Origin: Candidatus Promineifilum breve | GTDB taxonomy: Bacteria > Chloroflexota > Anaerolineae > Promineifilales > Promineifilaceae | Direction: 5' to 3' | Assembly: GCF_900066015.1 (NCBI RefSeq) | Contig: NZ_LN890656.1 | Location: forward strand, 434,001-498,000 | DNA: 64,000 nucleotides | Shown here: one piece after another, positions 1 through 64,000 of the stretch | How positions within the stretch are numbered: position 1 is the first letter of the stretch | Layout: each line of letters opens with the position of its first letter | Translations under genes and position numbers: made by a program | Notes under the pieces: generated by a model | Told to the model about the DNA's origin: nothing | What the model saw: only the letters and a program-made list of their open reading frames with translations | Databases searched by the model: none

Positions 1-640
1 CCAGCCCCTTCTCGATGATGACCGGCAGCCCGGCGCGGAGCAGTCGCCGCAGCAGGTCGAGGTCGCCCCCGGCGTAGGCCGCGGCCCGCAGTGGCGTGTG
101 GTCATTGACGTAGGCCACCAGTTCGCCGGGCGAGACGTTGCGATCCTCGTAGTTCGGCCGCACCACCCCGGCCACGTCGAATTGATCCACGTCCACGCCG
201 TAATGATTGAGGACGATGGTCAGATTGGTCGGGCCGCAGTTGTTAAATTTTTGGGGAATGATGGGCAGTTCGCCGACGCGGGCGTAGGGCGGCGGCTGGG
301 TCGGTATGGGGCTGGGCGTGGTGATTGGCGCAGGCGTGGCCGTGGTCGAAAGCGATTGGTCGGCCGGGCGCGTGGCGGTGGGCGGTGGCGGTGTCAGGGT
401 GGGCATGGCGAGCGTAGCAATAGGCGCGGCCAGGGCCGTTGCCAACGCCGCCGGGGTCGGGCCGGTGGGCGCGGGCAGGGCCGCCGGCAACGGCGTCGTC
501 AGCTCGGCCAGCACCGCCTCGGGCACGTATTGCCGCACCCGGCCGGGCATGGCCGCCAGCAGGCGCGGCATGGCCCACCAGCCGGCCAGCGCCAGCACGG
601 CCGCGGCGACGATGAGAAGAACCAGACGTTGCCTGTTCAT
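1..640 (-). CDS. C39-like peptidase domain protein, C-terminus outside window
   Basis: The reading frame is open from ATG at 640 to the window edge (213 codons seen). The N-terminus has one hydrophobic segment (residues about 6-30), which may be a signal anchor. A long Pro/Thr/Ala-rich linker follows (about 45-120). The start of a peptidase C39-like domain comes next, with the motif NNCGPTNL, whose Cys is the expected nucleophile, and a downstream stretch resembling the substrate-cleft strand of bacteriocin-type C39 peptidases. The catalytic His/Asp would lie beyond the window, so activity cannot be judged. Family members (YvpB-like) are usually exported and of unknown substrate. The gene is divergent from the oxidoreductase at 780, with a palindromic repeat between them. 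Confidence 0.75.
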   Translation of the reverse strand, partial: MNRQRLVLLIVAAAVLALAGWWAMPRLLAAMPGRVRQYVPEAVLAELTTPLPAALPAPTGPTPAALATALAAPIATLAMPTLTPPPPTATRPADQSLSTTATPAPITTPSPIPTQPPPYARVGELPIIPQKFNNCGPTNLTIVLNHYGVDVDQFDVAGVVRPNYEDRNVSPGELVAYVNDHTPLRAAAYAGGDLDLLRRLLRAGLPVIIEKGL

Positions 641-651
641 CTGGGCATTAT

Positions 652-717
652 ACAGTGGACAGTGGATAGTGGGCAGTGGACAGTGGTCAGCCCACTGTCC
701 ACTGCCCACTATTCACT
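652..717. repeat. Palindromic repeat, family R1 (AGTGGACAGTGG type)
   Basis: Runs of AGTGGACAGTGG and AGTGGGCAGTGG face their reverse complements CCACTGTCCACTGCCCACT, forming a long imperfect hairpin. The same motif recurs near 41745, 47580, 53275 and 59997. A partial R2-type motif (AATCTGTGAAATCC) follows at about 723-741. Confidence 0.8.
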
Positions 718-779
718 CTACAAAATCTGTGAAATCCGCGGATAATACCTCTTCATCTCTACGAGGTTACCATTCAACC

Positions 780-1673
780 ATGAACGAATCGATCGGATTT
801 ATCGGCTTGGGTATTATGGGCGGCGGGATGGCCGCCAATCTGTTGCGGGCGGGGTTCAACGTGACGGTCTGGAACCGCACGCCGGGGCGCATCACGCCGC
901 TGGCGCAGGCCGGCGCGGCCGTGGCCGGCAGCCCGGCCGATTTGGCCGCCGGGCGCGACATCATCATCATCTGTGTCAGCGACACGCCCGACGTGGAGGA
1001 GATCATCCTCGGCCCGCGCGGCATTCTGGAGCGCGTCCGCGCCGGCGCGCTGGTCATCGATTGCAGCACCATCAGCCCGGCCACCACCCGCGCCATCGCC
1101 GCGCGTCTGAAGGAAAAGGGCGTCCACATGCTCGATGCCCCGGTCAGCGGCGGCAGCGAGGGCGCGGCCAAGGGCACACTGAGCATCATGGTCGGCGGCG
1201 AGGCGGCCCAGGTGGAGCGGGCCAGGCCGGTGCTGGCGGCGATGGGGCGCACCATCACCCACGTCGGCGGCCACGGCGCGGGCCAACTGGCGAAGCTGGT
1301 CAACCAGGTGCTGGTGGTGGTCACCATGCAGGGCGTGGCCGAGGCGCTGCTCTTCGCCCAGGCCGGCGGGCTGGACCTGGAGACGACGCTGGCCGCCGTG
1401 GGTGGCGGCGCGGCCGGATCGTGGATGCTCAACAATCGCGGCCCGCAGGTCATCCGCCGCGACTGGCGGCCGGGCTTCACCATTGATTTGCAGCAGAAGG
1501 ATTTGCGGCTGGTGCTGGAAGCGGCCGATGAGATGGGCATCCCCCTGCCCACGACGGCCCTTGTCTTCCAATATTACCGCGCGCTGCAGCAGCAAGGGCT
1601 GGGCGGTGAGGGCAATCACGCCCTCGTCAAGGCGCTGGAGCGGTTGGCGGGCGTGGAGATTGGCGGCGCGTAG
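780..1673 (+). CDS. NAD(P)-dependent oxidoreductase, 3-hydroxyisobutyrate dehydrogenase family
   Basis: A 297-residue protein of the beta-hydroxyacid dehydrogenase family (3-hydroxyisobutyrate dehydrogenase / tartronate semialdehyde reductase). The Rossmann motif GLGIMGGGM is at about residues 9-17. The substrate-binding signature DAPVSGGSEGA follows at about 120, and the catalytic-lysine region GAGQLAKLVNQ at about 165-175. These match the family order and length. It probably oxidises a hydroxyacid to its semialdehyde in the cytoplasm; the exact substrate (hydroxyisobutyrate, glycerate or other) cannot be read from sequence. The ATG at 780 is chosen because the Rossmann fold starts five residues later; the open frame upstream is repeat DNA. 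Confidence 0.9.
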   Translation: MNESIGFIGLGIMGGGMAANLLRAGFNVTVWNRTPGRITPLAQAGAAVAGSPADLAAGRDIIIICVSDTPDVEEIILGPRGILERVRAGALVIDCSTISPATTRAIAARLKEKGVHMLDAPVSGGSEGAAKGTLSIMVGGEAAQVERARPVLAAMGRTITHVGGHGAGQLAKLVNQVLVVVTMQGVAEALLFAQAGGLDLETTLAAVGGGAAGSWMLNNRGPQVIRRDWRPGFTIDLQQKDLRLVLEAADEMGIPLPTTALVFQYYRALQQQGLGGEGNHALVKALERLAGVEIGGA

Positions 1674-1692
1674 GTCCGCGCGCTCTCAATTC

Positions 1693-1701
1693 TGCTATAC
1701 T
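1693..1701 (+). promoter_or_regulatory. Extended -10 promoter candidate for the DUF5661 gene
   Basis: TGCTATACT is a full extended -10 (TGn plus TATACT). No good -35 lies 17 bases upstream. It sits 47 bases before the ATG at 1749, which has a GGGAG ribosome site. Confidence 0.45.
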
Positions 1702-1748
1702 AGAGATCAGGCAAGCGGCCCGTGATCCGCTTGCCGGGAGCAACAACC

Positions 1749-2027
1749 ATGTCCGGCAAACGCGAATTCACTGTTGAAGAAGCGCGGCGCATCGGCGACG
1801 AGATCGGCGTCGATTGGGCCAGGTACCCGCTGGAAGAGTTTCGCCTGGGCCTGGCCGTCGAGTTGGAGCACGGCGCGCATGATCCACAGACCAACGTCAC
1901 CGGCGATGACGAGATCACCACGGGCAAGATTGCCCTGGCCCATCTCAAGGAGATTCGCGATTACTACTCGCGGCTGGCGATCATGGAGCGCGACGCCGAG
2001 GCGTACTGGGATTCGTTGAGCGATTAG
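1749..2027 (+). CDS. DUF5661 family small protein
   Basis: A 92-residue acidic, soluble protein. The central block (residues about 15-75: IGDEIGVDWARYPLEEFR, then LEHGAHDPQTNVTGDD and KIALAHLKEIRDYY) matches the DUF5661 pattern, usually found as short stand-alone proteins of unknown function. There is no membrane segment or signal peptide. GGGAG at about 1736-1740 supports the ATG at 1749 over the GTG upstream. It is monocistronic, as the next gene is convergent. Confidence 0.75.
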   Translation: MSGKREFTVEEARRIGDEIGVDWARYPLEEFRLGLAVELEHGAHDPQTNVTGDDEITTGKIALAHLKEIRDYYSRLAIMERDAEAYWDSLSD

Positions 2028-2075
2028 TCCCCTGCTTCAGGCCGTAAAAACTGTCCGGTTAGCGGCCGTCGGTCG

Positions 2076-2636
2076 TCAATTGCCCGTCGGCGGCGGGCCG
2101 TCCTGGCCGTCCGGCCGCTCCTTCTTGGCCTTCACGCCCTTGGCGGTGATGAAGTAGGTCAGCGCGGCCGTCACCAGCCCCACGGCCAACCCGAAGTAGG
2201 CGATGTCGCTGCCGCCCTGCCAGTCGATCACCTGCCCCAGAAAGGCCACGGCGATGACCACGACGATGATGCCTACCAGGTTGGATTTCAGATCATCGAA
2301 GTCATGGATCGCCAGCCAGTCAGGCAAATCGATGTTCTCGTCGACAAACAGCGCGTAGAAGCCCAGGGCGATGATGTAGAACCCGGCGGACAACAGAAAT
2401 AGATCGATGTTGGTGACCAGGACGAGGGTCAACTCCTTGGGATTGGTCACCACGGAACGAAAGTTGGTGATCGTGCGGCCGACGACGTCAACGGTTTGCA
2501 CCAGCGCGACGATGAGCAATAAGAGTGAAGAGATGAACGCCCCTAGCGATGCCGCTGAGACGATATAACGGCTGGAGGCGATAATATTTTTTAGCAAGGT
2601 TGACTCCACCGGGTAGCGCGTGTTGGAGCGCCACAT
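2076..2636 (-). CDS. YqhA / UPF0114 family membrane protein
   Basis: A 186-residue integral membrane protein. Hydrophobic segments lie near residues 24-47, 75-98, 115-140 and 143-165. The N-terminal LLKNIIASSRYIVS leading into the first helix is typical of the UPF0114 (YqhA) family, whose function is unknown. The C-terminus is a short charged, Pro/Gly-rich tail in the cytoplasm or periplasm. It is convergent with the DUF5661 gene, and no operon partner is seen. Confidence 0.8.
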   Translation of the reverse strand: MWRSNTRYPVESTLLKNIIASSRYIVSAASLGAFISSLLLLIVALVQTVDVVGRTITNFRSVVTNPKELTLVLVTNIDLFLLSAGFYIIALGFYALFVDENIDLPDWLAIHDFDDLKSNLVGIIVVVIAVAFLGQVIDWQGGSDIAYFGLAVGLVTAALTYFITAKGVKAKKERPDGQDGPPPTGN

Positions 2637-2729
2637 ACCGGCGCATAGGATCGTAGCCCATTGGCTACCAGGGGCAAGTAAAGGAGATGGTAAGTGCTCC
2701 TGTGTTCGTTGGGGGATTAAACTTGTAGC

Positions 2730-2774
2730 TTGATATATACACCTGATTTTGCTATATTATACACATGGGGTGTA
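2730..2774 (+). promoter_or_regulatory. vapBC promoter with putative operator
   Basis: TTGATA (2730-2735), a 17-base spacer and TATATT (2753-2758) form a strong sigma70-type promoter. The palindrome TACAC-atggg-GTGTA (2760-2774) abuts the -10, and another TACACC lies at 2737-2742. This arrangement fits autorepression by the VapBC complex. AT-rich compared with the surroundings. Confidence 0.6.
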
Positions 2775-2798
2775 GACATCATTGAGTGAGGTAAAGCT

Positions 2799-3008
2799 GT
2801 GCGAACCAATATCGTGATCGACGAAGAATTGATGACCAAAGCCATCGCGCTGACGGGCCTGAAGACCAAGCGCGCCGTGGTGGAAGAGGCATTGCGCACC
2901 CTGATCCGCCTCAACGAGCAGGCCGAAATCGCCGAGCTTTACGGCCAACTCCATTGGGAAGGCGATTTGAACGTGCTGAGAGAGGATCGCTTTGACTACG
3001 CTGGTTGA
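2799..3008 (+). CDS. vapB: Type II antitoxin, VapB family
   Basis: A 69-residue protein starting with GTG. The N-terminal RTNIVIDEELMTKAIALTG stretch is the ribbon-helix-helix DNA-binding signature of this VapB group (VapB-type RHH, residues 2-40). The acidic C-terminal half (about 45-69) is the expected toxin-neutralising tail. The gene overlaps the toxin start by 17 bases, which implies translational coupling. The palindrome just upstream is the likely operator. GC content is lower than in flanking genes, suggesting horizontal acquisition. Confidence 0.85.
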   Translation: MRTNIVIDEELMTKAIALTGLKTKRAVVEEALRTLIRLNEQAEIAELYGQLHWEGDLNVLREDRFDYAG

Positions 3009-3390
3009 CTCCTCGGTTTGGATCGACTTTTTCAATGGCCGGCCAAGCCCGGAGGCGCTCTACTTCAAGAGAGAATTGCGCAGTCAACCATTCTTGGTCG
3101 GCGACCTCATCCTAACCGAGGTGCTCCAGGGATTTAGGCATAATAAGGAGTATGAGGCCGCCCGCGACGCAATGTTAAAATTCCAGGTCGTCTCGCTGGC
3201 TGGGGAACGAAGGGCCATTCAAAGCGCGCAGAATTACCGTTGGTTACGTTCCAAGGGCGTGACGATCCGCAGTACCATCGATTGCCTCATCGCCACCTTT
3301 TGCATCGTCCACAATCATACTCTCCTGCATTCGGACCGTGACTACACTCATTTCGAGGAGCACCTGGGCTTGAAAATCGTGCACCTCTAG
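2992..3390 (+). CDS. vapC: Type II toxin, PIN-domain ribonuclease VapC
   Basis: A 132-residue PIN-domain protein. The conserved acidic residues are visible: Asp in TLVDSSVWIDFF (residues 6 and 12), Glu in LTEVLQG (about 43), Asp in STIDCLIA (about 98) and Asp in HSDRDYTHFE (about 115-117). These give an intact Mg-dependent nuclease centre; family members cleave tRNA or rRNA. The start is TTG at 2992, inside the end of vapB; no later start keeps the first beta strand. It is convergent with folE, six bases away. Confidence 0.88.
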   Translation: MTTLVDSSVWIDFFNGRPSPEALYFKRELRSQPFLVGDLILTEVLQGFRHNKEYEAARDAMLKFQVVSLAGERRAIQSAQNYRWLRSKGVTIRSTIDCLIATFCIVHNHTLLHSDRDYTHFEEHLGLKIVHL

Positions 3391-3395
3391 CCGAA

Positions 3396-4049
3396 CTACA
3401 GCAGCGTCCTCGTCACCGGCCCAATGTGATCCATAAATTCGGAGCGCGTCTTGGGCTTGTCGGCGAACGAGCCGAGCAGGGCGCTGGTCCGCATCCGCGC
3501 GTTGGCCTTGCTCACGCCGCGCATCGCCATGCACATGTGCAGCCCATCGATGACCACGCCCACGCCCAGCGGGTTGAGCAGTTCGTCGATCAGCTCGGCG
3601 ATCTGGCGCGTCATGCGTTCCTGAATCTGTAAGCGCCGGGCGAAGACCTCCACGATGCGCGGGATCTTCGACAGGCCAACGACCTTCTTGTCGGGGATGT
3701 AGGCCACGTGGGCCTTGCCGATGAAGGGCAGCATGTGGTGCTCGCACAGGCTATAGAAGTCGATGTCGGTCACGATGACCATCTCGCTATAGGTCACGTC
3801 GAACAGGGCATTGTTCAGCAGGGCAATCGGGTCGATGCTGTAGCCGATCAGCAGTTCATCGTAGGCGCGGGCCACGCGGGCCGGGGTGTTCTGTAGCCCC
3901 TCGCGCGTCGGGTCTTCGCCCACGGCGTGGAGGATGGCCGTCACCGCGTCGGCCACCACGTTCTTGCAGCCGGCCGATAGCACCGGCCCGTCTGCCATTC
4001 GCCCGCTCCAATCGCCGGTCATCTTGTCGTCATGTATGTTGTCTGCCAT
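3396..4049 (-). CDS. folE: GTP cyclohydrolase I
   Basis: A 217-residue protein that converts GTP to 7,8-dihydroneopterin triphosphate, the first step of tetrahydrofolate/pterin synthesis. Family hallmarks are present: [20 protein letters not shown] (zinc Cys and His, about residues 124-143), [20 protein letters not shown], and [11 protein letters not shown] with the second zinc Cys. The N-terminal 30 residues are unconserved. Length is normal for the homodecameric type I enzyme. No other folate gene is adjacent. An extended -10 lies only nine bases before the ATG, so the mRNA is probably (nearly) leaderless. Confidence 0.95.
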
Positions 4050-4058
4050 AGTGGGCGA

Positions 4059-4067
4059 AGTATAACA
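4059..4067 (-). promoter_or_regulatory. Extended -10 promoter of folE
   Basis: Read on the minus strand this is TGTTATACT, a perfect extended -10. Its end is nine bases from the folE ATG (4049), so transcription would start within a few bases of the start codon. Confidence 0.5.
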
Positions 4068-4080
4068 GCTAGAGGCGTAA

Positions 4081-4245
4081 GTTCGTAGTAAGCCACTTTA
4101 GTGGCGTTCGTAGTCAGCAACTTTAGTTGCGTTCTTGGCAAGCGTCACCGCCAAAGAACGCAACTAAAGTTGCTGACTACGAACTTTCTTGCGTTGGCCT
4201 TTAAGAACGCAACTAAAGTTGCTGACTACGAACATTCTTGCCCGT
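4081..4245. repeat. Repeat family R5 cluster (three copies)
   Basis: Three copies of GTAGTCAGCAACTTTAGTTG (and reverse complement), plus a variant with CACTTTAGTGGCG, fill the folE to protease-nuclease gap. Each is internally palindromic (CAACTTTAGTTG). The same family occurs downstream of the protease-nuclease gene and at 13003. Confidence 0.85.
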
Positions 4246-4283
4246 GGCCCTCATCTGCACTATGCTGTGGCAAAGGAACTTTT

Positions 4284-6113
4284 ATGGACAACACCCAACA
4301 CGACCAGGACGCCGAAGCCCGCTACCACCGCCGCGCCCCCGAACGCGCCGCCCGGCTGGACGACGCCGCCAAGGGCATCATCGATTTCAGCGAGATGGCC
4401 CGCCTCGACACCCGGCGCGACATGATCCACCCCAACGACGGGCTGGGGCTGGAGCGCATCCTCGGCACCAGCGACCTGCTGGAAGTGAACTTCCTCGACA
4501 TCGGTCGCCGCGCCGGGCGGGCCGTCGGCCGCGTCCAGGTGCGCGACGGGGCCGGCCGCGTGCGCGAGTTCGGCACCGGCTTCGTCGTCTCGCCCGCGCT
4601 GCTGCTGACCAACAACCACGTCTTGCCCACGGCCGACAGCGCCCGCCACAGCCTGCTCGACCTCGATTTCGAGGACGACGAGCAGTTCAACCCCCGCCCG
4701 CCGGTCATGTTCGGGCTTGACCCGGAGCGCTTCTTTCATACTAACGAGGCCCTCGATTTCACCCTGGTGGCGGTGCGGCCGGCGGCGGTCGATGGCGGCG
4801 CGCCACTGGCCGCCTATGGGTTCCTGCCGCTGAACGAGACGAAGGGCAAGATTTTGCTCGATGAGTACGTGGCCGTCATCCAGCACCCCGGCGGTGCGCC
4901 CAAGAAGATCGCCCTGCGCAACAACAAGCTGGTCGATCTGTTCGATGATTTCATCCACTACACCACTGATACCGACCGGGGCGCGTCCGGGTCGCCGGTG
5001 TTCAATGACCAGTGGCAGGTGGTGGCCCTCCACCACGCCGGGGTGAAGCGGCGCGACGCGGAAGGGCGGGTGCTGTCGGTCGATGGCGCGGTCTGGACGC
5101 CGCCGATGGGCGAGGAGCGCGTGGCCTACGTCGCCAACGAGGGCGTGCGCGTCAGCAGCATCATGGCCGACCTGCGGGCCGCGGCCGAAACGCTGCCCGC
5201 CGCGCAACGGGCGCTGCTCGACGAACTCTTCGCCGGATCGCCGGCGTCCACGCCGGCATCGGGCACTGTCACCCCCTTGACCACGGCCGAGCGCGCCCTC
5301 GAACTCTTCCAGCGCGTCACCGGCTACGAAATCGGCTTCCTCGGCCCGACGGTCGCCCTGCCCACGCTGTCGGCCGCCCAACTGGCCGACGCCGCCCCCC
5401 GCCTCGACGGCCGCGGCCACGTGCTGGAATACGTCCACTTCTCGGCCGTCCTGTGCGCCTCGCGCCGGTTGGCCTACTATACGGCGGTCAACATCGACGG
5501 CCGCAAGACCAAGACCATCAAGCGCGACCGGGACGTGTGGTACTTCGACCCGCGCCTGGCCCGCGAGCACCAGACCGGCCCCGACCTCTATGAGCGCAAC
5601 GACCTCGACATGGGCCATCTGGTGCGCCGCAATGATCCGGTGTGGGGTCGCCCGGCGGCCACGGCCAACGAGGACACCTTCCACTTCACCAACTGCGCCC
5701 CGCAGCACAAGCACCTCAACCGCCGCACCTGGCTGGCGCTGGAGGATTACATCCTCAACAATGCTGACAACCACAACCTGAAGGTGTCGGTCTTCACCGG
5801 GCCGGTCTTCCGCGCCGACGACATGACCTATCGCGGCGCGTATCAGTTGCCGGCCGAGTTCTGGAAGGTGGTGGTCATGGTCAAGCCCGGCCGGGAACTC
5901 TCGGCCACGGCCTACTTGCAGACGCAGAAGAATTTGCTGGAAGACCTGGAGTTCGCCTATGGCGCGTACCGGACGTATCAAGTGCCGGTGACGCGCATCG
6001 AAGCCATCACCGGGCTGGACTTCGGCCCGCTGCGCGACCATGATCCGATGGCGGTGCTGGAGAGTGCCGGGCCGGCCAGGGTGATTGGAGAGGCGGACGA
6101 TATTCGTCTATAA
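4284..6113 (+). CDS. Trypsin-like serine protease fused to DNA/RNA non-specific endonuclease
   Basis: A 609-residue two-enzyme fusion. Residues about 70-300 form a trypsin-like protease with an apparent full triad: His112 in LLLTNNHV, Asp158 in ALDFTLVAV and Ser235 in GASGSPVF. Residues about 375-590 form a NucA-type beta-beta-alpha-metal nuclease with DMGH (His445, variant of DRGH), then TFHFTNCAPQ with the metal-binding Asn470, and a conserved HLNRRTW. A 40-residue region links the two domains. The first 60 residues are polar; no signal peptide is seen, so the enzyme is probably cytoplasmic. Both flanks are R5 repeats. The ATG at 4284 follows AAAGGAAC. Pairing an intracellular protease with a nuclease suggests a self-processing or suicide effector, but no partner switch is adjacent. 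Confidence 0.88.
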   Translation: MDNTQHDQDAEARYHRRAPERAARLDDAAKGIIDFSEMARLDTRRDMIHPNDGLGLERILGTSDLLEVNFLDIGRRAGRAVGRVQVRDGAGRVREFGTGFVVSPALLLTNNHVLPTADSARHSLLDLDFEDDEQFNPRPPVMFGLDPERFFHTNEALDFTLVAVRPAAVDGGAPLAAYGFLPLNETKGKILLDEYVAVIQHPGGAPKKIALRNNKLVDLFDDFIHYTTDTDRGASGSPVFNDQWQVVALHHAGVKRRDAEGRVLSVDGAVWTPPMGEERVAYVANEGVRVSSIMADLRAAAETLPAAQRALLDELFAGSPASTPASGTVTPLTTAERALELFQRVTGYEIGFLGPTVALPTLSAAQLADAAPRLDGRGHVLEYVHFSAVLCASRRLAYYTAVNIDGRKTKTIKRDRDVWYFDPRLAREHQTGPDLYERNDLDMGHLVRRNDPVWGRPAATANEDTFHFTNCAPQHKHLNRRTWLALEDYILNNADNHNLKVSVFTGPVFRADDMTYRGAYQLPAEFWKVVVMVKPGRELSATAYLQTQKNLLEDLEFAYGAYRTYQVPVTRIEAITGLDFGPLRDHDPMAVLESAGPARVIGEADDIRL

Positions 6114-6137
6114 TTTGACTAAAGAATTCAATCCACT

Positions 6138-6203
6138 TGTTCGTAGTCAGGCGCTTCAGCGCCGACTCTGAAGAACGCAACTAAAGTTGCTGACTACGAA
6201 CCT
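6138..6203. repeat. Repeat family R5
   Basis: GTAGTCAGGCGCTTCAGCGCC faces a downstream copy of GCAACTAAAGTTGCTGACTA, giving a two-part palindromic element directly downstream of the protease-nuclease gene. Confidence 0.8.
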
Positions 6204-6239
6204 CAGAATTTTTGGGTAACAGGGTAATCAGGATCAGCA

Positions 6240-6596
6240 ATGGCCTTCGATACATCCATACTGGATCGCGCTCTGGCCGAACGGCGGGCCGAATGGGAGC
6301 GCCGCCGGGTCGCCATGCTGGCGCGGGTGCTGGCCGTGCTGGAAGAGGTGGCCCCGGCGTTTGGCGTCCGGCGCGCCTACGTATTCGGGTCGCTGGCCCA
6401 GCCCGGCCGTTATCACGAGCGTTCCGACGTGGATATTGCTGTGGAATGGCCGCGTGGTCAGGTTGGCTTTTTCGATCTGGCGGGCGATGTTTCGCGGCGT
6501 ATTGGGCAGGACATCGACATCCTGCCGCTGGACAAAATTTCGTATGCGGACAAAATAAGACGTGAGGGCATCCTGTGGGAGTGGAATGCTCCCTAA
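6240..6596 (+). CDS. MNT-type minimal nucleotidyltransferase domain protein
   Basis: A 118-residue protein. The nucleotidyltransferase core motif GSLAQPGRYHERSDVDIAV (about residues 50-68) carries the Gly-Ser and the two metal-binding Asp. A third acidic position follows in QDIDILPL (about 90-95). Such MNT proteins normally pair with a HEPN RNase as antitoxins that AMPylate the toxin. No HEPN gene lies next to this one: the downstream neighbour is a convergent exporter six bases away and the upstream neighbour is the protease-nuclease fusion. It may be an orphan, or may act with a distant partner. Confidence 0.8.
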   Translation: MAFDTSILDRALAERRAEWERRRVAMLARVLAVLEEVAPAFGVRRAYVFGSLAQPGRYHERSDVDIAVEWPRGQVGFFDLAGDVSRRIGQDIDILPLDKISYADKIRREGILWEWNAP

Positions 6597-6601
6597 AGGT
6601 C

Positions 6602-8080
6602 TTACAATCCAACGACTGACGGGCGGTTAGTTCCCATACGCTCCCGCCGCCAGGCGAAGAGCGCGATCACCAGCGCCACGGCCGCCAACCCGGCCGACAC
6701 CAACGCCACGTTCTGCATCCCGGCGGCGATAGCCGCGGGCGGGGCCGCTTGCACGCCGCCGGCGACCTCGCCCCCCGCCGCACGCATGACCCCGGCGGCC
6801 CAGATGGCCCCCAGCACGGCAAAGCCCACCGTCTGGCCCATGCTGCGCGTGATCGCCAGCAGGCTCGACGACACGCCCAGCCGCTCGCGGGGCACGCTGC
6901 CCATGATGGCGCTGTTGTTGGGCGATTGGAACAGGCCCACGCCGATGCCCAGCGGCAGGTAGCGCAACATGAAGCCGATGGCCGTCGTCTCGGCCGACAG
7001 TGTGGACAGGATTAGAAAGGACGCCACGACCACCACCAACCCCATGACCGAGATCGGCCGGCTGCCGAACCGATCCGACAGCAGGCCGGAGATAGGCGAC
7101 GTGATGCCCAGCCCGATGGGCACGACGGCCACCAACAAGCCCACCTGCTGCACGCTATAGCCCAGCCCCAACTCCAGATAGAACGGCATGAGGGCGATGA
7201 CGGCGATGGCAATAAAAACTAGCAGGCCGGTGATGATGTTGACCCGGAACAGCTCGATGCGAAACAGGCTGGGCGGGATGATCGGCTGCGGGTGGCGGCG
7301 CTGCAGGATGATAAACGTCGCCAGGAAGAAGACGGCCACGACGAACAAGCCCAACGCCTGCGGGCTGGTGAAGCCCTGCCGCTGGCCGGTGGTCAGGCCC
7401 AGCAGGAAAGCCAGCAGGAACACGCACAACGTGGCCGCGCCGCCGAAGTCGAACACCTGCCCGCCCGGCGGCCGCGTCTGGGGAATGTTGCGCCAGGCCA
7501 GATAGGTGCCCAGGATGCCGATGGGCACGTTGACGAAAAAGATCCAGTGCCACGACAGATTCTCGATGATCAGCCCGCCCAGCGTGGGGCCGGTGACGAT
7601 GCCGATGGAGACGATGGAGCCACTGATGCCCAACGCCCGGCCGCGCTCGCCGGGCGGGAAGGCGTCGGTGATGATCGCCATGCCCAGGGCCAGGATGAGC
7701 GCCCCGCCGGCCCCCTGCACGATGCGGGCGGCGATGAGCCAGCCGACGGTGGGCGACAGGCCGCACAGCAGCGAGCCGACAGTGAAGACGATGAAGCCGG
7801 AGTTGTAGAGTATCTTGCGGCCGTACATATCGGCCAGGCGGCCAACGACGGCCTGCAACGTGGTCAGCGTCAGCAGATAGACCAGCACGACCCATTGCAC
7901 GGTGGCGAAATCGGTATTGAGTTCGGCGCTCAGCGTGGGCAGGGCGACGTTGACGATGCTGCCGTCGATGGTCGCCAAAAAGATGCCCATGGCGATGGCC
8001 GACATGACCAGCCATTTGCGGCTGTAATCGTGCTCGGCCGCGCCGGCTGCCACTGGCGACAGTTGTTCCTGTTTTGCCAT
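6602..8080 (-). CDS. MFS exporter, DHA2 (EmrB/QacA) family
   Basis: A 492-residue protein with the 14-helix layout of drug:H+ antiporter family 2. Motif A (GRLADMYGRKILYN) follows helix 2, and motif C-like GPTLGGLI lies in helix 5. The ATATIDGSIVNVALPTL-type first helix (here ATIDGSIVNVALP) is typical of EmrB/QacA. It probably exports lipophilic toxic compounds from the inner membrane. No periplasmic adaptor gene is adjacent, so it may work alone. The ATG at 8080 follows GAGGATT; a GTG nine bases upstream would add three residues. A hairpin followed by a T-rich run sits in the short leader (8099-8116). Confidence 0.9.
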   Translation of the reverse strand: MAKQEQLSPVAAGAAEHDYSRKWLVMSAIAMGIFLATIDGSIVNVALPTLSAELNTDFATVQWVVLVYLLTLTTLQAVVGRLADMYGRKILYNSGFIVFTVGSLLCGLSPTVGWLIAARIVQGAGGALILALGMAIITDAFPPGERGRALGISGSIVSIGIVTGPTLGGLIIENLSWHWIFFVNVPIGILGTYLAWRNIPQTRPPGGQVFDFGGAATLCVFLLAFLLGLTTGQRQGFTSPQALGLFVVAVFFLATFIILQRRHPQPIIPPSLFRIELFRVNIITGLLVFIAIAVIALMPFYLELGLGYSVQQVGLLVAVVPIGLGITSPISGLLSDRFGSRPISVMGLVVVVASFLILSTLSAETTAIGFMLRYLPLGIGVGLFQSPNNSAIMGSVPRERLGVSSSLLAITRSMGQTVGFAVLGAIWAAGVMRAAGGEVAGGVQAAPPAAIAAGMQNVALVSAGLAAVALVIALFAWRRERMGTNRPSVVGL

Positions 8081-8098
8081 AATCCTCACAAAAAGAAA

Positions 8099-8116
8099 GC
8101 GACCGCTGTTGGTCGC
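8099..8116. promoter_or_regulatory. Hairpin in the leader of the DHA2 exporter gene
   Basis: GCGACC-gctgtt-GGTCGC is a perfect 6-bp palindrome. On the exporter strand it is followed by TTTCTTTTT and then the ribosome site. It could be a weak attenuator or a repressor operator; this cannot be decided from sequence. Confidence 0.3.
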
Positions 8117-8129
8117 GCAAAAAAGAAAA

Positions 8130-8230
8130 GAATTGGCTACGGATTATGACGGGAGAAACGGATTAAAACGGGAGGAGCGGATTTCAATCCGAATGATCCG
8201 TTTATTCCGTGTCCATCCGTAGCCAATTCT
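8130..8230. repeat. Palindromic repeat, family R4 (GAATTGGCTACGGAT type)
   Basis: Terminal inverted arms GAATTGGCTACGGAT ... ATCCGTAGCCAATTC enclose a core with GAAACGGATT-type motifs. It lies between the exporter and the phosphatase gene. Further copies are at 19653 and 46394. Confidence 0.85.
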
Positions 8231-8237
8231 TCGATTG

Positions 8238-8903
8238 TCACTCTTGCAGCGTCATGGAGGCGGCCTCGGCCTGGATGCCCTGCAAATGCTCAGCCCGGCT
8301 GTGGTAGTGGAGCCGCCACGTCTCGCGACGGGGGTGCTCGACGTATTCGTAGCGGGTGACGCCGGTGTTCTTGCACCATACCTCGCAGCGCCGGAAGGGG
8401 CCGATGTTGAAGATGTGGTCGAAGATCAGCTCGATCACCCCGCCGTGGCAGACGGCCACGACGATCTCGTCGCGGTGCTTCTCGATCATGTCCTCGACGA
8501 ACGCGCCGACGCGAGTGCGGAAGTGCATCAGGCTCTCGCCACCCTCGCGGGCGGGCGTGACCGAGGCAAACGGCCGCTCGCTGCCCCAATAGTCGCTGTA
8601 CTCCGGCAAATCGTCGCTGGGCCACGGCAAATGGTCGGCGCGGTTGTTGCCGATCTCGCGCAGGCGGTCGTCGGCGCGAATCTCCACGCCGTAGGCCTGG
8701 GCCACGTAGGCCGCCGTCTCGCGGGCGCGCTGCATGGTGCTGGCGTAGAGGACATCGACGGCCGGCAACTCGCCGGGCAACCACGCGCCCAGCGCTGCCG
8801 CCTGGCGATGGCCCAGTTCGGTCAGGCCGGTGTCCTGGTTGCCGCCGTCCCAATCCTTTAGGTTGACATAACTCTGTCCGTGGCGAATTAAATAGAGGTG
8901 CAT
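8238..8903 (-). CDS. Histidine phosphatase superfamily protein
   Basis: A 221-residue phosphoglycerate-mutase-like protein. The signature LIRHGQS puts the phospho-accepting His at residue 8, an Arg follows in the same motif, and the second catalytic His is in VAVCHGGVI (about residue 155). Acidic and Arg residues in [10 protein letters not shown] complete the phosphate pocket. The class covers alpha-ribazole phosphatases, cofactor-dependent mutases and general phosphatases, so the substrate is not predicted. It is cytoplasmic, with no signal. It is probably transcribed alone; the upstream gap to the small glycine-rich gene contains no recognised terminator. Confidence 0.88.
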
Positions 8904-9028
8904 GGGGGGTACTCTGGTTGATAAGTGGCCCTACTTTACCACGTATTGACCGGAAGAGACAGGGGCGAAAGAGAACGTAGGGCAGCTCTAAATAGAGCGA
9001 TGACCCTCACCGATGCGCCTGTATCGCC

Positions 9029-9217
9029 CTATTTCTTCTTCGCTTGCGCGTTCAATATGGCCCCAAAAGCGACACCGAAGGCCACGCCGAGAGCGACTCC
9101 CATGGCCACATTGTCATTGGCCGCCCCCAAAGCCGCGCCCAAGGCTATTCCGATGGCTATGCCGGCGCCATATTTATCCCCTTCCCTATCCTTTTCCTGC
9201 GGTTCTTTTTCGTTCAT
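9029..9217 (-). CDS. Small glycine-zipper membrane protein
   Basis: A 62-residue protein. A charged N-terminus (about 1-15, rich in Glu/Lys/Asp) is followed by a Gly/Ala pattern with GxxxG-like spacing (GAGIAIGIALGAALGAA, then GVALGVAFGVAFGA), and it ends in a polar AKKK tail. This fits one or two close-packed membrane helices of glycine-zipper type. A good AGGAAAAGAA site precedes the ATG. The function is unknown. The repetitive Gly-Ala codons could mislead gene callers, but the ribosome site and charged ends support a real gene. Confidence 0.6.
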   Translation of the reverse strand: MNEKEPQEKDREGDKYGAGIAIGIALGAALGAANDNVAMGVALGVAFGVAFGAILNAQAKKK

Positions 9218-9243
9218 TTCTTTTCCTGCGGTTCACGATGGCT

Positions 9244-9277
9244 AGAAACCGAGTTTTCAAGAAAAAACTCGGTTTCT
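9244..9277. repeat. Palindromic repeat, family R9
   Basis: AGAAACCGAGTTTT and AAAACTCGGTTTCT face each other. A second, less perfect copy lies at 62430-62463. Confidence 0.8.
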
Positions 9278-9413
9278 ATACCCCAATCACATTCCACGAT
9301 TACTCAAATTCGGTTAAGATTCAAATCGTGCGCTGCTGCGTATTGTACAATAGAGGTTGGTGAGCAGAAATCGCCGCTAAGGCAATCTGCTCCAGGCTTT
9401 GAATGGATTGACA

Positions 9414-10022
9414 ATGCGCCATGTCGCACCGCTGGAACCCGACATGGAATTTTCGACCGACGATAGCGATGAGGAATTGATGGCCCGCGTCACCGCGCGT
9501 GACTCGGCCGCTTTCGAGCGCCTCTATGACCGCTACGCGCCGATCGCGCTGGGCATCATCGTAAGAATCATACAGGATCGAGCCGAGGGAGAAGAAGTCT
9601 TGCAGGAATCGTTTTGGCGGGTCTGGACGCAGGCGGCGACCTATGACTCCGAAAAGGGGCCGTTCCGCGCCTGGCTGTTCAGCATCGCCCGCCGGCAGGC
9701 ATTGGACCTGTTGCGACGGCGCAACGTGCGGCCCCAGGCGGCGCGCGACGAGTCCGAGGAGCGGCGCTATGAACAAGCGCCCGCCTCCGACGCGGCCGTG
9801 CCCGACGTGGCCGAGCAAGCTATCGCCGCCCAGCAGGTGCGCGGCGCGCTGGTCCGCCTGTCCGACGAGCAATTCCAGGTGCTGGAACTGGCCTTTTTCA
9901 AGGGCCTCACGCGCCAGGAAATCGCCCAAACGACCGGCCTGCCGCTGGGCACGGTGCATACCCGCGCCCGGCTGGGACTGCAAAAACTGCGCTCGATCCT
10001 GGGAGATTCGGGTGGAATGTGA
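9414..10022 (+). CDS. ECF-type RNA polymerase sigma factor, SigK-like
   Basis: A 202-residue protein. Region 2 spans about residues 20-95 (DSAAFERLYDRYAP, EEVLQESFWRVW, GPFRAWLFSIARRQALD). Region 4 is at about 140-190 (ALVRLSDEQFQVLELAFFKGLTRQEIA, then LGTVHTRARLGLQKLR, the -35 recognition helix-turn-helix). There is no region 3, as expected for group 4 sigma factors. The stop lies four bases before the anti-sigma gene, so the two are co-transcribed and probably translated in a coupled way. The ATG at 9414 is preferred; a TTG at 9399 and an ATG at 9444 are alternatives. It likely drives its own operon and the DUF4331 genes downstream. Confidence 0.9.
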   Translation: MRHVAPLEPDMEFSTDDSDEELMARVTARDSAAFERLYDRYAPIALGIIVRIIQDRAEGEEVLQESFWRVWTQAATYDSEKGPFRAWLFSIARRQALDLLRRRNVRPQAARDESEERRYEQAPASDAAVPDVAEQAIAAQQVRGALVRLSDEQFQVLELAFFKGLTRQEIAQTTGLPLGTVHTRARLGLQKLRSILGDSGGM

Positions 10023-10025
10023 GTC

Positions 10026-10934
10026 ATGGAACGCAATACGCGTATCGAAGAGGAGCTATTTCCGTTTTACGTCCTCGACGCTCTAACCGCTGAAGAGCGG
10101 CTGGAGGTGGACGATTACGTGGCCGGCAACCGCGAGGCCCGCGCCCGGCTGGCGCAATTGACGCCGGCCGTGGCCGACCTGAGCGCGGCGGCGACGACGC
10201 CCATCACCCCGTCGCCGGCGGTGAAGGCCGGGCTGCTGGCCCGCATCGAGGCCGAGGGCCAGGCCGTCGCGCCGCCGGCCGCCGCGCCACGACCGGCGGC
10301 CCCTGCCCCCCGCCCCGCGCCACGCCGCGCCCAACCCGCGCCGGTCGCGCCCCGGCGGTCGTGGTGGCAGGTGTTCGGCCCGGCGCTGGCCGGGCTGGCG
10401 GCGCTGGTGCTCATCTTCTCGGCCGTCGTCGTGGGGCGCTATAGCCGCCGGGTCGATGAATTGCAAGGCCAACTCGCCACGCTGGAAGAGAGCAGCCAGA
10501 CCCTCGAAGCCCAACTCGACGCGCTGGAAGGCGAAAATCAGACCTTGCGCCGCGAACTCTCGGCCCGCGATGACCAACTGGCCGCTCTGCTGACCCCCGG
10601 CGCTATCACCGTGGCCCTGGGTGACCTGACCGGCGAGCACCCCGAATCCCACGGCGCGCTGACCATCGATCCGGCCAGCGGCGAGGGCGTGCTGTCGGTC
10701 GCCAATTTGCCGCCGCTGACGGCCGATCAGACCTATCAGGCCTGGCTCATCGTCGATGGCGCGCCGGTCAGCGCGGGCACGTTCGCCGTGGACGGCGACG
10801 GCGCGGCCCACCATACCATTAGCGGCGCGCAACCCGGCGCGTTCGAGGCGGTCGGCGTCTCCCTTGAACCGGCCGGCGGCAGCGACCAGCCTACCCCCGA
10901 TCAGATCATCCTGCTGGCCGGCTTCTCCAGCTAG
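10026..10934 (+). CDS. Anti-sigma factor, RskA family
   Basis: A 302-residue membrane-bound regulator. The N-terminal 55 residues (LFPFYVLDALTAEERLEVDDYV) form the sigma-binding helical domain typical of anti-sigma-K factors. No HxxxCxxC zinc motif is present. A Pro/Ala-rich linker (about 80-110) leads to one transmembrane helix (about 114-137), then a coiled coil (about 143-190) and an extracytoplasmic RskA C-terminal domain (about 195-302, with TYQAWLIVDGAPVSAGTF). It should hold the sigma factor at the membrane until regulated proteolysis releases it. It is followed by a perfect intrinsic terminator. Confidence 0.9.
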   Translation: MERNTRIEEELFPFYVLDALTAEERLEVDDYVAGNREARARLAQLTPAVADLSAAATTPITPSPAVKAGLLARIEAEGQAVAPPAAAPRPAAPAPRPAPRRAQPAPVAPRRSWWQVFGPALAGLAALVLIFSAVVVGRYSRRVDELQGQLATLEESSQTLEAQLDALEGENQTLRRELSARDDQLAALLTPGAITVALGDLTGEHPESHGALTIDPASGEGVLSVANLPPLTADQTYQAWLIVDGAPVSAGTFAVDGDGAAHHTISGAQPGAFEAVGVSLEPAGGSDQPTPDQIILLAGFSS

Positions 10935-10957
10935 AACCAACCCGCGCCACTTGCCCA

Positions 10958-11001
10958 GGCCGGTCGATCTTCGTGAGGACGAAGATCGACCGGCCTTTTT
11001 T
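10958..11001 (+). terminator. Rho-independent terminator after sigma/anti-sigma pair
   Basis: A perfect 17-bp stem (10958-10974 with 10979-10995) has a GAGG loop and is followed by six T residues. It ends the regulatory operon and separates it from the DUF4331 gene, which must therefore have its own promoter or depend on readthrough. Confidence 0.92.
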
Positions 11002-11128
11002 GTTGCCTGCCAATGCAATTCGCGCGGCTTTTTGTAATTCGCAAATGCAAATCGCGCCGCCCTGCGTAACCCTGAGTAGCCGCGGCAATAACCAAGTTTC
11101 GAGTTGATCAAAGGAGACAGTAAGAGTA

Positions 11129-12928
11129 ATGAACCACGCAGTGCAGCAACCACGATTGAGCCGAATCAGTGTCCTGACGGGGCTAATGCTGGCCGCCCTG
11201 TTCCTCGCCCTCGCCGTTCTGTTGGGGGCCGGGCAGTCCGGCGCCTCGAGCCACCGCGAAGCGCCCATGATTTCCAAAGACCCCTACGCCGATAACACCG
11301 ACACCTACGTCTGGGTTCCCAAGGGCCAGACCCGCAACGTCGTCCTGGCGGCCAGTTGGATCCCGTTCGAGGGGCCGGAAGGCGGCCCGAACTACTATGA
11401 GTGGGACGACCGCGTCGCCTATGACATCCACGTTGATAATGACGGCGACGCCGTGGCCGACGTGACCTACACCCTCACCAGCCGGACCGAAGTGCAGAAC
11501 CCGGATACCTTCCTCTATAACACCGGCCCCATCAGCAATCTGCGCGACGCCGATTGGAACCGCCGGCAATTCATCACCGTCAGCGAGACGTGGGAAAATG
11601 GCGACCGGCACGTCTTGTTAAACGACCGTCTGACGGCCCCGGTCAACATCGGCTCCAAATCCACGCCGCGCTACAACCGGCTGAGCGAGAGCGCCGGCTA
11701 CGTCGTGCGCGCCCCCGGCAACGACCGCATCAAGATCTTCGGCGGCCAGACCGACGACGCCTTCTGGGTCGATCTGCAAGTGTTCGACCTGTTGACCCTG
11801 CGCGGCCAGGCCCCGCCGGTCGGCTATGCCAACGGTAACAACGACCCGGTCGATTCCGTCTCCGGCTTCAACGTCCACAGCCTGATCCTGGAGATTCCCA
11901 TCTCCCGCCTGACCGACGGCGACCCGGTGCTGGGTGTGTGGTCGACGGCGCGCCGCGCCCCGATGACCGTGCTGGACGCGGGGGTTGAGTCCCATCTGGA
12001 TGATTACGTCCAGGTCTCTCGTCTGGGTATGCCCCTGGTCAACGAAGTCGTGTTGCCGATGGGTCTGAAGGACGTGTTCAACAGCATCCCGCCCAGCGTC
12101 GATCTGACCGTCTACGAAGCCCTGCAGGAGAGCGTCGAAGACCCCGAAGTGGGCAATCTGTTGTGCGGCCTGTATGGTGTGCCGCTGCCCGGCGACATGA
12201 ACGATGACTGCGCCACCGAATACACCGCCGGCTCGCCCCGCACTGGCCGCGGCGACATCTTCGACATCTTCCTGACCGGCATGGTGCTGGCCAATGAGTT
12301 CACCATCCAGACCAAGAACGGCCCGGTGACGCTGCCGGCCGGCTTCAACGTCAATCAGCCGGCCAACGTCGTCCCGGCCGAGATGATTCGCATCAACACC
12401 GCCATCAGCGGCGACCTGTGCTCGCCCACCCCCTCGCGGCTGGGTGTGCTCGGCGGCGACGCCTGCGGCTTCCCCAATGGCCGCCGTCCCATCGACGACA
12501 CGGTGGAGATCGAGTTGCTGGCCGTGGCCGGCGCGGCTTACTCTGTCCTGGACGGCCGCGACCAGAGCTTCAGCTTCAACCCGGCCCTGATCGGTGTGCT
12601 CGATGACGGCATCGACACCAACGATGTGCCCTTCCGCAACGGCTTCCCCTACTTCGCCGTAGCCCAATCGGGCCAGGAGCACATCCACCAGAACCCCGGC
12701 GGCGGCAACAACGCCCCGGCCCTGGCCGCCACGACCGCCCTGACCGGCGGCAATGACCAGACCGGCAGCGGCGCGCCCATCAACGCTACGCTAAGCACCG
12801 CGGGCGACATGGCCCAGCGCCTGCCGCAGAACGTCCTGACCGTGGCCCTGCTGACCGTCGGCGCGGCCCTGGGCCTGTGGGTGCTCCAGGTGCGCCGTCG
12901 CCTGGTCGCCGCCCCGGTCAACCGTTAA
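11129..12928 (+). CDS. DUF4331 family exported protein
   Basis: A 599-residue protein. A hydrophobic N-terminal segment (about residues 14-40) is followed at once by SSHREAPMISKDP, the opening of the DUF4331 domain, which fills most of the protein (about 42-545). The family carries conserved acidic and His positions (here ADNTDTYVWV and FGGQTDDAFWVDL). A Gly/Ala/Thr-rich stretch and a C-terminal hydrophobic helix (about 567-587, then RRRL) suggest anchoring at the cell surface. AAAGGAGAC precedes the ATG. Position between a SigK/RskA pair and TPR and NicO genes suggests an extracytoplasmic role in that regulon; the biochemical function is unknown. Confidence 0.88.
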   Translation: MNHAVQQPRLSRISVLTGLMLAALFLALAVLLGAGQSGASSHREAPMISKDPYADNTDTYVWVPKGQTRNVVLAASWIPFEGPEGGPNYYEWDDRVAYDIHVDNDGDAVADVTYTLTSRTEVQNPDTFLYNTGPISNLRDADWNRRQFITVSETWENGDRHVLLNDRLTAPVNIGSKSTPRYNRLSESAGYVVRAPGNDRIKIFGGQTDDAFWVDLQVFDLLTLRGQAPPVGYANGNNDPVDSVSGFNVHSLILEIPISRLTDGDPVLGVWSTARRAPMTVLDAGVESHLDDYVQVSRLGMPLVNEVVLPMGLKDVFNSIPPSVDLTVYEALQESVEDPEVGNLLCGLYGVPLPGDMNDDCATEYTAGSPRTGRGDIFDIFLTGMVLANEFTIQTKNGPVTLPAGFNVNQPANVVPAEMIRINTAISGDLCSPTPSRLGVLGGDACGFPNGRRPIDDTVEIELLAVAGAAYSVLDGRDQSFSFNPALIGVLDDGIDTNDVPFRNGFPYFAVAQSGQEHIHQNPGGGNNAPALAATTALTGGNDQTGSGAPINATLSTAGDMAQRLPQNVLTVALLTVGAALGLWVLQVRRRLVAAPVNR

Positions 12929-12959
12929 TGAATTCCTGATAGGTTAACCGCCAACGGCC

Positions 12960-12990
12960 GTAGGGGCGGGTCTAATCAACCCGCCCCTAC
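12960..12990. repeat. Perfect hairpin, related to family R7
   Basis: GTAGGGGCGGGT-ctaatca-ACCCGCCCCTAC, 12-bp arms and 7-base loop, follows DUF4331. It could act as a weak terminator or RNA-stability element, but has no T tract. Confidence 0.7.
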
Positions 12991-13002
12991 TAATGCGCAG
13001 GT

Positions 13003-13079
13003 TTGTAGTTAGCAACTTTAGTTGCGTTCCCAAATACGACTCTTGTCGTCCAACGGCGCTAAAGCGCCTGACTACGAAC
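13003..13079. repeat. Repeat family R5
   Basis: GTAGTTAGCAACTTTAGTTG is paired with a downstream GGCGCTAAAGCGCCTGACTA. It lies in the gap before the TPR gene. Confidence 0.8.
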
Positions 13080-13124
13080 AAATGGTATCAAAGCAACCGT
13101 GCATTCATTTTGGAGCAGAAGAGT

Positions 13125-14459
13125 ATGCAAACCCTGATGACCCTGCGACCGATGGAACGACGCATCTTCTATCTGCTGTTCCTCTCCGCCGCCGCGCTCA
13201 TCGCCGTGCTGGCCGGGCGCCTGCTGGCCGGGCCGGTCGAATCGGCGGCCATCGTGGAGCGCACCGCCCGCACTGCCCTCGCCCCCACCCTCGATGAGAC
13301 CATCGCCCGGCTGCGGGCCGCCGCCCAGGCCGACCCGACCCATGCCGGCGCCCACGCCGCCCTGGGGCTGGCCCTGCTGCAACAAGTGCGCGAGACGGCC
13401 GACCCGGCCCTCTACGGTCAGGCCGAGGTCGCGCTGAATGAGGCCCTGCGCCTCGACGCGGGGCAACTGGATGCCCTCATCGGTCAGGGCCAATTGGCCC
13501 TGGCCCGCCATGACTTCCGGGCCGCGCTGGAATGGGGCCAACAGGCCCGCGCCCTCATGCCCTATCGGGCCGAGGCGCTGGGTATTCTGGTCGATGCCCA
13601 CGTCGAACTGGGCGAATACGAAGCCGCCGTCGCCTCGGCTCAGGCGTTGGTCGATCTGCGGCCCGATCTGGCGTCCTACAGCCGCGTGGCCTACCTGCGC
13701 GAACTGCACGGCGACACGGCCGGGGCCATCACCGCCATGCAGGCCGCCGTCAGCGCCGGGCCGCCGGGCGGCGAGCCGACCGCCTGGACGGGGACGCAAC
13801 TGGGCCATCTGTACTTCAACAGCGGCGACCTCGACCAGGCCGAGGCCGCCTACAGCGCCGCGCTGGCCGGTCGCCCCGATTATCCCTACGCCCGCGCCGG
13901 GTTGGCCCGGGTGTGGGCCGCCCGCGGCCGGACGGATGCGGCCATCGACGCCCTGGAATCCCTCGTGGCCGTCCTGCCTCTGCCCGAATTCCTGAACACC
14001 CTGGGCCAACTCTACGCCGGCACCGGCCGCCCCGAACTGGCCGAACAACAATACGACCTGATTCGCGTCATCCAACAACTGAACGCCGAGGCGGGCCAGA
14101 ACGTCGATCTGGAGCTGGCCCTGTTCGAGGCCGACCACGGCGACCCGGCCGTGGCGCTAGACATGGCCCGCCTGGCCTATGACTTGCGGCCGTCGATCCA
14201 CGCCGCCGACGCGCTGGCCTGGGCCAGTTACCGCGCCGGCGACCTTGCCGCCGCCGATGAGGCCATGCGGGCAGCATTGCGCCTCAACACCCAGGACGCC
14301 CAACTGCTGTATCACGCCGGGATGATCGCCGCCACGCTGGGCCGTTCGGCCGAGGCGAGCGACTATCTGACCCGCGCCCTGCAACTGAACCCGTATTTCG
14401 ATTTCGTCCAGGCCGAGGAGGCGCGCGCCACGCTCGCCCTGACCGCGGCCAATCAGTAA
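13125..14459 (+). CDS. TPR-repeat protein, membrane anchored
   Basis: A 444-residue protein. One N-terminal hydrophobic segment (about residues 15-36) acts as signal or anchor. About ten degenerate tetratricopeptide repeats then fill the protein; Ala/Leu/Gly/Tyr positions recur every 34 residues, e.g. ALGLALLQQVRETADPALY and AYSAALAGRPDYPYARAGLA. TPR solenoids are protein-binding scaffolds. The ATG at 13125 is chosen since the upstream frame is R5 repeat DNA. The stop is 15 bases before the transporter gene, so the two form an operon, and the TPR protein may assist the transporter or DUF4331 protein. Confidence 0.85.
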   Translation: MQTLMTLRPMERRIFYLLFLSAAALIAVLAGRLLAGPVESAAIVERTARTALAPTLDETIARLRAAAQADPTHAGAHAALGLALLQQVRETADPALYGQAEVALNEALRLDAGQLDALIGQGQLALARHDFRAALEWGQQARALMPYRAEALGILVDAHVELGEYEAAVASAQALVDLRPDLASYSRVAYLRELHGDTAGAITAMQAAVSAGPPGGEPTAWTGTQLGHLYFNSGDLDQAEAAYSAALAGRPDYPYARAGLARVWAARGRTDAAIDALESLVAVLPLPEFLNTLGQLYAGTGRPELAEQQYDLIRVIQQLNAEAGQNVDLELALFEADHGDPAVALDMARLAYDLRPSIHAADALAWASYRAGDLAAADEAMRAALRLNTQDAQLLYHAGMIAATLGRSAEASDYLTRALQLNPYFDFVQAEEARATLALTAANQ

Positions 14460-14474
14460 CCGGAGGACAATGCC

Positions 14475-16244
14475 ATGTCGCGCTCTCGCCGTTCCCGTAA
14501 ACTCATCGCCGTCGCTCTGGCGTTGCTGGCCCTGCTCATCGTCGGGGTGGCCAACGCCCACCCATTGGGCAACTTCACCGTCAGCCGCTACAGCGCCCTG
14601 ACCCTGCATGACGCGGCCGTGGACGTGTTCTACATTGTCGATATGGCCGAAATCCCCACCTTCCGCGAGCGGCAGGCGATGGACGGCGACGGCGACGGCG
14701 CGGTGTCGGCGGCCGAGGAAGCCGAATGGCTGGCGGCGACCGTGCCCGACCTGGCCGGCAAGCTGCGCCTGACGGTGGACGGCGCGCCGGTCGCTCTGGC
14801 CGCCCAGGGCCACACATTGACCTTCCCGCCCGGCCAGGGGGAGCTGCTCACGTTGCGGCTGGAACTGCGGCTGGCGGCGGCCCTGCCGCCCGTGGCCGAG
14901 GGGCAGGCGCGGGCCATCGATTACGAGGACGGCAATTTCGCCGGGCGGCTGGGCTGGCAGGAAGTCGTGGCCTCGGCCGGCGCCGGCTCGCTGCTCGATT
15001 CGACCGTGCCCGCCACCGGCCTGAGCGACGAGTTGCGCGCCTATCCCGAAGAGCTGCTGCAATCGCCCCCGGCCGTCAATCGGGCGACGGTGCGCCATGC
15101 CCCGGCGGTCGTGGGCGTGGCCGCAGCGGCGGGCGGGGCGAGTGACACGGCGGCCGTGGTCGCCAATCGCTTCGGCTCCGACGAGTTCGCCAATTTGCTC
15201 AACCGCACGCTGGACACGCCCGGCGCGCTGGCGGCGGCGCTGCTGGTGGCCGTGGGGCTGGGCGCGGCCCACGCCCTGACGCCCGGCCACGGCAAGACCA
15301 TCGTCGGCGCTTACCTCGTCGGCTCGCGCGGCAAGGCCCGCCACGCGCTGCTGCTGGGGGCGGTGACGACCATCACCCACACCGCCGGGGTCTTCGCGCT
15401 GGGCTTCTTCGTGCTGCTGGCCTCGGAGTTTATCCTGCCGGAGCGGCTCTATCCGTGGCTGGGGGTGATGTCGGGGCTGCTGGTGGTGGTCATTGGCCTG
15501 TCGATCCTGCGCGGCCACGTGGGCCATTGGCTGGCCCGCCGCCGGGGCGAGGCCGGCCATGATGAGCACTTTCACTACCATTTCGGGGGTGGGCATTCGC
15601 ATGGGCCGAATGGGCATGGACACCATGACCACGGACCACGGACGACTGACCACGGGCCGGTGGGGGTGACGGGGCTGGCGATGGCCGCGGCGCATCAGCC
15701 CGTGGCGGCCGGCGGCACGTTGGCTTTCGCCGGGGTGGCGAATGGGAGGACGGCGGCTGTTGCCATCGCCCGCGACCACGCCCACCCGCATCACGAGCAC
15801 GGTCATGCCCATGACCACGATCACCCGCATGACCATGACCATGCGCACGATCACGATCACCCGCATGATCACGCGCACGACCACGATCATGCCCATGACC
15901 ACGCCCCATCCGGCGACGCCCTGAGCACACGCAACCTGTTGGCGTTGGGCATCTCCGGCGGCCTGCTGCCCTGCCCCTCGGCGCTCATCCTGATGCTCAG
16001 CGCCATCGCCCTGCATCAGGTGGGGCTGGGCATCGCCCTCATCGTCGCCTTCAGCATCGGGCTGGCCGGTGTGTTGACGGCCATCGGCCTGGTCATGGTC
16101 TATGCCGGCAAGCTGCTGGAGCGGCTGCCCATCCGCCACTCCGCGCTCACGACGCGCTTCCTGCCCATGGCCAGCGCGACGTTTATCACTCTGGCCGGGC
16201 TGCTGATCACCATTCGGGCGCTGGCTGAGGCAGGCGTGCTTTAA
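14475..16244 (+). CDS. Nickel/cobalt transporter, NicO/HupE-RcnA-like, with His-rich loop
   Basis: A 589-residue protein. The signal peptide (about 10-29) is followed by HPLGNFTVSRYS and an extracytoplasmic beta-domain with an EF-hand-like DGDGDGAVSAAEE (about 69-81). The membrane part starts near 255. Helices carry the NicO signatures HALTPGHGKTIVGAYLVG (about 272-289) and THTAGVF, then after a cytosolic loop GISGGLLPCPSALILML (about 493-509). The loop (about 358-477) is extremely rich in His and Asp, arranged as HDHDHPHDH-type repeats, for metal binding. It should move Ni2+, Co2+ or a related metal, import or efflux undetermined. GGAGGA precedes the ATG. Confidence 0.88.
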   Translation: MSRSRRSRKLIAVALALLALLIVGVANAHPLGNFTVSRYSALTLHDAAVDVFYIVDMAEIPTFRERQAMDGDGDGAVSAAEEAEWLAATVPDLAGKLRLTVDGAPVALAAQGHTLTFPPGQGELLTLRLELRLAAALPPVAEGQARAIDYEDGNFAGRLGWQEVVASAGAGSLLDSTVPATGLSDELRAYPEELLQSPPAVNRATVRHAPAVVGVAAAAGGASDTAAVVANRFGSDEFANLLNRTLDTPGALAAALLVAVGLGAAHALTPGHGKTIVGAYLVGSRGKARHALLLGAVTTITHTAGVFALGFFVLLASEFILPERLYPWLGVMSGLLVVVIGLSILRGHVGHWLARRRGEAGHDEHFHYHFGGGHSHGPNGHGHHDHGPRTTDHGPVGVTGLAMAAAHQPVAAGGTLAFAGVANGRTAAVAIARDHAHPHHEHGHAHDHDHPHDHDHAHDHDHPHDHAHDHDHAHDHAPSGDALSTRNLLALGISGGLLPCPSALILMLSAIALHQVGLGIALIVAFSIGLAGVLTAIGLVMVYAGKLLERLPIRHSALTTRFLPMASATFITLAGLLITIRALAEAGVL

Positions 16245-16359
16245 GCCTTAGGTGTGATGAGGATGTCTGCGGAGGAACCCAGAGAAGTTAAGAAAACCAG
16301 AGGGGAAGCTCCTCAATCAGTGTTTCTGTCCTTCTCTGTGTTCCTTCCTCATGTGCCTA

Positions 16360-17799
16360 TCAATAAGCCCGCGCTAAGTAAACCCGTTCCGTCGCCGGCT
16401 GCCCGCAATAGATGCAAGAGCCAAGCTCGTCCGGCTGATTAGGAGGAATGCAGCGAGTCGTCGCCCGCGTCTCCTCTTTGATTGCGGCTTCGCACTCCGC
16501 GCGGCCGCACCACCACGCATAAGCCCAACCGTCGGTGACGATCTGCTTGAGTTCGTCATAGGTGGCGGGTTCATGGATATGGGCATCGCGGTATTCCGTG
16601 GCCCGCTGCAGGAGATTGCTTTGGATGTCCTGGAGTAGTTGCGCCACGGCCGGCACGAGATCCGTCTGGGCCACAAAGGATTTGCCTTCCTTGCCCAACC
16701 GGTCGCGCCGGGCCAGGGCGGCGACCTCTTTTTCCACATCCTTTGGCCCAATCTCAATCCGCACCGGCACGCCGCGCATCTCCCAATCATTGAATTTGAA
16801 CCCAGGGCTCATATTGTCGCGGTCATCCAGCTTGACGCGGATACCAGCCGCTTTTAGCTCGCCGAAGATACGATCGGCCACGCTCATTACCGCGACCTGC
16901 TCGGCATCACTCTTGAAGATAGGGACAATGACCGCTTGAATCGGGGCGAGGCGCGGTGGCAGGACAAGACCCTGGTCGTCGCCATGAACCATGATGATCG
17001 CGCCGATCATGCGGCTGGAGATAGCCCATGAGGTCGTCTCACAGTATTGCAGTATGTTATTCTTATCAAGAAATTGAATGTCGAACGCCTTGGCGAAGTT
17101 GGGGCCGAAGTAATGGGAAGTGCCCGCCTGCAAGGCTCGCCTGTCCCACATCATGGCTTCAATGGATGTCGTGATCTGCGCGCCGGGAAAGCGTTCGGAG
17201 TCGCTCTTACGCCCTTTGATGACGGGGATGGCAGCTTCTTCGAGCGAGAACTTCTCATAGATGTCGAGAATGCTAAGCATCTCCGCTTGAGCTTCCTCAG
17301 CGGTCGCGTGGGCCGTGTGGCCCTCATGCCAATAGAACTCGGCCGTGCGTAAAAAAAGTTTCGTGCGCAGTTCCCAGCGCAGGACTGAACCCCACTGAAC
17401 GATCAATAGCGGCAAGTCACGCCAGGAGTTGATCCATTTTGAATACATGTAGCCGATCATCGTCTCCGATGTTGGGCGAACCGCTAACTTCTCTTCAAGT
17501 TCCTCCCCTCCACCGTGCGTAACAACGGCCAGTTGCGGTGAGAAACCCTCGACGTGCTCCTTTTCTTTTTCGAAGAATGATAACGGGATCAGGGTGGGAA
17601 ATGCGGCGTTGACGTGGCCTGTCTTCTTGAACGCCGCGTCCAGATAGGCGGTGATGTTTTCCCACAACGCCCAACCATACGGCCTGACGACCATGCAGCC
17701 GCGCACCGGGGCATAGTCGGCCAACTGGGAGCGAATGACGAGTTGGTTATACCATTCCGAGAAGTCTTCGTTTCGACTGGGTAATGCCTTGCTTGACAT
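16360..17799 (-). CDS. proS: Prolyl-tRNA synthetase, archaeal/eukaryotic type
   Basis: A 479-residue class II synthetase that charges tRNA-Pro. Motif 2 lies in VLRWELRTKLFLRTAEFYWHE (about 130-150) and the motif 3 region in GAIIMVHGDDQGLVLPPRLAP (about 265-285). The anticodon-binding domain follows (about 290-400), and the C-terminal zinc-type domain ends with CIYCGQPATERVYLARAY, ending in Tyr as in this subtype. There is no bacterial editing insertion. The gene is clearly lower in GC than its neighbours, which hints at transfer or strong codon constraint. It is monocistronic and flanked by repeat-rich gaps. Confidence 0.95.
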   Translation of the reverse strand: MSSKALPSRNEDFSEWYNQLVIRSQLADYAPVRGCMVVRPYGWALWENITAYLDAAFKKTGHVNAAFPTLIPLSFFEKEKEHVEGFSPQLAVVTHGGGEELEEKLAVRPTSETMIGYMYSKWINSWRDLPLLIVQWGSVLRWELRTKLFLRTAEFYWHEGHTAHATAEEAQAEMLSILDIYEKFSLEEAAIPVIKGRKSDSERFPGAQITTSIEAMMWDRRALQAGTSHYFGPNFAKAFDIQFLDKNNILQYCETTSWAISSRMIGAIIMVHGDDQGLVLPPRLAPIQAVIVPIFKSDAEQVAVMSVADRIFGELKAAGIRVKLDDRDNMSPGFKFNDWEMRGVPVRIEIGPKDVEKEVAALARRDRLGKEGKSFVAQTDLVPAVAQLLQDIQSNLLQRATEYRDAHIHEPATYDELKQIVTDGWAYAWWCGRAECEAAIKEETRATTRCIPPNQPDELGSCIYCGQPATERVYLARAY

Positions 17800-17896
17800 C
17801 TTCGATTTACCATTTACCTTTTAGCAATTTAGGCGTCAAGATTACTCTATCCAGGAACAAATTCAAATCGGGTGTTGGCTGAGGAAGTCGGTTACC

Positions 17897-18062
17897 TCTT
17901 CAACCGGCTTCAGCCGGGTTTTGTGTGCCAGCGGCGGGTTAATGCGGATACTCATGTTGGTGGAACTTCCAGTTCCACCCGCTGGGCGGATGTGGAGCTG
18001 GAAGCTCCACCTACGAGCCTATCCGAATGTCCGGAGGGGCGGGATACCATCCCGCCCTACAA
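17897..18062. repeat. Composite of repeat families R8, R6 and R7
   Basis: AACCGGCTTCAGCCGGGTTTTGTG (R8) is followed by an R6 palindrome (GTGGAACTTCCAGTTCCAC ... GTGGAGCTGGAAGCTCCAC, 17956-18013) and an R7 hairpin (GGCGGGATACCATCCCGCC). This is the leader region of the phosphotransferase gene. Confidence 0.8.
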
Positions 18063-18064
18063 CT

Positions 18065-18072
18065 TGTATAAT
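18065..18072 (+). promoter_or_regulatory. -10 promoter element before the phosphotransferase gene
   Basis: TG plus consensus TATAAT, ending eight bases before the ATG at 18081. This predicts a leaderless or near-leaderless transcript. Confidence 0.45.
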
Positions 18073-18080
18073 GGGCGGCG

Positions 18081-19112
18081 ATGAACCTATTGACCAAGCA
18101 GGCTGACCCTGAATGGCTATCGGCGGTGAACGAATGGGTCGGCGAACAATTAGCCCGGCGGAATATTATCGCCACCGGCCCCCCGGCGGCCGTGCGCGTC
18201 ATGCCCTGGTCGGCCGTCTATCGTTTCCCCACCGGCGGCGGCGACGTCTACTTCAAGGCCTGTGGCCCGTCGCAGGCCCATGAGCCGGGGCTGGCCGCCT
18301 GGCTGGCCGCGGCCCGGCCCGATTGCATGATCCCCGTTCTGGCCGCCGACACCGCCCGCGGCTGGCTACTGCTGCCCGATGGCGGCGCGACCCTGACGCC
18401 CCTCATCAATGAGCCGCCGGGCGAGGTCGGCCATTGGTCAAGCGTGTTGACCTTGCAGGCCGGGGTGCAGCGCGACCTGCTGCCCCGCGCCGCCGAGCTG
18501 CTGGCCCTGGGCGTGCTCGACCGCCGGACGACACTCCTGCCCGGTCTATTGGCCGCCCTGCTGGATCGGCCCGACAAACTCTTGCTGGGCGAACCGGAAG
18601 CGATCACCGCCGATGGCCTGACCCACCTGCGCGCCCTGGGGCCACGCTTCAATGACCTGTGCGCCGAGCTGGCCGCCGGCGGCCCGCCCGATACTTTCGT
18701 CCACGATGACTTCCACGAAGACCACATCTTCGCCGCGCGGCGGCCGGATGGTTCGTGGCGCTATACCTTCTTCGATTTCGGCGACGCCTGCATTAGCCAC
18801 CCGTTCACCCAACTGGTCTCGCAGCCGCGCTTTGCCGGCCACCGTTTTGAGAACGTTCTGGATGATACCCAGAAAATACTACGCGAAATTTACCTGTCGC
18901 AATGGGCCGATTTTGCACCGTCCGCGACCCGGCAACGGGCGTTGGATTTGGCGCTGATCGTGGGCTGCGTCATCCGCGCGCTGACCTGGGTCAATGCCTG
19001 CGGCGACTACCTGGACGAGATACCGGCCGAGCTGCGCGCCGCTTATGGGTCGCGGCTGGCATTCTGGTTATTGCAGATTGGGGCGAGGGTAGAAGCTCTG
19101 GATGCCGCCTGA
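18081..19112 (+). CDS. Aminoglycoside-phosphotransferase-like kinase (APH family)
   Basis: A 343-residue protein of the choline kinase/APH fold. The catalytic loop reads VHDDFHEDHIF (about residues 211-221, resembling HxDxxxxN with His in place of the Asn), followed by the Mg-binding FFDFGDACISHPF (about 231-243). The N-lobe shows YRFPTGGGDVYFKA with the probable ATP-binding Lys. Substrates in the family include aminoglycosides, sugars and small alcohols; there is no resistance context here. The 11-base overlap with the DUF6886 gene implies coupled translation. Confidence 0.82.
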   Translation: MNLLTKQADPEWLSAVNEWVGEQLARRNIIATGPPAAVRVMPWSAVYRFPTGGGDVYFKACGPSQAHEPGLAAWLAAARPDCMIPVLAADTARGWLLLPDGGATLTPLINEPPGEVGHWSSVLTLQAGVQRDLLPRAAELLALGVLDRRTTLLPGLLAALLDRPDKLLLGEPEAITADGLTHLRALGPRFNDLCAELAAGGPPDTFVHDDFHEDHIFAARRPDGSWRYTFFDFGDACISHPFTQLVSQPRFAGHRFENVLDDTQKILREIYLSQWADFAPSATRQRALDLALIVGCVIRALTWVNACGDYLDEIPAELRAAYGSRLAFWLLQIGARVEALDAA

Positions 19113-19650
19113 ACCCGTCCCGGAACGGCTTTACCACGTCAGCGACCGGCCGGGCATCCCCATCTTCGAGCCACGCCCGGCCGCCCCCGACCACCCGCTC
19201 AATCTGGCGCGGCCGGTGGTCTGGGCCGTGGGCGAGCGGTTGCTGCATAACTTCCTGTTGCCCCGCGACTGCCCCCGCGTCACCTTCTACGCCCGCCCCG
19301 ACAGCGACCCGGCCGACGTGGAAAAGCTGATGGGCATCACCGCCGCCCACTACGTGGTGGCTATCGAGTCGGGCTGGTTAGAGGCCGTGCGTGCCACGAC
19401 CTTACATCTATACGAATTTTCGCCCACCGGCTTCGAGCTTGTGGATGAGGGCGCCGCCTATTTCGTCAGTGAGGCGGCCGTCAGCCCCCTAAGCGTCCAC
19501 CGCATCGACGACCTGTTGGGCGAACTGGCGCGGCGGGACGTGGAGCTGCGCCTCACGCCGTCGCTCTGGCCGCTGCGCGATGCGGTGCTGGCGTCGTCGC
19601 TGCAGTATTCGTTCATTCGGATGCGGAATGCCCGGGCGAAGGAGGAATGA
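19102..19650 (+). CDS. DUF6886 family protein
   Basis: A 182-residue soluble protein. The start LYHVSDRPGIPIFEPRP, then PVVWAVGE, FLLPRDCPRVTFYA and HYVVAIESGWLEAV, match the conserved blocks of DUF6886, a family resembling ADP-ribosyl-transferase-like small folds but without assigned function. It overlaps the upstream kinase-like gene by 11 bases, so the two are probably one functional unit. The C-terminal third (about 135-182) is less conserved. Confidence 0.72.
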   Translation: MPPEPVPERLYHVSDRPGIPIFEPRPAAPDHPLNLARPVVWAVGERLLHNFLLPRDCPRVTFYARPDSDPADVEKLMGITAAHYVVAIESGWLEAVRATTLHLYEFSPTGFELVDEGAAYFVSEAAVSPLSVHRIDDLLGELARRDVELRLTPSLWPLRDAVLASSLQYSFIRMRNARAKEE

Positions 19651-19652
19651 TT

Positions 19653-19885
19653 TAGCTACGGATTGACACGGATTTATCGGATAGGCACGGATTGATTGAG
19701 GTGATGAGATAGGTCTGGTCACGCGCGGCCGCTGTCTCTCCCGTTTGCAGGGGACGAATCACAATCAAGCCGTTCAAATCCGTCTCCTCCGTCCCCCTCC
19801 GTAGCCATTTCCCTCTCTGGGCACTGAGCGATTCGCCATTACCCCGTCCCAATCCGTCTTCCCCGTCCCTATCCGTAGCCAATTC
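19653..19885. repeat. Repeat family R4, expanded
   Basis: TTTAGCTACGGATTGACACGGATT at the left and AATCCGTCTTCCCCGTCC ... ATCCGTAGCCAATTCTT at the right form a roughly 230-base element with several nested CCGT/ACGG repeats, between convergent genes. Confidence 0.75.
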
Positions 19886-20386
19886 TTACTCCCCCGACCC
19901 CAACCCGATCTCCATGAACACCTCATCATCCGTCTCCCGGTAGCGCGGAATACGGTAGAAGCCGAGGCGCTCGTAGAAACGGATGGCCTGTTGTTGCACG
20001 TTGCTGGTGCTGAGGCGCACGCGCCGGTAGCCGGCGGCGCGGGCAAAGGTGAATAGCTCCTGGATCAGTCGGTAGCCGATGCCCCGGCCGTGGTAGGCGG
20101 GCAGCAGCCACATGCGGCGCAATTCGGCCGTGGCGTCATCGAGGCGGCGCATGGCCCCCGTGCCGATGATCGTCGCGCCGTCGGTCGCCACCAGGAACAG
20201 GCCGCCCGGGGGGCCATAGTGGCGCTGGAAATCGTCCACGTCGCCCAGCGCCGGGCCGTAGTGGTTGATGAACGCGGCAGCCGGGTGATGGGGGGCGAAG
20301 ATGCCGGCCGAGACGGTCAGCATCATCAACTTGGCCTCGGCCACGTCGGCTGGGGTCATGGGTCGAATCACTACCTCGGCAATCAT
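19886..20386 (-). CDS. GNAT family N-acetyltransferase
   Basis: A 166-residue acyl-CoA-dependent N-acetyltransferase. Motif A is visible as ELRRMWLLPAYHGRGIGYRLIQELFTFARAAGY (the Gly-rich pyrophosphate loop at about 97-104), and motif B as IRFYERLGFYRI (about 135-146). It starts with an ATG overlapping the TGA of the upstream gene (ATGA), so it is the last cistron of a four-gene coupled operon with MaoC, a double-GNAT and a GyrI-like protein. The substrate is unknown. Confidence 0.85.
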   Translation of the reverse strand: MIAEVVIRPMTPADVAEAKLMMLTVSAGIFAPHHPAAAFINHYGPALGDVDDFQRHYGPPGGLFLVATDGATIIGTGAMRRLDDATAELRRMWLLPAYHGRGIGYRLIQELFTFARAAGYRRVRLSTSNVQQQAIRFYERLGFYRIPRYRETDDEVFMEIGLGSGE

Positions 20387-20832
20387 TGTTTCACCGGCGC
20401 GCAATAGTCCATCGTCTGCGCATAATAGACCTCGATTGGTGGCCGAGAATCGTCCGGCGTCAGGCCATGCGCCGGGGCATACTCGCTGTAGAAGCGGCCG
20501 ATCGTTGGGCCAATGGTCGCCGCAACCTTGACCAGCGACAACACGGCATACCGGCCGCCGGCCAACTCGGTCACCCGCACCGGCCCATCGTCCGCCGGCA
20601 AGTCGGCCGGGGCTTCGATGCAGCACCAGTAGCGCAGCAACGTCGGGCCGTCGGTGAAAGATACACCTATTCGTCGCAGCCGATCCGTTTCGTAGCCGCG
20701 CGCTGCCAGCCAGCCCTCGACCTCACGAAACAACCGGCCGATCGATTCGCTATACGCGCCCGCCGGCCCTGCGGCGTTATATTCCAGCAGTGCCACGCGC
20801 TGTGGCGGCAGTTCGCGCACGACGACATTCAT
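20383..20832 (-). CDS. GyrI-like / AraC effector-binding domain protein
   Basis: A 149-residue protein consisting only of the GyrI-like small-molecule-binding fold (first strand VVRELPPQRVALLEYNAAGP, central GRYAVLSLVKVAATIGPTIGRFY, end PPIEVYYA). There is no DNA-binding domain. Stand-alone members act as drug sequestering proteins or hydrolases of cyclopropane compounds. Start and stop both overlap neighbours by four bases (ATGA), showing translational coupling with two acetyltransferases. Confidence 0.8.
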   Translation of the reverse strand: MNVVVRELPPQRVALLEYNAAGPAGAYSESIGRLFREVEGWLAARGYETDRLRRIGVSFTDGPTLLRYWCCIEAPADLPADDGPVRVTELAGGRYAVLSLVKVAATIGPTIGRFYSEYAPAHGLTPDDSRPPIEVYYAQTMDYCAPVKQ

Positions 20833-21749
20833 TGAGTCAACTCCCGCACGTAGCTGACCTCATGCTCGATGAGCGTGAACCCCAACGATGTATAGAGGGC
20901 CACCGTATCGGCCGTATCGCCCCACGATTCCAGGCGGATCGGCCGCTCGCCCTGCGCCCGCAACCAGTGGGCGGCGGTCAGCACCAGCGGCGCGTGCAGC
21001 CCGGCGGCGCGATGTTCGGGGACGATGCCCGGCTCATCGAGGATGTGGGGCTGCTCCGCGTCGCCGGCGGCGATGGTGCGGCAGTGGGCCACGGCCGCGC
21101 CCGACGCGTCGAAGACCAGGAAGATGCCCGCCGCGTCGAACTGCTCCAGCGTGTGGGCCATGTGGGCCTCATCGACCAGGCCGGGCGAGTTCTCCCAATG
21201 CCCCCACATATCGCCGAAGCCGCGATTGGACACCTCCACCAGCAGGGGCAGCGTGCCCGCCTCGGCATAGGTGCGCGCCGTGTAGCCCACCGGCCAGGCG
21301 GGCGAACTGAATGCGATGTCGGCCGGGGCCAGCAGCGCCCACGTGTCGCCCCGGTAGCGGAAGCCCTGGGTCAATAGAAAGCGCAGGGCGTCCTGATTGG
21401 CGGCGTCCACGTCAATCGTCAGCCAGCGGGCGCGCCAGGCCTGGGCCTGGGCCGCGATTTCCGCCAGCAGCCGACCGCCGACGCCCTGCCGCCGCCAGGC
21501 CGGATGGACGCGCAAATCGGCGTAGCAGCGATCCACGTTCTGCCGCAACAGTACGCCATAGCCGACCACTTCGCCCGCCCGGTCGGGGGCAACGGCCACC
21601 CAGCGGCACACGTCGGGCGCGGCCGGCGATGCCGCCAGCCGTTCGGCGGTCAGCGAGGGCGCACGCCCGGCGGCCTCGTCCACGGCGTTGTGGACGGCGA
21701 CCAGCGCGGCGGTGTCGGCGGCCTGGAACGGCCGCGCCACGACCGCCAT
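20829..21749 (-). CDS. Tandem GNAT N-acetyltransferase
   Basis: A 306-residue protein with two GNAT folds. The first (about 5-150) has DLRVHPAWRRQGVGGRLLAEIAAQA, with the acetyl-CoA loop RRQGVGGR, and ALRFLLTQGFRYRG. The second (about 155-306) is more diverged, with PEHRAAGLHAPLV in place of the loop and VALYTSLGFTLIEHE at the end. Two-domain GNATs often have one catalytic and one structural half. The ATG at 21749 overlaps the TAA of the MaoC gene (TAATG). Confidence 0.82.
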   Translation of the reverse strand: MAVVARPFQAADTAALVAVHNAVDEAAGRAPSLTAERLAASPAAPDVCRWVAVAPDRAGEVVGYGVLLRQNVDRCYADLRVHPAWRRQGVGGRLLAEIAAQAQAWRARWLTIDVDAANQDALRFLLTQGFRYRGDTWALLAPADIAFSSPAWPVGYTARTYAEAGTLPLLVEVSNRGFGDMWGHWENSPGLVDEAHMAHTLEQFDAAGIFLVFDASGAAVAHCRTIAAGDAEQPHILDEPGIVPEHRAAGLHAPLVLTAAHWLRAQGERPIRLESWGDTADTVALYTSLGFTLIEHEVSYVRELTQ

Positions 21750-22252
21750 TAGCCGCCCTCGGGGTTCGGCCGCGCGATTTCGGGCACGTAGCCGCGCTTG
21801 TAGACCAGCACCGTGCGCTTGTAGGTGATGACGATTTGGCCGTCCTGGTTGTAGCCGGTGGTGCGGAAGCTGACGATGCCCTGATGCGGCCGGCTGTTCG
21901 ACTCGCGCTTCTCCAGCACCTCGCTCTGGGCGTAGACGGTGTCGCCCTCGTACAGCGGGTTGGGCAGGCGCACCTCGTCCCAGCCCAGATTGACCGCATT
22001 CTGGGAAATATCGGTGACCGACATGCCCATCACCAGCGCCAGGGTGAGAGCCGAGTTGACCAGCGGCGTGCCCCACTCCGTCTTGGCCGAGTAGGCGCTG
22101 TCGAAGTGGACGGGGTTGCTGTTCATCGTCAGCAGCGAGAACCAGATGTTGTCGTTCTGCGTGACGGTGCGGCCGAGCGGGTGCCGGTACACGTCGCCGA
22201 CCTCGAAATCCTCGAAGACGCGGCCTTGCCAGCCTTGTTTGATAGTCATCAT
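21749..22252 (-). CDS. MaoC family dehydratase
   Basis: A 167-residue hot-dog-fold protein of the MaoC (R-specific enoyl-CoA hydratase-like) family. GRTVTQNDNIWFSLLTMNSNPVHFD (about residues 28-52) contains the hydratase motif with the Asp/Asn and His active positions, and GTPLVNSALTLALVMGM follows. The likely substrate is a beta-hydroxyacyl- or mesaconyl-type CoA; the C-terminal VLVYKRGYVP matches mesaconyl-CoA-hydratase-like members. It is first gene of the coupled operon reaching to 19886. Confidence 0.85.
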   Translation of the reverse strand: MMTIKQGWQGRVFEDFEVGDVYRHPLGRTVTQNDNIWFSLLTMNSNPVHFDSAYSAKTEWGTPLVNSALTLALVMGMSVTDISQNAVNLGWDEVRLPNPLYEGDTVYAQSEVLEKRESNSRPHQGIVSFRTTGYNQDGQIVITYKRTVLVYKRGYVPEIARPNPEGG

Positions 22253-22327
22253 TTCACCTCCAAGCTTCTAGCATAGCGGAAAGGTGAAAGGCGGCCAATT
22301 AGATTGAGGGGCAGGCGGGGAAGGACG

Positions 22328-23074
22328 TCAGGCGCGTTTGCGGGCCATGGCCAGCAGATGAGCTGTGCGCTGGGGCTGCTCATCCAGCCCGCGCGATTCC
22401 CAGCCGCTGATGACATTGCCGGCCATGGCCTGGGCCGTTGATAGCGGGTGGCGCGGGGTTAACGTGCGCAGACCGAGATAGCGGTATTTGCCGGTTTTGA
22501 TCCCCCACCGCACGTCAACCGCGTCAAAGTGCAGGGCCAACAGGTCATGCAACTCCTGTCGCCGGAAATGCTTAACGTGGTCAGGATTGTAATCGGGCGG
22601 CGCGTTGCGAATGTAATCGCCATTCGGCGTGGTGAAATAGGCCCAACCGCCGGGTTTCAGCACCCGGGCGATCTGGCGTACAAAAGCGTCATCCGCCACC
22701 ACGTGTTCGATCACTTCGACGCAGATAACGCCGTCATAGCTGGCCGACGGCAAATTAGAGCGCGTCATGTCCTGCAAGATAACGGCGCCAATATTACTGC
22801 GGTGACGCAAGTGGCGCAGGGTGTTATTGGTCAGACCCAAATCGAGTTGTTCCTGCAACTCGGACTCGCGCGGCATGTCCAGGATCGTGACGTCGGCCGG
22901 CAGCCCGACGGTATAGGGCGACTTGCGGCCGCCCACGTCAAGGACGCACGGCCGGCTGAGGCCCGACTCGACTATCAGCCGGCGGATGTCGCGCCGTGCC
23001 CGGCCATAAAGGGCGGGTAAAAATGGGATGGACGCCGAAAAAAGTAGCTCATAAGGGGTCATGAGATTATCCAT
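22328..23074 (-). CDS. Class I SAM-dependent methyltransferase
   Basis: A 248-residue protein. Motif I is VLDVGGRKSPYTVGL (about residues 41-55), followed by VTILDMPR (motif II), DGVICVEVIEHVVADD (about 113-128) and RVLKPGGWAYFTTPNGDY (about 137-154), the standard Methyltransf_11 order. Such enzymes next to sugar or surface genes often methylate small molecules. The target is unknown. A 75-base gap separates it from the MaoC operon, and it may be its own unit. Confidence 0.85.
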   Translation of the reverse strand: MDNLMTPYELLFSASIPFLPALYGRARRDIRRLIVESGLSRPCVLDVGGRKSPYTVGLPADVTILDMPRESELQEQLDLGLTNNTLRHLRHRSNIGAVILQDMTRSNLPSASYDGVICVEVIEHVVADDAFVRQIARVLKPGGWAYFTTPNGDYIRNAPPDYNPDHVKHFRRQELHDLLALHFDAVDVRWGIKTGKYRYLGLRTLTPRHPLSTAQAMAGNVISGWESRGLDEQPQRTAHLLAMARKRA

Positions 23075-23217
23075 TCATTCTAATGGATCGGGCGGCGCTG
23101 TCGATGAATAATGCGTAAAATGAAGCGCCGCGCGGCGCGCAGGTATGATCTTTGCCGCGCCGGAAGGTGACACATGTCACCTGACAGCCCCGCCGCGCTG
23201 GTGTAACATAGACAACT

Positions 23218-25422
23218 ATGGACGAACCACGCCAAGAAGAACCCCCGCTCGATTTCGACGAATTCCCCCACCCCACTGACGACGATTGGCGGCAGGCGGC
23301 CGTCGATTCACTGGCCGGCAAGCCGTTCGACAAACTGGTGACGGCCAGCTATGAGGGGCTGGACGTGCAGCCCCTCTACCGGCGCGAAGACGTGGCCGAT
23401 TTGGCCGCGGCCCAGACCATCCCTGGCGCGCCGCCCTACCTGCGCGGCGGGCGGGCCGGCGGCAATTTGCGCCAACCGTGGGCTGTGGCCCAGGAGTTGG
23501 CCCACGGCAGCCCGGCGGCCTTCAACCGCGCCTTGCGCTTCGACCTGGAGCACGGGCAGACGGCCATCAATCTATTGCTCGACGCCCCCAGCCGCGCCGG
23601 CAAAGACCCCGACGCCGCCCAACCGGGCGAGGTCGGCCGCGGCGGCGTGTCGCTGGCGACGGTCGAGGACGTGGCGGCGGCGCTGAAGGGCATCGACCTG
23701 AGCGCCACGCCGATCACCGTGCGCGCCGGGACGGCCGCCCTGCCGCTGCTGGCCCTGCTGGCGGCCCATCTGCAACGCGCCGGCCGGCCGGTGTCGGACC
23801 TGCGCGGCTGCCTGGAAGATGACCCGTTGGGCGTGTTGGCCCACGAGGGCGCGCTGCCGCTGTCGCTGGAGCGGGCCTACGACGAGATGGCCCAGCTCAT
23901 GCTGTGGGCCGCCGGTCACGCGCCCGAGCTGGCGACGGCCGCCGTCCACACCTACCCCTATCACAACGGCGGGGCCGACGCCGCCCGCGAACTGGCCTAC
24001 GCCCTGGCGACGGGCGTGGCTTATTTGCGCGCCCTGGGCCGCCGGGGCGTGGACGTTGACATTGCCGCGCCGCGCATCCGCTTCGATTTTGCCATCGGGG
24101 CTAACTTCTTCATGGAGATCGCCAAGCTGCGGGCGGCGCGGCTGCTGTGGGCGCAGGTCGTGGCCGCGTTTGGCGGAAGCGACGACGCGCAACGGATGCG
24201 GCAACACGGCCGCACCGCCCGGCGCAACAAGACGACCGTCGATCCGTACGTCAACATGCTGCGCGTGACGACCGAGGCGCTGGCCGCGGCCGTCGGCGGC
24301 GTAGCGAGCCTCCACGTGGCCCCCTTCGACGAGGCGGCCCGCCCGGCCGATGAGTTCAGCCGGCGCATCGCCCGCAACGTGCAGATCATTTTGCAGGAAG
24401 AGGCCCATCTGACCCAGGTCATCGACCCGGCCGGGGGTTCCTATGCCGTCGAGGCGTTGACCGACCGGCTGGCCCGCGCGGCCTGGGCCCATTTCCAGGC
24501 GATCGAAGGGCGGGGCGGCATGGCCGACGCGCTGAAGCTGGGCTACGTCCAATCGGAGATCGCCGCCGTGGCCGGCAAGCGGGCGGCCAATCTGGCCAAA
24601 CGGCGCGACGTGCTGGTGGGGGCCAACCAGTTTGCCAACCCGGCCGAGACGCCGCCACCGAGCGACGACACCGACTACGCCGCGCTTTTCCGCGAGCGGG
24701 CGGCGCAGATGACCCACCACCGCACCCACGACGACGACCCGGCGGCCCACGTGGCCGCGCTGGAGCGGCTGGGGGCGATGATGGCCGCGCCGCCGGAGAC
24801 GATGGTGGCGACGGCCATTGCCGCGGCGGCGGCGGGGGCGACGTTGGGGGAGTTGACGCGGGCGTTACGGGTGAATGATGGCGCGCGGCCGACGATTGTG
24901 CCGCTGCCGTTGGTAAGGGCGGCGGAACCGTTTGAGCAATTGCGGAGGAAGACCCTCTCCCTAACCCTCTCCCAAGGGGAGAGGGAACCAGACTCCAGCC
25001 CCCTCTCCCCCCGGGAGAGGGCTGGGGAGAGGGCCTCTGCCCGCGTCTTTCTGGCTAACCTCGGCCCACCCCGCCAACACAAAGCCCGCGCCGACTTCGC
25101 CCAGGCATTCTTCGAGGTCGGCGGCTTCCAGGTGATCACCAACAACGGCTTCCCCGACCCGGCGACGGCGGCGGCGGCGGCCGTCGCTTCCGGCGCGCCG
25201 GCCGTGGTCATCTGCTCGACCGATGAGACGTATCCCGACCTCGTGCCGCCGCTGGTGAGCGCCATTCGCCAGGCGGCGCCCGCTACCGTCATTGTGCTGG
25301 CCGGGCGGCCGGCCGAGCAGGTGGAGGCATTGCAGGCGGTGGGGGTAGATGAGTTTATTTATATGGGGGCGGATTGTGTGACCCTCAATGATTGGCTCAT
25401 AACTGCAATTTCTCAAGATTGA
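23218..25422 (+). CDS. mutA: Methylmalonyl-CoA mutase, small (MutA-type) subunit, with in-frame repeat insertion
   Basis: A 734-residue protein similar to the catalytically inactive partner of heterodimeric methylmalonyl-CoA mutase. The TIM barrel (about 30-540) includes DVQPLYRREDVADL, FDFAIGANFFMEIAKLRAARLLW and IDPAGGSYAVEALTDRLA. The C-terminal B12-like domain (about 610-734) lacks DxHxxG (RQHKARADF instead), so it should not bind cobalamin. Residues about 579-605 come from an 81-base palindromic repeat lying exactly in the linker between the domains (24953-25033). The partner MutB starts 739 bases downstream, with a HigBA module between. Confidence 0.9.
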   Translation: MDEPRQEEPPLDFDEFPHPTDDDWRQAAVDSLAGKPFDKLVTASYEGLDVQPLYRREDVADLAAAQTIPGAPPYLRGGRAGGNLRQPWAVAQELAHGSPAAFNRALRFDLEHGQTAINLLLDAPSRAGKDPDAAQPGEVGRGGVSLATVEDVAAALKGIDLSATPITVRAGTAALPLLALLAAHLQRAGRPVSDLRGCLEDDPLGVLAHEGALPLSLERAYDEMAQLMLWAAGHAPELATAAVHTYPYHNGGADAARELAYALATGVAYLRALGRRGVDVDIAAPRIRFDFAIGANFFMEIAKLRAARLLWAQVVAAFGGSDDAQRMRQHGRTARRNKTTVDPYVNMLRVTTEALAAAVGGVASLHVAPFDEAARPADEFSRRIARNVQIILQEEAHLTQVIDPAGGSYAVEALTDRLARAAWAHFQAIEGRGGMADALKLGYVQSEIAAVAGKRAANLAKRRDVLVGANQFANPAETPPPSDDTDYAALFRERAAQMTHHRTHDDDPAAHVAALERLGAMMAAPPETMVATAIAAAAAGATLGELTRALRVNDGARPTIVPLPLVRAAEPFEQLRRKTLSLTLSQGEREPDSSPLSPRERAGERASARVFLANLGPPRQHKARADFAQAFFEVGGFQVITNNGFPDPATAAAAAVASGAPAVVICSTDETYPDLVPPLVSAIRQAAPATVIVLAGRPAEQVEALQAVGVDEFIYMGADCVTLNDWLITAISQD
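24953..25033. repeat. Palindromic repeat R11 inside mutA coding sequence
   Basis: Arms CCCTCTCCC(T)AACCCTCTCCC-type (24953-24973) and GGGAGAGGGCTGGGGAGAGGG (25013-25033) pair at 19 of 21 positions, with further nested GGGGAGAGGG/CCCTCTCCCC. It spans 81 bases (27 codons) and keeps the reading frame. Confidence 0.9.
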
Positions 25423-25438
25423 TCAGTTCCTACTGGCG

Positions 25439-25467
25439 TTGACACTAATAACGCGCGGCGTTATCAT
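25439..25467 (+). promoter_or_regulatory. higBA promoter with operator between -35 and -10
   Basis: TTGACA (25439-25444), a 17-base spacer and TATCAT (25462-25467). A perfect palindrome ATAACGC-gcg-GCGTTAT occupies 25448-25464, inside the spacer and over the -10, where a HigA dimer would block polymerase. The -10 ends four bases before the higB ATG, predicting a leaderless start. Confidence 0.7.
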
Positions 25468-25471
25468 TGAC

Positions 25472-25753
25472 ATGATTCGTAGCTTTGCATCCAAGGAAAC
25501 TGAAAAGCTCTTTAGGCGGCAATTTTCGCGAAAATTGCCGGAAGATATTCAACGGAAGGCGCGAATCAAGTTAGAGATTCTTGATGCAGCGGGACGCCTG
25601 AATGATCTCCGTATCCCACCCTCAAATAGATTGGAAAAGTTGAGTGGCGATCGGGAAGGTCAATATAGCATTCGGATTAATTCTCAATGGCGTATCTGTT
25701 TCAAATGGGAAGATGACGCTGCCCATGACGTTGAAATTGTGGACTATCACTGA
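25472..25753 (+). CDS. higB: HigB-type toxin (RelE/ParE fold)
   Basis: A 93-residue basic protein of the HigB family of ribosome-dependent mRNA interferases. Visible blocks are SFASKETEKLFRRQF, KARIKLEILDAA, IPPSNRLEKLSGDREGQYSIRIN and QWRICFKWEDDAAHDVEIVDYH, all in family order. Toxin precedes antitoxin, as usual for higBA. GC is markedly lower than in the flanking mutase genes. It carries its own promoter and palindromic operator, immediately upstream. Confidence 0.9.
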   Translation: MIRSFASKETEKLFRRQFSRKLPEDIQRKARIKLEILDAAGRLNDLRIPPSNRLEKLSGDREGQYSIRINSQWRICFKWEDDAAHDVEIVDYH

Positions 25754-25771
25754 GCCGAAGCACGAAGGTGT

Positions 25772-26083
25772 ATGATGGACAAAAACGAACTGCTTCCACC
25801 TATTCATCCCGGCGAGATTCTTCTCGAAGAATTTCTCCAGCCGTTGAAAATCAGCCAATACCGCTTGGCTAAGGATATGGGCGTCCCGGTTCGGCGCATC
25901 AATGAGATCGTGCTCGGAAAGCGACGTATTACAGCCGATACCGCCTTACGTTTGGCGCGATATTTCGGATTATCGGAGAGATTCTGGATGAATCTTCAGA
26001 CGCGCTATGATTTGGAAGTTGAGAAAGATCGGCTGCGCGACCGACTTGAACGCGAAGTTAAGGTGTTCGCCGCTGCTATATAG
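25772..26083 (+). CDS. higA: HigA-type antitoxin (XRE helix-turn-helix)
   Basis: A 103-residue protein. PPIHPGEILLEEFLQPLKISQYRLAKDMGV leads into the helix-turn-helix (about residues 25-70) with RRINEIVLGKRRITADTALRLARYFGLSERFW, the hallmark of HigA/VapI antitoxins. It begins 19 bases after higB, and the complex should repress the promoter at 25439. The C-terminal 25 residues are charged. A second Met at codon 2 is an alternative start. Confidence 0.92.
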   Translation: MMDKNELLPPIHPGEILLEEFLQPLKISQYRLAKDMGVPVRRINEIVLGKRRITADTALRLARYFGLSERFWMNLQTRYDLEVEKDRLRDRLEREVKVFAAAI

Positions 26084-26160
26084 GCTGACTTAGACCCAGT
26101 TCAAGCTGGTTGACTTATTTGGGAAGACATCAAAGACGAGTCTCATTCAACGTGAGTGTT

Positions 26161-28338
26161 ATGCTAAACCCTGACTTCACACAGATAAAACTGAAAACCG
26201 ACTACCCGGCGCAAACCCTCGCCGACTGGCAAGCCGCCCTCGAGCGCGAAACCGGCCAACCGGCCGGCGACTACTTGTGGCGCACGATGGAGGGCATCGA
26301 CGTGCAACCCCTCTACACCGCCGCCGACGTGGCCGGGCTGCCCCACCTCGATTACGTGGCCGGGTTGCCGCCCTTCCTGCGCGGCCCCTATCCGGCCATG
26401 TACGTCGTCCGGCCGTGGACGGTGCGCCAGTACGCCGGTTTCAGCACGGCCGAGGAGAGCAACGCCTTCTATCGCCGCAACCTGGCCGGCGGACAGCGTG
26501 GCCTGTCGGTGGCCTTCGATCTGGCGACCCATCGCGGCTACGACAGCGACCACCCGCGCGTCGTCGGCGACGTGGGCAAGGCCGGCGTCGCCATCAGTTC
26601 GCTGGCCGACATGAAGATCCTGTTCGACGGCATCCCGCTGGACAAGATGTCGGTGTCGATGACCATGAACGGCGCGGTGCTGCCGATCATGGCCTTCTAC
26701 ATCGTCGCCGCCGAGGAGCAGGGCGTCAGCCACGGCCAACTGACGGGCACGATCCAGAATGACATCCTGAAGGAGTACATGGTGCGCAACACCTACATCT
26801 ACCCGCCCGAGGGGTCGATGCGCATCATCGGCGACATCTTCAGCTACACCGCGGCCGAGATGCCCAAATTCAACAGCATCTCCATCTCCGGCTACCACAT
26901 GCAGGAGGCGGGGGCCACGGCCGACATCGAACTGGGTTACACCCTGGCCGATGGGCTGGAGTACATTCGCACCGGGCTAAAGGCCGGGCTGAGCATCGAC
27001 GAGTTCGCCCCGCGCCTGTCCTTCTTCTGGGCCATCGGCATGAACTACTTCATGGAGATCGCCAAGATGCGCGCCGCCCGACTGCTGTGGGCCAAGCTGA
27101 TCAAGCAGTTCAACCCGCAGGAGGCCAAGTCGATGGCCCTGCGCACCCATTGCCAGACCAGCGGCTGGAGCCTGACCGAGCAGGACCCGTTCAACAACGT
27201 CGCCCGTACCTGCCTGGAGGCGATGGCCGCCGTGCTGGGCGGCACGCAATCGCTGCACACCAACGCCCTCGATGAGGCCATTGCCCTGCCGACCGACTTC
27301 TCGGCCCGCATCGCCCGCAACACGCAGCTCTACCTGCAACACGAGACGGGCATTACCCAGATCGTCGATCCGTGGGGCGGCTCCTATCTGGTGGAGACGC
27401 TGACCGACGAACTGGCGCGGCGGGCGATGAGCCACATCCGCGAGATCGACGGGCTGGGCGGCATGGCGCGGGCGCTGGAGACGGGGCTGCCCAAGATGCG
27501 CATCGAGGAAGCGTCCGCCCGCCGCCAGGCGCGCATCGACTCCAAGGCCGAGACCATCGTCGGCGTCAACAAGTACCGGCTGGCCCGCGAGGAACCGATA
27601 GACATCCTCGAAGTGGACAACAGCGCCGTGCGCGAGCAGCAGATCGCCCGGCTGGCGACGGTGCGCGACGGGCGCGACGGCGACACCGTGGCCCATGCCC
27701 TGGATGCGTTGACCCAGGCCGCGGCCACCGGCGAGGGCAACCTGCTGGAACTGGCCGTGGTCGCCGCCCGCGCGCGGGCCACGCTGGGCGAGATTTCGGG
27801 CGCGTTGGAGCGCGTCTGGGGGAGGCACAAGGCTGTGATTCGTTCCATTTCCGGGGTTTATCGCGCCGAGTACGGCGAAGACGAGGAGATCGCCGGTGTC
27901 CGCCGGCTGACCGACGACTTCGCCGCCGTCGAGGGGCGACGGCCGCGCATCCTGGTCGCCAAGATGGGCCAGGACGGCCACGACCGGGGAGCCAAGGTCA
28001 TCGCCACGGCCTTTGCCGACCTGGGCTTCGACGTGGACATAGGGCCGCTATTCCAGACGCCGGAAGAGGTGGCCCGGCAGGCGATGGAGAACGACGTCCA
28101 CGCCGTGGGGGTCAGTTCGCTGGCCGCCGGGCACAAGACGCTGGTGCCGCAACTGGCGACCGAACTGGAGCGGTTGGGCCGGGGCGACATTATGATCGTC
28201 GTCGGCGGCGTCATCCCCGCCCAGGATTACGACTTCCTCTACGCCCACGGCGCGGCGGCCATCTTTGGGCCGGGGACAGTCATTCCCGTAGCGGCGGGGA
28301 AGATTGTGGGGGAGTTGAAGAAAAGGTTGGGACATTGA
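26161..28338 (+). CDS. mutB: Methylmalonyl-CoA mutase, large (catalytic) subunit
   Basis: A 725-residue adenosylcobalamin enzyme interconverting methylmalonyl-CoA and succinyl-CoA. The TIM barrel (about 25-540) shows [26 protein letters not shown] and [21 protein letters not shown] substrate motifs. The B12 domain (about 590-725) has DGHDRG (about 605-610, His as cobalt ligand), [10 protein letters not shown] and VVGGVIP. Complete length for the catalytic chain. The ATG at 26161 is chosen over an upstream GTG-region start because conservation begins here. Its partner MutA is upstream, and the repair GTPase MeaB lies 8 kb downstream. Confidence 0.95.
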
Positions 28339-28354
28339 TAAGAGTGATGGAGCC

Positions 28355-31348
28355 ATGAACAACCAAATAGTGCCTCGTGTCCGGCGCGGACGGCTGTTGG
28401 CCGTCCTTGCTGCCATGCTGATCGTATCGATTACTGTCCTGGCCACCGGCGCGCGCCAAAGCGATCTGCCGCCCTGGCAAGAACCACGTCTCATCAAAAA
28501 CATCCTCAGCCAGACAGAGGACTCGGCCATCTATCCGGCGGCCGAGCTGAACGGCCAACTCTTCTTCGCTGCCCACCATCAGGGCGTCTTGCGCGACGTA
28601 TCCGAGCTGTGGCGCAGCGACGGCACGCCCGGCGGCACGATCCTGCTGGAGCAAACCAGCGCCGAAACCTCGTTTGTGCCCATGTTCGTGCTGGGCGACA
28701 AGCTCCTGTTCCTGGCCCCCCACCCCGAGTACGGGCTGGAGCTATGGATCAGCGACGGCACGCCGGGCAACGCCCACGTCATGGGCGACGCCTTCCCCAC
28801 CTCGTCGGACGGCATGGTGGCCGACCACACTGTGTCCGGCGAATATCTCTACTTCACGGCCTATGATGACGTGAACCTGAGACAGCTTTGGCGCACCGAC
28901 GGCACGCTGGCCGGGACGATTCGCCTGACTGGAGCCGACCTGGGGCTGGACTTGCTCGCGCCCTCCGGTCTGATCGACGTCGATGGCACACTATTTTTCC
29001 TGGGCCTGACGCCCGACTACAAGCTGCTGCTGCTGAAGAGCGACGGCACGGTTGACGGGACGGTGGTCGTCAAGCAACCCGACGGCTCAGGCTTCGGCGG
29101 CGCAATGCACGCCGCCAACGGCTTGCTCACCGTCCTCGGCCGCAACATCTGGCGCAGCGATGGCACGGCGAACGGCACTTACGTCATTCATACCTTCTCC
29201 GACGACTGGGGCATCCCGGAGTTTGGCAGCGTCACCGCCGAGACCAAAGTTTACTTCGTCGTGATGGACAACAACTCCGACTACGAGCTATGGCAAACGA
29301 TGGGCACGGCAGCCACGACGACCAAGGTCGCCGATCTGCCCGGATTCCAAGGCCACATGACGACGGCCGGCGATCGGTTGTTCTTCATCGGCGTCGACCA
29401 GGAGCACAGCAACGAACTGTGGACCAGCGACGGCACGCCCGCCGGCACCAAAATGGTGAAAGACCTCCGGCCCGGTAACGATGGCATTTACCCGGATCGC
29501 CTCATCGCCGCCGGCGACCAGGTGTTTTTCGCCGTCGATAGCGACACGCAATACGGGGAACTATGGCGCAGTGACGGCACGGCCGCCGGCACGGTCCAGG
29601 TTCCCGTGCCCGGCGCGTCGGTCGATGGCCCGATGGCGTCGCCGCTGGCCCCGCTGGGCGATGAGCTGTTCTTCCAGGCCGACGACGACAGCCACGGCCA
29701 CGAACCGTGGCTGACCACCGGCGGCGGCACGTCGGCCATCTTCCTGAAGGACATCAATATCATCGATGCCCTGGACTCCCTGCCGGGGGGATTCAACTAC
29801 GTCAACGACACTCTGTTTTTCTTCACATCCGCGGGCCTGTGGCTATCGGACGGCAGCCCGGCGGGCACGTCGCTGCTGGTGGAAAACGTAACGCAACATC
29901 GCACGGTGCGCGGCTATCCCACCGGCATCTCCGCCAACAAATTCTATTTCCTGATCGACGATCATTCGACCAACACGCTGGAATTGTGGCGCACCGACGG
30001 CACGACGGCCGGCACAATCCACCTGCGCGACTTGGGCGAGACGAGCCGGGCCTATCCATTCCATTCGCCGGCCGACGTGAACGGACTACTCTACTTCGCC
30101 AGCAAGGAGCGCCAGGAGCTATGGCGCAGCGACGGCACGCCGGGCGGCACGGTTTTCGTCGCCTCGCCCAGTCCCATCCCCGATTATGCGACGCGCATTG
30201 ATGAGATTACCGCTCTGGGCAGCACGGTCTTCTTCGTCGCCAATGACCACACGCCCGGCCCAGCGCTGTGGCGCAGCGACGGCACGGCCGCCGGCACGGT
30301 CATGGTCAAGGACATCGATCCGACCAACGACATCAACACCCCCCCCAGCCAACTGACGGCCGCCGGCGGGTTCCTGTACTTCGTGGCCGACGATCGCGTT
30401 CACGGCGCGGAGGTGTGGCGCAGCGACGGCACGACCGCCGGCACACTGCTGACCCACGACGTGCGGCCCGGTATCGATTCATCCGAACCGGCCGAACTGA
30501 CCGCCTTCCGCGGCAAGGTCTACTTCGCCGCCGATGACGGAACGCACGGCCGCGAACTGTGGCGCAGCGACGGCTCGGCCGGCGGCACGGTCATGGTCAA
30601 GGACACGCCCACCGCCGGCGGCCCGTTATCGCCGAGCGAATTGACGCCGGGCGACGACTGGCTCTTCTATCTGGCCGCCGATGAAACGGGCCTCCAGCCC
30701 TGGAAAACCGACGGCACGGCGGCGGGCACGGGGCGCATCACGGCCCTGACCTATCAGGATTTCTTCTACCCGCAAAGCCTGGTCGCCGTGGGCAACGTGC
30801 TCCTCTTCGGCGTCGGCAATAACTCGTCCATCGACACCCTGTACCAATCCGACGGCACGGCCGCGGGGACGGTTAATCTGAACGAGGCGTTCCCCGACTT
30901 CGCCGCCTACAACTTCAACGGTCTGACGGCCGGGCCGGGGCAACTGTTCTTCTCGGCCACCCACCTGCTGCATGGCAACGAGCCGTTCATGAAGCTGGTC
31001 AGCCTGACCCGCCAGACGCCCGACCTGCTCTACCTGGGCGAGGGCGACACCTTCAGCTATTACCGGTTCCGGCTCACCTTCCGTCCGGCCGCGCCGGTGA
31101 CGGTCGCCTTCACCAGCGACGACCCGACGGTGGAAATCGTCCCGGCGTCGGTGACCATCCAGCCGGCCAACTGGGACACGCCGCTTGCCATTGGCGTAAG
31201 AGCCGCCGACGACGGCCTGCCGGGCACGCGGACGGCGACCATCAGCCAGACGCTTGACTCGGCCGATAGCACGATCGATGGGGCGGTGACGACGATGCCG
31301 ATCAATATTGGGTGGAGATTCGTTTTTGCGCCGGTAGTACGGAGATAA
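28355..31348 (+). CDS. ELWxxDGT-repeat beta-propeller surface protein
   Basis: A 997-residue exported protein. An N-terminal hydrophobic signal/anchor (about 9-32) precedes about 17 repeats of the ELWRSDGTxxGT type, each about 45-50 residues, predicted to form one or more beta-propellers. The C-terminal domain (about 885-985) resembles a Calx-beta/cadherin-like sandwich (FTSDDPTVEIVPASV, NWDTPLAI) and ends in FAPVVRR. It is presumably a cell-surface adhesion or binding protein. It starts 17 bases after mutB, which may be accidental proximity. Confidence 0.85.
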   Translation: MNNQIVPRVRRGRLLAVLAAMLIVSITVLATGARQSDLPPWQEPRLIKNILSQTEDSAIYPAAELNGQLFFAAHHQGVLRDVSELWRSDGTPGGTILLEQTSAETSFVPMFVLGDKLLFLAPHPEYGLELWISDGTPGNAHVMGDAFPTSSDGMVADHTVSGEYLYFTAYDDVNLRQLWRTDGTLAGTIRLTGADLGLDLLAPSGLIDVDGTLFFLGLTPDYKLLLLKSDGTVDGTVVVKQPDGSGFGGAMHAANGLLTVLGRNIWRSDGTANGTYVIHTFSDDWGIPEFGSVTAETKVYFVVMDNNSDYELWQTMGTAATTTKVADLPGFQGHMTTAGDRLFFIGVDQEHSNELWTSDGTPAGTKMVKDLRPGNDGIYPDRLIAAGDQVFFAVDSDTQYGELWRSDGTAAGTVQVPVPGASVDGPMASPLAPLGDELFFQADDDSHGHEPWLTTGGGTSAIFLKDINIIDALDSLPGGFNYVNDTLFFFTSAGLWLSDGSPAGTSLLVENVTQHRTVRGYPTGISANKFYFLIDDHSTNTLELWRTDGTTAGTIHLRDLGETSRAYPFHSPADVNGLLYFASKERQELWRSDGTPGGTVFVASPSPIPDYATRIDEITALGSTVFFVANDHTPGPALWRSDGTAAGTVMVKDIDPTNDINTPPSQLTAAGGFLYFVADDRVHGAEVWRSDGTTAGTLLTHDVRPGIDSSEPAELTAFRGKVYFAADDGTHGRELWRSDGSAGGTVMVKDTPTAGGPLSPSELTPGDDWLFYLAADETGLQPWKTDGTAAGTGRITALTYQDFFYPQSLVAVGNVLLFGVGNNSSIDTLYQSDGTAAGTVNLNEAFPDFAAYNFNGLTAGPGQLFFSATHLLHGNEPFMKLVSLTRQTPDLLYLGEGDTFSYYRFRLTFRPAAPVTVAFTSDDPTVEIVPASVTIQPANWDTPLAIGVRAADDGLPGTRTATISQTLDSADSTIDGAVTTMPINIGWRFVFAPVVRR

Positions 31349-31425
31349 TCTTAGAAGCGTAGAGTAGACTTGCCGGCGGGCGGCCTGCCATCCGCCGGCA
31401 ATCCAAACCTGTGTCACTTAAGTTA

Positions 31426-31434
31426 TGATACAAT
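31426..31434 (+). promoter_or_regulatory. Extended -10 promoter of the GH130 gene
   Basis: TGATACAAT (TGn plus TACAAT) ends six bases before the ATG at 31441, so a leaderless mRNA is predicted. No -35 match. Confidence 0.45.
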
Positions 31435-31440
31435 GGTCAT

Positions 31441-32427
31441 ATGGACACGACGTTTGAAGCCACATTAACCCTGCCCAACATTCCCTGGCAAGACCGCCCG
31501 GCCGGCAACAACGCCCCCATCTGGCGCTATAGCCACAACCCCATCATCCCCCGCAATCTGATCCCGTCGGCCAACAGCATCTTCAACAGCGCTGTCGTGC
31601 CTTTCAACGGCAAGTTCGCCGGCGTGTTTCGCTGCGACAACAAGAAGCGGGAGATGAACGTCCACCGCGGCTTCAGCGACGACGCCATCAACTGGCAACT
31701 GGATGATGATCCCATCGAATGGCGGTTCGCCGACCCGGAACTGGCCGGCTTCGAGCACCGCTACGACCCGCGGGTGACGTGGCTGGAAGACCGCTACTAC
31801 GTCACCTGGTGCAACGGCTATCACGGCCCGACCATCGGCATCGGCTATACCCACGATTTCGAGTCGTTCCACTTTCTGGAGAACGCCTACCTGCCCTTCA
31901 ACCGCAACGGCGTCCTCTTCCCGCGGCGCATCAACGGCAAGTACGTCATGCTGAGCCGGCCGAGCGACAACGGCCACACCCCGTTTGGCGACATCTATTT
32001 GAGCCACAGCCCCGACCTGGTCTACTGGGGCGAGCATCGCTACGTCATGGGCGTCAAAGGCGGCTGGCAATCGACCAAGATCGGGGCCGGGCCGACGCCC
32101 ATCGAGACGCCGGAGGGCTGGCTGCTCATCTACCACGGCGTGCTGACGTCGTGCAACGGCTTTGTCTATAGCTTCGGCGCGGCGCTGCTCGATCTCGACC
32201 AGCCGTGGAAGGTGCTGTATCGCACCGCGCCCTACCTGCTGTCGCCGCAGACGCTCTATGAATGCGTCGGCGACGTGCCCAATGTGGCCTTCCCCTGCGC
32301 CGCGCTCTACGATGAACCGAGCGGCCGTCTGGCGATCTACTACGGCGGCGCGGATACCGTGACCGCGCTGGCCTTTGGGCAGATGAACGATCTGATCGAT
32401 TATGTTAAGAGCAATTCACAGATATAG
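31441..32427 (+). CDS. Glycoside hydrolase family 130 (mannosyl-oligosaccharide phosphorylase-like)
   Basis: A 328-residue five-bladed propeller protein of GH130. Typical features are [24 protein letters not shown] (about 25-48), [16 protein letters not shown], with the catalytic Asp of the family in the DPR motif (about 101-103), and [23 protein letters not shown] (about 212-234). The family phosphorolyses or hydrolyses beta-mannosides such as mannosylglucose or mannooligosaccharides. It is cytoplasmic (no signal). No other mannan gene is adjacent. Confidence 0.9.
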
Positions 32428-32445
32428 CCCAATGTGTTATACGGC

Positions 32446-32473
32446 TTGACTGTATGCTATTTGTACATATAAT
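32446..32473 (+). promoter_or_regulatory. brnTA promoter
   Basis: TTGACT (32446-32451), 16-base spacer, perfect TATAAT (32468-32473); TGTACA palindrome overlaps the -10. The brnT ATG is only 11 bases beyond the -10, with GGAG immediately after the -10. Confidence 0.65.
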
Positions 32474-32484
32474 GGAGTTGCTCC

Positions 32485-32757
32485 ATGAGTTATGAGTGGG
32501 ATCCGGTCAAGGCTGAAATTAACCTGTTCAAGCATGACGTCGACTTCGCCGATGCCGTGGCCGTATTCGAAGATGAACAGGTATTGTGGCGTGATGACGT
32601 TGGCGACTGGGAGGAAGAGCGCTTTGTCGCTGTGGGAATGGATCATCTTAGCCGTGTTCTAATCGTCGTGTTTACTTTCCGCAGCGAGGTTGTGCGAATC
32701 ATATCAGCCAGATTAGCCACAAAACAAGAGAGGGCTACATATGAGCAATCTAGATGA
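32485..32757 (+). CDS. brnT: BrnT family toxin
   Basis: A 90-residue protein beginning YEWDPVKAEINLFKHDVDFADAVAVFED, the exact BrnT opening (WDxxKaxxNxxKHgVxFexAxxvF), followed by ERFVAVGMDHLSRVLIVVFTFR and IISARLATKQERATYE. BrnT has a RelE-like fold and inhibits translation by RNA cleavage. It overlaps the antitoxin gene by 17 bases. Lower GC than neighbours. Confidence 0.93.
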   Translation: MSYEWDPVKAEINLFKHDVDFADAVAVFEDEQVLWRDDVGDWEEERFVAVGMDHLSRVLIVVFTFRSEVVRIISARLATKQERATYEQSR

Positions 32758-33073
32758 CGAGATGCAGGCGGAATATGATTTCAGCCAGGCGCGCCGTGGC
32801 CCTATTGTTCCATCAGGGTCGCATAAGGAGCGTATCACGATTCGGATTGACGCCGACATCCTGCACTGGTTTCGGGATTATGTAAACTCTCGCGGTGGCG
32901 GCAGCTACCAGGCCATGATGAATCAGGCATTGCGAGAGTACATCGAAGACCAGAGCAAGGAATGGGAAACGTTATTACGGCGGGTAGTGCGCGAAGAGTT
33001 GCAGGCGGCAAGCGTCAGAGAGCCTGCTCACGAAAGTGTTGTTGATGTCTCGCCCTCGCTATCAAGCGTATAA
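32741..33073 (+). CDS. brnA: BrnA family antitoxin
   Basis: A 110-residue protein. The region KERITIRIDADILHWFRDYVNSRGGGSYQAMMNQALREYI (about 28-68) is the BrnA ribbon-helix-helix DNA-binding domain. The N-terminus (1-25) is acidic and likely wraps the toxin. The C-terminal 40 residues are a poorly conserved extension beyond the usual BrnA length. With BrnT it should autoregulate the promoter at 32446. Confidence 0.9.
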   Translation: MSNLDDEMQAEYDFSQARRGPIVPSGSHKERITIRIDADILHWFRDYVNSRGGGSYQAMMNQALREYIEDQSKEWETLLRRVVREELQAASVREPAHESVVDVSPSLSSV

Positions 33074-33100
33074 ACCCAATGCGCCTTGTCGTCGCAATAA

Positions 33101-34105
33101 TCAAGGAACCGCCAACCGCGCCCACACCGGAAAATGATCGCTGGCCGTGATATGGCCCAGCACCCCGGCGTCCTGCCACTCAAAGCCGCGATAGAAGATG
33201 TGGTCAGTGGCCGACGGCCGCAGCCCAAAGCGCGTGAACGTCGGCCCCAGCGCGGCCGAGGCGTGGTCGATGCCTCCGGCATCAAAGAGTTGGGCCAGTT
33301 GGTTGACCCCCCGCCCGGTGACGGTATTGAAATCGCCGCCGATGATGACCCGTGTGGCGTCGGCGGGGATATCGTTGAGAATGGCCTCATACTGCGCCCG
33401 GCGCAACGAGCGCGGCGCGGTGGCCGTCTCGGCGTGGACGGAATAGACCAGCACCTCTTCGGTTCCCGCGTCCGCGTCGCCGATGCTCACCGTGGCCCGC
33501 GTGGCCGTGCGCTGTTGGCCGGTGAGGGGGTGCAGGCCGGGCAGGATGATCTTGGCCGGGTCGCTGATAGGCCAGCGGGACAGGATGGCGTTGCCGAAGT
33601 TGTCGCCGTGAGAGGCCACCGAGGCGGGGTAATAGACGTAGTTGTAGCCGAGGGCCTGGGCCACGGCGCTGACGCCACTCTCGTGCATCTCCTGCATCAT
33701 GACGACGTCGGCCGCGGGTAATGGCGCGATGGATTGAAAGGCGGCGATGGTCTCGGTGATAGCCTCGCCATAGCGCAGGTTGTAGCTGACGACGACCCAC
33801 TCGTCGAGCGCGGCGTCCGGCGCGACCCCGAAATTGCCCCGATAGAGCGGCCCCGCCTCATCGCTATGATTCTTCGTTCGATTAAACAGTCCCATCGCCA
33901 TTCCCGTCTCATCCGCCACGCCCGGCAGCGTGGCGGCCAGTGTGGCCGGCAACTTCGCGTCGCGACAACTCATCAAAAAAAGTAGCAGCAGCGCCACCAC
34001 GACAGCGGGCAACCCACGGCCGATCCGGGAACCGCGTCCGACTTTGGCGACGATGAAGCAACGACAGCCGGTAAGCATCGGGGAAATGTAACACATCGAC
34101 CGCAT
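33101..34105 (-). CDS. Endonuclease/exonuclease/phosphatase family lipoprotein
   Basis: A 334-residue protein. A hydrophobic segment followed by the lipobox LMSC (about residues 43-46) suggests export and lipidation. The EEP catalytic fold covers about 100-334: VVSYNLRYGE (Asn), MMQEMHES (Glu), VIIGGDFNTVTG (Asp, Asn) and ITASDHFPVWARL (Asp-His pair). These give a complete metallo-phosphodiesterase site; substrates in the family range from DNA to phospholipids. ATG codons at 34096 and 34078 are alternative starts, and none has a clear ribosome site. Confidence 0.82.
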   Translation of the reverse strand: MRSMCYISPMLTGCRCFIVAKVGRGSRIGRGLPAVVVALLLLFLMSCRDAKLPATLAATLPGVADETGMAMGLFNRTKNHSDEAGPLYRGNFGVAPDAALDEWVVVSYNLRYGEAITETIAAFQSIAPLPAADVVMMQEMHESGVSAVAQALGYNYVYYPASVASHGDNFGNAILSRWPISDPAKIILPGLHPLTGQQRTATRATVSIGDADAGTEEVLVYSVHAETATAPRSLRRAQYEAILNDIPADATRVIIGGDFNTVTGRGVNQLAQLFDAGGIDHASAALGPTFTRFGLRPSATDHIFYRGFEWQDAGVLGHITASDHFPVWARLAVP

Positions 34106-34174
34106 TTGGGTGAGGTTTCTTAGCGGGGATTATAGTTGGGTTGGCCGGCCGCCCGCGCCACATGACAGGATTAA

Positions 34175-35158
34175 TTATCTTTGTCTATGGGTATGGCCCC
34201 GGCCGGCGCGACGCCCATCGGCTGACATCCAGCCACGCCGCCGGAACCACCAGGCCACGACCAGCGTCAGGGCCAGCGAGACCAGGATCACCACCAGATA
34301 CATGCTCGGCACATCCTCGCCCGGCAAAGCGACATTGATGCCATAGAAGGAAAAGATAATCATCGGCACGGTCAGCACGATCGTGATCGCGGCCAGGAAT
34401 TTCATCACCACGTTCAGATTGTTGGAGATGAGCGAGGCGTAGGCGTCGGTCGTCGCCCCCAGCATGGTCAGCATCGTCTCGGCCATGTAATACCCCTGCC
34501 GATATTCGACCTGCACGTCCTCGAACATGCCCTGATCTTCCTTGTTCCAGCCGAAATAATCCTTGCCCTGCAAGTGCTCCACCATCTGATCGTTCCATTG
34601 CAGGCCGGTCTTCATGTAGACCAGGCTCTTCTCGTAGCGCAGCACCTCCAGCATCTCGCTGTTTTCGATGGAATCCCGGAGCCGTTGCTCCACGTCTTCC
34701 AGCCGCTTGTCGATTTCCTCCAGGTAGAGCAGGAACCAATCGCCCACCACGCCCAGGATGGCGATGATCATCTGGCTGGAGCGGTGGGTCGTCAGGTCCA
34801 GCTCGTCATAGATGTAATTCAGATCGCGCACGAAGTCGATCGGTTTGTGGCAGATGGTGATGAAGTAGTCGGGCAGGATGATGAGCGCCAGCGGCAGGGT
34901 GCGGAACGGCGTGGGACCCTCCTCGCCGAAATCATACGGCGTGCGGACGATGATCAGGTGCACGTTTTTCTGCGAATCGGTGCGGGCCACTTCGCGCGGG
35001 TCGGTGGCCGCCTTCAGGAAGTTCATCGGCACGCCCAGCTTTTGGTGCAGGCGCTCGATCTCTTCCGCCGTCGGCGCTTCGACGTGGATCCAGGTACCTT
35101 TGGCGATCTCATCGGCGGGCACAATCCAGCCGCCGGTATCGTGATAAACGTTGATCAT
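34175..35158 (-). CDS. CorA-like divalent cation transporter
   Basis: A 327-residue protein. A large cytoplasmic N-domain (about 1-265) with long helices precedes two transmembrane helices (about 270-290 and 300-320). The loop motif after the first helix reads YGINVALPG, where the canonical CorA signature is YGMNF: Met is replaced by Ile, as in some CorA subgroups. It should form a pentamer carrying Mg2+ or Co2+. The basic C-terminus (WWFRRRGW) is typical. Confidence 0.88.
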   Translation of the reverse strand: MINVYHDTGGWIVPADEIAKGTWIHVEAPTAEEIERLHQKLGVPMNFLKAATDPREVARTDSQKNVHLIIVRTPYDFGEEGPTPFRTLPLALIILPDYFITICHKPIDFVRDLNYIYDELDLTTHRSSQMIIAILGVVGDWFLLYLEEIDKRLEDVEQRLRDSIENSEMLEVLRYEKSLVYMKTGLQWNDQMVEHLQGKDYFGWNKEDQGMFEDVQVEYRQGYYMAETMLTMLGATTDAYASLISNNLNVVMKFLAAITIVLTVPMIIFSFYGINVALPGEDVPSMYLVVILVSLALTLVVAWWFRRRGWMSADGRRAGRGHTHRQR

Positions 35159-35235
35159 GCGTCACCCCTTTGCGCCCCAAAGTATAAACAGGTCGCCGCT
35201 ATTCACCAAGTAGGGCAAAGATTCTATATATAGGT

Positions 35236-35345
35236 GCCTGGGGACACAGAGCGCACAGAGGAGTCACAGAGTTACACAGAGAGAAGCTCTTACTCTTACC
35301 CTCTGTGTATCTCTGTGACTCCTCCGTGCTCTCCGTGTCCCTCTT
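35236..35345. repeat. Palindromic repeat, family R3 (CACAGAG type)
   Basis: GGACACAGAGCGCACAGAGG, GTTACACAGAG and the facing CTCTGTGTATCTCTGTGAC ... CTCCGTGTCCC build a long imperfect hairpin between CorA and the next plus-strand gene. Other copies are near 42810, 56755 and 61325. Confidence 0.8.
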
Positions 35346-35439
35346 CGTCAGCAGTCCATACGCTATCCTGCCACATCTAGAATTATTCGCTTATAATCCG
35401 GTCTAATTCGATTCTCAACCGCAACGCAAGCAGCTAACC

Positions 35440-35452
35440 GGAGGCCGCGCTG
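35440..35452 (+). promoter_or_regulatory. Ribosome binding site in front of a possible CTG start
   Basis: GGAGG at 35440-35444 lies five bases before CTG at 35450, which is in frame with the ATG at 35525; the nearest in-frame stop is at 35435. The ATG itself has no ribosome site. Confidence 0.4.
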
Positions 35453-35524
35453 ACCACCATCCAATCCATAACCGACCAGGCCACAACCGATCACCAGGCC
35501 GTTCTCGACCTTATCTTCTCCCAG

Positions 35525-36610
35525 ATGCCGGAGCGGCAGAATAGCGCCTCCTCCACCTGGTGGTTCTTCCTGCTCTTCCCCGAGGGGCCGGACGGCTACG
35601 GCCCGCGCCAACTCATGTTTACCATTGCCACCCGCGCCGGGGGCCGGATGCGCATCGCCGACGTGCCGCTGCAAGGGTTCGACCCACACCGGTCGTTGGC
35701 CGCCGGCATCGACCGCTTCGAGGCCGCGGCCGTGGGCTGGTATAGCGACGGCCGCGGCGTCTATGACGACTACCTGCGCCACGCCGGCCCGGCCGTCCTC
35801 GACCTGCCCGGCGGCTCGCTCACCTGCGCCGCCCATGACCAGCCGGAATATGCCATGACCTTCCGCACCCCGCGCGGCGGGCGGCCCACCCTGGCAGCCG
35901 ACATCCGCGGCCCCGGCGGGTCGGCCAGCTTCGAGACGTGGGGCGATCTGGACGCCACCATCTCCTCGCCCGTCGTCTCGATGGACATCACCACCCCCTT
36001 CGGCGGCACCCACTACATCGGCTGGCGGCGGCTCAATTTTCGCGGCCGGTTCGATCTGCCCGACGGCCCGGAGACGTTGCAGGGCATCGGCTTCTTCCAG
36101 CGCGTCTGCCTCAACGTGCCCACCTTCCCCTGGAAATGGATCTGGGCCGCCTTCCCCGACCAGTCCATCTTCACCGCCTACGTGCCCTATCTGGGGCTGA
36201 ACCTGTTCCGCAAGGGGTACAAATTCTTCCGCAGCAACCGGCTGGAGCAGGCCACACTGTCTATCACCCAATCGGCGGCCTGGATTCCGCCCGGCGCGGC
36301 CGAGCCGGTGCTGTTCAACCGCATGGCGGCCACGCCGGTGCTCGGCCGCGGCCCCCATCCCGAATTCGAGATCAACGCTCGCAACGCCGCCGGCGATCAC
36401 ATCGCCTTCACCGCCGCGCCCTATGGCCTGTCGCGCTTCTACATCGACCGGCCCATCCTCGGCGGGTTGGTGGAATCCCATTGGAACTACAACGAGTATA
36501 TGTTCCGCATGGAGAATTTGCGCGGTTCCGTGGCCGGCCGACCGCTCAGCCGGGAGCAGAATGGACAGGCGTTCGGCAGCCTGGAATATACGTATGGGCT
36601 CGGACTATGA
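35525..36610 (+). CDS. Conserved-looking protein of unknown function
   Basis: 361 residues from the ATG (386 if translation begins at CTG 35450). No signal peptide or membrane helix. Aromatic- and Gly-rich, with many short beta-like stretches (SSTWWFFLLFPEGPDGYGPRQ, THYIGWRRLNFRG, FCQRV-like GIGFFQRVCLNVP, HWNYNEYMFRMENLRG). It looks like a two-lobed lipocalin-like sandwich reminiscent of AttH/CrtC-type proteins, but this is a guess from pattern only. It is divergent from CorA and followed by meaB 88 bases downstream. Confidence 0.7.
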   Translation: MPERQNSASSTWWFFLLFPEGPDGYGPRQLMFTIATRAGGRMRIADVPLQGFDPHRSLAAGIDRFEAAAVGWYSDGRGVYDDYLRHAGPAVLDLPGGSLTCAAHDQPEYAMTFRTPRGGRPTLAADIRGPGGSASFETWGDLDATISSPVVSMDITTPFGGTHYIGWRRLNFRGRFDLPDGPETLQGIGFFQRVCLNVPTFPWKWIWAAFPDQSIFTAYVPYLGLNLFRKGYKFFRSNRLEQATLSITQSAAWIPPGAAEPVLFNRMAATPVLGRGPHPEFEINARNAAGDHIAFTAAPYGLSRFYIDRPILGGLVESHWNYNEYMFRMENLRGSVAGRPLSREQNGQAFGSLEYTYGLGL

Positions 36611-36611
36611 A

Positions 36612-36652
36612 GAAATTACGAATTACGAATTACGAATTACGAATTAGGAATA
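36612..36652. repeat. Short tandem repeat (ATTACGA units)
   Basis: Four to five tandem copies of AATTACGA/ATTACGAATTACG directly follow the stop codon of the unknown gene. Confidence 0.75.
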
Positions 36653-36697
36653 GTTCTTCACTCATCGCTCGTCACCTAACTACTGACTGACCGCGCC

Positions 36698-37837
36698 ATG
36701 CCACCCGACCGATCACGCAAACCGGAATGGACGCCCGACGACGGCGGCGAGGCCTTTGCCGCGCGGGTGTTGCCCGGCGTGGCCGGTGGGCACGATGGCC
36801 TGCCGTCGCTGGCGACCGACGCCGACGCAACGCCCGGCGTGCCCGCCGAACGACCGACCCGCCGCCCGCTGAGCGAGGATGAGTACGTCAACGGCGTGCT
36901 GGCCGGCGACCGCGCCGTGCTGGCCCGCGCCATCACCCTGATCGAGAGCAACGCCCCGGCCCATCTGGCCCAGAGCCAGGCCGTGCTGCGTCGCCTGCTG
37001 CCCCATAGCGGCCGGGCCATCCGCCTGGGCATCACCGGCGTGCCCGGCGCGGGCAAGAGCACCCTCATCGAGGCCCTGGGCATGAAGCTCATCGCCGACG
37101 GCCACCGCCTGGGCGTACTGGCGATTGACCCCACCAGCAGCCTCACCGGCGGCAGCATCCTGGGCGACAAGACGCGCATGGAAGAGCTGAGCCGCCGGCC
37201 CGAGGCGTTCATTCGCCCCTCACCGGCCGGCGGGGTGCTGGGCGGCGTGGCCCGCAAGACGCGCGAGACGATGCTCGTCTGCGAGGCGGCCGGCTTCGAC
37301 GTCATCATCGTCGAGACAGTGGGGGCCGGGCAAAACGAGATCACCGTCCGCTCGATGGTCGATTTCTTCCTGCTGGTGCTCATCCCCGGCGCGGGCGACG
37401 AGTTGCAGGGCATCAAGAAAGGCGTGGTGGAACTGGCCGACGCCATCGCCATCAACAAGGCCGACGGCGACAATCGCATCCGCGCCGAGGCTGCCCGCGC
37501 CGAATACAACCGGGCACTCCACTACCTGACCCCGGCCGGCGATTGGCGGCCGCGCGCCTACACCTGCTCGGCCGTCAGCGGCGAGGGGATTGAGGCGTTG
37601 TGGCAGGTCATCGGCCGCTTCCGCCAGCGGGCGACCGAAAGCGGCGCCTTCGAGGCCCGCCGCCGCGCCCAGGCCCGCGACTGGCTGCGCGCCCTGGTCG
37701 ACGAGGGCATCCGCGCCGCCTTCTATGACCGGCCGGTGGTGCGCGCCGCCCTAGCCGAGGTCGAGGCGGCGGTGATGGACGGCACACTGCCGGCCACGAC
37801 GGCCGCCCAACAGCTATTGGCCCTGTTGGAAGAGTAA
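36698..37837 (+). CDS. meaB: Methylmalonyl-CoA mutase-associated GTPase MeaB
   Basis: A 379-residue G3E-family GTPase that gates cobalamin loading and protects or reactivates methylmalonyl-CoA mutase. The P-loop GVPGAGKST is at residues 114-122, followed by LAIDPTSSLTGGSILGDKTRM, FDVIIVETVGAGQNE (switch/Walker B) and INKADG (base recognition). The N-terminal about 55 residues are Pro/Asp-rich and extra compared with usual members. Its natural partner MutAB is encoded at 23.2-28.3 kb, separated by unrelated genes. Confidence 0.93.
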   Translation: MPPDRSRKPEWTPDDGGEAFAARVLPGVAGGHDGLPSLATDADATPGVPAERPTRRPLSEDEYVNGVLAGDRAVLARAITLIESNAPAHLAQSQAVLRRLLPHSGRAIRLGITGVPGAGKSTLIEALGMKLIADGHRLGVLAIDPTSSLTGGSILGDKTRMEELSRRPEAFIRPSPAGGVLGGVARKTRETMLVCEAAGFDVIIVETVGAGQNEITVRSMVDFFLLVLIPGAGDELQGIKKGVVELADAIAINKADGDNRIRAEAARAEYNRALHYLTPAGDWRPRAYTCSAVSGEGIEALWQVIGRFRQRATESGAFEARRRAQARDWLRALVDEGIRAAFYDRPVVRAALAEVEAAVMDGTLPATTAAQQLLALLEE

Positions 37838-37863
37838 TCTCCATTCCATCCCCCACGCCGCCT

Positions 37864-38511
37864 ATGCGTCGCCTCACCCCTCTGCGATTCTTCTGGCTGG
37901 CCTCTCTGGGTCTGGCCCTGGTCTACGGCTGGACGCTGACCGAACGGCTGACGGTCACGGTGAGCGTGGCCGATGGGCGCTGCACGGCCGTTCTCTATGA
38001 CCGTACCAGCGCCATCGACTGCCCCGGTCTGGGCAGCGGCGCGCTCCTGACCTATGCCGAGCGGCAACCTGTCGCCGGTTTTGTTCCCCAGGCGGCGTGG
38101 CAGGTCGTGGAACTCTCGGCCTTCGGCGAAGCGCTGCCGCCAACCGCCCCCCTGCCCACCCGGTTCGAGGCGACCGGCCGGCTGGCGCGGCCGTACCAAC
38201 CGGCCGGTCTGATCTTCCAACGGCCGGGCGAAACGTCGGGCTGGGCGTTCGTCATCGACGGCCCGCAGCGGCGCGGCGTGTGGTGGACGTGGCGGGAGGG
38301 AGCGCTTGGCGAGCCGTTGCGTGGCATCCCGCTGGATCGGCCGTTAACCGTCCAAGCCCAGGCGTTCGCCCGGCAGTTGTTGCGCGGGTGGTGGGGGGCG
38401 GTGGGGTTGGTGGTGGTGGGTTTGGGGCTTAGGGTGATCGGGAACAGAGTTGGGCGATGGCGAAAAGGCGGGATTGGCGAACAAATCCAGAAAGACCAAA
38501 GCGGTGATTGA
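37864..38511 (+). CDS. Hypothetical membrane protein
   Basis: A 215-residue protein of unknown family. There is one N-terminal hydrophobic helix (about 8-27) and one near the C-terminus (about 175-195, GWWGAVGLVVVGLGLRVIG), with an extracytoplasmic region between them (two Cys at about 40 and 53 could form a disulphide) and a charged cytoplasmic tail. It begins 26 bases after meaB and may share its transcript. No functional motif recognised. Confidence 0.65.
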   Translation: MRRLTPLRFFWLASLGLALVYGWTLTERLTVTVSVADGRCTAVLYDRTSAIDCPGLGSGALLTYAERQPVAGFVPQAAWQVVELSAFGEALPPTAPLPTRFEATGRLARPYQPAGLIFQRPGETSGWAFVIDGPQRRGVWWTWREGALGEPLRGIPLDRPLTVQAQAFARQLLRGWWGAVGLVVVGLGLRVIGNRVGRWRKGGIGEQIQKDQSGD

Positions 38512-38554
38512 GAAGATACTGGTCAGAACGGGCCGCCAGCCGCGTCGTGTTTTT

Positions 38555-38690
38555 GAAGGTAAACAAATAAATGAACACCTCCGCCCGATGGATAAATCCA
38601 TCGGCTGGTACATAAAACCGCGTTAAAACGCGTTGCCGGCGCTTCCGCAACCGGCTTCAGCCGGGTTTAGTGTAGCGGCGGGTTTATGCG
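38555..38690. repeat. Repeat family R8, copy 1
   Basis: AAACAAATAAATGAACAC, then GATGGATAAATCCATCGG, ACCGCGTTAAAACGCG and AACCGGCTTCAGCCGG: a series of small hairpins. The whole unit recurs at 38950 in the same orientation. Confidence 0.85.
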
Positions 38691-38692
38691 TT

Positions 38693-38912
38693 TTGACAAA
38701 TAAATACGAGATTTTTTGCACTATAAGATTTACCGCCATATGTCCGGATTTAGCGTACTCTGGAAGAGCAATCGACCCCATATATAGGCGATTTCCCTAT
38801 AGTGCAACAACTCTACGGATATAGGCTCGTAGGTGGAGCTTCCAGCTCCACGTCCGCCCAGTGGGTGGAACTGGAAGTTCCACCTACGTGGATAGCCGCA
38901 CTAATTTGTCAA
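38693..38912. repeat. Repeat family R6, copy interrupted by a nested element
   Basis: Outer arms TTGACAAATAAATACG (38693-38708) and TTTGTCAA (to 38912) flank the inner palindrome GTGGAGCTTCCAGCTCCAC ... GTGGAACTGGAAGTTCCAC (38829-38887). Uninterrupted counterpart at 51455-51565. Confidence 0.85.
38709..38813. mobile_element. 105-bp MITE-like element nested in R6
   Basis: Terminal inverted repeats GATTTTTTGCACTATA (38710-38725) and TATAGTGCAACAACTC (38798-38813) match at 14 of 16 positions. The direct repeat TACG flanks it (38705-38708 and 38814-38817). The copy of the host repeat at 51455 has a single TACG at this site and no insert. No coding capacity, so it would depend on a transposase elsewhere. 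Confidence 0.75.
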
Positions 38913-38949
38913 AGAGCATGAGCCCGCCTGCCAACCGCGCCGGATCATT

Positions 38950-39084
38950 GAAGATAAACAAATAAATGAACACATCCACACGATGGATGAATCCATTCCC
39001 TGCTACACAAAACCGCGTTAAAACGCGTTGCCGGAGCTTCTGCAACCGGCTTTAGCCGGGTTTTGTGTAGCAGCGGCGGGTTTG
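38950..39084. repeat. Repeat family R8, copy 2
   Basis: Same order of small hairpins as copy 1, with scattered substitutions; ends in GGTTTTGTGTAGCAGCGGCG. Confidence 0.85.
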
Positions 39085-39249
39085 AACCCGCCTGCCGCCC
39101 GTGCCAAGAATATGCTATATATTTTGTTAAACCGAACTCGCGCCCTACGAACCTCAGAATAACTCAGAATAACCGTGTAACGGTATTACAATGTATAAAT
39201 GCGGGAATAGTATAAATGCGGGAATAATATAGTTGGCGACATATTGGCT

Positions 39250-41736
39250 ATGCGAAATTTACATAAACAAAGGAGCTTGGCGCAGTTGCTTATGATTGCT
39301 CCCATCCTCTTCACCTTCGCCATCGCCACCCACGTTGCCATCCACGTCCTCGAACGCGCCCCCCACGTCCAGGACTCGGTGACCTATCTCTTCCAGGCCC
39401 AAACGCTGGCCCGCGGCCGCCTGACCGCGCCTGCCCCGCCGCTGGCCGAAGCCGAGGCCACGCCCCACTTCGCCCAGGAGTTCCTGCTCGTGCGCCACGG
39501 CCGCTGGTTCGGCAAGTACACCCCCGGCTACCCGATGCTCCTGGCGTTGGGCGTACTTGTCCGCGCCCCCTGGCTGGTCAACCCGCTGCTGGCCGCGCTG
39601 GCGGTGGCGGTGATGTTCCCGTTGAGCAAGGAGTTGATGGGCGACCGCCGACGACAGACCGCTGACCACGTATTGACGGGCGACCGCCGACGACAGACCG
39701 CTGACCACGTATTGACGGGCGACCGCCGACGACAGACCGCTGACCACGAATTGACTGATGATGGCCGACAGTCAACAATCGACACCCAAAAAACAACCCA
39801 CACCCAAATAACTGACCCGCTGCCCACTCATCTACTGCTACCCCTCCTCCTGGCCCTCTCGCCCTTCTTCCTCATCATGTCCGGCAGCCTGATGGCTCAC
39901 ACCGCCGAATTATGGTGGACACTGCTCTTCATGTTGGCCTGGGCGCGGACGTGGCGCGGCGCGGTGGGACAAGGCGCGGCGGGGCAAAGCGGACAGCGCG
40001 GCCAAAGGCACTGGCCCGTCATGTCCGGCAGCCTGACGGCCCACACCGCCGAATTATGGTGGACACTGCTCTTCATGTTGGCCTGGGCGCGGACGTGGCG
40101 CGGCGCGGTGGGACAAGGGGGAAAGCGCGGCCAAAGGCACTGGCCCGTCATGTCCGGCAGCCTGATGGCCCGCACCACCGAACGATGGTGGACATCGCTC
40201 TTCATGTTGGCCTGGGCGCGGACGTGGCGCGGCGCGGTGGGACAAGGGAGAAAGCGGGGCCAAAGGCACTGGCCCGTCATGTCCGGCAACCTGATGGCCC
40301 ACACCGCCGAACTATGGTGGACATCGCTCTTCATGTTGGCCTGGGCGCGGACGTGGCGGGGCGCGGCGGGGCAAGGCGAACAGCACGGCCAAAGGCACTG
40401 GCCCGTCATGTCCGGCAGGCTGATAACCCACACCGCCGAACGATGGTGGACATCGCCCTTCATGTTGGCCTGGGCACGGGCCTGGCGCGGTGCGGCGGGG
40501 CACGGCGAACAGCGCGGCCAAAGGCACTGGCCCGTCATGTCCGGCAGCCTGATGGCCCACACCGCCGAGCTATGGTGGACAACGCTGTTCATGTTCGCCT
40601 GGGCGCGGGCCTGGCGCGGCGCGGCGGGGCACGGCGAACAGCGCGGCCAACGGCGCTGGCCCATCCTGGCCGGAATCGCCTTCGGCCTGCTCTTCCTGAC
40701 CCGCCCCTTCACCGCCGCGCTCATCGGCCTGACCTACGGCCTGACCCTGCCCTTCATCTACGCCTTTCCCCTGCGCCCCCGCCCCCCTGCTCCCCTGCCC
40801 TCTTCCTCCCCCCTACGCCCCCGCTCCCCTGCACCCCTGCCCTCTTCCTCCCCCCTGCGCCCCCGCTCCCCTGCCCCCCTGCTCTTCCTAGCCACCGCCG
40901 CCCCCTTCCTCCTCGCCCTGTTCGCCTATCAGGCGGCCGTCACCGGCGACCCTCTGACCGACCCGCGCCTGCTCTACTGGCCCTATGACCGCATCGGCTT
41001 TGGGCCGGACAGCGGCGAGCCGCAGAATGCCTTCACCTTCGCGCCCACGGCCGCCGGCCCGGCCATCCAATGGCTCACTGACCCCAGCCAGCCGCCGCGC
41101 GGCCACAGCCCGGCGCGCGGCCTCTACAACCTGGGCGTCAATCTGGACGCGCTGGAAAACATCTTGTTCGGCTGGCCGGCGCTGTTCAGTCTCAGCTTTG
41201 TCTGGCTGGCGTTCCTCTTGCGGCGGCCGACGCCCACCGATTGGCTGCTATTGCTCATGGTCGCCGCGGTGGGGGCGGGGCACGTGGCCTATTGGGCGTC
41301 GGGCGTGGCCTATGGCCCGCGCTATCTGTTCGCCGCGCTGCCGGCGCTGATCATCCTGACCGCCCGCGGCTTGGGCGCGCTGGCCGCCGTCGTCGGTCGC
41401 CGGCCCACGGTCGTCATCCTCGTCGCCCTGGCCGCCTACAGCTTGATGACCCTGCCCGGCCGCGTCGCCTCTTACCGCGATTACAACTTCGTCGATCCGG
41501 GCGTACGCGCCGCCGTGGCAGAAAGTGTCGAACCGCCGGCCCTGGTCTTCATCACCGCCAGCGCGACCGACTGGTGGGAGTACGGCGCGTTCTTCAGCGG
41601 CAATACCCCCTGGCTCGACGGCCCGGTGCTCTACGCCCGCGACCTGGGCCCAGACGAAAACGCCCGTCTGGCCCGCGAATTCCCCGGCCGCGCCGTCTAC
41701 CTGTGGCGCGATGGGCAGTTACAAACTGGGCCTTGA
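39250..41736 (+). CDS. GT-C type membrane glycosyltransferase (GT39-like) with internal tandem repeats
   Basis: An 828-residue multi-helix protein. The N-terminal half-helix, then HVQDSVTYLFQAQTLARGRL with an early-loop Asp (about 38), and GRWFGKYTPGYPMLLALG (about 84-101) fit GT-C glycosyltransferases using polyprenyl-phosphate sugars. Three in-frame arrays interrupt it: three 13-residue units (131-169), six 43-48-residue units each with a hydrophobic ELWWTxLFMLAWA helix (210-472) and three Pro/Ser-rich 14-residue units (507-548). The rest (550-828) has further helices and a soluble tail. Six copies change the helix count and perhaps topology, so activity is uncertain. The ATG at 39250 is preferred over a TTG six bases earlier. 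Confidence 0.78.
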   Translation: MRNLHKQRSLAQLLMIAPILFTFAIATHVAIHVLERAPHVQDSVTYLFQAQTLARGRLTAPAPPLAEAEATPHFAQEFLLVRHGRWFGKYTPGYPMLLALGVLVRAPWLVNPLLAALAVAVMFPLSKELMGDRRRQTADHVLTGDRRRQTADHVLTGDRRRQTADHELTDDGRQSTIDTQKTTHTQITDPLPTHLLLPLLLALSPFFLIMSGSLMAHTAELWWTLLFMLAWARTWRGAVGQGAAGQSGQRGQRHWPVMSGSLTAHTAELWWTLLFMLAWARTWRGAVGQGGKRGQRHWPVMSGSLMARTTERWWTSLFMLAWARTWRGAVGQGRKRGQRHWPVMSGNLMAHTAELWWTSLFMLAWARTWRGAAGQGEQHGQRHWPVMSGRLITHTAERWWTSPFMLAWARAWRGAAGHGEQRGQRHWPVMSGSLMAHTAELWWTTLFMFAWARAWRGAAGHGEQRGQRRWPILAGIAFGLLFLTRPFTAALIGLTYGLTLPFIYAFPLRPRPPAPLPSSSPLRPRSPAPLPSSSPLRPRSPAPLLFLATAAPFLLALFAYQAAVTGDPLTDPRLLYWPYDRIGFGPDSGEPQNAFTFAPTAAGPAIQWLTDPSQPPRGHSPARGLYNLGVNLDALENILFGWPALFSLSFVWLAFLLRRPTPTDWLLLLMVAAVGAGHVAYWASGVAYGPRYLFAALPALIILTARGLGALAAVVGRRPTVVILVALAAYSLMTLPGRVASYRDYNFVDPGVRAAVAESVEPPALVFITASATDWWEYGAFFSGNTPWLDGPVLYARDLGPDENARLAREFPGRAVYLWRDGQLQTGP
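39640..39756 (+). repeat. Three 39-bp tandem repeats in coding sequence
   Basis: Units at 39640, 39679 and 39718 encode GDRRRQTADHVLT (last unit HELT). The first two are nearly identical in DNA. They contain GACCGCTGACCAC, which resembles the dispersed R1-type motif. Confidence 0.95.
39877..40665 (+). repeat. Six tandem repeats of 129 bp in coding sequence
   Basis: Unit starts: 39877 (144 bp), 40021, 40150, 40279, 40408 and 40537 (129 bp each). Each encodes MSGxLxxHTAExWWTxLFMLAWARxWRGA followed by a GQG/GHG-rich, basic connector ending RHWPV. Units differ by scattered substitutions, so duplication is not very recent or has been followed by selection. Confidence 0.95.
40768..40893 (+). repeat. 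Three 42-bp Pro/Ser-rich tandem repeats in coding sequence
   Basis: Units at 40768, 40810 and 40852 encode PLRPRSPAPLPSSS-type sequence; the third diverges at its end. The DNA is almost pure pyrimidine on the plus strand (C-rich). Confidence 0.9.
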
Positions 41737-41741
41737 GATCA

Positions 41742-41832
41742 GTGGATAGTGGACAGCCGGCAGTGGACAGTGGGCAGTGGGCGGCCGGTCGCTTTCGCTA
41801 TCGCTATCGCAATCGCTATCGTTCTTCATCGG
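41742..41832. repeat. Repeat families R1 and R12
   Basis: AGTGGATAGTGGACAG-type units are followed by CGCTATCGCTATCGCAATCG-type units. The second motif recurs in reverse complement near 53375-53425. Confidence 0.8.
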
Positions 41833-41953
41833 TCAGCAATCGAAGACTTAAGCCCGTGGAGAAAATGAAAAGAATCATTCCCCACGCCCTCTGTGCAATC
41901 TTCGTTCCTAACCCGAACCTGTGCCATAATCCGCCCCACCGGAGAAAGCCACC

Positions 41954-42802
41954 ATGACCGAAGAAGTAGTTTGGGAATACGACCACGAATTACCGTACGA
42001 CGATGACCAACCGCGCGACGCCGCCGCCGCCGGCCGCCGTCTGCTGGAAGGCAACGCCACCTTCGCCCGCTTTTTCGAGCCGCGGCCGAATACCGCCCCG
42101 GTGCGCCCCATCCTCCACCTCTCGCCGCGCAACGTGGGCATCGGCGGCGCGCCGGGCGAGGCCCCCACGCAAGCCCCCTTCGCCGCCTTCCTCAGTTGCG
42201 CCGACGCCCGCGTGCCCGTGGAACTGATCTTCGGCCAGCAGGCCAACGACCTGTTTGTCGTGCGGTTGGCCGGCAACGTGTTGGGCGAGGAGTGCCTGGG
42301 TAGCCTGGATTACGCCGTCGAGCGGTTGGCGACGGTGCGGCTGCTGGCCGTGCTGGGCCACACCGGCTGCGGCGCGGTGACGGCCGCCGTCGATGCCTAC
42401 CTGTCCCCGGCCGGCTATCTGGGGCTGGCCGCCGATTTGCCGCTGCAAGCCATCATCGGCCGGCTCATGCCCCCCACCCATAGCGCCGCCATCGCCCTGG
42501 CCGCCGTCCATGGCCCGACCGTCGTCGCCCGCCCCGGCTACCGGCAGGCGCTCATCGAGACCACGGTCATGCTGAACGCGGCCCTGGGTGCGGCCGTGCT
42601 GGCCCGCCGCTTCCACGACGCGCTGAGCGACCGCCTGCAAGTGCTGTTCGCCACCTACGACCTCGGCCGCCGCACCGTCGGCCTGCCGGATGAGACCGGC
42701 GAATGGCAGCCCGGCCTCTATGCCCCGCCCGGCGAACAGGGCGAACTGGAGCAGCTGGGCCGCCGCCTTGCCGCCAGCCGGTTGGTGGCCGAACTACTGT
42801 GA
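41954..42802 (+). CDS. Beta-class carbonic anhydrase
   Basis: A 282-residue enzyme interconverting CO2 and bicarbonate. The zinc and catalytic residues are all present: Cys82, Asp84 and Arg86 in SCADARVP, and His136 and Cys139 in HTGCGAV. RLAGNVLGEECLGSLDYAVERL is the typical helix between them. The N-terminal 70 residues and the C-terminal 70 residues (about 210-282) are longer than in the minimal enzyme. An extended -10 (TGCCATAAT, 41922-41930) and GGAG lie upstream. Confidence 0.93.
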   Translation: MTEEVVWEYDHELPYDDDQPRDAAAAGRRLLEGNATFARFFEPRPNTAPVRPILHLSPRNVGIGGAPGEAPTQAPFAAFLSCADARVPVELIFGQQANDLFVVRLAGNVLGEECLGSLDYAVERLATVRLLAVLGHTGCGAVTAAVDAYLSPAGYLGLAADLPLQAIIGRLMPPTHSAAIALAAVHGPTVVARPGYRQALIETTVMLNAALGAAVLARRFHDALSDRLQVLFATYDLGRRTVGLPDETGEWQPGLYAPPGEQGELEQLGRRLAASRLVAELL

Positions 42803-42935
42803 AAATTACACAGAGGACACAGAGGAACACAGAGAAAACACGGAGAGCCGATTAAAGTAAAGGCCACGGCTTGTTATCTTTTCTCTTCACTCTGCGCCCT
42901 CTGTGTCCTCCCTCGGTGACCTCTGTGTAACTTCT
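42803..42935. repeat. Palindromic repeat, family R3
   Basis: TTACACAGAGGACACAGAGG ... CCTCTGTGTCCTCCC and ACCTCTGTGTAAC arms, between the convergent carbonic anhydrase and BtrH-like genes. Confidence 0.8.
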
Positions 42936-42954
42936 TACTAGAAGAACCGTCGCT

Positions 42955-44166
42955 TTAGCTCATTGCATCCTTCAGCACCGCGACCGCCCCGGCCTCCACG
43001 TCATGGACGGCCAGCACCTGTTCGGCCAGCCGTTGCCGAAAGGCCACCACCTCGGCCGCGGATAGAGGGAAATCGGCCTCGGCGGCGACCATGAGCGCGT
43101 CCAGTTGGGCATCGATGGCTTTCATCTCGTCCAACGCGCCGTTGCCCCGCGCCAGAAAGGCGTGATGGCGGCGCAACAGCAATTCACGGGTCAGGCGCAG
43201 CGGCTCAACCGCGTCGGGCAAGAGGGCCAACGTCAATTCCCGCCACGCCTCGGCCGCCGTCCGGAAGTGCCCGGCGGCCGAGTGTAGCCCCGGCCGGCTC
43301 AGGATTCCCGCCGCCTCATCCAGAAAGTCGGCGTAGAGCTTGCGCCCGGCATAATCGCCCTTATCCAGGCCGAACAGGGCCACGTCGGTGAAGACGCTCG
43401 ATAGCCCGGCCAGCATCTTGCGCCCAGCGGGGAAGACGCGCTCCCAACTGGTGCGCCCCCTGGGGTTGGTCAATTGGGCCGCCCACCAGTGGCAGGCGGC
43501 CAGGCCGAAGTTGTTCTTGCTGCCGCGCGGCGGCGCTTCGGTGTAGAGGCGGAGGCAATCCCCGATGCCGGCGGCGACGGCCGCGGGCAGCTTGGCCGGG
43601 TCGGGCGCTTCCAGCGTCATCAGGCGGTGCTTGTTGTTCTTGGCCCGGCCGCGGGCGGCGGCCAGTTCGCCGGTGGTCGTCGTCAGGCCCAGCCGCGCCC
43701 GGTCGGCGATGAGCACCCGGTCGGCGGCCGTGTCGTAGCCGTAGACCAGCACCGGGAACATGGCCCACATGCCATCGTCGAAGGCCAGGCCGTTATAGGG
43801 CAGGCCCCACACGTCGGCCCAGACCAGGGCCGGCGTGCCCTCCTCCAGCGCCGCCAGCAGATTGCGCTCGGCCGTCGCCGGCTTGGCCGTGTGCTGCACG
43901 TTCTGGGCCACGCCCAGGCGCGAGAGCATCGTATCCCACGGGTCGAACGTGTTGCGCGTCAGGATGCGGGCCATCGGGTCGTACCCCTCGTAGGCGAAGG
44001 AGAAGTAGCCCATCACCGCCCCGCCGCTGACGCCCAGCAGCAGGGCCTCGCTATACGGCCGCCCCGTGTGTGGGGCGGTGAGGCCGCGATAGGCGAAGTA
44101 GTTGGCGACACTGCCGGTTTCCCAATGGCGGCCGTCGAATTGCTGGTACGCTTCTAATATGGTCAT
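42955..44166 (-). CDS. BtrH N-terminal domain / DUF4872 protein lacking the usual cysteine
   Basis: A 403-residue protein related to butirosin biosynthesis protein H. BtrH transfers an acyl group from carrier protein using a papain-like Cys. Here the expected start, Cys-x-x-x-(G/S) after the first helix, reads FDGRHWETGSVANYF: Trp stands where Cys is expected. The SEALLLGVSGGAVMGYF block (about 39-55) and the DUF4872-type C-domain (about 180-370) are otherwise well formed. It may be a non-catalytic or altered-activity relative. No peptide, polyketide or aminoglycoside cluster is nearby. Confidence 0.78.
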   Translation of the reverse strand: MTILEAYQQFDGRHWETGSVANYFAYRGLTAPHTGRPYSEALLLGVSGGAVMGYFSFAYEGYDPMARILTRNTFDPWDTMLSRLGVAQNVQHTAKPATAERNLLAALEEGTPALVWADVWGLPYNGLAFDDGMWAMFPVLVYGYDTAADRVLIADRARLGLTTTTGELAAARGRAKNNKHRLMTLEAPDPAKLPAAVAAGIGDCLRLYTEAPPRGSKNNFGLAACHWWAAQLTNPRGRTSWERVFPAGRKMLAGLSSVFTDVALFGLDKGDYAGRKLYADFLDEAAGILSRPGLHSAAGHFRTAAEAWRELTLALLPDAVEPLRLTRELLLRRHHAFLARGNGALDEMKAIDAQLDALMVAAEADFPLSAAEVVAFRQRLAEQVLAVHDVEAGAVAVLKDAMS

Positions 44167-44180
44167 GCGCTATCTCCTCA

Positions 44181-44325
44181 TGTAGGGCGGGATGGCATCC
44201 CGCCCCGTTGTCCAATTGCGTTACAGATGGGCGGGATACCATCCCGCCCTACAAGCCGGCGGGATACCGTGCCGCCCGTTGTCGAATTGCGTTACAGATG
44301 GGCGGGATACCATCCCACCCTACAA
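44181..44325. repeat. Repeat family R7, three copies
   Basis: GTAGGGCGGGATGGCATCCC, GGCGGGATACCATCCCGCCC and a third copy alternate with TTGTCGAATTGCGTTACAGA spacers. The whole block is duplicated in tandem between divergent genes. Confidence 0.85.
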
Positions 44326-44398
44326 ATAATAAACGATCTGCCCGGCGAATGGGCAACGGAGAGACATACGCGTAAACCTGACAGGTAGCGCCGCGTTG

Positions 44399-44407
44399 TG
44401 TTAAAAT
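44399..44407 (+). promoter_or_regulatory. Extended -10 promoter of the gene at 44415
   Basis: TGTTAAAAT (TGn plus TAAAAT) ends seven bases before the ATG at 44415; leaderless start predicted. Confidence 0.45.
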
Positions 44408-44414
44408 CGTGCCT

Positions 44415-45185
44415 ATGTTCGCCTCCACGCCGAACCCCATCGTCCTCCATGCCGACCAGGAACACAGCGGCATCCGCATGGCGATTTTCCTATCCTTGTT
44501 CGCCGCGCTGCTCATCGCTTTTCTATTGGCCCGCTGGCTGCTGCTACTGTTTGCCCCCCCGGCCATTCAGGACTACACGATATTTCTGGCCTGTGTCGGC
44601 GCGGTGCCGCTGGCGCTGCTGTCCATCTGGGTACTGGAGAAGGGACTCAAGCGCGTCTGGCACAGCGGCCTGAGCCTGGTGCTCGACGGCCGCGGCCTGG
44701 CCGTCCACGACCGCCGCGACGGCGCGGTCGTCGATCCCACGGCTCCCCCGGCCTTCCTGTGGGCGGCCAATATGGGGCAACTGAACTGGTACTTTCGCCT
44801 CAGCGGCTACCCGCGCGGCGGCCGGGAGCGGCGCGCCCCGGCCAAATGGCTCTGTCTGGCGACCGAGCTGCAACAGGACGACGTCCGCCTGAGCATCTTC
44901 ACCTTCATGTCGCCCGCCGCCGCCAAGCCCTGGACCGACGACCCGCGCCAGGGCTACCACATCATCAACCCGACCGAACTCTACGACCGCTCGGCCCGTT
45001 CGCGCATCGGCCCACCGACGCGGCCGAACATCCCCCACCGCCTGCTGCAAACCAAAGATGCCCGCTACTGGCTGGCCGAGCGCCGCCGCTGGGAGTTCGG
45101 CATCGAATTGACGCCCGACGACTTCGCCACCCTGCTGCGCAGTGTGGCCGCCGGGCGGGCCGGAATCGTTTCATATTCGCCCTAG
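44415..45185 (+). CDS. Hypothetical protein with two N-terminal membrane helices
   Basis: A 256-residue protein of unknown family. Two hydrophobic helices (about 23-44 and 52-76) sit near the N-terminus, then a cytoplasmic basic/beta region with WHSGLSLVLDGRGLAVHDRRDG resembling PH-like membrane-associated domains, and a C-terminal part rich in Arg. The gene is followed 36 bases later by the acyl-CoA dehydrogenase and may be co-transcribed. The GTG six bases upstream is an alternative start. Confidence 0.65.
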   Translation: MFASTPNPIVLHADQEHSGIRMAIFLSLFAALLIAFLLARWLLLLFAPPAIQDYTIFLACVGAVPLALLSIWVLEKGLKRVWHSGLSLVLDGRGLAVHDRRDGAVVDPTAPPAFLWAANMGQLNWYFRLSGYPRGGRERRAPAKWLCLATELQQDDVRLSIFTFMSPAAAKPWTDDPRQGYHIINPTELYDRSARSRIGPPTRPNIPHRLLQTKDARYWLAERRRWEFGIELTPDDFATLLRSVAAGRAGIVSYSP

Positions 45186-45221
45186 TGGCGCGATGCCTAA
45201 TTGACACGGGAGACACTTGCC

Positions 45222-46385
45222 ATGTTCGACTTTATCACCGAAGAACACAAAATGATCCAGGCCGCGGCGCGCGACTTCGCCCGCAACTCCATCGCCCCCA
45301 TCGCCACCGAACACGACGAGACGGGCGAGTTCCCGCTGGCGACGGTGCGCGAGATGGGCCGGCTGGGCTTCATGGGCATTGAGGTGCCGGAAGAGTACGG
45401 CGGCGCGGGCATGGACACCATCGCCTACGTGCTGGCGATGGTCGAAATCTGCAAGGCCGACGCCAGCCACGGCACGATCATGTCGGTCAACAATTCGCTC
45501 TACGCCCACGGGCTGCTGAAATTCGGCACGGAGGAGCAGAAGCAGAACTATCTGGTGCCGGTGGCGACGGGGCAGAAGATCGGCGCCTATAGTCTGACCG
45601 AGCCGATGAGCGGCAGCGACGCGGGCACGATGAAAAGCCGGGCCACGCTGAACGAGGCGGGCACGCATTACGTCATCAACGGCCGCAAATCGTGGGTCAC
45701 CTCGGCCCCCTATGCCGACACCGTCATCCTGTTCACCATGACCCAGCCGGACAAGGGGCACAAAGGGGTGACGGCGTTCATCATCGACACCGACCAGCCG
45801 GGCTTCAGCCGGGGCAAGAAGGAGCCGAAGCTGGGCATTCGCGCCAGCGCCACCAGCGAGATCATCTTCGACAACTACGAGTGCCCGGTGGCGAACCGGC
45901 TGGGGGCCGAGGGCGAGGGGTTCAAGATCGCCATGACCGTCCTCGACGCCGGTCGCATCGGCATCGCCTCGCAGGCGCTGGGTATCGCCGAGGCCGCGCT
46001 GGAGGCCAGCATCGCCTATGCCCGCGAGCGCGAGGCATTCGGCCAGAAGATCGGCGAGTTCCAGATGATCCAGCAGAAGCTGGCCGATATGAAGTGCCGG
46101 GTGGATGCCAGCCGGCTGCTCATCTATCAGGCGGCGCTGGCCAAGATGGCGACGACCCGCGGCGGCGGCCGTTACTCGATGGAGGCCAGCATGGCCAAGC
46201 TGTTCGCCAGCGAGTCGGCCATGTACGTGACCACCCAGGCCATCCAGATTCACGGCGGCATGGGCTATAGCAAGGAGATGCCGCTGGAGCGCTACTTCCG
46301 CGATGCCAAGATCACCGAGATCTATGAGGGCACGAGCGAGATCCAGCGCATGGTCATCGCCCGCTCGCTGACTGGTCTGCGGTAG
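45222..46385 (+). CDS. Acyl-CoA dehydrogenase (short/medium-chain type)
   Basis: A 387-residue FAD enzyme that introduces the alpha-beta double bond into acyl-CoA. N-domain (about 5-115); YSLTEPMSGSDAGTM (about 127-141) binds FAD and substrate; WVTSAPYADTVILF; C-domain with QAIQIHGGMGYSKEMPLERYFRDAKITEIYEGTSEIQR, in which the Glu of YEGTSE (about 370) is the catalytic base. Position of Glu and length point to butyryl/short-chain enzymes. Consistent with the mutase and MaoC genes in the same region. Electrons would pass to an ETF not encoded here. Confidence 0.93.
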   Translation: MFDFITEEHKMIQAAARDFARNSIAPIATEHDETGEFPLATVREMGRLGFMGIEVPEEYGGAGMDTIAYVLAMVEICKADASHGTIMSVNNSLYAHGLLKFGTEEQKQNYLVPVATGQKIGAYSLTEPMSGSDAGTMKSRATLNEAGTHYVINGRKSWVTSAPYADTVILFTMTQPDKGHKGVTAFIIDTDQPGFSRGKKEPKLGIRASATSEIIFDNYECPVANRLGAEGEGFKIAMTVLDAGRIGIASQALGIAEAALEASIAYAREREAFGQKIGEFQMIQQKLADMKCRVDASRLLIYQAALAKMATTRGGGRYSMEASMAKLFASESAMYVTTQAIQIHGGMGYSKEMPLERYFRDAKITEIYEGTSEIQRMVIARSLTGLR

Positions 46386-46393
46386 ATGGGAAG

Positions 46394-46712
46394 AATTGGC
46401 TACTGATTTAGACGGAAGAAACGGATTCAAGAAGATTAAGAAATGGCTACGGATTGATACGGACGATACGGATTTAACAGGTCAATCCGTTCTTTCCGTT
46501 TACATTAGTAGCCAATTCTTCATCGTCTAAGAATTGGCTACGGATTGATACGGACGATACGGATTTAACAGGTCAATCCGTTCTTTCCGTTTAGATCAGT
46601 AGCCAATTCTTCATCGTCTAAGAATTGGCTACGGAGTTAGACAGACGAGACGGATTTATTAAATCATCAGGATAATCCGTTCTTTCCGTTTAAATCCGTA
46701 GCCAATTCTTCA
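46394..46712. repeat. Repeat family R4, tandem array
   Basis: After a partial copy, units starting at 46440, 46531 and 46622 repeat with a 91-base period. Each runs from GAATTGGCTACGGAT to GTAGCCAATTCTTCATC, so each is itself a palindrome. The 324-base gap between the acyl-CoA dehydrogenase and SDR genes holds nothing else. Confidence 0.9.
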
Positions 46713-47522
46713 TCCCAACAGTTGCTTCATCCGGTTATACATGAACCGCGTGGCCCGTTTGGGGCTGAGGCGATAGAGCCAGTTCATCATCTTGGCGTCG
46801 TTGCCGATGTAGACCTGAAAGGCGTCGTTCTCGATGCCATTGAGGATGATCTCGGCCGCGTCTTCGGCCGAGGTGGTGGGGAAGCTCTGCGCCGCGTCAT
46901 CGGTCGCCGCCGCCGGGGCGGCAATGACCACGCCCGAGTTCTGACTGATATTGGTGGCGATGGCCCCCGGAAAGACGACCGTAACCCGCACGTTGGTCTC
47001 GGTTAGCTCGGAAAACAGCCCCTCGGTCAGCAGCTTCACCCCCGCCTTCGACGCGCCATAGAGCGATTGGCCGGGCACGGGGAAGAAGCCGCCCATGCTG
47101 GAGACGTTGACGATGTGGGCCGCCGGCCGGGTAAGCAGATGGGGCAAAAAGGCCTTGGTCATGTAGATGACGCCGTAGAGATTGACGTTGAGCACGCGCT
47201 CGATGGCGTCATAGTGCAACTCATTCAGGCGCACGAACGGCTGGATGATGCCGGCGTTGTTGATGATGCCATCGACCGCGCCGTGGGCGGCGATGACCGC
47301 CGCCGGGAGGGCCGCGACGGCCGCGCGGTCGCTCACATTCACCACGTGGCGGCTGACTTTGTCCCGCTGCGGCCCAGCCAGCTCATATGTCTCGTTGAGC
47401 GTCGTCTCGTTCAGGTCCGCGGCGGCCACCCGCGCCCCGCGCTTGAGCAGCGCCAACACCAGCGCCCGCCCCATCCCGCTACCCGCGCCCGTCACCACGA
47501 TTACTTTGTTGTTGACTTTCAT
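46710..47522 (-). CDS. Short-chain dehydrogenase/reductase
   Basis: A 270-residue SDR. TGAGSGMGRAL (residues 11-21) is the NAD(P) motif, NNAGI follows (about 92-96), Ser in VNVSSMGG, and the catalytic pair YGASKAG (Tyr about 158, Lys about 162). Classic SDR length and cytoplasmic location. An MNWLYRLSPKRATRFMYNRMKQ tail extends beyond the core fold. The oxidised or reduced substrate is not predicted. It is not in an obvious operon; the gap to YggT contains repeats. Confidence 0.9.
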   Translation of the reverse strand: MKVNNKVIVVTGAGSGMGRALVLALLKRGARVAAADLNETTLNETYELAGPQRDKVSRHVVNVSDRAAVAALPAAVIAAHGAVDGIINNAGIIQPFVRLNELHYDAIERVLNVNLYGVIYMTKAFLPHLLTRPAAHIVNVSSMGGFFPVPGQSLYGASKAGVKLLTEGLFSELTETNVRVTVVFPGAIATNISQNSGVVIAAPAAATDDAAQSFPTTSAEDAAEIILNGIENDAFQVYIGNDAKMMNWLYRLSPKRATRFMYNRMKQLLG

Positions 47523-47540
47523 TGGAATCCCCCTCGAAAA

Positions 47541-47697
47541 TGGAATCCACAGATTTCACAGATTTCGCAGATTGAAAAAGTGGTCGGTGGACAGTGTGCT
47601 GTGGGCAGTAAGCAATTTTCAGGCCGTCCACTGCTCACTGTCCACTAACCACTGTTCTTAATCTGTGAAATCTGTGAAATCTGTGGATTCTCTTCTT
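47541..47697. repeat. Repeat families R2 and R1, nested
   Basis: GGAATCCACAGATTTCACAG at the left and its complement TCTGTGAAATCTGTGGATTC at the right enclose an R1 core (GTGGACAGTGTGCTGTGGGC ... GTCCACTGCTCACTGTCCAC). Confidence 0.85.
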
Positions 47698-47959
47698 AGA
47701 CCACTAGATTGATCAACGCCCCTTGAATCACCCGCGCCAGGAGCAGGACGATCATCGGGCTGAAGTCCAGCCCACCCAGCGGCGGCAGCAGGCGGCGGAC
47801 GGGGTTGATTATCGGGTCGATGACGCCGTTGACGATGCGTATGATCGGCCCCCACACCGGATGATACGGGTTCGGCCGCACCCACGACAAAACGATGTGG
47901 GCCAGGATTAAAAGGTAAAAGATGTTGAAGATGAGATTGATGACAGTAACTGCACCCAT
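47696..47959 (-). CDS. YggT family membrane protein
   Basis: An 87-residue protein with two membrane helices (about 5-25 and 65-85) and the conserved SWVRPNPYHPVWGPIIRIVNGVIDPIINPVRR loop. YggT proteins occur near the YggS gene and FtsZ/division genes and are implicated in envelope or osmotic homeostasis. The neighbour upstream is indeed yggS, about 100 bases away with R7 repeat between them. C-terminus is short. Confidence 0.9.
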   Translation of the reverse strand: MGAVTVINLIFNIFYLLILAHIVLSWVRPNPYHPVWGPIIRIVNGVIDPIINPVRRLLPPLGGLDFSPMIVLLLARVIQGALINLVV

Positions 47960-47980
47960 ATGATTGCTATCCTCTTATTT

Positions 47981-48064
47981 GTAGGGCGGGATGGTATCCC
48001 GCCCAGCTACACGCGATTATTATCCCATATGGCCGGCCGGAGGCGGGATACCATCCCGCCCTAC
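47981..48064. repeat. Repeat family R7, two copies facing each other
   Basis: GTAGGGCGGGATGGTATCCC and GGCGGGATACCATCCCGCCC flank a short spacer between yggS and yggT. Confidence 0.85.
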
Positions 48065-48804
48065 AGCCCCCTTTCGCCGAAGAGCGCCCGCCCCACCCGC
48101 ACGTGGGTCGCTCCTTCCTCGATGGCGATCTCGAAATCGTCGGTCATGCCCATCGACAGGCGCGGCCCGCCCGGTTGCGGTAACAAGTCAGTCACCTGCT
48201 CGGCCAGCGCCCGCGTGCGGCGAAACACAGCGCGAATGACCTCCGGCGGCGCGTCCCAGGGGGCCATCGTCATCAGGCCAACCACGGGCAAGCCGGGTTG
48301 CGCGGCCGTGTCACTAATCATTTTACGCAGATTGGCGACCTGAGTTGCATCCGTCTCCCAGCGGGCCACGGCCAGCCCGTGCTTCTCGGCCTCGCCGGAG
48401 ACGTTGACCTCGATGAAGCAAGGCAACGGCCGCCCATTCGGCCGCGCCGCCGCCAACCGCCGGGCGATCTTGTCGCGCTCCAGGGCGTGGAACACGTCGG
48501 CGTGGGTCGCGGCCAGGTCGGCCTTGCGGCTCTGCACCGGGCCGATGAGATGCCAGACGAGGCCGCACTCCGCCCCCAGCGCGGCCTCGACGATGGGGCG
48601 CTTGGCGGCCAGCTCCTCCGGCCGGTTCTCGCCAACGTGGCGCAACCCGGCGGCGTGGGCGGCGATGACCAGTTCGGCCGGCCAGGTCTTGGTGACGGCG
48701 ATCAGCGTCACCGCCTCGGCCGGTCGCCCGCTCCGCTCGGCCGCCGCCGCCATGCGGCCCAGCACCGCCGCCCGCCGCTCGCGTATTTCGTCTACGTCGA
48801 TCAT
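48061..48804 (-). CDS. yggS: Pyridoxal phosphate homeostasis protein, YggS/PLPBP family
   Basis: A 247-residue single-domain alanine-racemase-like TIM barrel. TLIAVTKTWPAELV (about 33-46) holds the PLP-binding Lys (Lys39). WHLIGPVQSRKAD (typical WHFIGxLQ-K motif), CFIEVNVSGEAEKHG, VGLMTMAP and SMGMTDDFEIAIEEGATHVRVG (phosphate grip) follow in family order. It buffers PLP and affects amino-acid homeostasis. It precedes yggT in the same direction. Confidence 0.95.
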   Translation of the reverse strand: MIDVDEIRERRAAVLGRMAAAAERSGRPAEAVTLIAVTKTWPAELVIAAHAAGLRHVGENRPEELAAKRPIVEAALGAECGLVWHLIGPVQSRKADLAATHADVFHALERDKIARRLAAARPNGRPLPCFIEVNVSGEAEKHGLAVARWETDATQVANLRKMISDTAAQPGLPVVGLMTMAPWDAPPEVIRAVFRRTRALAEQVTDLLPQPGGPRLSMGMTDDFEIAIEEGATHVRVGRALFGERGL

Positions 48805-48831
48805 GGCTGCCTATTATCCGCGGATTAAGAA

Positions 48832-48990
48832 GAAACCACAGATTACACAGATATAAGAGGTTTGATCCGCAGATTACGCAGATTACGCAGATTTCTAAGA
48901 ATAATTCTTTAATCTGCGTAATCTGCGTAATCTGCGGATCATATCTTCTTTTTCTTCCATCTGTGAAATCTGTGAAATCTGTGGATTCTC
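48832..48990. repeat. Repeat family R2, two nested palindromes
   Basis: CCACAGATTACACAG and TCTGTGAAATCTGTGGATTC at the ends enclose a perfect inner hairpin of CGCAGATTACGCAGATTACG against CGTAATCTGCGTAATCTGCG. Confidence 0.85.
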
Positions 48991-48998
48991 CTTCTCCC

Positions 48999-49514
48999 CT
49001 AGCAATCGAACACGAACCAGCAGATGTCATTGCGCAATCGCATGTCGTCCAGCACCAGCGCGCGGATGGCCGCCGGCAGTTGCGCGCGCTGCCATTGGCA
49101 TTCGCGGCGCGCGGCCGACTCGGCCTCGTCCGCCGGCGCGGCGGCCCGCGCGGCCCGGATGGCGTAGGCCGCGGCCCCCAACTGGTGGGCGGCCACGTGG
49201 GCCACGGCCGCCGCCTGCCCCGCGGCATAGGCGGCAAAGCGCGGGCCGCCGCTCAGCTCTCTGGCCGCGGCGTTGGCGTGGCCGGCCGCCGTGCGCGCCG
49301 CGGTCATCGTCACCTCGCCGCGCGTCCAGGCCCGCCCCAAGGCGATGGCCCGGCGCGGCCGGTCGTCGCTGGGGCGTTCGGCCTCGAACAAGGGCAAGAC
49401 GTGGGCGGCGCAATCGGCCGCCCACAGCGCCAGCAGATGATGAGCGGCATCCTGGAGTGTGCCGCCCCGCCGCAGGGTGATGAACCGGGGGTCACGCTTT
49501 TTTGGCAATATCAT
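48999..49514 (-). CDS. Imm_5-like putative immunity protein
   Basis: A 171-residue all-alpha, Ala-rich protein. LLALWAADCAAHVLPLFEAERPSDDRPRRAIALGRAWTRGE (about 28-70), AGHANAAAREL and AAAVAHVAAHQLGAAAYAIRAA match the putative immunity protein Imm_5 pattern, linked by comparative genomics to polymorphic toxin systems. No toxin gene is next to it. There is one Cys-Trp pair at the C-terminus (DICWFVFDC). It is an orphan immunity-like gene, or has a different, unknown role. Confidence 0.75.
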   Translation of the reverse strand: MILPKKRDPRFITLRRGGTLQDAAHHLLALWAADCAAHVLPLFEAERPSDDRPRRAIALGRAWTRGEVTMTAARTAAGHANAAARELSGGPRFAAYAAGQAAAVAHVAAHQLGAAAYAIRAARAAAPADEAESAARRECQWQRAQLPAAIRALVLDDMRLRNDICWFVFDC

Positions 49515-49526
49515 TTGTTTACTTGG

Positions 49527-49625
49527 AAAGATTGACAGGATTAACAGGATGAACGGGATTTGAATTCTTCAATAGGCGATTCTATGCCCTTTGAAGCCAA
49601 TCAATCCTGTCAATCCTGTCAACTC
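49527..49625. repeat. Palindromic repeat, family R15
   Basis: GATTGACAGGATTAACAGGA at the left and AATCCTGTCAATCCTGTCAA at the right, in the gap between the sugar dehydrogenase and Imm_5-like genes. Confidence 0.8.
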
Positions 49626-49689
49626 CTCAAGGGCTGGTCGCGATGACTGATATTCCCAGGCCCACTTTATCAGTTCGTGGTTTTTCCTC

Positions 49690-51129
49690 TTACTCCCCCA
49701 TATAAGCAATGCGGAAGATAATCCCCGTCGCCCAGTCGGCCACGTAGAGCGCCCCGTCCGGCCCCACGGTCAGGTCGATGGGCGCGGCGAAGCCGGTGGC
49801 GAAGGTCGCCGTCTCTTCGCCGCCGGGGCTGAACCATTCGACGCGCTGCGCCTCGGGGAAGGCGCTCCAGAGCGTCACGAACAGGCTGTTATAGAAGCCG
49901 GGGAAGGCGTCGTCCAGATAGGCCGTGATGCCCGTCGGCGACGCATGGGGCACGAAGGTGTGCAGCGGTTCAACGATGTCCACGTCGGCCGGGGCCGGGA
50001 AGCACACCGCGCAATCGTACCACGGGTAGCCGTGCTCGCCGCCCGGCACAATCAGGTTGAACTCCTCCGGCGGGCCGAAGTCGGGCATGTTGTCCGTGCC
50101 GAACAGGTTGCCGTCGGCGTCCCAGGCGATGTCGTAATTGTTGCGCAGGCCGCGGGCATAGGTCTCCACGGTGGTGCCGTCGGGGCTGAAGCGCAGGATG
50201 CTGGCCTCCCAGGGGTGCAGCTCGTCCTGCTCGCCGGTGTTCGGCCCGGCCAGGATTTCGCCGTGGTCGGCCCGCGCCCCCACCGCCATGTAGCCGAAGC
50301 CGTCCGGCCCAAAGGCGATGCCGTTGGCCGAGTGCATGGCCGTGTAGCAACAGGGGATGCCGGTGATCAGGTCGGTCACCACGCCGTCTTCCACCACCGC
50401 CAGCCGCGCCTCGCCATCGACGTTGAGATCGATCAGCCGGCTGGCGACGTAGAGCCGCGCCGTGCCCGGCTGGAAGGTCAACCCGGCCGGGGCCAGGAAG
50501 CCGTCGCTATACAGTTGCGGCTCGCCGCCCGCTTCAATGGTGAAAATCTCGCCGGCCATCGTCGCCACGTAGAGCAGGCCATCCGGGCCAAAAGTGATCA
50601 CGTTCGGCTGCCCCTCCACGCGGGCGTAGTAGGTGGCCGCGAAGCCCGCCGGCACCTGGATGCGCGCCTCCCAGCCGGCCACGTCGTCGTTGCAGGGGTA
50701 TTTGTCGCTGCATTCGCTCTTTTCGTAGCGCGGCTGGGTGATGCCGTCGAACGGCGCGGGTGTGGCCGAGCGATCCACCTCAAGCGCAACCGGGGCCACG
50801 GCCACGACGCCGCCCTCGGCCGTGGCTGTGGCCTGGGCGGTGGGCGTGGCCGCCGGGGTGGCCGAGGCGGCGGGGGCTTGGGTCGCTTGCACGGCCGTCG
50901 CCGGCAGTTCGCCGAGGAATGGCAGGTCGGACGCCGTCGTGGGCTGGTCGGCGGCCGGTTGACCGGCGGCCGGTTGTTCGGCGGTCGTGTCGGCCGCGGT
51001 CGGCTCAATGGCGGCCGGCGGCGCGCTGGAGCCGCAGCCGGCGGCGATGAATAAGACGATGGACAGCAGGGCCACGCCCATCAGGCGCGCGCTGTGTCCG
51101 GGAACAAGGTTGTTGGGTTTGGTACTCAT
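49690..51129 (-). CDS. PQQ-dependent sugar dehydrogenase-type lipoprotein
   Basis: A 479-residue exported lipoprotein. A lipobox (LFIAAGC, about residues 26-32 from the ATG at 51129) is followed by a long Ala/Thr/Pro linker (about 35-125). A soluble glucose/sorbosone-dehydrogenase-type propeller (about 135-479) follows: VITFGPDGLLYVATMAG, HSANGIAFGPDGFGYMAVGARADHGE, RNNYDIAWDADGNLFGTDN, PGGEHGYPWY and TVGPDGALYVADWATG. It oxidises a sugar or acts as a carbohydrate-binding homologue. The ATG at 51129 has AAGAGAAACC upstream; a longer upstream frame is unlikely. Confidence 0.88.
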   Translation of the reverse strand: MSTKPNNLVPGHSARLMGVALLSIVLFIAAGCGSSAPPAAIEPTAADTTAEQPAAGQPAADQPTTASDLPFLGELPATAVQATQAPAASATPAATPTAQATATAEGGVVAVAPVALEVDRSATPAPFDGITQPRYEKSECSDKYPCNDDVAGWEARIQVPAGFAATYYARVEGQPNVITFGPDGLLYVATMAGEIFTIEAGGEPQLYSDGFLAPAGLTFQPGTARLYVASRLIDLNVDGEARLAVVEDGVVTDLITGIPCCYTAMHSANGIAFGPDGFGYMAVGARADHGEILAGPNTGEQDELHPWEASILRFSPDGTTVETYARGLRNNYDIAWDADGNLFGTDNMPDFGPPEEFNLIVPGGEHGYPWYDCAVCFPAPADVDIVEPLHTFVPHASPTGITAYLDDAFPGFYNSLFVTLWSAFPEAQRVEWFSPGGEETATFATGFAAPIDLTVGPDGALYVADWATGIIFRIAYMGE

Positions 51130-51219
51130 TGGTTTCTCTTGGGGGTTGGCGTCGCATTGGGACGCCGTAATATTGGCGGCGGGTTGTAGGCAATTAACCA
51201 ATTAATTGACATAATGTAG

Positions 51220-51284
51220 GGGTCAGGCAACCGGGAAAGGTGTTGTTGGAAAACGGTTTGACTTCTCTCCCGGTTGCCTGACCC
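51220..51284. repeat. Palindrome with perfect 17-bp arms
   Basis: GGGTCAGGCAACCGGGA (51220-51236) pairs perfectly with TCCCGGTTGCCTGACCC (51268-51284). Confidence 0.9.
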
Positions 51285-51306
51285 TTCTTCGGTCGCGGAA
51301 GAAGAA

Positions 51307-51371
51307 GGGCGAGGCAGCGGCGAGACAAGTGGGTTCTGCATGGCGCGGTTGGTTTCGCCGCTGCCTCGCCC
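51307..51371. repeat. Second palindrome with perfect 17-bp arms
   Basis: GGGCGAGGCAGCGGCGA (51307-51323) pairs perfectly with TCGCCGCTGCCTCGCCC (51355-51371). It has the same arm and loop length as the neighbouring palindrome, but a different sequence. Confidence 0.9.
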
Positions 51372-51454
51372 CTACCGATATGGACATGTCTATGTACATG
51401 CAATTGTTAATGCCCTAAAGAGCGCGCGCCCCTCCGGCAGTGCGTTTATGCGTC

Positions 51455-51565
51455 TTGACAAATAAATACGGATATAGGTTCGTAGGTGGAGCTTCCAGCT
51501 CCACGTCCGCAGAGCGGGTGGAACTGGAAGTTCCACCTACATGGGTATCCGCATTATTTTGTCAA
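51455..51565. repeat. Repeat family R6, intact copy
   Basis: TTGACAAATAAATACGGATA at the left and TATCCGCATTATTTTGTCAA at the right form outer inverted arms around GTGGAGCTTCCAGCTCCAC ... GTGGAACTGGAAGTTCCAC. It preserves the single TACG that is duplicated around the insert in the copy at 38693. Confidence 0.9.
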
Positions 51566-51671
51566 AGAGCATCAACGCACTTTGTGTATCAGCCTCGGGA
51601 TTCATCCCGCGCTGCGTGCCATGAACCATGGGATTAGCGGGAGAACATTCGACTATGCGAAATCGACGCCA

Positions 51672-52109
51672 TTACCGTTCCAACCACAGCGTCACCGGCC
51701 CGTCATTATGAATCTCCACATCCATATGCGCCCCGAACACGCCGGTGGCGACGGTGAAGCCGCCGTCGCGCAATAATTGTACCAGATAATCGACCAGCGG
51801 TTCGGCCTGCTCCGGCACGGCCGCTTCGGTGAACGACGGCCGCCGCCCCTTGCGCGCGTCGCCATACAGCGTGAATTGGGATACGACCAGGATTTCCCCG
51901 CCCACGTCGGCCAGCCCCCGGTTCATCTTGCCCGCCTCGTCGTCGAAGACGCGCAGCCCGGCGATCTTGGCCGCCAGCCATTCGGCCTCGGCCCGGCCGT
52001 CGCCGTGAGTCACGCCGACCAGGACGACGAACCCTCGCCCAATGCGGCCGACGACCCGCCCCCCCACGCTAACCGCGCCCCGCGAGACGCGCTGGATCAA
52101 GGCTCGCAT
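51672..52109 (-). CDS. dtd: D-aminoacyl-tRNA deacylase
   Basis: A 145-residue enzyme that removes D-amino acids (and Gly from tRNA-Ala) from mischarged tRNAs. It begins [17 protein letters not shown], and the two active-site signatures are [12 protein letters not shown] (about 78-89) and the C-terminal [11 protein letters not shown] with the Gly-cisPro-type motif (here NDGPVT, about 134-139). Complete and normal length. It is the last gene of the minus-strand polysaccharide cluster, 79 bases after the RmlA-like gene, and may simply ride on that transcript. Confidence 0.95.
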
Positions 52110-52117
52110 GATGCAAA

Positions 52118-52184
52118 GTGGTCTGTGGTCTGTGGTCTGTGGTCAGACCTCTGCACTGACCACAGACCACAGACCACTGACCAC
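52118..52184. repeat. Palindromic repeat R1 variant (GTGGTCTGTGGTC)
   Basis: GTGGTCTGTGGTCTGTGGTC faces GACCACAGACCACAGACCAC, between dtd and the RmlA-like gene. A related piece is at 58624. Confidence 0.85.
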
Positions 52185-52188
52185 GATC

Positions 52189-53256
52189 CTAAAGAATCCC
52201 CACCTTGCTATGGTCGCCCACGGTCAGCTTCAGCGCCTTGGGGCGGATGGGCGAGCGGGCCACGACCACGTCGCGGCCGATCAGACTGTCCTGGATGCGC
52301 GCCTCGATGTCGAGGATGCGGCTGTTCTCCAGCACCATCGAATGCTCGATCTCGCTGTTCTCCACCACCACGTGGTGGTCGATGCTGGTGTAGGGGCCGA
52401 CGTAGCTGTTGATAATGCGCGCGTGCTCGCCGATGATGGCCGGGCCGCGCACCGTGCTGTTGATGATCTCCGCCCCGCGCTGGATGGTCACCCGGTGATC
52501 GACCTTGCTGTCGCGGTCAACGTAGCCCTCGATGGCGTGCTCGATCTCCTCCAGCACCAGGTCGTTGGCCGAGAGCATGTCGCCCGGCGCGCCGGTGTCG
52601 ATCCACCAGCCGCGATGGATGTAGGGATGGACGGTGCAGTTGTGATCGACCAGCCATTGGATGGCGTCGGTGATCTCCAGTTCGCCGCGCCACGACGGCT
52701 TGATGCGGTCGGCGGCCTCGAAGATGTGGTGGTCGAACATGTAGATGCCGACCAGGGCCAGATCGCTGGGCGGCACTTTCGGCTTTTCGACGAGGCGCAC
52801 GATGTGGCCGTCCTCGCCCAGTTCGGCCACACCGTACTGCTCGGGGTGCTCGATGCGCGTCAGGACGATCTGGCTATTCCAGTCGCTGGTGGCGAACTGG
52901 CTGATAAGAGTGCTGATGCCGCCCTGGATGACGTTGTCGCCCAGGAACATGACAAAGCGGTCGTCGCCGATGAACGGCTGGGCGATCTTGACCGCATGGG
53001 CCAGCCCCAGCGGCTTCTCCTGGGGGATGTAGGTGATATTGACCCCCCAGCGATTGCCGCGGCCGACGGCGTCCTTGATCTGTTCGGCCGTGCTGCCGAC
53101 GACGATGCCGATGTCATCAATGCCCGCGTCGCGAATCGATTCGATCACCCGAAAGAGGATCGGCTTGTTGGCGACGGGGATCAGTTGTTTGGCGTTGGTG
53201 TACGTCAACGGATAGAGGCGGGAGCCGGTGCCCCCGCTGAGGATGAGTCCTTTCAT
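52189..53256 (-). CDS. Glucose-1-phosphate thymidylyltransferase, long form with beta-helix
   Basis: A 355-residue sugar nucleotidyltransferase. The activation motif GGTGSRLYPLTYTNAKQLIPV (about 8-28, cutting at 20) matches the RmlA/RfbA family; FLGDNVIQGG (metal-binding Asp, about 105), PEQYGVAELGEDG and EKPKVPPSDLALVGIYMFD follow. Residues about 245-355 are hexapeptide/left-handed-helix repeats. It should form dTDP-glucose or similar as donor for surface polysaccharide. Downstream rml genes are not adjacent. The rhamnose pathway is thus incomplete here, or another sugar is made. Confidence 0.88.
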   Translation of the reverse strand: MKGLILSGGTGSRLYPLTYTNAKQLIPVANKPILFRVIESIRDAGIDDIGIVVGSTAEQIKDAVGRGNRWGVNITYIPQEKPLGLAHAVKIAQPFIGDDRFVMFLGDNVIQGGISTLISQFATSDWNSQIVLTRIEHPEQYGVAELGEDGHIVRLVEKPKVPPSDLALVGIYMFDHHIFEAADRIKPSWRGELEITDAIQWLVDHNCTVHPYIHRGWWIDTGAPGDMLSANDLVLEEIEHAIEGYVDRDSKVDHRVTIQRGAEIINSTVRGPAIIGEHARIINSYVGPYTSIDHHVVVENSEIEHSMVLENSRILDIEARIQDSLIGRDVVVARSPIRPKALKLTVGDHSKVGIL

Positions 53257-53267
53257 GCGTGCCCCTG

Positions 53268-53455
53268 TTTCAGTGGTCAGTGGATAGTGGATAGTGGTCA
53301 GTGGTCAGTGGTCAGTGGTCAGTGAATAATCTAGTTGAACGATAATCGTCTTTTCTGTCTTTTTGTCTTACTGACGACTGAAGAACGATAGCGATTGCGA
53401 TAGCGATTGCGACAGCGATTGCGAACGCGCCCCACTACCCACTGTCCACTATCTA
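53268..53455. repeat. Repeat families R1 and R12
   Basis: AGTGGTCAGTGGATAGTGG-type units at the left, CGATAGCGATTGCGATAGCG-type units in the middle and CCACTGTCCACTATC at the right. It fills the gap between BY-kinase and RmlA-like genes. Confidence 0.85.
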
Positions 53456-54100
53456 TCCATAATACTCGCGCATCGATCTGTCCTGCGGCGCGTTGGTCAG
53501 GGTGGCGCCGATGATGCGGACGTTGGCCTTCTCCAGCAGTTCGCGCGCTCGTTCGGAGTGGTCGCGGCGGGTCTTGCCGGCCTGGATGACCAGCAGCACG
53601 CCATCGACCTTGGCCCCCAGGATGGCGGCGTCGGCCGCGGCCATCACCGGCGGCGCGTCGAACAGCACGAAATCGGCCCGCTCCAGCAGTTGGTCGATGA
53701 GCCGGCCCATACGCGCCGCGCCCAGCAGGTCGGCCGGGTTGGGCGGCTTCGGCCCGCTGCTCAGCAGCCATAGATTTTCCACGCTCGTCTCTTGCAGCGG
53801 CAGGTCAACGGTCTCGTCCAGGGCCAGGCTGGTCAGGCCGGGGGTCATCGCCAGGCCGAATAGCTCATGGAGCGTCGGCCGCCGCAGGTCGCAATCGACC
53901 AGCACGGTGCGCCGGCCGCTCTGGGCCATGGTCACCGCCAGATTGGCGACGGTCGACGACTTGCCCTCGCCCGCCGCCGGCGACGTGACCACCAGCGTGC
54001 GCAGCGGCGCGTCGAGGCTATAGAAGGACAGATTCGTCCGCAAGGAGCGATACGCCTCGCTGGCCGGCGAACGGGGGTCGGAGATGGTTACTAATGCCAT
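53453..54100 (-). CDS. BY-kinase, CpsD/CapB-type tyrosine-protein kinase
   Basis: A 215-residue cytoplasmic tyrosine kinase that controls polysaccharide assembly. SPAAGEGKSS (Walker A, about 40-49), TVLVDCDLRRP (Walker A', about 66-76) and ADFVLFDAPPV (Walker B, about 138-148) are all intact. The C-terminus ends in EYYG, much shorter than the usual Tyr cluster, so phosphorylation sites are few. Its transmembrane activator is one of the Wzz-type proteins encoded just upstream (54193, 54882). Confidence 0.9.
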   Translation of the reverse strand: MALVTISDPRSPASEAYRSLRTNLSFYSLDAPLRTLVVTSPAAGEGKSSTVANLAVTMAQSGRRTVLVDCDLRRPTLHELFGLAMTPGLTSLALDETVDLPLQETSVENLWLLSSGPKPPNPADLLGAARMGRLIDQLLERADFVLFDAPPVMAAADAAILGAKVDGVLLVIQAGKTRRDHSERARELLEKANVRIIGATLTNAPQDRSMREYYG

Positions 54101-54116
54101 AGTGTCTCTTATCTTA

Positions 54117-54192
54117 GGTTCTAGGTGCTAGGTGCTAGGTTCTAGGGGAAGAGCGCTCTTCCCCTAGAACCTAGCACCTAGCACCTAGAACC
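54117..54192. repeat. Long palindrome, family R10
   Basis: GGTTCTAGGTGCTAGGTGCT ... and its exact complement facing through GGGGAAGAGCGCTCTTCCCC: an almost perfect 75-base hairpin in the gap between Wzz 1 and the kinase gene. Confidence 0.9.
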
Positions 54193-54843
54193 TTATTCTT
54201 GCGGTATTGCCCCAATGACGGGAATCCCCAGATAGCGCTCCACGTCCTCGCCGCGGCGCATGACGCCGGAGGCCAGCCACTCCAGCAGGAAGATGAGGGC
54301 CACGCCCAGCAGCAGGCCAAAGACGGCCCCGGCGGCGGTGTTGATCATCGTCCGCGGCCGTTCCAGTCCCACCTGCGGGTCGTCGATGAACTCAATGAAA
54401 ATGCGGTCTTCCAGCCGTAGCCGGTCGTTGTCCTCGTTCTGTTGCTGCCGAAAGATGTCGCCCCAGGTGCGGGCGATGTCGTTGGCCAGATTGGGGTCGG
54501 TGTTTTCCACGGCCAGCGTAATCACGTAGCTGCCGCCGTCGGAGGCCACGCGCATGTTGCCCAACAGTTCCCCGGCGGTCATGTCCAGTTGCAGTGCGTC
54601 GATGATGCCCTGGGCGCGGTAGCTGCTGTAGAGCCACTGCTGGTAGCCGCTGAGCAGCTCCTTGGCCGCCTGGGCCTGCCCGTAGTCGGTGCGCGACGGC
54701 TTCACCAGCAGCCGCAGCGTGGACTCGTAGACCGGCGTCTGGATCTTGCTGAAGCCGAACGCCGCCGCGGCCGTCAGGGCCATGAGCAGCAGCACCAACC
54801 AGCCGCGCTGGCGTAGTATGCGAAAATAGTCGCTCAGTTCCAT
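54193..54843 (-). CDS. Wzz-type polysaccharide chain-length regulator 1
   Basis: A 216-residue membrane protein: SDYFRILRQRGW then one helix (about 14-34), an extracytoplasmic coiled domain (about 35-170) and a second helix (about 172-192) followed by VERYLGIPVIGAIP, which has the Pro-rich motif leading to kinase contact. It resembles CpsC/YveK activator of BY-kinases. Pairs with kinase gene downstream. Confidence 0.88.
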   Translation of the reverse strand: MELSDYFRILRQRGWLVLLLMALTAAAAFGFSKIQTPVYESTLRLLVKPSRTDYGQAQAAKELLSGYQQWLYSSYRAQGIIDALQLDMTAGELLGNMRVASDGGSYVITLAVENTDPNLANDIARTWGDIFRQQQNEDNDRLRLEDRIFIEFIDDPQVGLERPRTMINTAAGAVFGLLLGVALIFLLEWLASGVMRRGEDVERYLGIPVIGAIPQE

Positions 54844-54850
54844 AGTGCCT

Positions 54851-54936
54851 CAAATAAGAGAATCCACAGATTTCACAGATTTCACAGATTTATCTTTCCA
54901 TCTGTGAAATCTGTGTAATCTGTGGATTTGTTTTTC
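54851..54936. repeat. Repeat family R2 overlapping the end of the second Wzz gene
   Basis: AATCCACAGATTTCACAGAT and ATCTGTGAAATCTGTGTAAT arms. The right half lies inside the coding frame of the gene ending at 54882. Confidence 0.85.
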
Positions 54937-55616
54937 TTTTCTCTTGGTATCTCGGCCAGGATGGGCAGCCCCGCCCGCTCCGCTTCGGCCCGGTCGCGCA
55001 CGGCCGGGTCGAGGTAGTGGGCCAGCAGGGCCAGCCCCGCCCCGGCCAGCAGACCCAGCGCCAGCCGCAATGGCAAATCGAGTTGGTTGCGAATGCCGGC
55101 CGGCAGCGGGTTCACCACCGGCTCGTCCAGTTGCGTCAGCACCGCCGTCTGCCCGCCCAATTGGGGCAGCGCGGCGGCGTTGTCCTCGGTCAGCACGGCG
55201 ATCACCCCGTTCAGGCCCTGGCGCACCGTCTCCGGGTCGCCGCCGGTCAGGGAGATGGTCAGCACGCTACGGGCGTTGTCGGCCGCCAGCCCGCCCTGGA
55301 TAGCATGGGGGTCAAGGCGCACGCCCTGGTCGGCCTCGACGCGGGCCACCACCGCCTCGGCAAAGCGCAGGCCGCGCACCCAGTCGGTCAGGCCGTTGAC
55401 GATGTACTCCGAGGCCAGCCAGTTGTAGTAGCGCTGCTCATCGGACTCGGCCGCCGCCGCGCCGGGCGGTTGGCCGACGATGAAGCGCACCCCGGCGTTA
55501 TAGCTCGGCGGCGCGGGCCGGTAGGTCGCCAGCCCCAACCCCAGCACGATCAGCGCGGGGAGGAGAACGAGCGGCCAGCGGCGGCGGAGGATGTTCCAGA
55601 ATTGACGGAGTTCCAT
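54882..55616 (-). CDS. Wzz-type polysaccharide co-polymerase 2, with repeat-derived C-terminus
   Basis: A 244-residue protein. ELRQFWNILRRRWPLVLLPALIVLGLG starts the first helix (about 13-30), followed by a long extracytoplasmic domain (about 32-165) and a second helix (about 178-198). A second, short PILAEIPR motif resembles Wzz1. The last 19 residues (EKKNKSTDYTDFTDGKINL) are read from R2 repeat DNA, so the natural stop has been lost or shifted. The gene overlaps the GT4 gene upstream by 67 bases. Confidence 0.8.
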   Translation of the reverse strand: MELRQFWNILRRRWPLVLLPALIVLGLGLATYRPAPPSYNAGVRFIVGQPPGAAAAESDEQRYYNWLASEYIVNGLTDWVRGLRFAEAVVARVEADQGVRLDPHAIQGGLAADNARSVLTISLTGGDPETVRQGLNGVIAVLTEDNAAALPQLGGQTAVLTQLDEPVVNPLPAGIRNQLDLPLRLALGLLAGAGLALLAHYLDPAVRDRAEAERAGLPILAEIPREKKNKSTDYTDFTDGKINL

Positions 55617-56725
55617 GCTTCGTACTTTTGCGTCACAAAATCGTCGATCTTGCGTTTGAAAACGGCGATGTCAAATTGCTCGGCGTGGCGGCGGGCCACG
55701 GCCGGCTGAACCGACAGCGGATCGAACGACTCGACCGCCTCGATGATAGCAGCAACCGACTGCTCGGCAAAGAGCGCGCCGGTGGCCGCATCGACTGGGC
55801 CGGTAATCACGGTCTCGCGCGCCCCGCCGGCGTCGTAGGCGATGACCGGCCGTCCGGCGGCGTTGGCCTGCAAGGGCGAGATGCCGAAATCTTCCTCGCC
55901 CGGCCAGACAAAGGCCCGGCAGCGGGCCAGCAGGTCGGGCAGGTCGGCATCGGGCACGAAGCCCAGAAACTGTACCGTCGGCCCGGCCAATGCTTCCAGC
56001 CGCTCCCGGTCGCGCCCGCTGCCGGCGATGACCAAAGGCCGGCCCATGACGTTGAACGCCTCGATGAGCACGTCCAGCCGCCGGTAGGGGACGAGACGGC
56101 CCACGAACAGGTAGTAATCATCCACCCGATTCGACGGCGCAAAGCGGCCCACGTCCACCGGTGGATAAATGATAGTCGCCTCGCGCCGGTAGACCTTGGC
56201 GATTCGCCGACGAACCTCGTCCGATATGGCGATGAAATGATCCACGCGGTCGGCCGCCAGCCGGTCCCATTGGCGCAGGAAGGTCAGAAACGGGGCCAGC
56301 GACAGGCGCGTGGCCCGGCCCAGGTTCTCGCGCTCGGCGTACTGGTGGTAGCGCCAGACGTAGCGCGTCGGCGTCAGGCAGTAGCAGACGTGCATCGTCT
56401 CCGGCCCGGTGATGACGCCGTGGCAGAAGCCGCTCTTGTTGCTCAGCACCACGTCGTAGCCGCGCAGGTCGAACTGCTCGAAGGCGAACGGGTAGAGCGG
56501 GAAGTAGAGTTGCTGCTTGCGCCGGGCCAGGGGCAGCCGGTCAATGAAGCCCGGCCGGATGTCCCACTCGCGCCACTGATCGGGCATCCGCGCGCGATCA
56601 TAGAGGGCCGTGTAGAGAGGAGCATCGGGGTAGAGCGCCACCAGCGCCGCCAACACGTCTTCCGCGCCGCCAAGCTGGTTGAGCCAATCGTGGATGAGGG
56701 CGATCACGGGGCCATTATAGGGCAT
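55550..56725 (-). CDS. Glycosyltransferase family 4
   Basis: A 391-residue GT-B enzyme. IALIHDWLNQLGGAEDVLAAL (about 8-28) starts the N-domain; YYLFVGRLVPYRRLDVLIEAF (about 190-210), GSGRDRERLEAL and GEEDFGISPLQANAAGRPVIAYDAGGARETV (about 271-301, with the Glu of the EX7E region) form the nucleotide-sugar site. It is probably a lipid-linked oligosaccharide mannosyl- or hexosyltransferase. First gene of the polysaccharide operon. The last about 22 codons overlap the start of the Wzz 2 gene. Confidence 0.9.
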   Translation of the reverse strand: MPYNGPVIALIHDWLNQLGGAEDVLAALVALYPDAPLYTALYDRARMPDQWREWDIRPGFIDRLPLARRKQQLYFPLYPFAFEQFDLRGYDVVLSNKSGFCHGVITGPETMHVCYCLTPTRYVWRYHQYAERENLGRATRLSLAPFLTFLRQWDRLAADRVDHFIAISDEVRRRIAKVYRREATIIYPPVDVGRFAPSNRVDDYYLFVGRLVPYRRLDVLIEAFNVMGRPLVIAGSGRDRERLEALAGPTVQFLGFVPDADLPDLLARCRAFVWPGEEDFGISPLQANAAGRPVIAYDAGGARETVITGPVDAATGALFAEQSVAAIIEAVESFDPLSVQPAVARRHAEQFDIAVFKRKIDDFVTQKYEAWNSVNSGTSSAAAGRSFSSPR

Positions 56726-56751
56726 GTGGGCCGAATCGTCACTTGGAAAAG

Positions 56752-56850
56752 AATGACACAGAGGACACGGAGGGTCACAGAGCGCACGGAGCGAAGAGAG
56801 GCATGTTCTCTGTGAAGCTCTGTGACGCCTCTGTGTGCTCCGTGTTATCG
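56752..56850. repeat. Palindromic repeat, family R3
   Basis: ACACAGAGGACACGGAGGGT with facing CTCTGTGAAGCTCTGTGACG and CCTCTGTGTGCTCCGTGTTA, in the 250-base divergent gap of GT4 and the membrane protein gene. Confidence 0.8.
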
Positions 56851-56975
56851 TCGGCCGGAGGTCATGGTTGTAAACATGACCCCAGCGTGACTTTTGATAG
56901 ATGCATTCGCGCCGCGAGTAGTCTATGATGTTGACAGTTCAACGGAAATCATTCCAAGACAAAAGGAGATACATC

Positions 56976-57521
56976 ATGGCGATCAAGACGAAAAGTAATC
57001 TGCTGACGGGCCTCATCCTGGTGGCGATAGGCATCGTGGCCCTGCTCTTTCGCTGGCTGCCCGACGCGCTAAGCGATAATCTAGGTCAATTCCTGTTGCT
57101 CGGCCTGGGGGTCATCTTCCTGGCTGTGGGCATCGCCACCCGCGAGGATGGCTGGTTCATCCCCGGCGGCATCCTGAGCGGGCTGGGCGCGGGCGTCCTG
57201 CTGGTCAGCAGCCCGCTGGCGGCCCGGCTGGGCGGCGATGAGGGCGGCTGGTTCCTGCTGGCCTTTGCCGGCGGCTGGTTCCTCATCCCGCTGCTGACGG
57301 CCATCTTCGCCGAGGAGACTCACTGGTGGGCGCTCATCCCCGGCGGCATCATCGCCGTGGTCGGTCTGGCGGCGCTCTATGGCGGGCTGTTTGCGAGCGC
57401 GTTGGAATGGGCCGGCCGCTTGTGGCCGCTGGGCCTCATCATCGGCGGGGTGTTGCTCCTGTGGCAGTCCCGCCGCCCGGCCACGGACGAAACCGAGAAG
57501 CCGGCCGAGAAACATGCCTAA
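56976..57521 (+). CDS. Small polytopic membrane protein
   Basis: A 181-residue protein with six short hydrophobic segments: about 10-27, 36-55, 60-80 (GWFIPGGILSGLGAGVLLV), 92-110, 117-140 and 145-165. It ends in a charged tail (RRPATDETEKPAEKHA). It resembles the LiaF-type/DUF5668 membrane module but without recognised partner. AAAAGGAGAT precedes the ATG. It may share a transcript with the ABC exporter, 119 bases downstream and with a repeat between. Confidence 0.75.
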   Translation: MAIKTKSNLLTGLILVAIGIVALLFRWLPDALSDNLGQFLLLGLGVIFLAVGIATREDGWFIPGGILSGLGAGVLLVSSPLAARLGGDEGGWFLLAFAGGWFLIPLLTAIFAEETHWWALIPGGIIAVVGLAALYGGLFASALEWAGRLWPLGLIIGGVLLLWQSRRPATDETEKPAEKHA

Positions 57522-57528
57522 GAGGAAG

Positions 57529-57617
57529 AAATCCACAGATTACACAGATTTCACAGATTTAAGAGTAAGAAATCATCCTCTTCTAAATCTGTGAAATCTG
57601 TGTAATCTGTGGATTCT
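57529..57617. repeat. Palindromic repeat, family R2
   Basis: AATCCACAGATTACACAGAT and ATCTGTGTAATCTGTGGATT enclose a 35-base centre, ahead of the ABC exporter gene. Confidence 0.9.
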
Positions 57618-57639
57618 CTTCTCTTTCTGGAGAATTACC

Positions 57640-58623
57640 ATGACCGAACCCATCCTCATCGCCAAAGAGCTACGCAAGACCTTCGGCGACAACGAAGCCG
57701 TGAAGGGCATCTCCTTCAGCGTCCTGCGCGGCGAGATATTCAGCCTGCTCGGCCCCAACGGCGCGGGCAAGACCACGACCATCAACATGCTCAGCTGCCT
57801 CATCGAGCCGACCGGCGGCACGGCCGAGATCGCCGGCCACGCCATCCCCGGCGATTCACTCAATGTGCGCCGGGCCATCGGCGTCGTGCCGCAGGAGATC
57901 GCCCTCTACGACAGCCTGACCGCCCGCCAGAACCTGGAGTTCTGGGGCCGCCTCTACGACATGAGCGGCAAGCCGCTGGCCCAGCGCATCGACGAAGTGC
58001 TGGCGATCGTCGGCCTCAGCGACCGGGCCAAGGACAAGGTGAAGACCTTCTCCGGCGGCATGAAGCGGCGCATCAACATCGCCGCCGGGCTGCTCCACCG
58101 GCCGCGGCTGCTGTTCATGGACGAGCCGACGGTGGGCATCGACCCGCAGAGCCGCCGCCGCATCCTCGACATGGTGCGCGAACTGCGCGACGGCGGCATG
58201 ACCGTGCTCTATACCACCCACTACATGGAAGAGGCCGAGCAGCTATCCGACCGCGTGGGCATCATCGATCAGGGGCGGCTCATCGCCCTGGGCACGCAGG
58301 CCGAACTGACCCGCGTCGTGGGCGAGCAGGAGACGTTGCGGCTGCACCTGAGCGAAGAGGCTTCGGCCGCCCTGCTTTCGGCCAACGGCGACGCGCCCAC
58401 CGCCGACGGCCAGGTGGCGCTGTTCAACGGCCTGCCGGGCGTCATCAGCGCGGCGGCCGTCGATCACCAGATCGTGGTCAATGTGGCCGACGCCGGCGAA
58501 GCGCTGCCGGGCGTGGTCGGCCGGGCCAATGACGCCGGGCTGCACGTGCGCTCGATCGATATCGAAGAGCCGAACCTGGAAGCGGTCTTCCTGCACCTCA
58601 CTGGGCGGGGATTGAGGGATTGA
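57640..58623 (+). CDS. ABC transporter ATP-binding protein (ABC-2 exporter type)
   Basis: A 327-residue nucleotide-binding subunit. GPNGAGKTT (Walker A, about 38-46), Q-loop in VVPQEIALYD, signature TFSGGMKRR (about 137-145) and LLFMDEPTVGID (Walker B, about 158-169), then TTHYMEEAE. The C-terminal 100 residues match DrrA/NatA-type exporters. It forms a transporter with the two permease genes that follow. Substrate unknown (drug, lipid or glycoconjugate). Confidence 0.95.
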   Translation: MTEPILIAKELRKTFGDNEAVKGISFSVLRGEIFSLLGPNGAGKTTTINMLSCLIEPTGGTAEIAGHAIPGDSLNVRRAIGVVPQEIALYDSLTARQNLEFWGRLYDMSGKPLAQRIDEVLAIVGLSDRAKDKVKTFSGGMKRRINIAAGLLHRPRLLFMDEPTVGIDPQSRRRILDMVRELRDGGMTVLYTTHYMEEAEQLSDRVGIIDQGRLIALGTQAELTRVVGEQETLRLHLSEEASAALLSANGDAPTADGQVALFNGLPGVISAAAVDHQIVVNVADAGEALPGVVGRANDAGLHVRSIDIEEPNLEAVFLHLTGRGLRD

Positions 58624-58715
58624 CGACGGACGACCGACCACTGACCACCGCCAGATAGCGCATGACTGCACAAGGGCTTTCTTGCCGTGGTCCGCGGTCT
58701 GTGGTCTGTGGTCTC
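58624..58715. repeat. R1 variant repeat
   Basis: ACGACGGACGACCGACCACTGACCACC, then TGGTCCGCGGTCTGTGGTCTGTGGTC: partial palindrome in the ABC operon gap. Confidence 0.75.
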
Positions 58716-58727
58716 ATAAAACCTACT

Positions 58728-59996
58728 ATGAACAAAATACTCACGATCATGTGGAAAGACATCAGCATCATCTTCCGCGACGGGGCGGCGTTGGTGCTGA
58801 TGATCGCCGGGCCGCTGGTGCTGACGCTGGGGCTGGGGCTAATCACCGGCAGCTTCGGCGGCGGCGACGACGCGCCGACCATCAGCCGCATCCCCGTGCT
58901 CGTCGTCGATCAGGACGGCGGCGCGCTGGCCGTGGCCCTCGATGACCTGTTGCGCGGCGACGACCTGAGCGGGCTATTGGCCGCCGAAGCGTGGAATGAC
59001 GAAGCGGCGGCGCGGGAAAGTGTGGGCAACGGCGACGCGGCGGCGGCGGTCATCATCCCCGCCGGCTTCAGCGCCAGCCTCATGCCCGACCCGACCAGCG
59101 GCCAACTGCCCGCGCCGGTCGCCCTGCGCCTCTATGGCGACCCCGGTTCGCCCATCGGCGCGGCCGTCGTGCGCACGGTCACCGAGGAGTTCACCAATCA
59201 GGCCGTCAACAACGTGGCCGCCATCCAGATCGGCCTGACCCAACTGGCGACGAGCGGCGCGGTCGCCCCGGACGATTTGCCCGCCGTGGGTCAAGCAATG
59301 GGCGAGCAGCTCTTCGGCGCGGAAGCCACGGCCGGCGCGCTCATCACCGTCCGCGCCGAGAGCGTGGCGACGGGCGGCACGGCCGGCTTCAATCCGATGG
59401 CCTTCTTCGCCCCGGCCATGGCCCTGCTGTTCCTGATGTACGCCGTCACGCTGGGGGCGCGCTCGCTCATCACCGAGCGGCGCGAGGGCACGCTGGCCCG
59501 CATGTTGGCCGCGCCGGTCAACGCCGCCCAGGTGCTCAGTGGCAAGGTGGCCGGCATCTTTATGACCGGCTTCCTACAAATGAGCGTGCTCATCCTGCTG
59601 ACGACACTCATGTATCAGTTGAACTGGGGCAACCCGCTGGGCGTGCTGCTGCTAATAGCCGCCGCGGCGCTGGCCGCCACCGGCTGGGGCTTACTGCTGG
59701 CGTCGTTGTCCAGCAATGCCGGGCAGATCACCACCCTGGGCACGGCGGCGATGCTCATCTTCGGCATCCTGGGCGGCAGCTTCGTGCCCGGCATGGAGTT
59801 CGGGCCGCTGCTGCAATACGCCGGGATGATCACGCCCAACCGCTGGGCGCAGGATGGTTTCATCTCGCTGGCTTCCGGCGATGGATTGGCGTCGCTGGTT
59901 ACGCCGCTGACCGCCTTGGTACTGATGGCGCTCATCCTGTTCGCGCTGTCGGCCGTCCTCTTCCGCCGCCGCCAGAGTTCGATCTTGACCGGATAG
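58728..59996 (+). CDS. ABC-2 type transporter permease 1
   Basis: A 422-residue membrane subunit. First helix (about 17-38) is followed by a large extracytoplasmic loop (about 45-230), then five helices (about 245-420) with RSLITERREGTLARMLAAPVNAAQVLSGKV (about 253-282, the ABC-2 coupling helix region) and AMLIFGILGGSFVPGMEF. The ATG at 58728 is preferred; the open frame to 58662 is repeat DNA. Confidence 0.9.
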   Translation: MNKILTIMWKDISIIFRDGAALVLMIAGPLVLTLGLGLITGSFGGGDDAPTISRIPVLVVDQDGGALAVALDDLLRGDDLSGLLAAEAWNDEAAARESVGNGDAAAAVIIPAGFSASLMPDPTSGQLPAPVALRLYGDPGSPIGAAVVRTVTEEFTNQAVNNVAAIQIGLTQLATSGAVAPDDLPAVGQAMGEQLFGAEATAGALITVRAESVATGGTAGFNPMAFFAPAMALLFLMYAVTLGARSLITERREGTLARMLAAPVNAAQVLSGKVAGIFMTGFLQMSVLILLTTLMYQLNWGNPLGVLLLIAAAALAATGWGLLLASLSSNAGQITTLGTAAMLIFGILGGSFVPGMEFGPLLQYAGMITPNRWAQDGFISLASGDGLASLVTPLTALVLMALILFALSAVLFRRRQSSILTG

Positions 59997-60062
59997 TGGT
60001 CAGTGGACAGTGGGCAGTGGGCAGTCTGGAAACTGCCCACTGCCCACTGTCCACTGCCGACT
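59996..60062. repeat. Palindromic repeat, family R1
   Basis: AGTGGTCAGTGGACAGTGGG facing CCCACTGCCCACTGTCCACT, between the two permease genes. It begins at the stop codon of the first. Confidence 0.9.
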
Positions 60063-60076
60063 AATAAGGATTTACC

Positions 60077-61291
60077 ATGTTCAACAAACTAATCGCAATC
60101 TTTCGTAAAGACACCATCCTGCGCTTCGAGGGTTGGTCGGAACTGCTCTTCTTCCTGATCCTGCCCATCATCTTCACCTTCATCATCGGCGGCGGCCTGT
60201 CCAGCGGCGGGCCGGGCGAGGACAACCGCGAGGTCGTGCCCGTCGTGGACGAGGACGGCGGCCCGGCGGCGGCCGACCTCGTGGCCGCGCTGGCCGCGTC
60301 CGAGACCATCCGGCCCGAAGCCTATGGGCGCGCCGAGGCCGAGGAACTACTCGACGGCAACGACGTGGGGGCCATCCTCATCATCCCCGCCGGCTTCAGC
60401 GACGGGCTGACGGCCGCGGGACAAGCGGGCGACCCGGCCGAAATCGTGGTGCGCTCGGCCCCCGGCAACAACATCGCCATCGTCGTGGAGCAGGAAGTGC
60501 AGCGGGCGGCCGGCGCCATCGCCCGGCCGCGCCTCATCGCCGCCGGGGCCGCCGGCGCTGTGGCCGCGGTGCAGCCCTTCCCCGACGACGCCGCCCGCGC
60601 CGCCTTCCAGCAGGACGCGCTGGCCGCGGCCGAGACCGCCCTGAGCGACCAGCCGGCCCGTGTCGAATTCTCCACGTTGGGCGGCGGCAGCGGCGAATAT
60701 AGCCAGCAGGCCCAATCCTCGGCCGGGCAGCTGATCACCTGGGTGTTCATCCCACTGCTGGGGGCGTCGGGCCTGTTCGTCATGGAGCGCTCGCTGGGCA
60801 CACTGCGCCGCCTGATGGTGACGCCGACGCGCAAATCGACCTTCCTGCTGGGCAGCATCGGCGGCCAATATCTGTTCGCCCTGTTGCAGATGACGCTGCT
60901 GGTGCTGTTCGGCCTCTACGTGATGGGCGTGCCGTGGGGCAACGCGCCGCTGGCTCTGGCCGTGGTGCTGGCCGCCTTCGGGTTGGCCGGGGTGGCGCTG
61001 GGCACGACGCTGGGTACGTTCGTCAAGACCGAAAGCCAGGCCGGCAGTCTGAGCATCATCCTGGGCATGACCATGGGCATGTTGGGCGGCGCGATGTGGC
61101 CGATGGAGCTATTTCCGCCGGCGCTGCAACAGGTGGTGAAGGTGCTGCCCACGACGTGGGCCATGAGCGCCCTGACCGACCTGACCATGCGCGGCGGGGG
61201 GATGGCCGACATTTTGCCCGAGGCGGCGGTGTTGCTGGGCTTCGCGGTGGTCTTCTTCGTGATTGGGGTGTGGCGCTTCCGCTACGAGTGA
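60077..61291 (+). CDS. ABC-2 type transporter permease 2
   Basis: A 404-residue homologue of permease 1 (same six-helix plan with a large loop at about 40-210). LFVMERSLGTLRRLMVTPTRKSTFLLGSIG (about 232-261) is the conserved coupling segment, and GMTMGMLGGAMWPMELFPPALQQ lies near the last helices. The two different permeases would form a heterodimer with ATPase dimers. The 80-base gap to permease 1 contains an R1 palindrome. Confidence 0.9.
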   Translation: MFNKLIAIFRKDTILRFEGWSELLFFLILPIIFTFIIGGGLSSGGPGEDNREVVPVVDEDGGPAAADLVAALAASETIRPEAYGRAEAEELLDGNDVGAILIIPAGFSDGLTAAGQAGDPAEIVVRSAPGNNIAIVVEQEVQRAAGAIARPRLIAAGAAGAVAAVQPFPDDAARAAFQQDALAAAETALSDQPARVEFSTLGGGSGEYSQQAQSSAGQLITWVFIPLLGASGLFVMERSLGTLRRLMVTPTRKSTFLLGSIGGQYLFALLQMTLLVLFGLYVMGVPWGNAPLALAVVLAAFGLAGVALGTTLGTFVKTESQAGSLSIILGMTMGMLGGAMWPMELFPPALQQVVKVLPTTWAMSALTDLTMRGGGMADILPEAAVLLGFAVVFFVIGVWRFRYE

Positions 61292-61321
61292 TCGCACCGG
61301 GGACGTATTGTTTTGGGATGA

Positions 61322-61445
61322 GATGACACAGAGGTCACAGAGGAACACGGAGGGATAAAGGGACAGAGAGAAAGCCGGGGCTTTCTCTCTGTCCCTCTCT
61401 TTCCTCTGTGTATCTCTGTGCCCCTCTGCGCTCTCTGTGTAATCT
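61322..61445. repeat. Palindromic repeat, family R3
   Basis: ATGACACAGAGGTCACAGAGG ... CCTCTGTGTATCTCTGTGCC and CTCTCTGTGTAAT arms, downstream of the ABC operon. Confidence 0.8.
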
Positions 61446-61521
61446 TCCGGCCCAAACCACCCTTGCCCTATTTACCATCCTCGCGTACGATGGAGCGCAC
61501 CATCATTGTGGAGGAACGCCC

Positions 61522-61884
61522 ATGGATTTCATCAGCCGTATCCTGGGCGGCGGCGTGGCCGAGGTCAGCCCGGCCGAAGCCCACCGCCGCCTGCAAAACG
61601 ACCCGCCGCCGCTCATCGTCGACGTGCGCCAGCCCGTGGAGACTCGCGCCGGCAGCGTGGCGGGGGCGGTGCTTATCCCGCTGACGGAGTTCGGCCGCCG
61701 CCTGACCGAACTGCCGCGCGACCGGCCGATCCTGGTCATTTGCCGCTCCGGCCACCGCAGCCCGCTGGCGGCGCGACAACTGCGGCGGGCGGGCTATGAC
61801 GTGGCGAACGTAAGTGGCGGGACGATGGCCTGGCAAGGGGCGGGGTTGCCCTTGACGCCGCCCGACGATGCGCCGGACGAATAG
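61522..61884 (+). CDS. Rhodanese-like single-domain protein
   Basis: A 120-residue protein. VSPAEAHRRLQNDPPPLIVDVRQPVETRAGSVAGAVLIPL (about 15-54) and the active loop CRSGHRS (about 72-78, with catalytic Cys at 72) are followed by VSGGTMAWQGAGLPL. A complete sulfurtransferase domain; persulfide donor and acceptor are unknown. GTGGAGGAAC lies before the ATG. Confidence 0.9.
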   Translation: MDFISRILGGGVAEVSPAEAHRRLQNDPPPLIVDVRQPVETRAGSVAGAVLIPLTEFGRRLTELPRDRPILVICRSGHRSPLAARQLRRAGYDVANVSGGTMAWQGAGLPLTPPDDAPDE

Positions 61885-61902
61885 CACCGCTGAAAGAAAG
61901 CA

Positions 61903-61941
61903 ACACGGATTACGCCGGCCGGAGCGCGGCGTAATCCGTGT
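61903..61941. repeat. Perfect 15-bp-arm hairpin between convergent genes
   Basis: ACACGGATTACGCCG (61903-61917) pairs with CGGCGTAATCCGTGT (61927-61941), loop nine bases. Could serve as bidirectional termination structure; no T tract. Confidence 0.75.
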
Positions 61942-61971
61942 CGATTCGCGCTGAATGACCGGCGGCCGAAC

Positions 61972-62412
61972 CTAGGCGTCGGCGTGTTCCTTGCCCCATT
62001 CGTGGAGCACCACCATCGTGAAAATGTCGGATTCGGTGATGATGCCGACCACGTGCATCCCCTCATCGACCACCGGCAGGCCGCTGACGCGATACTCCAG
62101 CATTGTCCGCGCCGCCTCGGCCAGTGTGGCGTCGGCGGTGATCGTCCTGGGGTGGCGGGTCATAATCTTTTCGATCTTGAGCGACGACAGCAGGTAGTTC
62201 ATCTCCCAGATGCTGAGGGAAGTGGCCGGCGATGGCTCGGCACTGCGAATGTCGCCGATGGTGATGATGCCCACGAGGCGGCCCTCATCGTCAACGACGG
62301 GCATACGCCGTATCTCCTCGGTGGTCATCATCTGGTGCGCTTCGGGCAGGGTCGTCTCCGGCCGGATGGTGATGACGTCGCTGGACATCCAGTCCCGCAC
62401 GAGTTCTTTCAT
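61972..62412 (-). CDS. CBS-domain pair protein
   Basis: A 146-residue protein of two CBS domains: about 8-60 (DVITIRPETTLPEAHQMMTTEEIRRMPVVDDEGRLVGIITIGDI) and about 78-135 (MTRHPRTITADATLAEAARTMLEYRVSGLPVVDEG, VGIITESDIF). Such pairs bind adenosine nucleotides or SAM and sense energy state. No attached enzyme domain. It is convergent with the rhodanese gene. Confidence 0.92.
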   Translation of the reverse strand: MKELVRDWMSSDVITIRPETTLPEAHQMMTTEEIRRMPVVDDEGRLVGIITIGDIRSAEPSPATSLSIWEMNYLLSSLKIEKIMTRHPRTITADATLAEAARTMLEYRVSGLPVVDEGMHVVGIITESDIFTMVVLHEWGKEHADA

Positions 62413-62429
62413 GGACTTCTCCCGTCCAG

Positions 62430-62463
62430 AAACCGAGCTTCTTCCTGGAAACTCGGTTTCTAA
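62430..62463. repeat. Repeat family R9
   Basis: AGAAACCGAGCTTCTTCC with facing GGAAACTCGGTTTCT, just upstream of the CBS gene. Confidence 0.75.
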
Positions 62464-62552
62464 AACTTATACCTCATTATAACCGATTCGCCGGGGGAAA
62501 AGACAGTAACAAACGTCACGCCCGCGGGGTGACAATTGCCGACAAGGTGTGT

Positions 62553-62595
62553 AAAAAAAAGGGGAGGCGGCGCCATCTTGGGAATGACGCCGCCC
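62553..62595 (-). terminator. Rho-independent terminator, minus strand
   Basis: On the minus strand GGCGGCGTCAT pairs with ATGGCGCCGCC (11 pairs including one G-U) and is followed by CTCCCC and eight T. No minus-strand gene ends here: the only minus gene to the right stops at 63212, beyond the convergent GNAT gene. Confidence 0.6.
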
Positions 62596-62739
62596 ACAGA
62601 AATGAACAGTTCCCATCGGGGTGGGAAGGAGTAAGGAGCATCTATAAAATAGCCCGCGAAACTTAATAAACGACTTACGGTATTATGAGAAAATTCACGG
62701 GTTTTTTTCGCCAGGATGTTCTATTGTAGGTAAGGAATT

Positions 62740-63246
62740 ATGCTGATTAGACCGGAAGAATTACACGATGAAACGGCTATTCGGGAGGTAAATCAACTGG
62801 CTTTCGGCCAGGAGGCCGAAGGCGCATTAGTCGATGCCTTGCGGGAGGCCGGGGCGGTGCTTTGCTCGCTGGTGGCCGAGGACGACGGCCGGATCGTCGG
62901 CCACATCCTGTTCAGTCCGGCCACGTTGGAGGACGGGCCAAGCCGTTGGGAAGTGGCCGCGCTGGGGCCGGTGGCGGTGCACCCCGAGCACCAGCGCCGT
63001 GGCATCGGCAGCGCCCTGATCCTTGCTGGGCTGGACATCTGCCGCGTGCGGGGTTATGACGTCGCCATCCTGCTGGGCCACCCGGCCTACTACCCCCGCT
63101 TTGGCTTTCGGCCGGCCGCGCCGCTGGGCATCCGCTGGGAACATGACGCGCCGGAAGAGGCGTTTATGGTGATGGAGCTTCAGGCGGGGGCATTGGCCGG
63201 GCGGCAAGGGATCATTCGCTTCCGGCCGGAGTTTGAGGGGGTGTGA
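62740..63246 (+). CDS. GNAT family N-acetyltransferase (YhbS-like)
   Basis: A 168-residue protein. LIRPEELHDETAIREVNQLAFGQ opens the fold; ALGPVAVHPEHQRRGIGSALILAGLDICR (about 71-99) contains the acetyl-CoA loop HQRRGIGSA; LLGHPAYYPRFGFRPA (about 112-127) is the YhbS-type C-terminal block. Substrate unknown. AAGGAATT lies before the ATG. Its 3' end overlaps the end of the convergent MscS gene by 35 bases. Confidence 0.9.
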   Translation: MLIRPEELHDETAIREVNQLAFGQEAEGALVDALREAGAVLCSLVAEDDGRIVGHILFSPATLEDGPSRWEVAALGPVAVHPEHQRRGIGSALILAGLDICRVRGYDVAILLGHPAYYPRFGFRPAAPLGIRWEHDAPEEAFMVMELQAGALAGRQGIIRFRPEFEGV

Positions 63247-64000
63247 CCGCCCCCATATTCACCAGACTCACCGGGCGCGGCGCGGCCATCGTGATGCCCG
63301 CCTCATCGAAGCGCAACTTCACCTGCTCGGTAAGATCGTACCGCACGCGGCCATAATCGGCCGGCTGCACGTAGGGCTGGAAGACAAGCTCAACACCGTT
63401 CTGGCTCAGGGCTTTCACGGCGATGACCGCCGGCGGCTCGGCGCGGACGCGCGGATCGGCCGCGGCCAGCGCCTGCAAGATCTCCTTGGCTCGCCGCAGA
63501 TCCGCCTCGTAGCCGACGGTGAACTCCATATCGACCCGCCGCCAGCCCAGGTCGGTGAAATTGACGATGGGATTGCCCATCACCTCGCGGTTGGGCATCA
63601 GCAGCAGGCTGTTATCGGGCGTGCGCAGGATGGTGTGGAAGAAGTGGACCGAATCGACCGTCCCCAGGCGGCGATCCCCGCCGACCTCGATGGAGTCGGC
63701 GTCGCGATAGGGGCGCAGCATGATGATCAACAGCCCCGAGGCCAGATTGGACAGCGAGTCCTGGAGGGCCAGACCAATCGCCAGGGCGCTGGCCCCCAGC
63801 ACAGCGATCAATGACGTCATCGGAATGCCCAGATTGCCCAGGGCGATGAGGGCGACGAGAATGATGCCGACGATGGTCAGGGCTTTGTCGAAGAAATCGA
63901 CGGTCAGCGCATCCAGCGGGCGGCGTTCCAGATTGCGCCGCACGAAACGCACCAGCAGGGTGACGAGGACGCGGCCGATCACAAAGATGAGGATCGACAC
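63212..64000 (-). CDS. MscS-family mechanosensitive channel, N-terminus outside window
   Basis: 262 codons seen; the start lies beyond 64000. Helix LTIVGIILVALIALGNLGI is followed by the pore helix with the TM3-like MTSLIAVLGASALAIGLALQDSLSNLASGLLIIMLRPY (Gly/Ala pattern and Gln-Asp exit motif), then the beta domain (DADSIEVGGDRRLGTVDSVHFFHTILRTPDNSLLLMPN) and the cytoplasmic alpha-beta domain. It releases solutes during hypo-osmotic shock. The C-terminal tail is Pro/Thr-rich. Confidence 0.93.
   Translation of the reverse strand: MSILIFVIGRVLVTLLVRFVRRNLERRPLDALTVDFFDKALTIVGIILVALIALGNLGIPMTSLIAVLGASALAIGLALQDSLSNLASGLLIIMLRPYRDADSIEVGGDRRLGTVDSVHFFHTILRTPDNSLLLMPNREVMGNPIVNFTDLGWRRVDMEFTVGYEADLRRAKEILQALAAADPRVRAEPPAVIAVKALSQNGVELVFQPYVQPADYGRVRYDLTEQVKLRFDEAGITMAAPRPVSLVNMGAVTPPQTPAGSE

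What the first reader, a model, noticed from the sequence alone, without database searches (positions are those of the whole stretch)
39877..40665. Six tandem copies of a membrane-helix-containing 43-residue unit inside a GT-C glycosyltransferase
Units start at 39877, 40021, 40150, 40279, 40408 and 40537; five are exactly 129 bp and the first 144 bp. Each encodes one hydrophobic helix plus a basic Gly-rich connector. A normal GT-C protein would contain one such segment (the last unit runs straight into GIAFGLLFLTRPFTAALIG). Copy-number change of one helix at a time would flip downstream topology with each odd step, so the array could be a topology or length switch, or mark a decaying gene. Units differ by amino-acid substitutions while the frame is kept, suggesting tolerated or selected expansion.
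Basis: partly seen in the sequence, partly recalled or inferred. Interest (0 to 1): 0.75.

Follow-up and report, generated by a model that had tools for sequence, protein, structure and literature searches.

The report
Six-fold repeated helix in glycosyltransferase gene
A sugar-transferring membrane enzyme of a Chloroflexota bacterium carries six head-to-tail copies of one membrane-helix segment where all twelve relatives examined carry one; the gene still looks functional, so this is most likely a tolerated local DNA expansion on a repeat-rich replicon, and an unusual natural case of how much a membrane protein can absorb.

Summary
An 830-codon ORF (39244-41736) contains six in-frame units at the stated positions, 144 bp then 5 x 129 bp. 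Each encodes one TM-like helix plus a basic Gly-rich linker. The ORF is a GT-C glycosyltransferase: the orthologue's AlphaFold model matches PMT, STT3, ArnT and AglB at Z 20-26. The unit is TM4 plus the TM4-TM5 cytoplasmic loop.

All 12 relatives aligned have one unit, so the six-fold state is specific to this lineage among the genomes held. The array edges share a 10/12-bp direct homology (CATC-n-TG-n-CCGG), and all internal junctions are identical. That fits one duplication by short homology followed by unequal exchange.

The gene is not decaying. The core is conserved, no stop has arisen, and units evolve at omega about 0.41 against 0.18 in the core. Units 3 and 5 carry helix-breaking L-to-R or L-to-P changes. 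Extra copies are probably surplus segments near the cytoplasmic face; the topology switch is not supported, but copy number per strain could not be tested.

Context: the same gene has two more in-frame arrays made of dispersed repeats, both in cytoplasmic loops. Palindromic repeats separate it from its N-terminal domain. Its replicon (C2) has about five times the tandem-array density of C1.

The parts
37864..38511 (+). Separate ORF (215 aa) homologous to the N-terminal domain that in the relatives is fused in one ORF to the GT-C part
   Evidence: blastp 26-45% identity to the N-terminal part of 6 relatives plus a partial match to L032; MeaB gene upstream conserved in L047
38512..39243 (.). Dispersed palindromic repeats that separate the two halves; two 147-bp copies (38535-38681, 38930-39076, 86%) around a 24-bp-arm palindrome (38828-38888)
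   Evidence: 75 matching places in the own genome including itself; repeats and palindromes; in L047 24 aa span what is about 860 bp here
39244..41736 (+). GT-C glycosyltransferase ORF, 830 aa (TTG start; ATG at 39250, or TTG 39286 with AAGGAG 10 nt upstream, are alternatives)
   Evidence: ORF; alignment with 12 relatives; GT-C fold of the orthologue model
39634..39755 (+). In-frame 39-bp x3.1 array (GDRRRQTADHVLT) in the TM2-TM3 cytoplasmic loop, made of a dispersed repeat; absent from relatives
   Evidence: TRF; 8 other places in the genome; alignment
39873..39884 (+). Left edge homology CATCATGTCCGG
   Evidence: read from sequence; 10/12 identical to 40662-40673
39877..40020 (+). Unit 1 (144 bp): the copy that AlphaFold places as native TM4 (pLDDT about 90-95)
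40021..40149 (+). Unit 2 (129 bp)
40150..40278 (+). Unit 3 (129 bp): invariant His replaced by Arg, L-to-R in the helix
40279..40407 (+). Unit 4 (129 bp)
40408..40536 (+). Unit 5 (129 bp): L-to-R and L-to-P in the helix, least hydrophobic copy
40537..40665 (+). Unit 6 (129 bp): its right end keeps the form that runs into TM5
40662..40673 (+). Right edge homology CATCCTGGCCGG
   Evidence: read from sequence
40768..40889 (+). In-frame 42-bp x3 array (PLRPRSPAPLPSSS) in the TM6-TM7 cytoplasmic loop, made of a dispersed repeat; absent from relatives
   Evidence: TRF; 57 matching places in the genome including itself; alignment

Best explanation
Steps 1-3 and 6 are shown; steps 4-5 are inferred. 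(1) The gene encodes a PMT/ArnT-like GT-C glycosyltransferase, and the unit is its TM4 helix plus the following cytoplasmic loop. (2) In this lineage the segment was duplicated and then amplified to six copies; relatives keep one. (3) The array sits in a gene and on a replicon that accumulate in-frame repeats: two other arrays lie in neighbouring cytoplasmic loops, palindromic repeats separate the N-terminal domain, and C2 is about five-fold enriched in tandem arrays. (4) The likely mechanism is a first duplication between the two 12-bp edge homologies, then unequal RecA-type exchange or slippage between long identical stretches; because 129 is a multiple of 3, each step keeps the frame. (5) The enzyme stays functional: unit 1 or unit 6 supplies TM4, and the surplus copies form a long, partly non-spanning, basic insert mostly near the cytoplasmic face, with downstream topology kept. 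(6) The copies are under weak constraint, consistent with a tolerated rather than a required feature.
For: One copy in 12 of 12 relatives, and no extra copies seen in the search of 98 genomes. Conserved neighbours, MeaB and beta-carbonic anhydrase, show it is the same locus. Edge homology 10/12 and identical internal junctions AGGCACTGGCCCGTC|ATGTCCGGC against CGGCGCTGGCCCATC|CTGGCC at the right end. Longest exact stretches between neighbours 22-77 bp. Unit omega 0.41, with 2dlnL about 5.8 against omega = 1; core omega about 0.18 under the same model. Only 7 window-specific changes at otherwise invariant core columns, against 3-18 in sisters. AlphaFold: unit 1 pLDDT 90-95, units 2-5 about 28-47, TM5 95. 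Dispersed-repeat origin of the other insertions. In-frame repeats also in LeuRS, another PMT_2 protein and DUF2298. Array density, period 30 bp or more: 14.3 per 100 kb on C2 against 2.7 on C1. An orthologue (G041) has a dispersed repeat in frame in the same TM4-TM5 loop.
Against: Units are not free of constraint (omega below 1, no stops), so some function for the extra copies is possible. Activity, expression and topology were not measured. The gene has lost its fusion to the N-terminal domain and no sigma-70-like promoter was found in the gap, so expression is unproven.
Confidence: 0.72

Rival explanations
1. The array is a selected feature: the extra helices form a membrane or membrane-surface module, for instance for oligomerisation, partner binding or lipid-carrier access, whose copy number tunes the enzyme.
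For: Weak purifying selection between units (omega 0.41); no stops; units 1, 2, 4 and 6 keep the hydrophobic core; divergence between units (dS 0.07-0.28) implies the array has persisted.
Against: No relative has it; two of six units carry helix-breaking changes and one has lost the invariant His; AlphaFold gives no confident structure for units 2-5.
Confidence: 0.13
2. Copy number works as a topology or length switch: gain or loss of one helix inverts downstream helices and turns the enzyme on or off.
For: Each unit is one helix-like segment; neighbouring units share exact stretches of 22-77 bp that could recombine.
Against: Basic linkers on every unit and two poorly hydrophobic units make parity switching unlikely; a crude score favours native parity at all settings. 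Downstream loops have strong charge bias (cytoplasmic loop net +6, long outer loop net -4). No frame switching is possible with 129 bp.
Confidence: 0.05
3. The gene is a decaying pseudogene in which repeats accumulate without consequence.
For: Separated from its N-terminal domain by repeats; three arrays in one gene; helix-breaking substitutions in units 3 and 5.
Against: 830 codons open although unit divergence implies roughly 10 nonsense mutations expected under neutrality (estimate from mean dS 0.19 and a 4-7% nonsense fraction); core as conserved as in sisters; core omega 0.18, averaged over all lineages.
Confidence: 0.07
4. The array or its copy number is an assembly artefact.
For: Tandem repeats are known to cause assembly errors (PMC6868369); no reads could be examined.
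Against: Units are distinct, each with private variants; the genome is in 3 contigs of 5.03 Mb; an artefact would be expected to give identical copies or a collapsed array (inference).
Confidence: 0.03

Closest known systems
GT-C glycosyltransferases (PMT, STT3/AglB/PglB, ArnT; Pfam PMT_2 PF13231)
   Same: Fold of the single-unit orthologue matches them (Pmt4 Z 26, STT3 Z 24, ArnT Z 22); 8 of 12 aligned relatives match PMT_2
   Different: The window copy has TM4 plus loop six times, two other loop arrays, and a separate N-terminal domain; it gives no Pfam match of its own
Intragenic in-frame tandem repeats (cf. Verstrepen et al. 2005, cited in PMC6868369; PMC2996958)
   Same: Period a multiple of 3, head-to-tail copies inside an ORF, probable origin by recombination or slippage
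   Different: Usual cases are surface, linker or solenoid repeats (general knowledge); here the unit is a single helix of a polytopic enzyme core
In-frame insertion of dispersed elements, e.g. Rickettsia palindromic elements (PMC10969869)
   Same: The 39-bp and 42-bp arrays in this gene, and the TM4-TM5 insert of the G041 orthologue, are dispersed repeats read in frame
   Different: The 129-bp unit itself is not dispersed: it derives from the gene's own TM4 sequence and occurs nowhere else in the genome

Membership tests
GT-C glycosyltransferase | GT-C multi-helix fold with catalytic acidic residue in the first extracytoplasmic loop | tested here: met
   Orthologue model: the leading VIA-align rows are all GT-C enzymes, Z up to 26; PHVxD Asp44 invariant in 13 of 13 sequences. 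The catalytic role of such an Asp is from general knowledge of the fold.
GT-C glycosyltransferase | Transfers sugar from a polyprenyl-phosphate donor | not testable with these tools
   needs biochemistry
Pfam PMT_2 (PF13231) | Significant match to the family profile | tested here: not met
   No match for the window protein at E up to 1; 8 of 12 relatives match. It is filed as GT-C by homology and fold, not as a PMT_2 match.
Intragenic in-frame tandem repeat | Head-to-tail copies inside an open frame, period a multiple of 3 | tested here: met
Intragenic in-frame tandem repeat | Copy number varies between strains | not testable with these tools
   No second genome of the species was found; other species have one copy
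Dispersed in-frame element (RPE/MITE-like) | Same unit present at many unrelated loci | tested here: not met
   129-bp unit found only at this locus in the own genome
Phase-variable contingency locus | Repeat change shifts the reading frame | tested here: not met
   129 bp = 43 codons; every copy change keeps the frame

The most novel reading that the evidence does not exclude
The multiplied TM4 segment is a selected, copy-number-tunable membrane module of a GT-C enzyme, by which the bacterium adjusts enzyme topology or reach by gaining or losing whole helices.
Probability: 0.08. Interest if true: 0.75.

Novelty: new variant of a known kind. Interest (0 to 1): 0.42.

Why it matters
Membrane-protein evolution is thought to be constrained by topology: adding a single helix should invert what follows. 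Here a conserved polytopic enzyme has gained five extra copies of a helix-bearing segment, an odd number, and the rest of the protein has stayed conserved. It is a natural test of how positive-inside signals and marginal hydrophobicity let a protein absorb such an insertion. It also shows how far one genome can tolerate in-frame repeat growth, even in the essential LeuRS.

Tried and rejected
Pfam and NCBIfam on the window protein gave nothing even at E up to 1; the relatives and the fold gave the assignment. A profile search of PDB sequences gave nothing. Foldseek on the six-unit model was weak, best E 5.8e-3, though the leading hits were GT-C; the single-unit orthologue resolved it. The single genome-contig scan found only one relative. 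Decay was rejected. A dispersed-element origin of the 129-bp unit was rejected. Other helix-containing arrays: none in about 1.26 Mb sampled had a clear membrane-helix unit inside a membrane enzyme; the most hydrophobic other units look like a non-genic repeat ORF or solenoid-type proteins. Plasmid collection: only a 35% match in Thermomicrobium roseum. Literature searches for tandem duplication of single TM helices found no direct precedent in the open-access library; this is weak evidence of absence.

Full report
Observation. TRF scores the array 1085. Units are 84.5-96.9% identical and each has private variants, so they are real, separately evolving copies and not one sequence stamped by an assembler. 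The genome is 5.03 Mb in 3 contigs and the gene is single copy.

What the gene is. Pfam and NCBIfam give no match for the window protein. Relatives do: 8 of 12 match PMT_2. The AlphaFold model of the single-unit orthologue L032 (pLDDT 79, pTM 0.86) matches Pmt4 (Z 26), STT3 (Z about 24), ArnT (Z 22) and AglB (Z about 21), with Foldseek E 1e-6 to 1e-3 for the same enzymes. It is a GT-C glycosyltransferase. Residues invariant across the 13 sequences, including PHVxD and the DxxGFG stretch, are intact in the window copy.

What the unit is. The alignment places the unit on TM4 (MSGSLMAHxAELxW...) plus the TM4-TM5 loop. All 12 relatives, seven from the same family and five from other families of the class, have one. 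In the search of 98 genomes no relative shows a second copy. Orthology at the locus is supported by conserved neighbours: MeaB upstream in G005 (74% identity) and a beta-carbonic anhydrase downstream in G005 and G007.

How it arose. The left edge (CATCATGTCCGG) and right edge (CATCCTGGCCGG) share 10 of 12 bases, a plausible seed for the first duplication. All five internal junctions read AGGCACTGGCCCGTC|ATGTCCGGC, while the right end keeps CGGCGCTGGCCCATC|CTGGCC. So three differences are shared by all internal junctions and absent at the right end, which fits a first duplication followed by copying of one changed unit, that is, amplification in at least two stages (inference). Neighbouring units still share exact stretches of 22-77 bp, enough for further unequal exchange in principle.

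Is the gene alive? Between units omega is about 0.41 under MGK (log-likelihood -343.8 free, -346.7 at omega = 1, 2dlnL about 5.8). The core gives about 0.18 under the same model. Gene conversion between units could bias the first figure, and the core value averages over all lineages. In the core the window copy has 7 unique changes at columns otherwise invariant among six relatives, against 3-18 in those relatives. Mean dS between units is about 0.19; an unconstrained gene of this length would be expected to gain on the order of ten nonsense mutations in that time (estimate using the 4-7% nonsense fraction implied), and none is present. Decay is therefore unlikely, although recent loss of function cannot be excluded.

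Topology. Units 1, 2, 4 and 6 resemble the native helix in hydrophobicity; units 3 and 5 do not (L-to-R, and R plus P). The scale values used were recalled from memory and the weighting is crude. Every linker carries 2-5 basic residues. An exhaustive score of which units span favours an odd number of spanning units, hence native orientation of TM5 onward, at all 15 parameter settings tried. AlphaFold places unit 1 as TM4 with high confidence and leaves units 2-5 at pLDDT 28-47; because the relatives were aligned to unit 1, this does not prove that unit 1 rather than unit 6 is the functional TM4. The parity-switch idea is therefore not supported, but not disproved.

Context. The same gene carries a 39-bp x3 array and a 42-bp x3 array, both in frame, both absent from relatives, and both made of sequence found elsewhere in the genome. 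With the usual GT-C topology (from general knowledge), the three arrays lie in three successive cytoplasmic loops. In the relatives where the 5' part of the gene is available, the protein is one ORF with an N-terminal domain; here that domain is a separate ORF (37864-38511), and the 0.7-0.8 kb between consists largely of dispersed palindromic repeats with 75 matching places in the genome. In a 600-kb sample of each large contig, tandem arrays of period 30 bp or more occur at 14.3 per 100 kb on C2 (the window's contig) and 2.7 on C1. In-frame arrays also occur in leucyl-tRNA synthetase, in a second PMT_2 protein right after its PMT_2 match, and in a DUF2298 membrane protein. In the orthologue of G041 the same TM4-TM5 loop holds an in-frame dispersed repeat. 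This loop appears to be a tolerant site.

Verdict. A real, lineage-specific, in-frame expansion of a helix-bearing segment in a probably functional enzyme; most likely tolerated recombination on a repeat-prone replicon. The kind (intragenic tandem repeat) is known; a single helix of a polytopic enzyme as the unit is an unusual variant, and no direct precedent was found in the limited literature search.

Noticed in passing
G000:C2 versus C1 (loci L089-L148): Contig C2 (1.0 Mb) has about five times the density of tandem arrays (period 30 bp or more) of C1 (4.0 Mb), and about 47 of the 75 places matching the gap repeats; it may be a second replicon with different repeat dynamics.
   Followed up: partly
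L097 8837-11446 (- strand), array 10206-10315: Leucyl-tRNA synthetase (on C1) with an in-frame 42-bp x2.6 array (VGVNIPVHPNSPPP) at the end of its editing-domain match.
   Followed up: partly
L100 6411-8522 (- strand), array 7665-7914: A second PMT_2 protein in the same genome with an in-frame 132-bp x1.9 repeat directly after its PMT_2 match, probably the same cytoplasmic loop.
   Followed up: partly
L100 8486-11464 (- strand), array 9358-9522: DUF2298 membrane protein with an in-frame 87-bp repeat (TQITQIEEEE...).
   Followed up: no
L045 3512-3640 (- strand): Orthologue in G041 has an in-frame insert in the TM4-TM5 loop that matches 17 other places in that genome.
   Followed up: yes
38512-39243: Two 147-bp copies of a palindromic dispersed repeat flank another palindrome in the gap that separates the N-terminal domain ORF from the GT-C ORF.
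   Followed up: partly
15792-15904: Short tandem repeat (CACGACCACGATCATG) inside an ORF that would read His/Asp-rich in one frame, possibly a metal-binding loop.
   Followed up: no
46437-46714: 91-bp x3 array, not a multiple of 3, outside long ORFs.
   Followed up: no
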